Shown: positions 1-46,524, counted from the first letter of the stretch. The stretch is 46,524 nucleotides of DNA from Oxalobacteraceae bacterium (GCA_947464955.1 CANHZI010000011.1:1-46524); one strand, 5' to 3'. Numbers and translations are program-made. Notes: generated by a model not told the origin, from the letters alone.

Positions 1-1
1 G

Positions 2-1156
2 CCGAAGGGCGTGCAGCACTCATCAGGCGGCTATTTGCTGTGGGCGATGCTGACGATGAAGTGGACGTTTGATATCAAACCGAGTGATGTTTTCTGGTGT
101 ACTGCTGATATTGGTTGGGTGACAGGGCATACCTACATTACCTATGGTCCATTAGCGATGGGAACTACAGAAATCGTATTTGAAGGTATTCCAACTTTCC
201 CGAACGCTGGTCGTTTCTGGGACATGATCCAGAAACACAAAGCAACCATCTTCTATACTGCTCCAACCGCGATTCGCTCCTTAATTAAAGCGGCAGATGG
301 TGATGCCAATATCCATCCAAACAAATACGATTTGAGCTCTTTGCGCTTGTTGGGCTCTGTTGGTGAGCCAATTAATCCTGAAGCTTGGATGTGGTACTAC
401 AAAAATATCGGTGGCGAACGTTGCCCGATTGCAGATACATTCTGGCAAACGGAAACCGGCGGCCACATGATTACACCGTTGCCCGGCGCCACACCTTTGG
501 TGCCGGGTTCATGTACCTTGCCATTGCCGGGCATTATGGCGGCAATCGTCGATGAAACTGGTGCAGATTTGCCAAACGGGCAGGGTGGTATTTTGGTTGT
601 GAAGCGTCCATGGCCTTCAATGATTCGTACGATTTGGGGTGACAATGAGCGCTTCAAGAAGAGTTACTTCCCTGAAGAGTTAGGTGGCAAGACCTACTTG
701 GCTGGTGATGGTGCAATTCGTAATAAAGATACGGGCTACTTCACGATTACCGGTCGTATCGATGACGTCTTGAATGTCTCAGGTCACCGTATGGGCACGA
801 TGGAAATCGAATCAGCGCTTGTTGCGAACCCACTAGTGGCAGAAGCGGCTGTGGTCGGCAAACCAGATGATACGACGGGTGAAGCAATTTGTGCTTTTGT
901 GGTCTTGAAACGTAGTCGACCAACCGGTGATGAAGCGAAGCAAATTGCTCTCGAGTTGCGTAATTGGGTCGCAAAAGAAATTGGACCTATTGCCAAACCG
1001 AAAGAGATTCGCTTTGGTGATAATTTGCCGAAAACGCGCTCTGGCAAGATCATGCGTCGTTTGTTGCGTGTGTTGGCGAAAGGTGAAGAAATTACGCAAG
1101 ATATTTCTACACTGGAAAATCCAGCGATTCTTGAGCAGTTAAAGCAAGCGCAGTAA
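2..1156 (+). CDS. acs: acetyl-CoA synthetase (AMP-forming), 5'-truncated by window edge
   Basis: Reading frame continues upstream of the track start ([12 protein letters not shown]); [39 protein letters not shown] and C-terminal [14 protein letters not shown] motifs of ACS family. Confidence 0.93.
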
Positions 1157-1173
1157 AAAAAAGCATTGTGAGC

Positions 1174-1216
1174 GGCGCCTTTAAGAGCTTCGGCTCTTTG
1201 GGCGCCTTTTTATTGT
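1174..1216 (+). terminator. Rho-independent terminator after acs
   Basis: GGCGCC..AAGAGC-ttcg-GCTCTT..GGGCGCC followed by TTTTTATT. Confidence 0.75.
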
Positions 1217-1403
1217 GTATCTGATATTGGTCAACTTCGAAGCGCTGTGCCTTTCATTTTCGCTCTAAGTTATGCCTGATTAAAGTTTTCCCACGGTGCA
1301 AACAGGGGTATACTTGCGCCCATTCCGAAGTTTCTTCTTCGTCTTTGTTTTTCTCCAAGTTGAATGTTTGTCGCCTTCCTTGGCAATTTTTATTGAAACC
1401 GGC

Positions 1404-2273
1404 ATGACTCCAGTTAAAGATCGTAAGCCTAAAGGCAGTTTTAAGTTATTTCCGCGCGGCGCTAGAAAGGCGAGCGTAGATACTAATGCTGTAAAACGAA
1501 CGCCGTCTCGCGGCATCTATTTGTTGCCAAATGCATTTACTACCGCAGCACTATTTTGCGGTTTTTATGCCATCGTCATGGCCATGAATCAAAAGTTTGA
1601 GCAATCGGGCTTGGCAATTTTCGTCGCTATGGTGCTCGATAGTCTCGATGGTCGAGTGGCGCGTATGACCAATACACAAAGTGAATTTGGCGCGCAGTAT
1701 GACAGTCTGTCGGATATGGTGTCTTTCGGTGTTGCGCCAGCATTGATCGCGTATGAGTGGGCACTCAAAGGCATGGGTAAGCTCGGTTGGCTGGCTGCAT
1801 TTGTTTATTGTGCAGGTGCCGCACTGCGACTGGCCCGTTTTAATGCAAATATTACGGTAGTCGATAAGCGTTATTTTCAAGGCTTGCCAAGCCCTGCCGC
1901 AGCAGCATTAGTGGCCGGTTTTATTCTGTTAATGGATGATCTTGGGGTTGCTGGTGTTGATGTGCGTTGGTATGCCTGGATTGTGGCTTTGTTTGCTGGT
2001 TTGACCATGGTAACCAATGTGCCTTTTTACAGTTTCAAAGATGTGAATTTAAAACGCTCGGTGCCATTTATCGCACCATTCTTAATTGTGCTGGGTTATG
2101 TCGCAGTGGTGAGTGATCCTCCCAAAGTTTTGTTTTCTCTATTCGTCATCTACGCATTGTCTGGCTATGTATTGTTGCTATGGCGTTGGCGCAATGGCCG
2201 CCCAGTGAGTTTGGTGCAAATTTCGGCTGAAGACGAGGTCGAAGAGGGTGAACAAGGCGACCTTAAGAAATAA
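1404..2273 (+). CDS. pssA: CDP-diacylglycerol--serine O-phosphatidyltransferase
   Basis: CDP-alcohol phosphatidyltransferase motif DSLDGRVARMT...FGAQYDSLSDMVSFGVAPA; in-frame ATG at 1404 preferred over the track start at 1296. Confidence 0.9.
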   Translation: MTPVKDRKPKGSFKLFPRGARKASVDTNAVKRTPSRGIYLLPNAFTTAALFCGFYAIVMAMNQKFEQSGLAIFVAMVLDSLDGRVARMTNTQSEFGAQYDSLSDMVSFGVAPALIAYEWALKGMGKLGWLAAFVYCAGAALRLARFNANITVVDKRYFQGLPSPAAAALVAGFILLMDDLGVAGVDVRWYAWIVALFAGLTMVTNVPFYSFKDVNLKRSVPFIAPFLIVLGYVAVVSDPPKVLFSLFVIYALSGYVLLLWRWRNGRPVSLVQISAEDEVEEGEQGDLKK

Positions 2274-2287
2274 TTGAGGAAGTGCTA

Positions 2288-2316
2288 TTGCGCTTTTTTA
2301 AAAAGCCGCTTATAGT
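2288..2316 (+). promoter_or_regulatory. sigma70-like promoter for leuA leader
   Basis: TTGCGC (2288-2293) - 17 bp - TATAGT (2311-2316). Confidence 0.5.
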
Positions 2317-2323
2317 CTTTGGC

Positions 2324-2485
2324 ATGAATTCCTTTTCCACGACATTCGGTGCACACAATGCACTTACAAAAGCAGATCGCTCAGGTCTGCTTTCGTCGTT
2401 GGTATTGCCAGTTGCCGCTACCTTGGCAGCTCTATTGTCTCAACTAACGCTATCTTTAGCGAACCTACTAGCGCTCGCGCGCTAA
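2324..2485 (+). CDS. candidate leucine-rich leader peptide upstream of leuA
   Basis: Short ORF ending ...AALLSQLTLSLANLLALAR*; 8 Leu codons in the last 17 sense codons (5 CTA, 1 TTG, 1 TTA, 1 CTC), located between a promoter-like sequence and leuA. True start uncertain. Confidence 0.45.
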   Translation: MNSFSTTFGAHNALTKADRSGLLSSLVLPVAATLAALLSQLTLSLANLLALAR

Positions 2486-2639
2486 ATCTCTATATCCCCA
2501 CAACTTGAGTAGTGTCTCACCCATGTGTGTCTTGCAAGGGGCGGGAAAAGTCTATTCAAGTTCAGCGTTTCGCAAAGTAAGCAACGCATTTCACTCGTTC
2601 AGATTAATCGATTTTTCTTAGGTAGACCCGGAGTAAAAC

Positions 2640-4178
2640 ATGGCAGATAAACTCATCATTTTTGATACAACTTTGCGCGACGGCGAACAATCGCCAGGCG
2701 CTTCTATGACTCGCGATGAAAAGGTGCGTATTGCACGTCAATTAGAGCGATTAAAAGTTGATGTGATCGAGGCAGGTTTTGCTGCGGCGTCACCTGGAGA
2801 CTTCGAGTCGATTAAGGCAATTGCGGCAGCGGTACGTGAGCCAATTATTTGCTCTTTGTCGCGTGCAAATGACAGAGATATCTCACGCGCCGCGGAAGCC
2901 TTGGAAAAAGCCCAGCGCAAACGTATCCATACTTTCATTGCAACTTCGCCCTTGCATATGGAAATGAAGTTGCGAATGAGTCCTGATCAAGTATTGGAGC
3001 AGGCAATTCAGGCAGTGCGCTTCGCCCGTCAATTCACCGATGATATTGAATTTAGCCCGGAAGACGCCAGTCGTTCAGACTTTGACTTCTTGTGTCGTGT
3101 GATTGAAGCAGTAATCAAAGAAGGTGCGACGACAATTAACTTCGCAGACACAGTTGGTTATGGTGTGCCTGAGTTGTATGGAAGTACCTTGAAACGCTTG
3201 CGTGAAACGATTCCGAATTCAGATAAAGCGATTTGGTCCGTACATTGCCATAATGACTTAGGGATGGCGGTGGCCAACTCTTTGGCGGGTGTGATGATTG
3301 GTGGAGCCCGACAAGTGGAATGTACGATCAATGGTCTTGGCGAGAGGGCGGGCAACACTGCCCTTGAAGAAGTGGTTATGGCAGTGAAAACGCGCAAAGA
3401 CTATTTCAATCTTGATGTGGGAATCGATACGACCCAGATCGTGGCGACTTCTAAAATGGTCTCACAAATCACCGGTTTCGCCGTCCAGCCAAATAAAGCA
3501 ATTGTGGGTGCAAATGCCTTCGCTCATGCCTCTGGTATTCATCAAGATGGTATCTTGAAGGCTAGAAACACCTACGAGATTATGCGTGCTGAAGATGTGG
3601 GGTGGAGCGCAAACAAAATCGTCCTTGGTAAATTGTCTGGTCGCAATGCCTTTAAGCAGCGCCTGCAAGAATTGGGTATTGCGCTCGAATCTGAAACTGA
3701 AGTGAATGCAGCATTTGCTCGCTTTAAAGATCTGGCTGATAAAAAATCAGAAATCTTCGACGAAGACATTATGGCGGTAGTAGCTGAAGAAGAACATTCG
3801 CACGATGCAGATCATTATCGTTTGGTGTCGATTAGTCAGCATTCTGAAACTGGCGAGCGCTCTTCCGCGGTGGTGGTCTTGACCATTGGTGATAAAGAGA
3901 AGTCTTGTATCGCGCAAGGGAATGGTGCGGTGGATGCAATCGTCAACGCCATTGAGTCCGAAGTGAAAAGTGAAGCTGAGTTGTTGTTGTTCTCGATCAA
4001 TGCGATTACGGCTGGAACGCAATCTCAAGGTGAGGTCACCATTCGCCTTGGGAAAGCAGGGCGTATTGTCAATGGCGTGGGCGCGGATCCGGATATCGTC
4101 GTGGCATCTGCGAAGGCTTACCTTTCTGCCTTAAATAAACTGCACTCGAAGGTGGAAAAACTGAATCCGCAGATTTGA
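2640..4178 (+). CDS. leuA: 2-isopropylmalate synthase
   Basis: [47 protein letters not shown] motifs; about 512 aa. Confidence 0.97.
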
Positions 4179-4293
4179 TGCGCACAGCTCGGAGAAATTG
4201 CTAAATTGATAATTTAATGATCAATTTCACTTAAAACTAGGCGAGCGACGAGTGATTCGACATGGTTTCTGAGGTACTGAGTCGCTCAGGCGC

Positions 4294-4323
4294 TTGAGTG
4301 TTGGCGGATTTCCGTGCTATAGT
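4294..4323 (+). promoter_or_regulatory. sigma70-like promoter for rpsO
   Basis: TTGAGT - 18 bp - TATAGT. Confidence 0.5.
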
Positions 4324-4427
4324 CGCGGTCTCATCAAAATTTGATGGGGTTTATTAATGTGTTTTTCACGATATCGAAGGTCTTGATTTTTTAATCTCAC
4401 TCTTGATATCGCATGTAAAGGAAGATT

Positions 4428-4697
4428 ATGTCTATCGAAAAAAGTGCAAAGGCCGCTATTGTTGCGGATAACGCCCGTGGTCAAAACGACACAGGTTCTC
4501 CAGAAGTGCAAGTTGCTTTGTTGACTGCACGTATCAATGACTTGAACGGTCACTTCAAAGCTCACTCTAAAGATCACCACTCACGTCGTGGTTTGATCAT
4601 GATGGTTAACCGTCGTAAGAGTTTGTTGTCTTACTTGAAAAAGAAAGATTTGAACCGTTACCGTTCATTGATCGAGAAACTCGGCTTGCGTAAGTAA
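4428..4697 (+). CDS. rpsO: 30S ribosomal protein S15
   Basis: [35 protein letters not shown] signature. Confidence 0.98.
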
Positions 4698-4741
4698 TTT
4701 ATTCTTTCGAATATTTTGCTGAGCTTAGCAAAGAATTAAAC

Positions 4742-4781
4742 AAAAAGCCTGCGTCAGTTATGCTGCCGCAGGCTTTTTGTC
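4742..4781 (+). terminator. Rho-independent terminator after rpsO
   Basis: AAAAAGCCTGCG...GCAGGCTTTTTG. Confidence 0.85.
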
Positions 4782-4897
4782 TTTAAGCGATGCATTTCAA
4801 TCGATGTGAGTTAGCAGGGATTGGATATGGTCGCAGTAATTTGGTATGGAAATTGTAGTAAAGAGTAGGGCGATGTCAGTTTGCATCGCTTGTGGTG

Positions 4898-4928
4898 AGG
4901 TGAACGACAGCACCTGGAAATCTGTCGG
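4898..4928 (+). promoter_or_regulatory. candidate H-type pseudoknot in the pnp 5' leader
   Basis: AGGTG-AA-CGACAG-CACCT-GGAAAT-CTGTCG: interleaved stems of 5 bp and 6 bp, 20 nt upstream of the pnp SD. Confidence 0.35.
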
Positions 4929-4958
4929 CATTAGCAGTAAATAGTGAAAGGACACATT

Positions 4959-7103
4959 GTGTTTAATAAAGTTACAAAAACATTCCAATATGGTCAACAT
5001 ACAGTGACCTTGGAGACAGGCGAAATTGCTCGCCAATCATCCGGTGCGGTAATCGTTTCAGTTGATGATACGGTTGTCTTGGCTACCGTTGTTGCAAAGA
5101 AGGATGCTAAACCAGGTCAGGATTTCTTTCCATTGACCGTGGATTACATGGAGAAGAGCTACGCTGCAGGTCGTATTCCTGGTGGTTTCTTCAAACGTGA
5201 AGGTCGTCCATCTGAGAAGGAAACATTGACTTCTCGTTTGATTGATCGCCCGATTCGTCCATTGTTCCCAGAAGGTTACTTAAACGAAGTTCAAGTTATT
5301 GTTCACGTATTGTCTGTGAACCCAGAAATCGATCCAGATATCGCCTCTATGATCGGTGCTTCTGCTGCGATTTGTTTGTCTGGTATTCCATTTAATGGCC
5401 CAGTCGGCGCAGCGCGCGTTGGTTATATTGATGGTCAATATGTATTGAATCCAACTGCAACACAATTGAAATCTTCCGCGATGGATTTGGTTGTGGCGGG
5501 TACAGAGACAGCGGTGTTGATGGTTGAATCTGAAGCGCAGCAATTGTCTGAAGAAGTGATGTTGGGTGCGGTTGTGTACGGTCACGAGCAAATGAAAACG
5601 GTGATCGATGCGATTCATGATTTGGTGCGTGATGGCGGTAAGCCGGAAGTGCAATGGGCGCCAGCTGCTAAGAATGAGCCTTTGATCGCAGCCGTGACGG
5701 CAGTGGCCGAGCCATTGTTGCGTGCAGCATATCAAATCAAAGAAAAACAAGCGCGTACTGAGCAATTGAAGGCGGCGAGTGCAGCGGTTTCTGCTGCTTT
5801 GGCGGAGCAAGCCGCAGCTGCTGGGGCTGATACTCCAGATTCATCTGAAGTCGGCAATATTATGTTTGACTTGGAATCTAAGATTGTTCGTTCGCAAATC
5901 TTGGATGGTGAACCACGTATTGATGGTCGTGATACACGCACTGTGCGTCCTATCTCAATCCGCACTGGCGTATTGCCACGTACTCACGGTACGGCATTGT
6001 TCACACGCGGCGAAACACAGGCTTTGGTGATCGCAACTTTGGGTACGGCACGTGATGAGCAAAAGATCGACGCCTTGATGGGTGAATATTCTGATCGCTT
6101 CATGCTGCATTACAACATGCCACCATTTGCGACTGGCGAAACAGGTCGCGTTGGCACTCCAAAACGTCGTGAAATTGGTCACGGCCGTTTGGCGAAGCGC
6201 GCTTTGCAAGCAGCATTGCCTTCTCCAGAAGAATTTAGCTACTCCGTTCGTTTGGTTTCTGAAATTACAGAATCCAACGGTTCTTCTTCTATGGCTTCTG
6301 TTTGCGGCGGTTGCTTGGCCTTGATGGATGCTGGCGTGCCAATGAAAGCACACGTCGCGGGTATCGCAATGGGCTTGATTAAAGACGGTAATAAGTTTGC
6401 CGTCTTAACTGATATCTTGGGCGATGAAGATCACCTCGGTGATATGGACTTTAAAGTTGCTGGTACAGCAGAAGGTATTACTGCTTTGCAGATGGATATC
6501 AAGATTCAAGGTATCACTAAAGAAATTATGCAAGTCGCTTTGGCTCAAGCTAAAGAAGGCCGCATCCATATCCTCGGTAAAATGCAAGAAGCAGTGCCAA
6601 CAGGTCGTGTTGAGTTGTCTGACTTCGCGCCACGTTTGATCACCATTAAGATCAATCCAGAGAAAATCCGTGATGTGATCGGTAAAGGTGGCGCAGTGAT
6701 TCGTGCTTTGACCGAAGAAACTGGTACACAAATCGATATTAGCGATGAAGGTGTGGTCACTATCGCTTCCGTAGATGCTGCAGCAGGTCAAGAGGCAAAG
6801 CGCCGCATTGAAGAGCTGACAGCTGAAGTTGAAGTGGGCAAGATCTATGAAGGTACAGTATTGAAGTTGTTAGACTTCGGTGCCATCGTGCAAATCATGC
6901 CAGGCAAAGATGGTTTATTGCACATCAGTCAAATCGCTAATGAGCGCGTGAATGCAGTTGCTGACTACCTCAAAGAAGGTCAGCAAGTGCGCGTGAAGGT
7001 CTTGGAAACAGATGATCGCGGTCGTTTCAAATTGTCGATGAAAGCTGCTGCGGAAGCGGTGGCGCCAGCGGCTGAAGTGGCGCCAGCAGCTCCTGAGGCT
7101 TAA
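4959..7103 (+). CDS. pnp: polyribonucleotide nucleotidyltransferase (PNPase)
   Basis: [27 protein letters not shown]-terminus from GTG at 4959 preceded by AAAGGA; KH and S1 domains ([28 protein letters not shown]). Confidence 0.97.
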
Positions 7104-7180
7104 TCTCTGTTCTTGCGATCGCAAGTGAGTCCGATGCTTACTTGCAATCTGCGCTAGGCTTGAGATTATGTCTGAAAAAA

Positions 7181-7213
7181 ACCGTGCTCGGGAAACTGTG
7201 CACGGTTTTTTTT
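7181..7213 (+). terminator. Rho-independent terminator after pnp
   Basis: ACCGTGC-N12-GCACGGT followed by T tract. Confidence 0.9.
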
Positions 7214-7247
7214 ATGGGGTTTAGATTAAATGAAATTGGAGTAAGTC

Positions 7248-8225
7248 ATGCAAGCGATTGAGATACGAGAATTTGGTGGGCCCGAAGTTCTGCAACTTTG
7301 CCAGCGTGAGATGCCTGAACCTGGTGAGGGGGAGGTGCTGATCAGGGTGGTCGCTGCTGGTGTTAATCGACCTGATGTCTTGCAACGCATGGGGCATTAT
7401 CCGGTGCCAAAGGGGGCGTCTGATTTGCCGGGTTTGGAAGTATCTGGGCATATTGTTGCTGGGGATTTGGCGGGGACCTCTTTTTCGATCGGTGACGAGG
7501 TTTGTGCTTTGGTGCAGGGTGGTGGTTATGCTGAGTATTGTGTTGCTCCCCTAGCTCAATGTTTGCCAGTGCCTAATGGCTTGAGCTTGGTTGAGGCAGC
7601 TTCTTTGCCGGAAACGTATTTCACTGTGTGGTCTAATGTTTTTGATCGAGGTGGATTGAAGCAGGGTGATTCTATCTTGATCCATGGCGGTACATCGGGA
7701 ATTGGTGTGGCGGCGATCCAATTGTCCAAAGCTTTTGGTGCGCGCGTATTTGTCACTGCTGGTTCGGATGATAAATGTGCTGCAGCTATCAAGCTGGGTG
7801 CAGATTATGCAATCAATTACCGAACTGAAAATTTCGAAGAAGTGGTGAAGCGTGAGACCGATGGTCGTGGTGTAGATGTCATACTCGACATGGTTGCTGG
7901 TAAATACCTATCGGCAAATATCAATGCCTTGGCAGACGATGGGCGCTTGGTGGTCATTGCTTTACTTGGTGGTGCTAAAGCGGAGCTCGATTTGTCTCAA
8001 GTTTTACGGCGTCGATTGCAGGTAACGGGTTCTACTTTGCGGCCGCGTCCGATTGCGTTTAAGGCTGCGATCGCACAAGCCTTGCAAAAACAAGTTTGGC
8101 CTCTGTTTGAAGATAAAGTGCTTAAGCCCATTATTTTTGAAACCTTTCCTTTGGAGCGGGCAAAAGAGGCGCATGCTTTGATGCAAACGAGTGAGCATGT
8201 CGGAAAAATTGTGCTTGTTATGTAA
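7248..8225 (+). CDS. NAD(P)H-quinone oxidoreductase (zinc-type ADH/QOR superfamily, PIG3-like)
   Basis: GEGEVLIRVVAAGVNRPDVLQRMG; IHGGTSGIGVAAIQLSKAFGARVFVTAGS. Confidence 0.9.
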   Translation: MQAIEIREFGGPEVLQLCQREMPEPGEGEVLIRVVAAGVNRPDVLQRMGHYPVPKGASDLPGLEVSGHIVAGDLAGTSFSIGDEVCALVQGGGYAEYCVAPLAQCLPVPNGLSLVEAASLPETYFTVWSNVFDRGGLKQGDSILIHGGTSGIGVAAIQLSKAFGARVFVTAGSDDKCAAAIKLGADYAINYRTENFEEVVKRETDGRGVDVILDMVAGKYLSANINALADDGRLVVIALLGGAKAELDLSQVLRRRLQVTGSTLRPRPIAFKAAIAQALQKQVWPLFEDKVLKPIIFETFPLERAKEAHALMQTSEHVGKIVLVM

Positions 8226-8295
8226 TTTTTGGCATTGTTTTCGGGTTTGAATGTGTAAAAACGACGTTGTTGCAATTGAAATTGTTGGTGGAAAA

Positions 8296-8325
8296 TTGAC
8301 CCTGCTTGCTCTGGCGCGATACAAT
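8296..8325 (+). promoter_or_regulatory. sigma70-like promoter upstream of tpiA
   Basis: TTGACC - 18 bp - TACAAT. Confidence 0.6.
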
Positions 8326-8351
8326 AGACAGTTAATCAAATTTTGAATGCT

Positions 8352-9113
8352 ATGTCACAACAGCGACGCACACTTATTGCCGGTAACTGGAAGATGAATG
8401 GTGGCTTGGCCGCGAACGCTCAATTGCTTGAGGGTTTGTCTGCAGCTTCTCTGGACCCAGTTAAGTCACCGGAAGTTCTGGTCTGTGTACCAGCCGTTTA
8501 TCTTGCTCAAGTTGAGGCTTCTGTGAAGGCTTCTCGTATTTTGGTTGGGGCTCAGGATGTGTCTGCGCATCAATCAGGTGCTTATACGGGCGAGATTTCT
8601 TCTGTCATGCTGGCGGATTTTTCCTGCCAGTATGTGATTGTTGGTCACTCTGAGCGTCGTGCTTATCATCACGAGTCAAATGAACTGGTGGCGCAAAAAG
8701 CATTGCAGGCTTTGCGTTCTAGTATTTTTCCTATTGTCTGTGTTGGTGAGACCCTCGAGCAACGTGAGGCTGGTAAAACCAATGAAGTTGTCGTGACTCA
8801 GTTGCGGGCGGTAATGGATGTGTTGGATGATGGTGCATTGGCTCGCATAGTTGTTGCCTATGAGCCTGTGTGGGCGATCGGTACTGGTAAGACTGCAACG
8901 CCTGAAATGGCGCAGGAAGTGCACGCCGTGTTGCGAGCGACTTTGGCTGAGCGCAGTGAATTTGCGGCGTCAAAAGTGCGCATTGTATATGGTGGTAGCA
9001 TGAAGCCGGACAACGCGAAAGAGTTGTTGGCAATGCCTGATATTGATGGTGGCTTGATTGGTGGCGCCTCGTTGAAAGCGACGGATTTTTTAGCGATTGT
9101 GAATGCCGCGTGA
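8352..9113 (+). CDS. tpiA: triosephosphate isomerase
   Basis: [57 protein letters not shown]. Confidence 0.97.
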
Positions 9114-9180
9114 TTGTTTCAATCAAGTGAGTGTTTGAATTGAATTGTGTAGTGCAGGATATTTTTAATTGGATGTTGAA

Positions 9181-9552
9181 ATGAATACTTCTTTGTCATT
9201 GTTGGTGAGTGTGGTGCAGGTGGTTTCTGCGTTGGCGATTGTTGGTTTGGTGTTGCTGCAGCACGGTAAGGGCGCTGATATGGGGGCGTCTTTTGGTTCT
9301 GGTGCTTCTGGTAGTCTCTTTGGTGCAACAGGTTCTTCTAATTTTCTTTCAAAATCGACTGCAGTTGCAGTGGCAATTTTCTTCATCGCGACTTTGGTTT
9401 TGACGGGTTTTGGTGCGAGCAAAGCGCCTGCTGGTGGTGTGATGGATAATTTGGCTGCGCCTAAAACAACAACGGCTGCACCAGCTTCTGTACCTGCAAC
9501 TTCTACTGCGCCTGCGAGTGCTGCGGGTCAATCTTCGGATATCCCGAAATAA
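9181..9552 (+). CDS. secG: preprotein translocase subunit SecG
   Basis: VLLQHGKGADMGASFGSGASGSLFGATGSSNFLSKSTAVAVAIFF motif. Confidence 0.95.
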   Translation: MNTSLSLLVSVVQVVSALAIVGLVLLQHGKGADMGASFGSGASGSLFGATGSSNFLSKSTAVAVAIFFIATLVLTGFGASKAPAGGVMDNLAAPKTTTAAPASVPATSTAPASAAGQSSDIPK

Positions 9553-9597
9553 TTGATCTATCACAGCAAAAATATCTTGAATTGATGCAATTGTGCG

Positions 9598-9626
9598 TTG
9601 AACAATTGCTCTGAAGAGAGTAAAAT
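9598..9626 (+). promoter_or_regulatory. promoter of tRNA-Leu (possibly reading into nuo)
   Basis: TTGAAC - 17 bp - TAAAAT, 11 nt before tRNA 5' end. Confidence 0.6.
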
Positions 9627-9637
9627 ACTGTGCTTAT

Positions 9638-9722
9638 GCCGACGTGGTGAAATTGGTAGACACGCTATCTTGAGGGGGTAGTGGCGAAAGCTGTACGAGT
9701 TCGAGTCTCGTCGTCGGCACCA
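9638..9722 (+). tRNA. tRNA-Leu(GAG)
   Basis: Acceptor GCCGACG/CGTCGGC, CCA encoded, anticodon stem CTATC/GGTAG with loop TTGAGGG, long variable arm, GTTCGAGTC T-loop. Confidence 0.95.
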
Positions 9723-9851
9723 AAGTTTTAATCAGCTGTTCATGCTGATTCATCGAGGAAGTGGTTGCTTAGTGGCTGTATTGGTGGTTTGAGCAATCAC
9801 TCAATCATGCAATTAACATTTCAATGTTGCGTTTTTATACGGATACCTAAC

Positions 9852-10211
9852 GTGAACCTCGAAAATTATTTCCCAGTTCTTCTCTTTATTTTGGTCGGTA
9901 TTGCGGTGGGTGTTGTGCCGCAAGTGTTGGGGCGCGTAATTGCTCCGCATCGTCCAGATAGTCAAAAAACTTCCGCGTATGAGTGTGGTTTCGAAGCGTT
10001 TGAAGATGCGCGTATGAAGTTTGATGTGCGCTACTACCTCATCGCAATTTTATTTATTTTGTTCGATCTTGAAACGGCATTCTTTTTCCCATGGGCGGTG
10101 TCTGTGAAGGAATTGGGGTGGACCGGTTTCCTTGTGATGCTTGGCTTCATTTTGGAATTTGCGGTCGGTTTTTGGTACATCTGGAAAAAAGGCGCCCTTG
10201 ATTGGGAATGA
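9852..10211 (+). CDS. nuoA: NADH-quinone oxidoreductase subunit A
   Basis: [43 protein letters not shown] start at 9852. Confidence 0.96.
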
Positions 10212-10230
10212 CTTTGGTTAGGAAAAGCGT

Positions 10231-10707
10231 ATGTCAATTGAAGGCGTATTAAGCGAAGGCTTTGTTACGACAAGTCTCGATAAGCTGATTAACTGGACTC
10301 AGACAGGGTCTATGTGGCCGATGACCTTTGGTCTCGCTTGCTGTGCGGTTGAGATGATGCATGCAGGTTGCTCTCGTTATGACTTGGATCGCTTTGGTAT
10401 CGTATTTCGTCCGTCTCCACGTCAATCAGACGTGATGATTGTGGCGGGTACTCTGTGCAATAAGATGGCACCAGCCTTGCGTAAGGTTTATGATCAGATG
10501 GCAGAGCCTCGTTGGGTTGTGTCTATGGGGTCGTGTGCCAATGGTGGTGGTTACTACCACTACTCCTATTCTGTGGTGCGTGGTTGTGATCGTATTGTTC
10601 CAGTTGACATCTATGTTCCTGGCTGCCCTCCGACGGCAGAGGCGCTGATTTACGGCATCATTCAATTGCAAAACAAGATTAAGCGTAATAATACGATCGC
10701 TCGTTGA
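10231..10707 (+). CDS. nuoB: NADH-quinone oxidoreductase subunit B
   Basis: [57 protein letters not shown]. Confidence 0.98.
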
Positions 10708-10743
10708 TCGGCATTCGTCGCGACCTTTACAAACTAGAGCAAA

Positions 10744-11343
10744 ATGACTACCAAATTAGAAAATCTTGATGCAGCGGTGAAGGCGGTCATCGGCGAGCGA
10801 CTCGTGCAGTCGCATTTGGCGCTTGGTGAGCTGACTGTTGTGGTTTCCGCGAAAGATTATTTGCAAGTGATGTTCGATTTGCGTGATCGCGCAGAGACTC
10901 ACTTCGAAGAGTTGATCGACCTATGTGGGGTCGACTACTCCACTTATGGCGATGGCGCATGGGATGGGCAGCGATTCGCGGTTGTATCGCACTTGTTGTC
11001 GATTAAAAATAATTGGCGCCTGCGTGTGCGCGTGTTCGCTGAAGACGATGAATTCCCAGTTTTGCCATCCGTGGTTGATGTGTGGAATACGGCGAACTGG
11101 TATGAGCGTGAAGCCTTCGATTTTTTCGGTATTTTGTTTGATGGTCACAATGACTTGCGTCGTATCTTGACTGACTATGGTTTCATCGGTCATCCATTCC
11201 GTAAAGATTTTCCAGTTTCTGGATATGTTGAAATGCGTTATGACGCAGATCAAAAGCGTGTGGTCTATCAGCCTGTAACGATTGAGCCGCGTGAAAATAC
11301 GCCACGTATTATTCGTGAAGAAAACTACGGGATAAAGGGTTAA
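10744..11343 (+). CDS. nuoC: NADH-quinone oxidoreductase subunit C
   Basis: [50 protein letters not shown]. Confidence 0.97.
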
Positions 11344-11353
11344 AGGCATCTCG

Positions 11354-12607
11354 ATGGCTGAAATTAAAAATTACACCTTAAACTTTGGTCCTCAGCATCC
11401 TGCTGCGCACGGTGTGTTGCGTTTGGTGTTGGAGTTGGATGGCGAAGTAATTCAACGTGCAGATCCGCATATTGGTTTGCTGCATCGTGCTACTGAGAAG
11501 TTGGCGGAACAAAAGACATTCTTGCAGTCCGTGCCTTACATGGATAGGCTTGACTACGTGTCAATGATGTCCAATGAGCATGCTTACGTCATGGCGATCG
11601 AGCGTATGCTCGGCCTCGAAGTGCCATTACGTGCGCAGTACATCCGTGTGATGTTCGATGAAATTACGCGTTTATTGAATCACTTGCTGTGGATCGGTGC
11701 TCATGCATTGGACGTTGGTGCGATGGCTGTCATTCTGTATGCCTTCCGTGAGCGCGAAGATTTGATGGATTGCTACGAAGCGGTTTCTGGTGCGCGTATG
11801 CACGCGGCTTACTACCGTCCAGGCGGTGTGTATCGTGATTTGCCAGATGAGATGCCAAAGCATAAAGCTTCTATTCTGAAAAATGAAAAAGCGATGCGCC
11901 TTCTGAATGAAAATCGTCAAGGTTCCTTGCTCGATTTCATTGAAGATTTCACCAATCGTTTCCCTAAATATGTCGACGAATATGAAACCTTGTTGACGGA
12001 TAATCGTATCTGGAAACAACGTTTGGTCGGTATCGGCGTGGTCTCTCCTGAACGTGCGATGGCAATGGGCTTTACTGGCCCTATGTTGCGTGGTTCTGGC
12101 GTTGAATGGGACTTGCGTAAGAAGCAACCGTACGAAGTCTACGACTTACTCGACTTCGATATTCCAGTTGGTGTCAATGGCGATAGTTATGACCGTTACT
12201 TGGTTCGCGTCGAAGAAATGCGTCAGTCAAATCGCATCATCAAGCAGTGCGTCGAATGGTTGCGAAATAACCCAGGTCCAGTGATGTCGACGAATCATAA
12301 AGTGGCGCCGCCAAGCCGCGTGAATATGAAGTCAAACATGGAAGAGTTGATTCATCACTTTAAATTGTTCACCGAAGGTTTCCACGTTCCGGCGGGTGAA
12401 GCCTATGCAGCGGTTGAGCATCCAAAAGGTGAGTTTGGTATTTACTTGATGTCTGACGGTGCGAATAAGCCATATCGCATGAAGATTCGTGCGCCAGGTT
12501 TTGCTCACTTGCAAGGCTTGGATGAAATGGCCAAAGGCCACATGATTGCCGATGCGGTGACGATTATTGGTACGCAAGATATCGTGTTTGGTGAAATCGA
12601 CCGATAG
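11354..12607 (+). CDS. nuoD: NADH-quinone oxidoreductase subunit D
   Basis: [43 protein letters not shown]-terminus. Confidence 0.98.
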
Positions 12608-12698
12608 ATCGGTCTTGGGCGACGGGATTGTTTGCCCGTAATAGTAAATTGATAGATGGTTGATGCCGCTCTGCGGCTCAATATTTGAGGCAAGAGCG

Positions 12699-13196
12699 AT
12701 GATCTTATCAGAGCAAGCACTAAAGAAAATTGATCGCGAACTCGCGAAATTCCCGGCTGATCAGCGCCAATCAGCTGTGATGGCAGCGTTGGCGATCGCA
12801 CAAGATGAAACTAATTGGCTGTCGCCAGAAGTAATGCAGTTTATCGCTGATTACATCGGTATGCCAGCAGTGGCAGTCCAAGAAGTGGCAACGTTCTACA
12901 ACATGTATAACACCAAGCCAGTCGGTCAGTTCAAGATCACTGTGTGCACTAATTTGCCTTGTGCATTGTCTGGTGGTGAACGCGCGGCCCATCATTTGAA
13001 ACAAAAGCTAGGTCTTGACTACAAAGAAACCTCGGCTGACGGTAAATTCACTTTGATGGAAGGGGAGTGCATGGGCGCGTGTGGTGATGCACCTGTTATG
13101 TTGGTTAATAACAAGCGCATGTGCAGTTTCATGTCGAACGATAAGATTGATGCTTTGGTCAGTGAATTAGGTCAAACAGCGGAGGCGGGTAAATAA
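12699..13196 (+). CDS. nuoE: NADH-quinone oxidoreductase subunit E
   Basis: [54 protein letters not shown] at 12699. Confidence 0.96.
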
Positions 13197-14491
13197 TGAC
13201 GAGTCTACATAATCGCCATATCAAGCCATTGATCCTTGCTGGCTTAGATGGAAAGAACTGGCACTTGCAAGATTACGTAGCGCGCGGTGGCTACCAGTCC
13301 TTGAAACGAATTTTGGATGAGAAAATCCCACCAGAACAAGTAATCGCTGAATTAAAGGCTTCGTCGTTGCGCGGTCGTGGTGGTGCAGGTTTTCCAACTG
13401 GCTTGAAGTGGAGCTTCATGCCACGTCAATTCCCTGGGCAAAAATATCTCGTTTGTAATACGGACGAAGGCGAACCAGGTACATTTAAAGATCGCGACAT
13501 TATTCGTTATAACCCGCATGCTTTGATCGAAGGCATGGCTATTGGCGCTTACGCGATGGGTATTACGGTCGGTTATAACTACATTCACGGCGAGATTTTC
13601 GCCGACTACGATCGTTTCGAAGAAGCGTTGGAAGAAGCACGCGCTGCAGGCATGCTCGGTGACCGTATTCATGGTTCCGATTTTTCATTCCAATTGCATG
13701 CATTCCACGGCTATGGCGCTTACATCTGCGGTGAAGAAACAGCTTTGTTGGAGTCCTTAGAGGGGAAAAAAGGTCAGCCACGTTTCAAACCACCATTCCC
13801 AGCGAGTTTTGGTTTGTATGGCAAACCAACGACGATCAATAACACAGAAACTTTTGCTGCTGTGCCATTCGTATTAGCGATGGGCGGTGAAGCTTATGCA
13901 GCACTCGGTAAACCAAATAACGGCGGTACGAAGATTTTCTCTATGTCCGGTGACGTAGCGAAGCCAGGTAATTACGAAGTGCCGCTCGGTACACCATTTG
14001 CGACTTTGTTGGAGTTGGCAGGCGGTATGCGTGATGGCAAGAAAATCAAAGCGGTTATTCCAGGTGGTTCATCAATGCCTGTGTTGACTGGCGACGTCAT
14101 GATGGCAACCGATATGGACTATGACTCGATCGCGAAAGCGGGTTCGATGTTGGGTTCTGGTGCAGTGATCGTGATGGATGAAACACGTTGCATGGTGAAA
14201 TCCTTGCTGCGTTTGTCGTATTTTTATTTTGAAGAATCTTGCGGTCAATGTACGCCATGCCGTGAAGGTACTGGCTGGTTGTATCGAATCGTTCATCGTA
14301 TCGAAAATGGCCAAGGCCGTCCGGAAGATTTGGATATGCTCAACGCCGTTGCTGACGGCATTCAAGGTCGTACGATCTGTGCCTTGGGTGATGCTGCAGC
14401 GATGCCAGTACGTGCATTCGTGAAAAATTTCCGAGAAGAGTTTGAGTACCACATTGAGCATAAACACTGCTTAGTGCCGACGTATTTGTAA
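13196..14491 (+). CDS. nuoF: NADH-quinone oxidoreductase subunit F
   Basis: [41 protein letters not shown] overlap with nuoE. Confidence 0.98.
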
Positions 14492-14567
14492 TTAATGTTT
14501 TAGTGTCTGCTTGAACAGAGCCGTTCAAGTTTGAAAAATTATTCGCTTAGCGTACCCAGAGCACACC

Positions 14568-16901
14568 ATGGTTGAAATTGAAATAGACGGCAAGAAAGTA
14601 GAAGTCCCTGCGGGAAGCATGGTCATGGATGCTGCCAATAAACTTGGCACATACATTCCCCACTTTTGCTATCACAAGAAACTGTCCATTGCGGCCAACT
14701 GCCGTATGTGTTTGGTCGAGGTAGAAAAAGCACCGAAGCCATTGCCAGCTTGCGCCACACCTGTGACTCAAGGCATGATCGTTCGTTCAAACAGCGACAA
14801 GGCAACCAAAGCACAAAAAGATGTGATGGAGTTCTTGTTGATCAACCATCCACTCGATTGCCCAATTTGCGATCAAGGTGGTGAATGTCAGTTACAAGAT
14901 TTGGCCGTGGGCTACGGTAAAACCAGCTCACGCTATCAAGAAGAAAAACGTGTGGTATTCCACAAGAACGTAGGCCCATTGATTTCGATGGAAGAGATGA
15001 GCCGTTGCATTCATTGCACACGTTGTGTTCGTTTCGGCCAAGAGATTGCCGGTGTCATGGAGTTGGGTATGCTCAATCGTGGCGAGCATTCAGAAATCAC
15101 GTCCTTCGTTGGTAAAACAGTTGACTCCGAACTGTCGGGCAACATGATCGACCTTTGCCCAGTCGGTGCCTTGACTTCGAAACCATTCCGTTATTCTGCC
15201 CGTACATGGGAATTGTCTCGCCGTAAGTCGGTCAGCGCGCATGATGGATTGGGTTCAAATCTGATCGTTCAAGTCAAAAATAACAAAGTGTTGCGCGTTG
15301 TTCCTTTGGAAAACGATGAGATCAATGAATGCTGGATTTCAGACAAAGACCGTTTCGCTTATGAAGGTTTGAATACTGAAGATCGTCTGACTAAACCAAT
15401 GTTGAAACAAGGCGGTCAGTGGCAAGAAACTGATTGGCAAACAGCGCTTGAATACGTCGCTCATGGTTTGAAAAATGTTCGTCATGAACATGGTGCGAAT
15501 GCGATCGGTGCGTTAGCATCGGCAAACTCCACTTTAGAAGAACTCAGTTTGTTAGCAGGTGTGGTACGTGGTATGGGGTCCGACAACATCGAAACACGTT
15601 TGCGTCAGTCTGATTTCGGTCTAACAGGTAAAGCAACACCTTGGTTGGGTATGTCGATCGCATCCTTCGCGCAATTGCGTCAAGTGTTTGTGATTGGTTC
15701 CTTCTTGCGTAAAGACCATCCGTTGTTGGCCGCTCGTTTGCGTCAAGCAGTGAAGAGTGGTACCAAGCTAAGCGTATTGCATGCAACTGACGACGAATTG
15801 TTGATGAAAGTCGCCAACAAAGCGGTGGCGGCGCCATCTCAATGGCTGTCTTTCTTGGCTGAAGTCGCAACAGCGGTTGCGAATGCGAAACAAATTACAA
15901 AACCGGCAGGTATCGCCGATGTTGCAGTGAGCGAAGCGGCTCAAGCGATTGCCAATAGTTTGTTATCGTCGAATGACGAAAACAAAGGTGGCGTATTCCT
16001 CGGCAACACGGCAGCACAGCATCCGAATGCAAGCCAAATCCACGCTTTAGCGCAATGGATTGCACAGCAAACAGGAACAGGCTTTGGTTATTTGACTGAA
16101 GCAGCAAACTCAGTTGGTGCTTACTTGGCGGGTGCAGTACCAGCCAATGCTGAAGTGGCTAGCTCTGTATTGAGCAATGCACGCAAGGCACTTTTGGTGC
16201 TCAATGCTGAAGCGCAACATGATTTTGCAGACGCGAATCAAGCAAGTGCCGTATTAGCTCAAGCAGATATGGTAGTGGTGATGTCGCCGTTTAAGCACGG
16301 TTTCGAATACGCCGATGTTCTATTGCCTGTGTCTCCGTTTACTGAAACAGCAGGTACTTTCGTCAATTGCGAAGGTCGTGCACAAAGCTTCCATGGCGTC
16401 GTTAAGCCTCTCGGTGATACACGTCCAGCATGGAAAGTATTGCGTGTCTTGGGTAACTTGTTAGGCTTGGAAAACTTCGAGTTTGAAACTTCAGAAGCTG
16501 TACGTGATGCAGTGCTTGGTCAAGGTGTTACTGATTGTTCTGGTAAGTTGAATAATGCTGCAGATGTCGCTTTTGTCGCGGTCGCTTCAACAGGCGGATT
16601 GGAACGCGTATCCGACGTAAATATTTATAGCACGGACGCCATTGTTCGCCGTTCTGAATCTTTGCAACGCACTGCCGACGCAAAGGCAGCAACAGCGGTG
16701 AGTTTGAGTGCAGCTGAGTTCGCGCGTTTGGGCATCGCTAATGGTGATTTCGTGAAACTGACGCAAGGTACGGCTTCTATCGTGATGCCAGCCAATCTAG
16801 ATAAATCATTGCCGGCAACGGTAGTTCGTGTTGCCGCTGGTGTGTTGGCGACGCATCAACTGGGTGCGATGTTCGGCCCAATTAGTGTGGAGCGTGCATA
16901 A
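14568..16901 (+). CDS. nuoG: NADH-quinone oxidoreductase subunit G
   Basis: [47 protein letters not shown]. Confidence 0.97.
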
Positions 16902-17986
16902 TGAATTTCTTAGAAACGATTCAATCCTACGGCGTGCAGTACTTGGGCTCTTTGTGGCCTTTAGTATGGACCTTAGTCAAGATTGTTTGCGTCACCTTGC
17001 CATTGCTTGGTGCTGTAGCCTATCTGACCTTGTGGGAACGTAAGATGATTGGTTGGATGCACGTGCGTCTCGGACCAAACCGTGTTGGTCCAGCAGGCTT
17101 ATTGCAACCGATTGCCGATGCTTTAAAGTTGTTATTGAAAGAGATCATTGTTCCGGCGAAAGCAAATAAAGTCTTGTTCGTGTTAGCGCCAATCATGACG
17201 ATTATGCCTGCACTTGCAGCTTGGTCTGTTGTGCCATTCGGCCCTGATGTGGTATTGGCTAACGTCAATGCTGGTTTATTGTTGATCATGGCAATCACTT
17301 CCATGGAAGTGTACGGCATCATCATCGCGGGTTGGGCCTCTAACTCTAAGTATGCCTTCCTTGGTGCGATGCGTGCTTCCGCACAAATGGTTTCTTATGA
17401 AATTGCGATGGGCTTCGTTTTGGTCATCGTTTTGATGGTCTCTGGTAGCTTGAATTTGACGGAAGTAGTCAATGGTCAAATGAAAGGATATTTCGCTGAT
17501 CATGGCTGGAATTTCTTGTCTTGGAACTGGTTGCCTTTGTTACCGATGTTTGTGATCTATGTGATTTCCGGTATCGCTGAGACAAATCGTCATCCGTTTG
17601 ACGTGGTTGAGGGGGAGTCTGAGATCGTTGCAGGTCACATGGTGGAATACTCCGGTATGTCATTTGCGATGTTCTTCTTGGCTGAATACGCCAACATGAT
17701 TTTGATCTCGGCTTTGGCTTCTATCATGTTCTTGGGCGGTTGGAATTCACCGATCGGCCACGAAGTTCCAGTATTGGGATTATTGGCTTACATCCCTGGC
17801 TGGATCTGGTTGGGTATGAAAACCTTCGTCGTCGTATCGATGTTCATTTGGGCACGTGCTTCTTTCCCACGCTATCGCTATGACCAAATTATGCGTTTGG
17901 GTTGGAAGGTGTTCATACCTTTGACTTTGGTCTACTTGGTGATCGTCGCTGCTTGGATGCAAAGCGCTTGGAACATTTGGAAATAA
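16901..17986 (+). CDS. nuoH: NADH-quinone oxidoreductase subunit H
   Basis: [36 protein letters not shown]. Confidence 0.98.
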
Positions 17987-18028
17987 TCGACTCAGCTCAG
18001 CTTAGCTAAGAATAAATGGAAGCAAATA

Positions 18029-18517
18029 ATGGAAGCGATTAAAGATTTTTTTGGCAGCCTCATGCTGCGCGAGCTGATCAAGGGTTTAGCCCTGACAGGT
18101 CGCTATATGTTTGCGCGCAAGATCACGGTGCAATTTCCAGAAGAGAAAACGCCGCAATCCCCACGTTTTCGTGGTTTGCACGCTTTGCGCCGTTATCCAA
18201 ACGGTGAAGAACGCTGTATCGCGTGTAAATTGTGCGAAGCGGTTTGCCCTGCGATGGCGATTACGATTGAGTCTGATCAACGTGAAGACGGCTCTCGTCG
18301 CACAACACGTTACGACATCGATTTGACTAAGTGTATTTTCTGCGGCTTCTGTGAAGAGTCATGCCCAGTGGATTCGATCGTAGAAACACATGTTTTGGAA
18401 TATCACGGCGAAAAACGCGGTGACTTGTATTTCACCAAAGAGATGTTATTGGCTGTTGGTGATCGTTACGAACCAGAAATCGCGGCAGCTCGTCAAGCTG
18501 ACGCCAAATACCGCTAG
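18029..18517 (+). CDS. nuoI: NADH-quinone oxidoreductase subunit I
   Basis: [38 protein letters not shown]. Confidence 0.98.
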
Positions 18518-18534
18518 ACTGGAAGAGCTTAGCT

Positions 18535-19173
18535 ATGGATTTTACAACTGCTTTATTTTATGTGTTTGCTGCCATTTTGGTGTTGGCCGCGACGCAAGTG
18601 ATCACCGCGCGTAGCCCCGTGCACGCCGCATTGTTTTTGGTTTTAGCTTTCTTCAGCGCTGCTGGTATTTGGTTGTTATTGAAAGCCGAATTCTTGGCGA
18701 TTGTGCTTGTCTTGGTGTATGTGGGCGCCGTCATGGTGTTGTTCTTGTTTGTGGTGATGATGCTCGACATTAATATGGATAAGCTGCGGGAAGGTTTCTG
18801 GGGACGTTTACCTTTGGCTGCCATCGTTGGATTAGTCATTGCGTTTGAAATGTCTGCAGTATTGTTGAAAGGCTTTTTGCGTCCAGATAATGCGGCTCCG
18901 GCCAATGCTTCGATGATTGGTGACACAAAATTCTTGGGCATTGAGATCTTCACAAAGTATCTATTGGCATTTGAAGTGGCTGCGGTCATCTTGTTGCTAG
19001 CGATTGTTGCCGCTGTAGCATTGACATTGCGCCGTCGTAAAGACAGCAAGTACTTCGACCCAGCAGCTGCGGTAAAAGTGAAGCGTAACGATCGCGTACG
19101 TTTGGTCAATATGAAAGCAGAATCCGACCGCGCATCCGCCGGCGAAAAAGCTGCAGAGAATACAGGTGCATAA
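18535..19173 (+). CDS. nuoJ: NADH-quinone oxidoreductase subunit J
   Basis: Position between nuoI and nuoK; VLVYVGAVMVLFLFVVMMLD. Confidence 0.96.
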   Translation: MDFTTALFYVFAAILVLAATQVITARSPVHAALFLVLAFFSAAGIWLLLKAEFLAIVLVLVYVGAVMVLFLFVVMMLDINMDKLREGFWGRLPLAAIVGLVIAFEMSAVLLKGFLRPDNAAPANASMIGDTKFLGIEIFTKYLLAFEVAAVILLLAIVAAVALTLRRRKDSKYFDPAAAVKVKRNDRVRLVNMKAESDRASAGEKAAENTGA

Positions 19174-19482
19174 ATGGCTTTGACCTTGACACATTTTTTG
19201 ATTTTAGGTGCGATTCTATTTGCGATTTCTATCGTAGGTATCTTCATGAACCGCAAAAACATCATCGTTTTGTTGATGGCAATTGAATTGATGTTGTTGG
19301 CGGTGAATATGAATTTCATCGCGTTCTCTCACTATTTAGGTGATGCAGCAGGGCAGGTTTTTGTCTTCTTTATTTTGACCGTAGCAGCAGCGGAGTCCGC
19401 AATTGGTTTGGCGATTCTGGTGGTGATGTTCCGTAATTTGGATACGATTAATGTGGAAGATCTGGGTACATTGAAAGGTTAA
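19174..19482 (+). CDS. nuoK: NADH-quinone oxidoreductase subunit K
   Basis: [41 protein letters not shown]. Confidence 0.97.
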
Positions 19483-19556
19483 TACCACCAAGATATTTGG
19501 TGCGTAGCAACTTTGATGTATTGGGAATTAGAGAAATAAGATAACAAAGGGTCGAT

Positions 19557-21590
19557 ATGGCGGGGCAACTTAACCCACATTTATTACTGGCAGTACCACT
19601 CGCACCACTGGCTGGTGCCGCAATTGCGGGTCTGTTAGGTACAAAGTTCTTTGGTAACCTAGTTGGTCGTAAGGTGTCGCACACGGCGACCATCCTCGGC
19701 GTCTTGGTGGCTTTCGTATTATCGTGCATGACCCTTTCTGAGGTCATCGACGGCGCAAAATACAATGGCACCCTGTATCAATGGATGAATGTGGGTGGCA
19801 TGAAACTGGAAGTTGGTTTCTTAGTTGATAGCCTGACAGCGATGATGATGTGCGTCGTCACCTTCGTGTCGTTGATGGTGCATATCTACACGATTGGCTA
19901 CATGGCGGAAGACGAAGGTTACAACCGCTTCTTTGCATACATCTCTCTGTTTACTTTCTCCATGTTGATGCTGGTCATGAGTAACAACTTCTTGCAGTTG
20001 TTCTTTGGCTGGGAAGCAGTGGGTCTGGTTTCCTACTTGTTGATCGGTTTCTGGTACACAAAACCAACCGCTATTTACGCGAACATGAAAGCCTTTTTGG
20101 TGAATCGTGTTGGTGACTTTGGTTTTATTCTTGGTATCGGTTTGCTGGTTGCTTATGCTGGTTCGATGAACTACGCAGAAGTATTTGCGAAGAAAGACAC
20201 ATTGGCACCAATCATGTTGCCGGGTACCGATTGGATGTTGATCACTGTCGCATGTATTTGCTTGTTTATCGGCGCGATGGGCAAGTCTGCACAATTCCCG
20301 TTGCACGTATGGTTGCCAGATTCGATGGAAGGCCCAACGCCGATCTCTGCTTTGATTCATGCAGCAACGATGGTTACGGCCGGTATTTTTATGGTGGCAC
20401 GTATGTCCCCGCTGTTTGAGATGTCGGATACAGCTTTGTCCTTTATCATGGTGATTGGTGCGATCACGGCCCTGTTCATGGGCTTCCTAGGCATCATTCA
20501 AAACGACATCAAACGTGTTGTCGCGTATTCGACTTTGTCCCAGTTAGGTTACATGACTGTCGCCCTGGGTGCGTCTGCATACTCAGTTGCTGTGTTCCAC
20601 TTGATGACACACGCATTCTTCAAAGCTTTGTTGTTCTTGGCTGCAGGTTCAGTCATCATTGGCATGCACCATGACCAAGACATCCGCAATATGGGTGGTT
20701 TGTGGAAGTACATGCCAAAAACATGGTTCACGTCATTGTTAGGTTCGTTGGCATTGATCGGTACACCGTTTTTCTCTGGCTTCTACTCAAAAGACTCCAT
20801 CATTGAAGCGGTAATGGCGTCTCATTTGCCAACGTCTGGTTTCGCCCAGTTTGCTGTATTGGCTGGCGTATTCGTGACGGCTTTCTATTCTTTCCGTATG
20901 TATTTCTTGGTGTTCCACGGAAAAGAGAATTTTGGCCATGCCCACCATGGTCATGACGATCATCATGGCGATGATCATCACCACGGATTAGCACCTGGTG
21001 AAAAACCACACGAGTCCCCAGCGGTGGTTTGGGTGCCATTGGTGTTGTTAGCAATTCCATCTGTATTCATCGGTTTGTATGCAATCCAACCAATGTTGTT
21101 TGGTGACTTCTTCAAAGATGTGATCTTCGTCAATCACCATGCTCATCCAGCGATGGAAGAATTGGCGCACGAATTCCATAGTTGGCAAGCGATGGGAGTT
21201 CACGCGTTGCAGACTAAACCTTTCTGGTTAGCCGTGGCGGGTGTCGCAACTGCATATTTCTTCTACATGGTGAAACCGTCGATTCCTGCAGCAATCAAGC
21301 AGAAGGCAAGCGTGATCTACAATATTCTCGAGAATAAATACTACATGGATCGTTTCAATGAAATCGTGTTTGCTGGTGGCGCACGCTTACTTGGCGGTGG
21401 CTTGTGGAACATTGGTGACAAAGGTTTGATCGATGGTTTGGTGGTGAACGGAAGCGCGAAGTTGGTAGGTTTGTTCTCCAAAATCGTTCGTTTGTTCCAG
21501 ACGGGTTTCATTTACCACTATGCGTTCGTCATGATTTTGGGTGTGCTGGGCTTCCTGATTTATTTCATGCCGCTCCCATTTTCGAAATAA
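19557..21590 (+). CDS. nuoL: NADH-quinone oxidoreductase subunit L
   Basis: GWEAVGLVSYLLIGFW; AQFPLHVWLPDSMEGPTPISALIHAATMVTAG; HAFFKALLFLAAGSV. Confidence 0.98.
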   Translation: MAGQLNPHLLLAVPLAPLAGAAIAGLLGTKFFGNLVGRKVSHTATILGVLVAFVLSCMTLSEVIDGAKYNGTLYQWMNVGGMKLEVGFLVDSLTAMMMCVVTFVSLMVHIYTIGYMAEDEGYNRFFAYISLFTFSMLMLVMSNNFLQLFFGWEAVGLVSYLLIGFWYTKPTAIYANMKAFLVNRVGDFGFILGIGLLVAYAGSMNYAEVFAKKDTLAPIMLPGTDWMLITVACICLFIGAMGKSAQFPLHVWLPDSMEGPTPISALIHAATMVTAGIFMVARMSPLFEMSDTALSFIMVIGAITALFMGFLGIIQNDIKRVVAYSTLSQLGYMTVALGASAYSVAVFHLMTHAFFKALLFLAAGSVIIGMHHDQDIRNMGGLWKYMPKTWFTSLLGSLALIGTPFFSGFYSKDSIIEAVMASHLPTSGFAQFAVLAGVFVTAFYSFRMYFLVFHGKENFGHAHHGHDDHHGDDHHHGLAPGEKPHESPAVVWVPLVLLAIPSVFIGLYAIQPMLFGDFFKDVIFVNHHAHPAMEELAHEFHSWQAMGVHALQTKPFWLAVAGVATAYFFYMVKPSIPAAIKQKASVIYNILENKYYMDRFNEIVFAGGARLLGGGLWNIGDKGLIDGLVVNGSAKLVGLFSKIVRLFQTGFIYHYAFVMILGVLGFLIYFMPLPFSK

Positions 21591-21697
21591 TTTTTGAAAC
21601 GCTTAGACTACGTATTAAGTAAAACATTTAGTACAACATTAAGTGCAATACAGAGTTACGAATCAGTGACTAAACAAGTGACTAAAAAAAGATAATC

Positions 21698-23188
21698 ATG
21701 ATGCTGTCAACTTCTCCTTTATTAAGCCTGTCGATTTGGGTACCGATCGTATTTGGCATCTGCGTATTAGCCTTGGGCCGCGATAAGAACCCTGGCTTTG
21801 TGCGCCTCGTGTCCTTGGTTGGTTCCATTATTAGCTTCTTGGTGACGATCCCAGTTATCGCGAACTTTGATAATGCGGCACATGGTATGCAGTTTGTCGA
21901 GAAGATGAATTGGATCTCTCGTTTCAATGCTTTCTATGCCTTGGGTGTTGACGGCTTGGCGATGTGGTTGGTGCCATTGACAGCATTTATCACTGTTATC
22001 GTAGTCATCGCTGCGTGGGAAGTAATTGAAAAGAATGTTGCTCAATATATGGGCGCGTTTTTGATTTTGTCTGGCTTAATGATCGGTGTATTCTGCGCGA
22101 CCGATGGCTTGTTGTTCTATGTGTTCTTCGAAGCTACCTTGATTCCGATGTACATCATTGTTGGTATTTGGGGTGGTCCAAATCGCGTATACGCAGCGTT
22201 CAAGTTTTTCTTGTACACCTTGCTCGGTTCTTTGTTGACACTGGTTGCCATCATTTACCTCTACATGAAGTCCGGTTCATTCGACATCGCGGCTTGGCAT
22301 AAATGGCCTTTGCCTTTGGATGTGCAGATCATGTTGTTCTTTGCGTTCTTAATGGCGTTTGCGGTCAAGGTTCCAATGTGGCCAGTCCATACATGGTTGC
22401 CAGATGCTCACGTTGAAGCGCCGACAGGTGGCTCTGTCGTATTGGCAGCAATTATGTTGAAACTGGGCGCATATGGTTTCTTGCGTTTCTCTTTGCCTAT
22501 CGCTCCAGATGCGAGTCATGCATTGTCTGGCATGATGATTACCTTGTCTCTAATCGCAGTGATCTACATTGGCTTGGTCGCTTTGGTGCAGAAGGATATG
22601 AAGAAGTTGGTGGCTTACTCTTCAATTGCACACATGGGCTTCGTTACACTCGGTTTCTTTATGTTCAATGATATGGCAGTGCAGGGCGCAGTCGTGCAGA
22701 TGATTTCTCACGGCTTTATTTCTGCCGCAATGTTCTTGTGTATCGGTGTTTTGTATGACCGAGTACATTCCCGTGAAATCGCAGATTACGGCGGTGTCGT
22801 GAACACTATGCCAAAGTTTGCTGCTTTGTTTATCTTGTTCTCTATGGCCAATTGCGGCTTGCCAGCGACTTCTGGTTTCGTCGGCGAGTTCATGGTGATT
22901 ATCGGCGCTGTTAAATTCAATTTCTGGATCGGTATGTTGGCAGCGACCGCTTTGATTTTCGGAGCAGCCTATTCATTATGGATGGCGAAACGCGTTATTT
23001 TTGGTGCGATCACCCATGATCACGTGGCAAAGCTGACTGACCTAAATAAACGTGAATTCTTTATGTTAGGCGTGTTGGCAATTGCAGTTATTGTGATGGG
23101 ATGCTACCCAGGTCCTGTGACTGATGCGATGCAAGTGTCCGTCGCTGATTTGTTGAAACATGTAGCGACATCGAAAATCCCGATGTAA
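21698..23188 (+). CDS. nuoM: NADH-quinone oxidoreductase subunit M
   Basis: FFEATLIPMYIIVGIWGG; PMWPVHTWLPDAHVEAPTGGSVVLAAIMLKLGAYG. Confidence 0.98.
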   Translation: MMLSTSPLLSLSIWVPIVFGICVLALGRDKNPGFVRLVSLVGSIISFLVTIPVIANFDNAAHGMQFVEKMNWISRFNAFYALGVDGLAMWLVPLTAFITVIVVIAAWEVIEKNVAQYMGAFLILSGLMIGVFCATDGLLFYVFFEATLIPMYIIVGIWGGPNRVYAAFKFFLYTLLGSLLTLVAIIYLYMKSGSFDIAAWHKWPLPLDVQIMLFFAFLMAFAVKVPMWPVHTWLPDAHVEAPTGGSVVLAAIMLKLGAYGFLRFSLPIAPDASHALSGMMITLSLIAVIYIGLVALVQKDMKKLVAYSSIAHMGFVTLGFFMFNDMAVQGAVVQMISHGFISAAMFLCIGVLYDRVHSREIADYGGVVNTMPKFAALFILFSMANCGLPATSGFVGEFMVIIGAVKFNFWIGMLAATALIFGAAYSLWMAKRVIFGAITHDHVAKLTDLNKREFFMLGVLAIAVIVMGCYPGPVTDAMQVSVADLLKHVATSKIPM

Positions 23189-23288
23189 GACAGAATTGCT
23201 ACTCCTTCCAGACGGAAGGGGGAAAGTTAATCGCTTCGAGGTGAGTAACACTTAGAAGCAAAGATAAATGTAAGTAGAAATAATTAAT

Positions 23289-24767
23289 ATGAACCTGATA
23301 CCACTACAACTTTATCCAGAAGCGTTTTTGCTGTTAGCGATCTGTTCGATCTTGTTGATCGACATGTTTCTTGGCGAGGAAAAACGTAATGTTACTTACG
23401 CGTTGAGTTTATTGAGTATTGGTGTCTGCGGTATCTTGACCATGAATGCGTCGAGTGGCTCATCGGTATATCTGAGCAATAATATGTTCGTCTCAGATGC
23501 GATGTCCAACTTAATGAAGTTGTTCTCGTATATCGCAGTTGGCGTGACGTTTATCTATGGCCGCCAATATGCAAGTGACCGTGGCATGACCAAAGGTATG
23601 TTGGGCGGCGAGTTCTATGTAATCGCATTATTCGCTCTGCTTGGCCAAATGATTATGATCTCTGGCAATAATATGCTGGTGATTTACCTCGGCTTGGAAT
23701 TGATGTCCTTGGCTTTATATGCTTTGGTTGCTTTGCGTCGTGACAATACGACGTCGACTGAAGCGGCGATGAAATACTTTGTGTTGGGTGCCTTAGCTTC
23801 TGGTTTCTTGTTGTATGGTATTTCCATGATCTACGGGGCAACAGGCAGTTTGAATCTGAATGTGATTGCTACTGAAGCAGCGAAATTGACCGCGAACAAG
23901 AACATCCTAACCTTCGGTATCGTGTTCGTGGTGGCAGGCTTAGCATTCAAATTGGGTGTTGTACCTTTCCACATGTGGGTACCCGACGTCTATCAAGGTT
24001 CGCCAACAGTCGTCACTTTGCTGTTGGGTGGCGCACCTAAATTGGCTGCCTTCGCAATCTGTTATCGTATTCTGGCAGAAGGCTTATTCCCTCAAGTGAT
24101 CCAATGGCAGCAAATGCTAATGGTACTTGCGGTGATGTCGATGGCGATCGGTAATATTACGGCGATCGCGCAAACCAACCTCAAACGTATGTTGGCCTAT
24201 TCGACGATTTCACAAATGGGCTTTATGTTGTTGGGTTTCATTTCTGGCGTATCCAATGCCAATCCAGCCTTGGCTGTTGAAGCTTATAGCGCTTCGATGT
24301 TTTATTCGATCACTTACGTGATGACGACTTTGGGTACCTTCGGCGTGATCTTGTTATTGTCTCGCAATGGCTTTGAAGCGGAAGAGATCGCTGATTTGAA
24401 GGGCTTGAATAAGCGTAGTAAGTGGTTTGCTTTCATCATGTTGTTGTTGATGTTCTCTTTGGCTGGTATTCCGCCATTGATGGGCTTCTACGCGAAATTG
24501 TCAGTATTGAGCTCAGTGGTCGCCGCGGGTCAAATTTGGTTAGCAGTTGCTGCGGTCTTGTTCTCGTTGATCGGTGCGTTCTACTACTTGCGCATCGTCA
24601 AAGTGATGTATTTTGATGAGCCACAAGATCAATCGGCAATCGTAGCGAGTGCTGATATGAAGATTGTTCTCAGCGTTAATGGCTTAGCAGTGTTGTTGCT
24701 TGGTATCGTTCCAGGCCCGTTGCTGACGAGCTGTGTTGAAGCGATTAAGAGCGCACTTGCCTCTTAA
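23289..24767 (+). CDS. nuoN: NADH-quinone oxidoreductase subunit N
   Basis: [46 protein letters not shown]. Confidence 0.98.
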
Positions 24768-24807
24768 GATTTTTTACAGTATCAATTAGCACATAAGGTA
24801 AGCGCCA

Positions 24808-25107
24808 GTGAACATATCACTTTTGAGTTGGTTGGTGATTGGTCTGGCGCTTGCGTTTGCGTCGCTACCGTTTCTCTCGGAACGCTTTCTCGCAGTGTTC
24901 GCATTGAAGTCTTTTCCACAAAAGCCGATTTGGCTGCGTCTGTTCGAATTGATCACCTACTATTGCTTAGTTGGATTACTTGGATTTGCATTAGAAGCAA
25001 ACACCGGTAATCCTTTCCCACAAAGCAAAGAGTTTTATGTCGTTACTTTTTGCATGTTCATTGTTTTTGCCTTCCCTGCATTTACCTACCGCTATCTGAA
25101 AAAATAG
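24808..25107 (+). CDS. small integral membrane protein, DUF2818-like
   Basis: About 99 aa, several TM segments, immediately downstream of nuoN and abutting the NUDIX gene; GTG start. Confidence 0.75.
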   Translation: MNISLLSWLVIGLALAFASLPFLSERFLAVFALKSFPQKPIWLRLFELITYYCLVGLLGFALEANTGNPFPQSKEFYVVTFCMFIVFAFPAFTYRYLKK

Positions 25108-25701
25108 ATGAGCAAGGAAATACCAAGCCTGCAGCTGAGTGCCGCTGAAAACCCACACCTAGCCGAAGTTAAAGTTAATACGGTTCGTGCTTACGAGGGC
25201 AGCTTTCTGCATGTCGAGAAAGACGTAGTGCGTCTTCCAGACGGTAAACAAGTGAGCCGCGAATACATTAAGCACCCGGGTGCGGTGGTGATTCTTCCGC
25301 TGTTTGAAGATGGTACGGTGCTTTTGGAGCGTCAATTTCGTTATCCTCTTGATCGCGTATTTCTTGAATTCCCAGCGGGTAAAATCGACGCTGGTGAAGA
25401 CCATCTCGAATGCGCCAAGCGCGAACTCAAAGAAGAAACGGGTTACACCGCAAGTGAGTGGTCCTTTGTCTGCACTATCCATAACGCGATTGCCTACTCT
25501 GACGAACATCTCGATATCTATCTCGCGAAAGGCTTACAAGCGGGCGAGGCTCAGCTCGATGCTGAAGAATTTTTAGAGACCTTTAGAGCACCAGTTTCGC
25601 AAGTGCTTGAGTGGGTAAAAACCGGGCAAATCACGGACGTTAAAACCGTTATCGGTGCGTTTTGGCTAGAAAAAATAATGCGAGGCGAGTGGGTGGTTTA
25701 G
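25108..25701 (+). CDS. NUDIX hydrolase (ADP-ribose pyrophosphatase-like)
   Basis: NUDIX box GKIDAGEDHLECAKRELKEETGY. Confidence 0.92.
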   Translation: MSKEIPSLQLSAAENPHLAEVKVNTVRAYEGSFLHVEKDVVRLPDGKQVSREYIKHPGAVVILPLFEDGTVLLERQFRYPLDRVFLEFPAGKIDAGEDHLECAKRELKEETGYTASEWSFVCTIHNAIAYSDEHLDIYLAKGLQAGEAQLDAEEFLETFRAPVSQVLEWVKTGQITDVKTVIGAFWLEKIMRGEWVV

Positions 25702-25732
25702 GCCCAAATCATTAATGCAGATAGATACAAAA

Positions 25733-25770
25733 AAACGCTGAAATCGAACAGATTCAGCGTTTTTTTTGTT
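25733..25770. terminator. Bidirectional terminator between NUDIX gene and ETF-QO
   Basis: AAAACGCTGAAATCgaacaGATTCAGCGTTTTTTTT between convergent genes. Confidence 0.85.
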
Positions 25771-25786
25771 TTAGTAGTCGAGTACT

Positions 25787-27460
25787 TTACATACTTGAGT
25801 AGTTTGGACCGCCGCCACCTTCTGGTGTTATCCAAACGATGTTTTGGGTCGGATCTTTGATGTCACAGGTTTTGCAATGGACGCAGTTCTGCGCATTGAT
25901 CTGTAAGCGATCAGCGCCTTCTTCGGTCTTCACAAATTCATATACGCCAGCAGGGCAATAACGGCTCTCTGGGCCTGCATATTTCGCCAAATTGATGTTC
26001 ACCGGAACCGAGGCATCTTTCAGTGTCAGATGGATAGGTTGGTCTTCAGCGTGGTTAGTATTGGAGATAAACACAGAAGAGAGACGATCAAACGTCAACT
26101 TGCCATCTGGTTTTGGATAATTAATCGGTGTGAATTCTGATGCCGGACGCAAGCAAGCATGATCTGGTGTTGAGTGATGCAGAGTCCATGGTGCTTTACC
26201 GCGCAACAAGACTTGATCGATCCATACTAGAGGCGCACCGTAAGCGCCGCGTTTCAACAAGGGTTTAACGTTACGCGCGATATGTAATTCTTCGTGCAAC
26301 CAAGAGGCCTCAAACGCTGCGCTATAAGCAGTCAACTCGTCGTGTTGGCGATCTGCTGTAACAGCATCAAAGGCTGCCGTTGCCGCTAACATACCTGTCT
26401 TGATTGCAGCGTGACTACCTTTGATACGACTCATGTTGAGGAAGCCTGCATCGCAGCCAATCAGGGCGCCGCCAGGGAAGGTGAGCTTAGGTAAAGACTG
26501 CAAACCACCTGCAGTAATTGCACGAGCACCGTAGGAAATACGTTTTGCACCTTCGAAATAAGTGCGAATCGCTGGATGTGTTTTGAAGCGTTGGAACTCT
26601 TCAAACGGCGAGATATATGGGTTTTCATACGCTAGGCCAACGACATAGCCGACCGCGACTTGATTGTTTTCGAGGTGGTATAAAAATGAACCTGCATATT
26701 GATCCATCATTGGCCAGCCTGTCGTGTGCACCACCAAGCCTGGTTTATGATGTTTCGGGTCGATCTCCCACAATTCTTTAATACCGATACCGTAGGATTG
26801 TGGATCTTTACCTTTGTCAAGCTCGTACTTGGCAATCATCTGCTTGCCCAGATGGCCGCGCGCGCCTTCAGCGAACAAAGTATATTTCGCGTGCAACTCC
26901 ATACCAATTTGGAAGGAAGGAGATGCTTCGCCTTCGCGATTGACGCCCATATTGCCAGTCGCCACGCCTTTGACTGAACCATCGTCGTTGTATAGAACTT
27001 CAGCTGCAGTAAAGCCAGGAAATACCTCAACCCCCAAGGCTTCGGCTTGCTGCGCCAACCAACGTGTGACATTGCCCAACGAGATGATGTAATTGCCTTC
27101 GTTGTGGAAGCATTTAGGCACTAACCAATTCGGTGTGCGTATCGCGCTCGTCTCAGTCAATACCAAGATTTCATCTTCAGTGACTGGGGTATTGAGCGGC
27201 GCACCTAATTCTTTCCAATTGGGGAACAACTCGGTCAATGCTTTGGGATCCATGATCGCGCCCGACAAGATGTGGGCACCTGGCTCGCCGCCTTTTTCGA
27301 GGACGACAACTGATACATCCTTGCCTGTTTCTGCTGCCAGTTGCTTGAGCTTGATCGCTGCAGATAAGCCAGCTGGGCCACCGCCAACGATGACGACGTC
27401 GTATTCCATGGCGTCACGTGGGCCGTATTCTTCTAACAGTTTTTGTGAGGATGTTGTCAT
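25787..27460 (-). CDS. electron transfer flavoprotein-ubiquinone oxidoreductase
   Basis: VVIVGGGPAGLSAAIKLKQ; C-terminal 4Fe-4S CVHCKTCDIKDPTQNIVWITPEGGGGPNY. Confidence 0.95.
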   Translation of the reverse strand: MTTSSQKLLEEYGPRDAMEYDVVIVGGGPAGLSAAIKLKQLAAETGKDVSVVVLEKGGEPGAHILSGAIMDPKALTELFPNWKELGAPLNTPVTEDEILVLTETSAIRTPNWLVPKCFHNEGNYIISLGNVTRWLAQQAEALGVEVFPGFTAAEVLYNDDGSVKGVATGNMGVNREGEASPSFQIGMELHAKYTLFAEGARGHLGKQMIAKYELDKGKDPQSYGIGIKELWEIDPKHHKPGLVVHTTGWPMMDQYAGSFLYHLENNQVAVGYVVGLAYENPYISPFEEFQRFKTHPAIRTYFEGAKRISYGARAITAGGLQSLPKLTFPGGALIGCDAGFLNMSRIKGSHAAIKTGMLAATAAFDAVTADRQHDELTAYSAAFEASWLHEELHIARNVKPLLKRGAYGAPLVWIDQVLLRGKAPWTLHHSTPDHACLRPASEFTPINYPKPDGKLTFDRLSSVFISNTNHAEDQPIHLTLKDASVPVNINLAKYAGPESRYCPAGVYEFVKTEEGADRLQINAQNCVHCKTCDIKDPTQNIVWITPEGGGGPNYSSM

Positions 27461-27828
27461 AATAATTTTGCTTTCCAAAAATAAAGGAACGAGCGTGCTA
27501 ATTTGAATATCGGATCTTAGGGGCAGTCGGGCAAATGTGCAAGTCGAGAAACTAGTGGTGAATTTCTAAAGCACGCTGCTTGTTGTTTTTCATATGAGCG
27601 AATTATCCCAGATTTTCCTAAGAATGCCTTCACATTAAGAGGGGGAAGGGCGCTAAAAATTGCATGTCAGCGCCAAAATGACCAGAAACGCGACAGTGAT
27701 TGTTGATGACAAGCCTATGGTCTTTGTCGCTTCAGAAGTGGTATGCTGCAGCACAACAGGCGATGGCGGATGATGGACTATGGTGTCGTCGATGAACTAA
27801 GGTAGTCTAATTTAGATGGAGAATTGGC

Positions 27829-28605
27829 ATGGGTATAGAAGTAAATTTCGAAGGTAAAGTGGCCTTGATCACCGGCGCTTCGAGCGGTCTTGGTGCGCGT
27901 TTCGCGAAAGTCTTAGCGATGGCGGGTGCTCAAGTTGTGTTGGCATCACGTCGTACTGAACGCTTGAAAGAATTACGTGCAGAGATCGAAGCCGATGGCG
28001 GCGCAGCTCACGTAGTCGCTTTGGACGTCACTGACTATGCCAGCATCAAATCTGCGATCGCTCACGCGGAAACTGAAGCCGGCCCTATCGACATCTTGAT
28101 CAATAACTCAGGTGTGTCGACTCAGCAAAAATTGGTCGACGTTACACCAGAAGATTATGCTTTTGTGATGGATACCAACCAGCGGGGTGCGTTCTTCGTC
28201 GCCCAGGAAACGGCAAAACGCATGATCACTCGCTACAAAGGCGACCCAAAGAAACAGCATCGCATCATCAATATCGCTTCGGTAGCAGGCCTGCGTGTGA
28301 TTCCTCAATTGGGAATTTACTGCATGAGCAAGGCAGCTGTTGTGCAAATGACGAAAGCCATGGCAGTTGAATGGGGCAAGTTCGGTATCAACGTCAATGC
28401 GATCTGCCCAGGCTATATTGAAACGGAAATTAATTCAGAACATTTTCAGACTGAGCAAGGTAAGAAATTGATCGACATGTTGCCGCGTAAGCGTGTCGGT
28501 ACACCAGAGGATTTGGATGGACTTTTGCTGTTGCTAGCTGCTGAAGAATCTCGTTTCTTGAACGGCTCTATTGTTGCTGCTGACGATGGTTTGAGTGTGA
28601 CCTAA
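27829..28605 (+). CDS. SDR family oxidoreductase
   Basis: ALITGASSGLGARFAK; NNSGVS; YCMSKAAVVQMTKAMAVEW. Confidence 0.93.
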   Translation: MGIEVNFEGKVALITGASSGLGARFAKVLAMAGAQVVLASRRTERLKELRAEIEADGGAAHVVALDVTDYASIKSAIAHAETEAGPIDILINNSGVSTQQKLVDVTPEDYAFVMDTNQRGAFFVAQETAKRMITRYKGDPKKQHRIINIASVAGLRVIPQLGIYCMSKAAVVQMTKAMAVEWGKFGINVNAICPGYIETEINSEHFQTEQGKKLIDMLPRKRVGTPEDLDGLLLLLAAEESRFLNGSIVAADDGLSVT

Positions 28606-28650
28606 TTCCTCGCTAGTAGGTTAGGCGAAGTCAAAGATTCAGAAAGAAGA

Positions 28651-28691
28651 AGAGCCTCATGTCCGAACACCGGGCATGAGGCTCTTTTTTT
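28651..28691. terminator. Rho-independent terminator between convergent SDR and cellulase genes
   Basis: AGAGCCTCATG-tccgaacaccggg-CATGAGGCTCTTTTTTT. Confidence 0.9.
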
Positions 28692-30525
28692 AGTTCACTT
28701 TCGTGAGCCTAAACCAGTTTAAATTCCAACCACCGTTGTTCGCTTTGATACCAAACTTATGTGAACCAGCACTCAGGCTCACATTGTGTTTGATGGTGGT
28801 CCAGGTTTGCCATCCTGCTGTCGCTGGAATATTGATCGCGCCATAAGCGGGTGTACCACCAGCTTCTTCCAGTACCAGATTTCCACCACCGCTTAAACTC
28901 GCCACCCGATACTCGACTTGGTAAGTGCCAGAGCTTGGAATATTCACCGCAGGGTACGACATCCAATCACCTGCATCGATATAGCCAACGTTCATTCCTC
29001 CGCCAGCATCACTCGTGTTTTCAAGCTTGACGCCGCTCATCACAAGGTAGTCTTCACCTTGAATCGTGATGCCGTCAGACGGCGGGATAGAAGCGGATTC
29101 AAACTTAATCCAATTGAGGTTAAATCCGCCACTTTTCGCAGATATGGCAAGGTTTTGTTTGCCCGCGGCGAGATTGACGGTGTGGCTAACTGTTGTCCAT
29201 GTTTGCCATCCACCGGTGTAGGGAATATTTACGCTGCCGTAACTAGGCGTACCGCCAGCTTGTTCTAGCTGGAGCACGCCATTACTGTTGGGGCTAGCGA
29301 CGCGATAGCTGACTTTATAGCTTCCGGCTGCAGGCACATCAACGCTGTAGCTCATCCAATCACCGGTATCGATATAGCCTACATTTTGACCGCCGCCAGT
29401 GTCGCTGCTTGATTCGGTTTGCACACCAGACATATTACAAAATGCTTCTGCTTCAAGTGTGCCCGGGGCGGTGAACGTGGTGCAAGTGCTCGGTGTGCTA
29501 CTTGGCCAAGTGGAGATAATGTTTTTGGCGAGATTGCCAGAGGCAGTGAGTTGTGATGGGCTCCAATTACCAGTCGCACTAGCGCCTGGCACTAAGGCAG
29601 AGGCACCTTCGTTTTTGTCGTTGAGCGCCCAGTTTGCATTACTGATGTTATTGCGCTTCATGAAGTCGACCCAGGCTGCGGTTTCGCCCGCGTTCACGCC
29701 ACCATCACCTGATGCGCCAACAGAACCCCATTCGGTAACGAATAGCGGGATGCCATTATTCAAGGCTGTGGTCGCCCAATCGCGCAGGTATTGGCCATGA
29801 CTGCCAGCATAAAAGTGCAGGGTATAGGCAATATTCTTATAGCCGGTGATAGGATCGCGCGATGCTTCATCTACCTTTTGAGACCATTGCGGCGTACCTA
29901 CGATAATCAGATTGTTTGGATCGATAGCACGAATCGCTGAGATCACAGCATTGGCGTAGGGTTTGATGGTGCCACTCCACGAGACTTGTAAAGGCTCGTT
30001 ATAGATCTCGTAAATCACATTGGGATAGTTCTTGTAGGTACGTGCCATTTCTTGGAAGAAGGCGATCGACTGTGCTTGGTAGTCTTCTGCATGATGGGTA
30101 TGCCAATCGATAATGACATACATATCGTTAGCGATTGCCGCATCGACCACCGCCTTGACGCGAGCCTTATTACTTGCTGGGTCTTGCAGGTAGCCGCCAT
30201 CATCATTGACACCCATTGCGGCGCGGACAATATTTGATTTCCAGTCGCGTTTTAAGGTGCTGACAACGCCAGCGTTATAAAATTTTTCACCACCCCAATT
30301 GTTGTTGCTCCAAAAGAGGCTATTTCCTGCAAAGCTAGCAACCTGGCCGCCCGCGAGAACTTTATTGCCGCTGGTGCTCAGTGGTTGTACGGCTTCAGCG
30401 TTAAAGCCCTGCATCAGGGCTAGGCTGCAGATACTGAGTTTAAATAGTTTGCCCAAAGTTGTACCGACTTGTCTTAGGTCGGATTGTGAACTCTGTGTTG
30501 AGGGGAGTTGGCTAAGCGTGTTCAT
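28690..30525 (-). CDS. secreted glycoside hydrolase family 5 endoglucanase with two tandem CBM6-like modules
   Basis: GH5 motifs YVIIDWHTHHAED, VIYEIYNEP, FVTEWGS; two GG(G/Q)xNVGYIDxGDWMSY...GGxNLNWxxF modules; hydrophobic N-terminal segment. ATG at 30525. Confidence 0.92.
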   Translation of the reverse strand: MNTLSQLPSTQSSQSDLRQVGTTLGKLFKLSICSLALMQGFNAEAVQPLSTSGNKVLAGGQVASFAGNSLFWSNNNWGGEKFYNAGVVSTLKRDWKSNIVRAAMGVNDDGGYLQDPASNKARVKAVVDAAIANDMYVIIDWHTHHAEDYQAQSIAFFQEMARTYKNYPNVIYEIYNEPLQVSWSGTIKPYANAVISAIRAIDPNNLIIVGTPQWSQKVDEASRDPITGYKNIAYTLHFYAGSHGQYLRDWATTALNNGIPLFVTEWGSVGASGDGGVNAGETAAWVDFMKRNNISNANWALNDKNEGASALVPGASATGNWSPSQLTASGNLAKNIISTWPSSTPSTCTTFTAPGTLEAEAFCNMSGVQTESSSDTGGGQNVGYIDTGDWMSYSVDVPAAGSYKVSYRVASPNSNGVLQLEQAGGTPSYGSVNIPYTGGWQTWTTVSHTVNLAAGKQNLAISAKSGGFNLNWIKFESASIPPSDGITIQGEDYLVMSGVKLENTSDAGGGMNVGYIDAGDWMSYPAVNIPSSGTYQVEYRVASLSGGGNLVLEEAGGTPAYGAINIPATAGWQTWTTIKHNVSLSAGSHKFGIKANNGGWNLNWFRLTKVN

Positions 30526-30874
30526 ATCGTCTCTCTTTTTTAATTGGAAAATAAAATTAACAAACCAGCTGTTGTGAACCCTTACAAGCTTGTGGTGACC
30601 AAACACGGGGGGCGCATCATAGAGCAAACCAGCAATGACGGTCCGGACGACATTGCCACAACTCTATCGAGCAAATTTGAGCACTTTGTTTTCCTGACGT
30701 CTTGTGCTGTGCAAGGCGGCAAGCGAAATCATTATTCAGAAAATACTTTCTCAAGATCGTGCGCTATTCGATCTTCGATTCAAGTTTCGCTCTTACTGTT
30801 GAGATAGGGGCGAACCCAAAATCAAACGACAGACTGTGCTGAATCCCATTCAGATCATCGAGAAGTCTCTTTTC

Positions 30875-30888
30875 TGAAAACGATTTCA
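30875..30888. promoter_or_regulatory. LacI-family-like operator candidate 1
   Basis: TGAAAACGATTTCA, 12/14 palindromic with central CG. Confidence 0.35.
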
Positions 30889-30918
30889 AATATGAGATTA
30901 GCATGCTTTTTGTGAATT

Positions 30919-30932
30919 TGGAATCGTTTCCA
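30919..30932. promoter_or_regulatory. LacI-family-like operator candidate 2
   Basis: TGGAATCGTTTCCA, 12/14 palindromic with central CG; centre 44 bp from candidate 1. Confidence 0.35.
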
Positions 30933-31100
30933 TCTCGGTTGTCGAGTTTTTCGTTGGTGCGTAGCAGCATTCTGACTAAAGCCGTGAATTGCTAGGAACG
31001 GAAGATTTTGCTCCCTGGCTTGGGCTCGCTGCAAAGCTTTATTTACACCGCAAATGATTGGCTTGCATGATGCTGTCAATTCATTCGAGCTGAGCAGGGC

Positions 31101-31676
31101 TCAAGTAGCGATACGCAATAATTTGTTGATGAGTTCGCTTGAACTTGCGGCATTGAGCTTTTTCATCAATTTAGCACGATACATCTCGACGGTTCTTGGA
31201 CTGAGTTCGAGTTGGCGTGCGATCATTTTGCTAGTTTGACCATCAACAATCAGGGCGGCAATCTCGCGTTCTCGTGCTGTCATTTCGGGCGATACCGAAC
31301 GTTTGGCGCTGAGATCATCGAAGGTCCAGATACCAGCTGCATGAGGATCTTCGGGGTGAAGCGATCGTCCAGAAACATGGCACCAGAACAGTTCTTGATT
31401 TGCTCGTTTCATGATGCGTTCGTCGGAATACCAACCGGTTGTATTCAAAATCGGTACGATGCGCGCTCCCGTACGTTCAAATTCGTCGGAACTAGGGTAT
31501 AACATCAAGAATGATTCACCGACCAGGTCTTCTTTAGAAAAGCCAAACATGGCCGCCATGGCGTCGTTACAGGCAATAATGCGTCGATTCTGAGACACGC
31601 ACATGCCAACTGGTGCCATGCGGAAAATTGCTTCAAAGTCGACGTTGAGTTCGGGATTCATGTTCCAAGTAGCCAA
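31101..31676 (-). CDS. PAS domain plus LuxR-type HTH transcriptional regulator
   Basis: PAS-like FRMAPVGMCVSQNRRIIACNDAMAAMFGFSKEDLVG; LuxR HTH MTAREREIAALIVDGQTSKMIARQLELSPRTVEMYRAKLMKKL. Confidence 0.92.
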   Translation of the reverse strand: MATWNMNPELNVDFEAIFRMAPVGMCVSQNRRIIACNDAMAAMFGFSKEDLVGESFLMLYPSSDEFERTGARIVPILNTTGWYSDERIMKRANQELFWCHVSGRSLHPEDPHAAGIWTFDDLSAKRSVSPEMTAREREIAALIVDGQTSKMIARQLELSPRTVEMYRAKLMKKLNAASSSELINKLLRIAT

Positions 31677-31936
31677 TATGAGCTTGGGGTAAACGATTCG
31701 GATGCTTTGTTGTGTCAGTCTGACGAGTGCTGAAGCATACCTTGAAGTCGACCGCTTGGCGAGTCTGCTTCGAAGACATGGGTGAGATTTAGTTTTGCAT
31801 TCGGTGGACTAGTAGTTCTACGGTATTGCGTTCATGCTCTAGCAGTTCTATGCTAGTTCGTTCGAGATATAAAATTGTTTTGCTTTCCATTTTTTTTGCA
31901 CTACTTATTTTCCATTCATTCACTAGAGGGAGACGT

Positions 31937-32635
31937 ATGAATAAGCTCTATCCAGATGCCGCATCCGCATTAGCAGACATCGTTCAAGATGGACAAACAA
32001 TCGCCGTGGGCGGTTTTGGTTTGTGTGGGATTCCTGAAGCCCTGATCGCTGCCTTGCGCGACAGTGGCAAGAAAGAATTAACCGCGATTTCGAACAATGC
32101 CGGTGTTGACGGTTTTGGTCTAGGCCAGTTGTTGCATACACGCCAAATCAAGAAAATGATTTCTTCTTACGTTGGTGAAAATAAAGAATTCGAACGTCAG
32201 TATTTAGCAGGTGAATTGGAATTGGATTTCACACCACAAGGAACGCTGGCAGAGAAATTGCGCGCTGGCGGCGCAGGTATTCCTGCTTTCTTCACAAAAA
32301 CGGGCGTCGGTACGATCGTTGCTGAGGGCAAAGAAATACGTGAATTCGATGGTGAAAAATATGTGATGGAACGCTCTTTAGTCGCGGACGTTTCATTGGT
32401 CAAAGCATATAAGGCAGATAAAGCAGGTAATTTGGTGTATCGCAAAACCGCACGTAACTTTAATCCTAACGTTGCAATGGCGGGCAAGATCACCGTGGTT
32501 GAAGTTGAGCATTTGGTTGAAATTGGTGAAATCGATCCGGATCAAGTACATACGCCAGGTATCTATGTACACCGCATCATCGTTAATGCGAATCCTGAAA
32601 AACGCATTGAGCAACGCACAACGACACCAGCTTAA
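31937..32635 (+). CDS. scoA: 3-oxoacid CoA-transferase subunit A
   Basis: [49 protein letters not shown] at 31937. Confidence 0.93.
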
Positions 32636-32713
32636 TTACATCTTCAAGCATATTTTGAACTTACGATGCGTATTTAAGCGATCAATCACTTTACAGAATT
32701 AGAGGACATCATC

Positions 32714-33352
32714 ATGGCATGGAATCGTGACGAAATGGCTGCTCGTGCGGCGCAAGAATTACAAGATGGATTTTATGTGAACTTAGGTATCGGTTTACCG
32801 ACTTTGGTGGCAAACCACGTACCAGATCACATGGAAGTATGGTTGCAATCGGAAAATGGTTTGCTCGGTATTGGTCCATTTCCAACGGAAGATCAAGTTG
32901 ATGCTGACTTGATTAATGCAGGTAAACAAACAGTAACAACTTTGGCAGGCTCATCGATTTTCAGCTCTGCCGATTCGTTCGCGATGATCCGTGGCGGCAA
33001 AATCAATGTGGCGATCTTGGGTGCGATGCAAGTGTCTGAAAAAGGCGACTTAGCAAACTGGATGATCCCAGGGAAAATGGTCAAAGGCATGGGCGGCGCG
33101 ATGGACTTGGTGGCTGGTGTCGGTCGCGTTGTCGTGTTGATGGAGCACGTCGCGAAAGGTGATGCGCACAAGATTTTGAAAGAGTGCAATTTGCCTTTAA
33201 CTGGTGTAGGCGTGGTTGATCGCATCATTACTGATTTGGGTGTGATGGACATTACGGCTGACGGATTAAAGTTGATTGAGCTGGCTCCGGGTGTGACGAA
33301 GGAAGAGATTTTGGCTAAAACGGAAGCGAAATTGGATGTCTCTGCCGTTTAA
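32714..33352 (+). CDS. scoB: 3-oxoacid CoA-transferase subunit B
   Basis: [62 protein letters not shown]. Confidence 0.95.
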
Positions 33353-33424
33353 TGACCTAGTAATTTCGATCAAATGATTGGCGAATGATCGAAGTTATAA
33401 CATTCGCATAATAGTCGTTGATAA

Positions 33425-33466
33425 AAGAAAAAAGCCTGAACTTTGAGAATAGTTCAGGCTTTTGCT
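33425..33466. terminator. Bidirectional terminator between scoB and bdhA
   Basis: AAAAAAGCCTGAACT-N8-AGTTCAGGCTTTT between convergent genes. Confidence 0.85.
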
Positions 33467-33487
33467 TTGGTGCGAAGGTGGCCGAAT

Positions 33488-34282
33488 TTATTGTGCGACC
33501 CAGCCGCCATCCATATTCCAAGCAACACCACGAATCTGAGATGCGGCTTCACTGCAGAAGAATACCGCCAAGGCACCGAGTTGATCTGGCGTGACAAATT
33601 CGCGAGAAGGTTGTTTTTCTGAAAGCAGAGAAACTTTGGCCTCTTCATTGCTGATGCCATCGCGCGCTGCCCTATCATCGACTTGCTTTTGCACCAGCGG
33701 CGTCAATACGAAGCCTGGGCAAATCGCATTACAGGTAACGCCTGTCGTTGCGGTCTCCAGCGCCGTCGTTTTAGTCAAGCCGACGAGGCCGTGTTTCGCG
33801 GCAACATAAGCAGACTTCTGCGCGGATGCAACTAGTCCATGCACTGAGGCTAAATTAATGATGCGTCCCCAATTTTGTTGACGCATATACGGTAGTGCTA
33901 GACGTGTGGTGTGGAAGGCTGAGGTTAGGTTGATCGCGATAATCGCATCCCATTTTTCCACCGGAAAGTCTTCGATGCTAGAGACATACTGAATGCCAGC
34001 ATTGTTCACCAAAATATCGACTCCACCAAATTCACTTGCCGCTTGTTGCATCATTGCCTCAATCTCAGCGGCCTTACTCATGTCGGCACCACTGTAGCTG
34101 GTCTTTACCGCAAATTCTTTTTCGACTTGTTGACGGACTGCGGTGATTTCAGCCGCATCGCCGAAGCCATTGAATACAATGTTGGCGCCTGCGGCAGCGA
34201 GTGAGCGGGCAATACCAAGTCCAATCCCTGAAGTGGAACCCGTCACTAGGGCGGTTTTCCCCTCTAAATTACGTGCTGACAT
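33488..34282 (-). CDS. bdhA: 3-hydroxybutyrate dehydrogenase (SDR)
   Basis: ALVTGSTSGIGLGIARSLAAAGANIVFNGFGD; IINLASVHGLVASAQKSAYVAAKHGLVGLTK; C-terminal WNMDGGWVAQ. Confidence 0.92.
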   Translation of the reverse strand: MSARNLEGKTALVTGSTSGIGLGIARSLAAAGANIVFNGFGDAAEITAVRQQVEKEFAVKTSYSGADMSKAAEIEAMMQQAASEFGGVDILVNNAGIQYVSSIEDFPVEKWDAIIAINLTSAFHTTRLALPYMRQQNWGRIINLASVHGLVASAQKSAYVAAKHGLVGLTKTTALETATTGVTCNAICPGFVLTPLVQKQVDDRAARDGISNEEAKVSLLSEKQPSREFVTPDQLGALAVFFCSEAASQIRGVAWNMDGGWVAQ

Positions 34283-34408
34283 GCTTTTTTCCTTAATTGA
34301 AAACAGTTTGAGGTAATAAGTGCGAAGAAAATTCAAATCATTGACGATTTTATGTCAAACACTCGTTAAAATGGTGTGTATTGCAGACTATTTTGAAAGT
34401 AATTCGCT

Positions 34409-35278
34409 ATGCCAGTTCAAATCAAGACCGTGCAGTGTTTATCACCTGCTGGATTGCATAAAATGGCCTATAAAGAATGGGGCGATCCTAGCAATCCAAA
34501 AGTTCTGGTTTGCGTGCATGGCGTGACGCGCGTCAGTGACGATTTTGACGCGCTAGCACAAGCGATGGAACATGAGTATCGCGTGATTTGCCCTGATGTG
34601 GTGGGGCGCGGTCGCTCTGATTGGTTGGCTAATCCGCAGTCATATCAGATTCCACAATACGTGAGTGATATGGTGACGCTACTGGCGCGCTTGAATGCGA
34701 CAACGGTCGATTGGTTTGGTACGTCCATGGGGGGCTTGATTGGTATCGGCTTGGCGGCGATGAAAGAGAGCCCGATTCGCAAATTATTGTTGAACGATGT
34801 TGGCCCTAGTTTACATTTTGAAGCACTGCAAAGAATAGGCCAGTACATTGGTGAGGACGTGCGCTTTGATCATTTTGACGATGCAGTGAAATTTATTCGC
34901 GAAATTTCCGCTTCTTTTGGTAAGCACAGCGACGCGCAATGGGAAAAACTAGCACGTGACGCCTTAAAGCAAAATGCCGAGGGAAAATGGATGCGCCACT
35001 ATGATTTGAAGTTATCTATTCCAGTCAAAGCAACGACACAAGAAGTGGCGGCAATGGGGCAGACGATGTTATGGGCGATGTATGACGTGATCCAAGCCGA
35101 AACTCTGGTCGTACGTGGGTCTGATTCTGATTTGCTGACAGTCGACGCGGTTCTTGAAATGCAAAAGCGGGGCCCGAAAGCAAGATCGATTGAAATACCT
35201 GCGGTTGGTCATGCCCCAACGTTTGTGCATGCTGATCAGATTGCGATCGCTCAAGATTTCTTTATGGGCAAGGCTTGA
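34409..35278 (+). CDS. alpha/beta fold hydrolase
   Basis: VCVHGVTRVSDDFD; DWFGTSMGGLIGIGLA nucleophile elbow (GTSMGG). Confidence 0.88.
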   Translation: MPVQIKTVQCLSPAGLHKMAYKEWGDPSNPKVLVCVHGVTRVSDDFDALAQAMEHEYRVICPDVVGRGRSDWLANPQSYQIPQYVSDMVTLLARLNATTVDWFGTSMGGLIGIGLAAMKESPIRKLLLNDVGPSLHFEALQRIGQYIGEDVRFDHFDDAVKFIREISASFGKHSDAQWEKLARDALKQNAEGKWMRHYDLKLSIPVKATTQEVAAMGQTMLWAMYDVIQAETLVVRGSDSDLLTVDAVLEMQKRGPKARSIEIPAVGHAPTFVHADQIAIAQDFFMGKA

Positions 35279-35340
35279 GTCACTATCTCGAATTGTTGGT
35301 TTTCTAGTTTGTTTATTTTGTTTATTTAGGTGGTTTTTTT

Positions 35341-35685
35341 ATGCAACGCTTTCATGTCGGTCCACGTTTGTCCGAGTACGCTATTTTTAATAAAGTCGTT
35401 TATCTCGCTGGGCAAGTGCCTGAAGATCCAAGTCAAGATATCGTTGGTCAAACGCAAAACGTACTTGCGCAAATCGATCGCCTGTTAGAAGAAGCGGGTA
35501 GCGACAAGACGCGCATTTTGATGTGCCAAATCTTTATCACCGATATGGCAAATATGGCAGGTATGAATCAAGCCTGGGATGCGTGGGTTCCGCAAGGCAA
35601 TACGCCACCACGTGCTACGGTACAAGCGGCGTTAGCAAATCCAGATTGGTTAGTTGAAATTGTTGTGACTGCTGCACAAAAATAA
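35341..35685 (+). CDS. RidA family protein
   Basis: YLAGQVPEDPSQDIVGQTQNVLAQIDRLLEEAGSDKTRIL; PPRATVQAALANPDWLVEIVVTA. Confidence 0.9.
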   Translation: MQRFHVGPRLSEYAIFNKVVYLAGQVPEDPSQDIVGQTQNVLAQIDRLLEEAGSDKTRILMCQIFITDMANMAGMNQAWDAWVPQGNTPPRATVQAALANPDWLVEIVVTAAQK

Positions 35686-35732
35686 TATTGTCGATGTCCA
35701 GGCTTTAGGGCTTGTAACACTTGTAAAGAATC

Positions 35733-37970
35733 ATGGTTTCTTTGTCCGCATCTATTAATGAAGCACAACTGGTTGCGGGTTTGTCTGCCGCTGATGCTGA
35801 GCGTGTAAAACAGGCGCTTGAGTTCGTGACTCCGTATTACGAAAATCACGCAATCATCACTGAGCAAAATGCATTGCAGTTTGCTGTTGGCGTCGCCTCC
35901 ACGCTGGCCATGTTAAAGACGGATGTGGATACCAGAATTGCTGCTTTGTTGTTTGAATTGACTGAAGCAAATCCTCTAGCTGCGGAAAAAATCGAAGCCC
36001 GATTCGGTAAAGAAATTAGTGAGCTCGTGGCAGGTGTACGTCGTTTGCTGCGCCTACGTGAAGCGACGCTCACCCAGCACGATGTCGGCAGGGGAAAAGA
36101 CGAAGCCGAACGCACCGCTTCGCAGATGGAGGTTTTGCGTAAGATGGTGTTGGCGATGGCAAATGACATGCGCGTGGTGTTGGTACGCCTTGCCTCGCGT
36201 CTTACCTCTTTGCGCTACTTCGCCGAATGTAAGCGTGACGACGGTGCCGTTCAACAATACGCTAGCGAAACCATGGATTTATACGCGCCGTTGGCGAATC
36301 GTCTCGGTGTCTGGCAGTTGAAGTGGGAATTGGAAGATTTGTCGTTCCGTTTTTTAGAGCCAGAGCAATACAAGAAAATTGCCAAGATGCTTGAAGAAAA
36401 ACGAGTCGAACGTGAAAGCTTTGTGGTCTCTGCCATTGCTCGGCTTGAAAAAGAACTCGCCGCTGTTGGCGTTAAAGCAGAAGTAAGTGGGCGCCCCAAG
36501 CACATCTTTAGTATTTGGAAAAAGATGAAGGGTAAGAAGGTCGACTTCGATGAACTCTACGATGTGCGTGCTTTCCGTGTCATTGTCGATGACATTAAGG
36601 ATTGTTATACGGTCTTAGGTATCCTTAATAATCTGTGGACGCCGATTCCTAAAGAGTTTGACGATTATATTTCTCGCCCCAAACCCAACGGATATAAATC
36701 TTTGCATACGGTCGTCATCGTCGATGATGGACGGCCGCTCGAAGTGCAAATTCGTACCAAGGAAATGCATCAGTTTTCAGAGTTTGGTGTGGCCGCTCAC
36801 TGGCGTTATAAAGAGACAGGCGGCTCAAATTTTTCAGCGCAAGAATATGACGAGAAAATCGCGTGGTTACGCCAACTGCTTGCCTGGAAAAATGAAGTTT
36901 CGGATGTGGTTGTCGACCAAGAACAGTTGCAGCGTGAATGGGTAGAGAAGGTTAAAGCGGCGACTTTAGATGACCGAATTTATGTGTTGACGCCACAAGC
37001 GAGGGTGATCGAATTGCCAAGCGGCGCGACGCCAGTCGATTTCGCTTATCAACTGCATACCGACGTCGGACATCGCTGCCGTGGGGCGCGCGTCGATGGC
37101 GTCATGGTGCCGCTGAATACGCGTCTCAAAAATGGCCAGACCGTTGAAATTATTACGTTAAAAATTGGTTCGATTCAGGCTGGGCCATCGCGTGATTGGT
37201 TGAATCCTGAATATTCCATTGGTACTCGTACTAGAACTAAGATTCGTGCATGGTTCAATGCCATCGATCAGCAAGAAACGCTCAACACGGGGCGTGGCAT
37301 GATCGAGAAAACGTTGCAGCGTGAAGGTAAGACTTCGGTCAACTTGGAAGAGTTGGCGCGTAAGCTCGGTTTTGCTACCGTAGATGAATTATTCCTCTCG
37401 GTTGGCAAAGAAGAGTTTAGTTTGCGTCAAGTCGAAACGGCATTGCGTGATAACCCTGAAAGCGAAGTCGCACCCGAGTTTGTCATCGCGAATAAGAGCC
37501 GCGCTTCAAGTGTAATTCAAGGCGCGAAATCTGGTGTGTTAGTCGTCGGAACCGACGGCTTGATGACGCAACTAGCACGCTGCTGCAAACCTGCACCACC
37601 CGATGACATCGTCGGCTTCGTGACGCGCGGAAAAGGGGTTTCTATCCATCGCCTGACCTGCAAGAACTTTGCGGAGATGCGGAGCAAAGCGCCTGAGCGC
37701 CTGATTCAAACGACATGGGGAGATGGGGGGCGCGATACGGTTTATCCCGTTGATATTTATGTGCTCGCACAAGATCGCCAAGGTCTCTTGCGCGACATTT
37801 CAGAAGTGTTTTCACGCGAAAAAATCAACGTTATCGGCGTCAATACGCAAAGTGCCAAAGGCCAAGCCAAGATGTCGTTCACCGTCGAAATTAACGGCAC
37901 TACGCAATTGCAGAAGTCTTTGACGGTGATAAGGGAAGTGGCAGGAGTTCAAGAAGTTAAACGCGCTTAG
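35733..37970 (+). CDS. relA: RelA-type (p)ppGpp synthetase (HD hydrolase motif degenerate)
   Basis: Synthetase FDELYDVRAFRVIVDDIKDCYTVLGILNNLW, TGS domain, ACT domain; hydrolase HD replaced (IAALLFELTEANP). Confidence 0.94.
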   Translation: MVSLSASINEAQLVAGLSAADAERVKQALEFVTPYYENHAIITEQNALQFAVGVASTLAMLKTDVDTRIAALLFELTEANPLAAEKIEARFGKEISELVAGVRRLLRLREATLTQHDVGRGKDEAERTASQMEVLRKMVLAMANDMRVVLVRLASRLTSLRYFAECKRDDGAVQQYASETMDLYAPLANRLGVWQLKWELEDLSFRFLEPEQYKKIAKMLEEKRVERESFVVSAIARLEKELAAVGVKAEVSGRPKHIFSIWKKMKGKKVDFDELYDVRAFRVIVDDIKDCYTVLGILNNLWTPIPKEFDDYISRPKPNGYKSLHTVVIVDDGRPLEVQIRTKEMHQFSEFGVAAHWRYKETGGSNFSAQEYDEKIAWLRQLLAWKNEVSDVVVDQEQLQREWVEKVKAATLDDRIYVLTPQARVIELPSGATPVDFAYQLHTDVGHRCRGARVDGVMVPLNTRLKNGQTVEIITLKIGSIQAGPSRDWLNPEYSIGTRTRTKIRAWFNAIDQQETLNTGRGMIEKTLQREGKTSVNLEELARKLGFATVDELFLSVGKEEFSLRQVETALRDNPESEVAPEFVIANKSRASSVIQGAKSGVLVVGTDGLMTQLARCCKPAPPDDIVGFVTRGKGVSIHRLTCKNFAEMRSKAPERLIQTTWGDGGRDTVYPVDIYVLAQDRQGLLRDISEVFSREKINVIGVNTQSAKGQAKMSFTVEINGTTQLQKSLTVIREVAGVQEVKRA

Positions 37971-37978
37971 TACTTACT

Positions 37979-38097
37979 CATAAATCCAATTCTCGGGCGC
38001 ACTCTTTGTTGCAAATACTCGCCTTACTGATATTTAACTGCACGATCAAGTTTTAAAGAGGTTACGATCTGTGTGTCGATAGATGTAAGATTTTGAA
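37979..38097 (+). repeat. Intergenic palindromic repeat, copy B (divergent)
   Basis: TAAATCCAATTCTCGGGCGCA.CTCTTTGTTG.AAA..CTCGC...TAC...ATCTG...TCGATA aligns to copies A, C and D. Confidence 0.6.
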
Positions 38098-38120
38098 TAA
38101 ATTTTCCGCCTAAATTCATT

Positions 38121-38444
38121 ATGACTTTTCCAAAATTAGTTGTTTACCTCTTGTTCGCCACCGCAATAGCTTTAGAGGTAAAGGACTCGCATGCTCAGAT
38201 GTGGGACGTCAAAGCGAAATGTGCTAAAAGTGGATGTTACTCAAAAATTGAAGCGATAGAAGAGGCGAAACGAGTTATTTTAGCGAGAGGATTGAAGCTG
38301 TCACATTATCGCTCTACAACAGCTAACTTAAACGGCGGTATTTGGTTCGTTAGATTTGAGGGACAAAATAACGTTCTAGGTGATCATTGCGCGGTTCTTT
38401 TAGATAACAAGACCAGAAAAATCACGTTTATTCATGGAGAATAA
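38121..38444 (+). CDS. small exported protein of unknown function
   Basis: 107 aa; signal-peptide-like N-terminus ending DSHA; three Cys residues; no family recognised. Confidence 0.6.
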   Translation: MTFPKLVVYLLFATAIALEVKDSHAQMWDVKAKCAKSGCYSKIEAIEEAKRVILARGLKLSHYRSTTANLNGGIWFVRFEGQNNVLGDHCAVLLDNKTRKITFIHGE

Positions 38445-38615
38445 ATTGTCTTTATCCAAGGTGGGGTAAGAGTAAGTTGGTTTAATTTATTTGCTAGGTC
38501 GTGCAAAATCCAATCAAATCATTTTTTGCAAATTATTGCTCGCCTTGTTAGGCGAAATTGAATTTGTGTCACATTTTCTTCTTTGAGATCGAGTTCGACG
38601 TGCCGATATAAATTT

Positions 38616-39578
38616 TTAATGCTGATGATTGCACTCAGCCTGCTCGAATTCCTCATCTCTTAGTACTTCCGCTTGCAGCGTAATGTGGTCGATGCCATGT
38701 TTTTCCAACAGCATTTTCTTAATGCTCTCTAAAATTCTCGGCCAAGCTAGGAGGTCGTCGATTTCTAGGTGGCCTATCAATGCCGGTTGACCTGGGGACA
38801 TGTCCCAGATGTGGAGATCGTGCACTGAGGCTACGCCTGGTGTTGCCTCCAAGTCTTCCCCGATTTTGACGAAGTCGATGTGATGAGGCACGCCTTTCAT
38901 TAAAAAATGGAAGGAGTCTTTAATCACGGAGAAAGTCGATTTCAAAATCAACAGCGAAACGAATATCGAGAGGATAGGATCGATTGGCATCCAGCCTGTG
39001 TAAGCAATGATGGCGCCTGAAATGATCGCTGCCACTGAACCCAAAAGATCGCCCATGACGTGAATCAGCGCTGCTTTGGTGTTCATACTTTCTTTGTCGT
39101 GAGAAAGCACCCAAGCGACGATCATGTTGATCGCGAGACCAATCGCGGCAACGATCATCACCATGCCGCCTTGTACGGGTTCCGGTTTAAATAGACGCTG
39201 AATGGCTTCATAGCTAATCCATGCAACCACACCGAGCATCACTAAGCCATTGACGAAGGCGGCCAAGGCTTCTGATCGGCCAAAGCCAAATGTATGTTTG
39301 GCAGTAGGAGGGCGCTTTGCAATCATTTGCGCTAATAAAGCCAAACCGAGGGCGGCGGAGTCGGTCACCATGTGACCTGCATCGGATATTAATGCGAGTG
39401 AATTGGAAACAAAGCCAAACACGACTTCGACCGCAGCAAAAAATAGCGTGAGACCAAGGGCCCAGGCTAAAACCGATTGGCTACGGTCTGCAAAGTAATG
39501 CTGATGCTCGGCATCGCCGTGACGATGGGCGTGGAGGTGGGCGGTTTTAGGATCGTGCGAATGAGTATCGTGTGGCAT
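38616..39578 (-). CDS. cation diffusion facilitator family transporter (CzcD/ZitB-like)
   Basis: His-rich N-terminus; FVSNSLALISDAGHMVTDSAALGLALLA; INTKAALIHVMGDLLGS-like HxxxD motif. Confidence 0.93.
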   Translation of the reverse strand: MPHDTHSHDPKTAHLHAHRHGDAEHQHYFADRSQSVLAWALGLTLFFAAVEVVFGFVSNSLALISDAGHMVTDSAALGLALLAQMIAKRPPTAKHTFGFGRSEALAAFVNGLVMLGVVAWISYEAIQRLFKPEPVQGGMVMIVAAIGLAINMIVAWVLSHDKESMNTKAALIHVMGDLLGSVAAIISGAIIAYTGWMPIDPILSIFVSLLILKSTFSVIKDSFHFLMKGVPHHIDFVKIGEDLEATPGVASVHDLHIWDMSPGQPALIGHLEIDDLLAWPRILESIKKMLLEKHGIDHITLQAEVLRDEEFEQAECNHQH

Positions 39579-39732
39579 GTCTTTTTGGTATGTCGATGGG
39601 TGCGGCAATCAGTGATGCCCTCATTGTAAAGTATTTGCGTGACAGTCACGTTTCGAGTTTTGTTTGAATGTTTTGTTTGTTCTACTTGCGATGGAGATCA
39701 GACGCTGGTTTTGAGTGTGGAAGAAAAAGCAC

Positions 39733-39761
39733 TTTACGAAAGAGATTGTATTTGCTATAGT
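39733..39761 (+). promoter_or_regulatory. promoter of tRNA-Val
   Basis: TTTACG - 17 bp - TATAGT, 11 nt before tRNA 5' end. Confidence 0.6.
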
Positions 39762-39772
39762 CTCGGCTCTTC

Positions 39773-39849
39773 GGGCGGTTAGTTCAGCTGGTTAGAATAC
39801 TTGGTCGACATCCAAGGGGTCGGGGATTCGAATTCCTCACCGCCCACCA
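39773..39849 (+). tRNA. tRNA-Val(GAC), atypical C33
   Basis: Acceptor GGGCGGT/ACCGCCC, CCA encoded; anticodon stem CTTGG/CCAAG with loop TCGACAT; T-loop ATTCGAAT. Confidence 0.88.
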
Positions 39850-39878
39850 GAATTCAAAAGATCTACAAAGAAGGCTAG

Positions 39879-39996
39879 GTATCCCTAAAAATTCAATTAT
39901 AGGGATGCAGATCGAGGCGAAAAACGTAGCAATACTCTTGTATTGCGAGGCTTTTCAACAAAGAGATGCGCCCTAGAATTGGATTTGTAGGGATAC
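39879..39996 (-). repeat. Intergenic palindromic repeat, copy A (best preserved palindrome)
   Basis: GTATCCCTAaAAATTCAATTATAGGG...TAGAATTGGATTTGTAGGGATAC terminal inverted arms; central GCAATAC-tctt-GTATTGC. Confidence 0.85.
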
Positions 39997-40011
39997 TTTA
40001 GTAAGAGCGAG

Positions 40012-40085
40012 AAAGGCACCTGGTTATGACACCGCGAACTACGATCACATTCCAATGTGAGCGACGCTAGTCGAGGTGCTTTTTC
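40012..40085 (+). ncRNA. candidate multibranched structured RNA / complex terminator between tRNA-Val and thrS
   Basis: Outer stem AAAGGCACCT/AGGTGCTTTT enclosing TCACATT-cc-AATGTGA and CGAC-gcta-GTCG hairpins; ends in T run. Confidence 0.4.
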
Positions 40086-40115
40086 GTCTGAAAGAAAAGA
40101 TGTAATGATGAGAAA

Positions 40116-40140
40116 ACGCGGCTAGCCCGCGTTTTTTTTC
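40116..40140 (+). terminator. Rho-independent terminator upstream of thrS
   Basis: ACGCGG-ctagc-CCGCGT followed by TTTTTTT. Confidence 0.8.
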
Positions 40141-40216
40141 GTCTATCGATTTTGTTGAAGTTTTTAAGATTTTAAACTGGTAATTTTTTTTGGCTTAGGC
40201 CCGTATGGAGATGAAT

Positions 40217-42124
40217 ATGATTTCAATTCGCTTGCCCGATGGTTCGCAACGACAATTTGAGTCCGCTGTCACAGTGGCGCAAGTCGCCGCCAGTATCGGC
40301 ACGGGCCTAGCAAAAGCTGCCTTGGCTGGTAAGGTCAATGGCAAGTTGGTCGACACCTCACATCTGATTGAAGCAGATGCTGATTTGGCGATTGTGACTG
40401 ATAAAGATGCGGATGGCTTAGAGGTAATTCGTCACTCTACAGCTCATTTGCTGGCTTATGCCGTAAAAGAATTGTTCCCTGATGCACAAGTGACAATTGG
40501 TCCTGTGATTGAAAATGGCTTTTACTATGACTTCTCATACAAGCGTCCATTTACACCAGACGACTTAGTTGCCATCGAAAAGAAAATGGCGGAGTTGGCG
40601 AAGAAAGATGAACAGGTTGTGCGCAAGGTCGTACCTCGTGATGAAGCTGTGGCTTACTTTAAGTCTATTGGTGAAAACTATAAAGCTGAGATCATTGAGT
40701 CTATCCCAGCTGATCAAGACGTTTCCCTCTACACAGAAGGTAACTTTACTGATCTGTGCCGCGGCCCACACGTTCCTTCAACAGGAAAATTGAAAGTATT
40801 TAAGTTAATGAAGTTGGCGGGCGCGTACTGGCGCGGTGATTCCAAAAACGAAATGCTGCAACGTGTATACGGCACAGCGTTCGCGAAGAAGGAAGATCAA
40901 GAGCAGTACTTGCATATGTTGGAAGAAGCGGAGAAGCGCGACCACCGTAAGCTAGGTAAGGCTTTGGATTTGTTCCACTTCCAAGATGAGGCACCAGGTC
41001 TCATTTTCTGGCATCCAAAGGGCTGGACTGTTTGGCAGCAAGTTGAGCAATACATGCGTAAAGTCTATCAAGATTGCGGCTATCAAGAAGTAAAGGCGCC
41101 ACAAATTTTGGATCGTACCTTGTGGGAAAAAACAGGCCATTGGGAGAACTATCGCGAGAATATGTTCAGCACCGAGTCTGAGAACCGTAATTACGCATTG
41201 AAGCCAATGAACTGCCCAGGTCACGTGCAGATCTTTAATTCGAATATGCGTAGCTATCGCGAATTGCCGTTACGTTACGGTGAATTCGGTCAATGTCATC
41301 GCAACGAACCTTCTGGTGCTTTGCACGGCATCATGCGCGTACGCGGCTTTACGCAAGATGACGGCCATATTTTCTGTACCGAAGATCAGATTCAAGATGA
41401 AGTGATGGCTTTCCATCCGCAAGCGATGAAAGTTTACGATGACTTCGGTTTCGAAAATATCCAAATCAAGATCGCTTTGCGTCCAGATAACCGCATCGGT
41501 TCCGATGAAATTTGGGATAAGGCGGAAGATACTCTGCGTGCTGCTTTGCGTAATTGCGGCATGACTTGGGAAGAGTTGCCAGGTGAAGGCGCGTTCTATG
41601 GTCCAAAGATCGAATACCATCTGAAAGATAGCTTAGGTCGTCCATGGCAGGTAGGAACGATGCAGGTGGACTTCTCTATGCCGGGTCGTTTAAGTGCGGA
41701 ATACGTCTCTGACGATAATTCACGTAAAGTGCCAGTGATGTTGCACCGTGCGATTGTTGGTTCAATGGAAAGATTTATTGGTATCTTGATTGAAAATCAT
41801 GCTGGTGCTTTGCCAACTTGGTTAGCTCCAGTGCAAGTTGCCGTGCTCAATATCTCTGAATCTCAGGCCGAATATGCAAAAACTGTGGCTGAAAACCTGA
41901 AAAAACAAGGGTTTAGAGTGCATACAGATTTGCGTAATGAGAAGATTACCTATAAAATACGCGAACATTCCATGCAAAAGTTGCCTTATATCATCGTAGT
42001 CGGTGATAAAGAACGGGATGCAAACACAGTGGCTGTGCGTACGCGCGGTAATCTGGATCTGGGTGTAATGACTCAGGAAGCCTTCTTGGATCGCCTCAAA
42101 AACGACTTGGAAACCAAGGCTTAA
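40217..42124 (+). CDS. thrS: threonyl-tRNA synthetase
   Basis: TGS domain [66 protein letters not shown] before ATG 40217 (40205 is an alternative start). Confidence 0.96.
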
Positions 42125-42183
42125 CCAGCTTTTGCCCGTAGAAATGCACCGCTTGTTGATTTAATTTTTTGAAGGAAACTGCA

Positions 42184-42705
42184 ATAGCTACCGAAAAGTC
42201 ACATCGTATCAACGGTGAAATTACTGCGCCAGAAGTGCGCTTGTCAGGCGTTGATAACGAGCCGTTGGGCATCGTAAAACTGGGTGAAGCCTTTCGCTTA
42301 GCCGAAGAGGCCGAAGTGGATTTGGTGGAAATCGCGCCAACAGCGCAACCACCAGTTTGCCGATTGATGGATTACGGCAAGTTCAAATACCAAGAGCAGA
42401 AGAAGGCGCATGAAGCCAAGCTGAAGCAAAAGGTTATTTTGGTGAAGGAAGTTAAATTCCGTCCAGGTACTGATGACGGTGATTACAACATTAAGTTGCG
42501 TAATCTCGTGAAGTTCTTGGAAGACGGAGATAAAACCAAAATTACTTTGCGTTTCCGTGGTCGTGAGATGGCTCACCAAGAGATTGGTATGCGCATGTTG
42601 GAACGCTTGAAGGTCGATTTGGATCCGTACGGCCAAGTTGAGCAGTTTCCGAAGATGGAAGGACGCCAGATGGTTATGATCTTGGCGCCTAAGAAGAAAA
42701 AATAG
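42184..42705 (+). CDS. infC: translation initiation factor IF-3, predicted AUA start
   Basis: [30 protein letters not shown] then ATA at 42184; the track start TTG 42169 overlaps the SD. Confidence 0.9.
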
Positions 42706-42715
42706 TCGGTGAGCT

Positions 42716-42831
42716 CGTAAATCTAATCGTAGGGTGCATTACGTTGTTGTTTGTCCTCGCAATACTTCGGAATTGCTGCGGGAAACGCCGAGTACTGCAT
42801 CCCTAAAATTAGTTTTCTGAACCCACCTTGC
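42716..42831 (+). repeat. Intergenic palindromic repeat, copy D (between infC and rpmI)
   Basis: GTAAATCTAATCGTAGGGTGCA...CCTCGCAATAC-ttcg-GAATTGC...TACTGCATCCCTAAAATTAGTTTTC. Confidence 0.8.
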
Positions 42832-43020
42832 GGTCTTGAAATGATGAGACGCAAAAAAAGAATTTGTAGAAGTCAACATTTGTAAAAATCGCGATTTCGA
42901 CAAAGGGTATTGAACTCGATTTCAAGCCCAAGCTAAGTGAGAAGTAGGCATCCAAGAGTGACGTCATTGTCACCACCTACCATCATATAAAAAGGAGCTG
43001 TCGTAAAAGACAGAGATGTT

Positions 43021-43218
43021 ATGCCTAAAATGAAAACAAAGAGCTCTGCAAAGAAGCGCTTTCGTGTACGCCCAGGTGGAACAGTTAAGAGTGGTCACGC
43101 TTTCAAGCGCCATATCTTGACTAAGAAAACCACTAAGAACAAACGCCAATTGCGTGGCACCCGTAACATCAACGCGTCTGACGTAACATCAGTCATGCGC
43201 ATGATGCCAACAGCTTAA
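43021..43218 (+). CDS. rpmI: 50S ribosomal protein L35
   Basis: [36 protein letters not shown]. Confidence 0.97.
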
Positions 43219-43246
43219 CCTCTACTCACTATTTTAAGGAGTTATT

Positions 43247-43606
43247 ATGCCTAGAGTAAAACGTGGGGTTACCGCTCGTGCCCGCCATAAGAAAGTTCTC
43301 GATTTAGCCAAAGGCTATCGTGGTCGTCGTAGTAAGGTATTCCGTATTGCTAAGCAAGCAGTTATGCGCGCTGGTCAATATGCATACCGTGATCGTCGTA
43401 ACAAAAAACGTGTATTCCGCGCATTGTGGATTACTCGTATCAATGCTGCATCCCGTCAACACGGTATGACTTACAGCGTGTTCATGAACGGCTTGAAAAA
43501 AGCGAACATCGAACTCGACCGTAAAGTGTTGGCCGATATGGCAGTGACTGACAAGCCAGCATTTGCTGCGATTGTTAATCAAGTAAAAGCGACTTTGGCT
43601 GCGTAA
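43247..43606 (+). CDS. rplT: 50S ribosomal protein L20
   Basis: [55 protein letters not shown]. Confidence 0.98.
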
Positions 43607-43652
43607 TCAGACATAGTCTGCAAATTCGCCATTCGCGAATCTGCATGATGAG

Positions 43653-43689
43653 CGGGGCAGAGGTTGATTCCACTGCCCCGTTTTTTTTG
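43653..43689 (+). terminator. Rho-independent terminator after rplT
   Basis: CGGGGCAG-N11-CTGCCCCGTTTTTTTT. Confidence 0.9.
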
Positions 43690-43811
43690 CTTGAGGATTT
43701 ACGCGAAAGTGAGTGTTCCTTTGTCCTCATAGAACCTCGATTTCGTGTAAGTCTTTATCAAATCCAATTTCAAGTTAACTTTTATCATCCACACTTTGTG
43801 GGAAATATCGC

Positions 43812-44828
43812 ATGAATCCCTTAGATCAAATTGTTGCTCAAGCGATTGCTGATTTTGCTGCTGCGCCTGACGCTGCGGCTTTAGAAAATGCAAAAGCGCT
43901 TTACCTCGGAAAGTCTGGCCAGATCACCGAACAAATGAAAGGCTTGGGTAAGCTGGCTCCTGAAGAACGCAAAGCGCAAGGTGCCGTGATTAACGTCGCC
44001 AAAGAGCAAATTGAAAATGCGTTGACAGCACGTCGTGATGCGCTCGCCAATGCACAAATGGAAGCTCGTTTAAATGCAGAAGCGATTGACGTGACTTTGC
44101 CTGGTCGCGGCCGCGGTATGGGTGGCATTCATCCTGTAATGCGTACTTGGCAGCGTATCGAAGAAATTTTCCGTTCTATCGGTTTTGACGTGGCCGATGG
44201 CCCAGAAATCGAAAATGATTGGACCAACTTCACTGCACTTAACTCGCCAGAAAATCATCCAGCACGTTCGATGCAAGATACCTTCTATGTGGAAGGTAAT
44301 GACACTTCTGGCAAGCCTTTGTTATTGCGTACTCATACCAGCCCGATGCAAGTGCGTTTTGCGCGCATGAATAAGCCACCAATTAAGGTCATCGCGCCTG
44401 GTCGTACTTATCGTGTCGACAGCGATGCAACGCATTCGCCAATGTTCCATCAAGTCGAAGGTTTGTGGATTGCCGAGAACATCAGTTTTGCTGATCTCAA
44501 AGGCGTATATTTGAATTTTGTGAAAGCATTTTTTGAAACAGACGATTTGCAAGTACGCTTCCGACCATCATATTTCCCTTTCACCGAGCCATCTGCCGAG
44601 ATTGATATTGCCTTCGGTAGTGGTCCATTAAAAGGACGTTGGTTAGAAGTGTCTGGCTCTGGTCAAGTGCATCCAACTGTAATTAAGAACATGGGATTAG
44701 ACCCAGAGAAATACATTGGATTTGCGTTTGGTTCTGGTTTAGAGCGTTTAACGATGCTGCGCTATGGCATTAGCGATTTGCGCCTGTTCTATGAAGGCGA
44801 TTTGCGATTCCTGAAGCAGTTTAACTAA
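43812..44828 (+). CDS. pheS: phenylalanyl-tRNA synthetase alpha subunit
   Basis: [61 protein letters not shown]. Confidence 0.97.
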
Positions 44829-44838
44829 TGGAGACATC

Positions 44839-44948
44839 TATAAATCCAATTCTCGAGCGCATATTTTCGTTACAAAACCTCGCAATACCGACGTATTGCT
44901 CTGTTTTGTGCCTCAATCTGCATCTCGATAATCGAATTTCTAGAAGCT
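44839..44948 (+). repeat. Intergenic palindromic repeat, copy C (inside the pheS-pheT gap)
   Basis: TATAAATCCAATTCTCGAGCGCA...CCTCGCAATAC-cgac-GTATTGC...ATCTGCATCTCGATAATCGAATTTCTAG. Confidence 0.85.
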
Positions 44949-45028
44949 CCATATGGAATATTTGTTTCGTCAAAATTAGACTCAATTTTTTGTACTTTAA
45001 AGTACACCATCAACATCACGGTTGAATT

Positions 45029-46524
45029 ATGCAATTTTCTGAAAACTGGTTACGTACTATGGTCGATCCGAAGATGACTTCGGACGAGTTGTCTCATATG
45101 TTGACAATGGCAGGGCTTGAGGTGGAAGAGGTAGAACCTGTTGCTCCTCCATTTAGCAATGTGGTTGTCGCAGAGATCCGCGAGATCGCGAAACATCCAG
45201 ACGCAGATCGTTTGAATGTCTGCCAAGTAGATGTTGGTACTGGCACCTTGTTGAATATCGTCTGTGGCGCCCCCAACGTACGAGTAGGGATGAAAGTACC
45301 ATGTGCGATGGCAGGCGCTGTGTTGCCGCCAGGTGCAGACGGTAAACCGTTCTTGATTAAAGTCGGTAAACTGCGTGGTGTTGAATCGCAAGGCATGCTG
45401 TGTTCCGCACGTGAGTTGAAATTATCTGAAGATCATGGCGGTTTGATGGACTTGCCCGCAGATGCACCCGTTGGTCAAAACTTCCGTGATTATTATCAAC
45501 TCAACGACTTGAAATTCACGATTAAGCTGACGCCAAATAAGGCAGACTGCCTCTCTGTGCTAGGTGTGGCGCGTGAAGTTTCCGCTCTGACCGGTACACC
45601 ATTGAGTCTCCCTGAAGCGCACGTGGTGCCAGTGGCGTTGACTGAAAAATTGCCAGTCAAGATTAGTGCCCCTGATTTGTGTGGTCGCTTCGTCGGACGT
45701 GTGATCCGCGGTGTGAATGCGAAAGCGCCGACGCCAGATTGGATGAAGCAACGCCTAGAGCGCAGTGGTCAACGTTCGATTTCCGCATTGGTCGATATTT
45801 CTAACTACGTCATGTTGGAAATGGGCCGTCCAAGCCATGTATTTGATCTCGAAAAAATTCACGGTGGATTGGATGTACGTTGGGGTAAAAAAGGCGAAAG
45901 CTTGAAACTCTTAAACGGCAATACCATCGAAGTCGATGAGTGGGTTGGCGTGATCGCAGATCAAAAAGAAATTGAATCTTTAGCCGGCATCATGGGCGGT
46001 GATTCCACAGCCGTCACACTCGATACTGAAAACATTTATTTGGAATCAGCGTTCTGGTGGCCTCAGGCGATTCAAGGCCGCGCACGCAAATACAATTTCT
46101 CTACCGATGCAGCGCATCGCTATGAGCGTGGCGTGGACTTCGCCTCTGTGGTTGAACATGTTGAACGCATTACTGCGTTGATCGTGGAAATTTGTGGTGG
46201 CCCAGAGCACGTGAAGGTTGGTCCGATTGATGATCATATCGTGAACTTGCCGCAACGCTTACCGGTGAAAATGCGCACCGAGCGCGCCAATAAAGTGATT
46301 GGTGTGCCTTTCACTGATGCTCAGATCGCGGATATCTTTACCCGTCTTGGTTTGCAGTTCACGCAAGAACCAGGCTTGTTTTCTGTGACGCCACCATCCT
46401 ATCGTTTCGATATCGAAATCGAAGAAGATTTGATCGAAGAAGTGGTGCGCGTGTTTGGTTTTGAAAATATTCCTTCCTTGCCACCGGTTGCGCCAAACGC
46501 GATGTTGATCGCGCCAGAGAATAC
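45029..46524 (+). CDS. pheT: phenylalanyl-tRNA synthetase beta subunit, 3'-truncated by window edge
   Basis: [37 protein letters not shown] open to the window end; not in the ORF track because no stop is reached. Confidence 0.95.

Follow-up and report, generated by a model that had tools for sequence, protein, structure and literature searches.

The genome of the Oxalobacteraceae bacterium analysed here (GCA_947464955.1, an Undibacterium) carries a family of non-coding imperfect palindromes of about 118 bp that lie directly behind stop codons, differ in presence and absence between close species, have multiplied in tandem at several loci and show covariation of their arms by Watson-Crick pairs only. 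The anchoring to stop codons, the site-specific arms and the covariation at the DNA level are what sets this family apart among small palindromic repeats. We found no published report of it among open-licence papers.

The window, by which we mean the whole stretch of DNA analysed (CANHZI010000011.1, 46,524 nt), contains four copies, all of them present where the initial annotation had placed them. None further was found in the whole window, in agreement with the absence noted before for its first 37 kb. Copy A (39879-39996, minus strand) is intact and lies between a tRNA-Val (gac) gene (39773-39849, plus strand) and thrS, antisense to both, with GTATCCCTA/TAGGGATAC as its outer arms. The other three copies are on the plus strand. 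Copy D (42709-42826) starts 3 nt past the stop codon of infC (listed ORF at 42169-42705, plus strand, the true start being probably a few codons inward) and is located upstream of rpmI, while copy C (44832-44949) starts 3 nt past the stop codon of pheS (43812-44828, plus strand), upstream of pheT. These coordinates of A, C and D are the spans of the model. Copy B, found at about 37972-38100, starts 1 nt past the stop codon of a relA/spoT-like gene (35733-37970, plus strand, named from reading its translation) and is decayed. Only its 5' half (37982-38022) is well preserved, with 88% identity to A, and its 3' half is rearranged; the orthologs of B in the relatives G013 and G006 are intact. The proposal that each copy forms one long hairpin held strongly for A and C, which fold far better than shuffled sequences (z -8.0 and -5.0), and moderately for D (z -1.6), and it failed for B, which folds no better than its shuffles (z +0.65). 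The loops change from copy to copy as had been described, with AAGA in A, CGAC in C and a C(UUCG)G tetraloop in D. Four copies in 7 kb is a higher density than the genome average of approximately one locus per 150 kb. Not part of that first reading were the sense-oriented attachment to stop codons, the strict Watson-Crick covariation and the tandem arrays at other places in the genome.

A blastn search with copy A against its own genome (an assembly of 4.66 Mb in 274 contigs) gave 32 matches. The covariance model built from the four copies gave 59, some of them at the same place on both strands, and the matches reduce to about 30 loci with some 50 units. These loci, with E-values as low as 1e-27, together with the presence in 41 of 44 Undibacterium genomes, put the family far beyond chance. 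The alignment of 23 full copies is nearly gapless across 118 positions and consists of a conserved core of ~75 bp plus the arms. The conserved stretches of the core are GGGCGCAT, GTTGC, CTCGCAATA, TATTGCT, GCGCCT and CTGCATCCC, and the core is flanked by ATAAATCCAATT and AATTGAATTTCTA. The core is asymmetric and the mismatches in the stem recur at fixed positions, one long hairpin being predicted in nearly all copies examined with the exception of the decayed B. Each site has its own version of the outermost ~10 nt, and the two arms nevertheless tend to pair there, as in the loci c42b (AAAATGTCT/AGACATTTT), c77 (GGACTGAG/CTCAGCC) and c42a (TGTTTACCGCA/TGCGGCAAACA). Ungapped Watson-Crick pairing of these outer arms amounts to about 50-65% up to position 13 and is at background level beyond. 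At several loci two to six units follow one another in tandem, at a period of about 105-119 bp, and some of the flanking sequence is repeated with the core. Integron attC-like sites were set aside from the anatomy alone, the copies being dispersed and without cassettes.

Within Undibacterium the 118-position model (R2) found between 0 and 49 matches per genome. In the order-wide search with the same model (E 1e-4, nine candidates scored per genome) 123 of 399 genomes and 61 of 158 genera gave matches, mostly weaker. When 84,980 species genomes were scanned with a pattern, the matches listed were mostly from Undibacterium, the others listed being a few Oxalobacteraceae and Burkholderiales assemblies and Polaromonas sp. 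P2-4. In the distant relatives examined the core motifs are kept and the arms are other and often longer, in some genomes with longer arms common to several copies. Locus L410 had suggested that 55 bp of host DNA were copied by snap-back, a reading that was discarded because locus L417 of the same genome has the same long arms, which therefore belong to the element. Five partial matches were found in plasmids of Cupriavidus and Comamonas, and none in the phages searched. The family has no name that we could attach to it: Rfam covariance models searched up to E = 5 matched nothing except the tRNA-Val, and 5,426 E. coli genomes gave no match by blastn (word 11, E up to 0.1).

The position of the element with regard to genes is very constant. 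In 66 of 77 named copies the 118-nt span starts between -12 and +8 nt from a sense stop codon (ORFs of at least 100 codons, strand-corrected distances), while only 3% of random intergenic positions are found at the same distance. The mirrored place on the 3' side has a convergent stop in 3 of the 77. In the host genome, where the gene upstream is on the same strand, the element mostly begins between -12 and +5 nt from the stop, and in the -12 class the stop codon itself is the TAA within the element's own ATAAAT. In the window B, D and C follow this rule and A is the exception. The element is found where the 3' UTR begins, oriented like the gene upstream, and many copies sit between same-strand genes.

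The comparison of orthologous sites revealed filled, empty and altered versions. Site A is filled in the host genome and in the sibling G013, has a deletion remnant in G006 and is empty in the other relatives examined. G008 and G003 have the element at site C, G007 has a partial deletion there and G013 has lost it, and a different palindrome of the CCGCAGAGGCGCAGAG type takes its place in G012, G001 and others. At site D, a short GGGCGGGTTGTAACCCGCC-like hairpin is found in G012, G001, G007 and G033. The same mix of filled, empty and otherwise palindromic sites was found at 21 further gene ends in five relatives, and many of the genes followed by the element have none behind them in sibling species. 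Most empty sites were too divergent, and those that could be aligned, A and c39, showed no readable target-site duplication. Dyad symmetry at the insertion point was suggested at D and c194, where the element seems to have entered a hairpin already present, without extension of the arms. As a general rule, entry into the loop of an older hairpin was rejected, since the empty sites at c111, c190, c18 and c223 show no hairpin of this kind and did not suggest dyad symmetry.

The most informative feature is the covariation of the arms. In an alignment of 93 rows, 94.8% of the cells are paired, against 35-42% in slid controls, and two-sided changes are found in 33 of 40 pairs (counts that ignore the relatedness of the sequences), while one-sided wobble changes are almost absent. 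The model-based count over orthologs gave 591 cells with two-sided changes from one Watson-Crick pair to another versus one-sided 111 G.T and 133 A.C. Selection on a transcript tolerates G.U and not A.C, and a DNA palindrome treats both alike. On the sense strands one count gave 31 G.T against 44 A.C, and an independent MAFFT/RNAalifold pipeline gave 25 against 27 with 386 two-sided Watson-Crick changes. As a control, 6S RNA from the same genus had 43 G.U/G.T against 2 A.C with 22 two-sided changes (Fisher p about 1e-7 for the contrast with the element, kinship ignored), and six tRNAs of the same genomes 11 G.T against 0 A.C. Since G.T is as rare as A.C in the element, unlike in 6S RNA, the signature of RNA selection is missing, and the covariation of the arms is strictly Watson-Crick and not RNA-like. 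The changes are also clustered. Between the host genome and its sibling G013 (coding identity 87-100%) 57 of 680 pair cells carry a two-sided Watson-Crick change, and adjacent changed pairs number 15 versus a mean of 6.5 in column-preserving shuffles, of which 0.05% reach 15. At site c190, where the last codons of the gene differ synonymously, the 3' arm tracks the difference. Clustered two-sided Watson-Crick changes that have no wobble intermediates are what template switching would leave, and the arms display them, in statistics that ignore kinship.

We put at about an even chance that the element is a dispersed, stop-anchored mobile palindrome of the REP/YPAL kind with arms that are rewritten by replication template switching. 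It would have spread as a non-autonomous palindrome with the help of some mobiliser. For the arms we consider the following mechanism the most likely: during replication the nascent strand would fold back within the palindrome and be copied from its own other arm, so that any change in one arm, be it in the site-specific bases of the flank or in the gene's final codons, would be written into the opposite one in a single event. Template switching is known from quasipalindromes in E. coli, where one arm is turned into the complement of the other (PMC7202029), and it has been proposed to make and keep hairpins and to be a source of compensatory changes (PMC8794818). Perfect template switching should erase the mismatches and yet nearly all copies keep them, so selection must also act. 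Since mismatches survive at fixed positions, a second force must be preserving the core, and protein recognition would be the simplest: the conserved mismatches and the asymmetry of the core are probably maintained by selection for whichever protein moves or binds the element. Against this reading, replacement of the whole element by another copy would equally cluster two-sided changes, no mobiliser was found, no target duplication was readable at the alignable empty sites, and D and c194 hint at entry into a hairpin rather than at extended arms. In the mRNA the element would form a strong hairpin at most 15 nt from the stop, which by analogy with the near-stop REPs of E. coli may plausibly lower translation or alter the decay of the upstream gene. 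More tentatively, and with somewhat less than even confidence, we propose that these palindromes perpetuate themselves: after landing behind a stop codon, template switching would rewrite both arms from the local sequence, resulting in site-specific stems that extend to the stop and into the final codons.

These possibilities have consequences beyond this genus. With dozens of loci in dozens of species, the family is an abundant natural system in which compensatory changes driven by mutation could be told apart from those driven by selection in hairpins, which is a question for RNA evolution generally. The contrast between G.T and A.C provides a simple strand-asymmetry test for claims of structured RNA made from covariation. 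If the arms do rewrite themselves, strong covariation of RNA-like appearance would arise without selection on RNA and could mislead covariation-based RNA discovery. If the family is mobile, it also gives core genes, infC and pheS among them, new 3' UTRs and could alter their expression between sibling species.

Alternatively, the arms might be paired because a transposase recognises the single-stranded hairpin, in the style of REP/RAYT or IS200/IS605, with only well-folded copies able to move. This would account for the Watson-Crick-only covariation, the conserved mismatches and asymmetric core, and the dispersal with filled and empty sites. Y1 transposases are found in 43 of the 44 Undibacterium genomes, and copy number correlates weakly with their count (rho 0.33). 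The gene neighbourhoods point the other way. The RAYT-like gene examined in the host genome has GTAGGGCGGGT REPs on its flanks and not the element, and among 43 Y1-gene loci the element is nearby in only five, about 0.7-4 kb off and never adjacent, while G014 has five Y1 matches and zero matches to the element. There is no clear replication-strand bias across three genomes taken together (49/77 vs 284/534, p 0.09; G006 alone is significant), and recognition alone hardly explains arms that are site-specific. We consider this explanation rather unlikely, and its RAYT version, with the element absent from the flanks of Y1 genes and a weak copy-number correlation, was rejected as unsupported.

Less probable still is that the element is a functional RNA hairpin of the 3' UTR with the pairing kept by selection on the mRNA, be it for stability, translation or protection from exonucleases. 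The sense orientation, the tight position behind stops and the many copies between same-strand genes are what such a hairpin would show. The position matches that of near-stop REPs, which are reported to reduce translation in E. coli when found within 15 nt of the stop codon (PMC12306157), and also that of ERIC, described as changing mRNA stability (PMC2229807). However, the intolerance of G.U described above, with G.T no commoner than A.C, sets the element apart from 6S RNA and tRNA, and it is missing behind many of the same genes in sibling species. A secondary role in the RNA may nevertheless exist. Finally, a classical MITE of the ERIC/Correia type, moved by the transposase of a parental IS, is very improbable: the reading of the initial annotation stood as far as a multi-copy, non-coding, palindromic element of that size, dispersed in intergenic regions with filled and empty orthologous sites, but instead of constant TIRs the termini differ from site to site while still pairing, sites A and c39 gave no readable target duplication, the loci examined contained no longer relative in which half-elements enclose a gene, placement is confined to stop codons and, by the search of E. 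coli genomes, the sequence is not that of ERIC.

Among known systems, the functionally nearest relatives are the YPAL palindromes and the near-stop REPs. YPAL/RU-2 of Yersinia (168 bp) is likewise a long imperfect palindrome, multi-copy, near genes and with filled and empty sites, and its targets span or adjoin dyad symmetry, as is suggested here for sites D and c194 (PMC2229807). Compared by that description, YPAL differs in length and probably in sequence and has target duplications of 3-26 bp where none was readable for our element, and the description mentions no site-specific pairing arms or tandem arrays, both of which our element has. REP/BIME sequences with their RAYT are extragenic palindromes too, located downstream of genes and in many cases at the stop codon itself, and GTAG REPs can even provide a TAG stop (PMC3733652). 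REPs are, however, of 20-40 bp and have a GTAG or CGTC tag, while the element has about 118 bp, no tag and does not flank Y1 genes. The hairpins maintained by template switching (PMC8794818, PMC7202029) share the multi-base, two-sided compensatory changes in the arms; those cases are mainly rRNA or reporter genes, and ours is a dispersed repeat at many loci without the G.U trace that selection on RNA leaves. ERIC/IRU of enterobacteria (127 bp) differs in that our element has no sequence match in the E. coli genomes searched, and has site-specific ends and a tight anchoring to stop codons; the two are alike in their similar size, their single long hairpin, their intergenic location and a possible effect on mRNA.

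At three ortholog sites (the gene ends c42b, c149 and c199) the element is found in one species, while unrelated palindromes, CCCTCTCCCGC...GCGGGAGAGGG and GGGTGGGAATTTCCCACCC, stand there in others (sites read in the Undibacterium genomes G006, G007, G008 and G012). The position behind the stop codons of c42b, c149 and c199 appears to act as a slot in which one hairpin can be exchanged for another. The genome of the window also contains a REP family distinct from the element, made of GTAGGGCGGGTGCAACCCGC palindromes, and these are found on either side of a gene coding for a Y1 (RAYT-like) transposase of 183 aa (locus L092, 1147-1698, on contig C68).

Tandem arrays of the element were found at loci L060 (contig C223), L088 (C48), L089 (C18), L090 (C84) and L097 (C190). 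The arrays probably break the assembly, since the contig ends of C223, C56, C190 and C267 fall within or very close to arrays, and the copy numbers of the element are therefore lower bounds. There is also a local excess around thrS-infC-pheST, where 4 of the ~30 genomic element loci are inside 7 kb (37979-44948 of the window).

Within this region, the leader 5' of thrS (40000-40160) is strongly conserved throughout the genus. It contains a short frame rich in Thr codons, ATG ACA CCG CGA ACT ACG ATC ACA TTC (MTPRTTITF...), followed by hairpins with T runs, an arrangement that resembles a threonine-codon attenuator for thrS. The tRNA-Val gene at 39773-39846 scored 59.8 bits in the 'evalue' mode of the Rfam search (gathering score 29), despite its absence from the output of the whole-window 'gathering' search. 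The start codon of infC seems to be ATA (GGAAACTGCAATAGCTACCGAAAAG, 42180-42190), which is rare and of a kind known for this gene.
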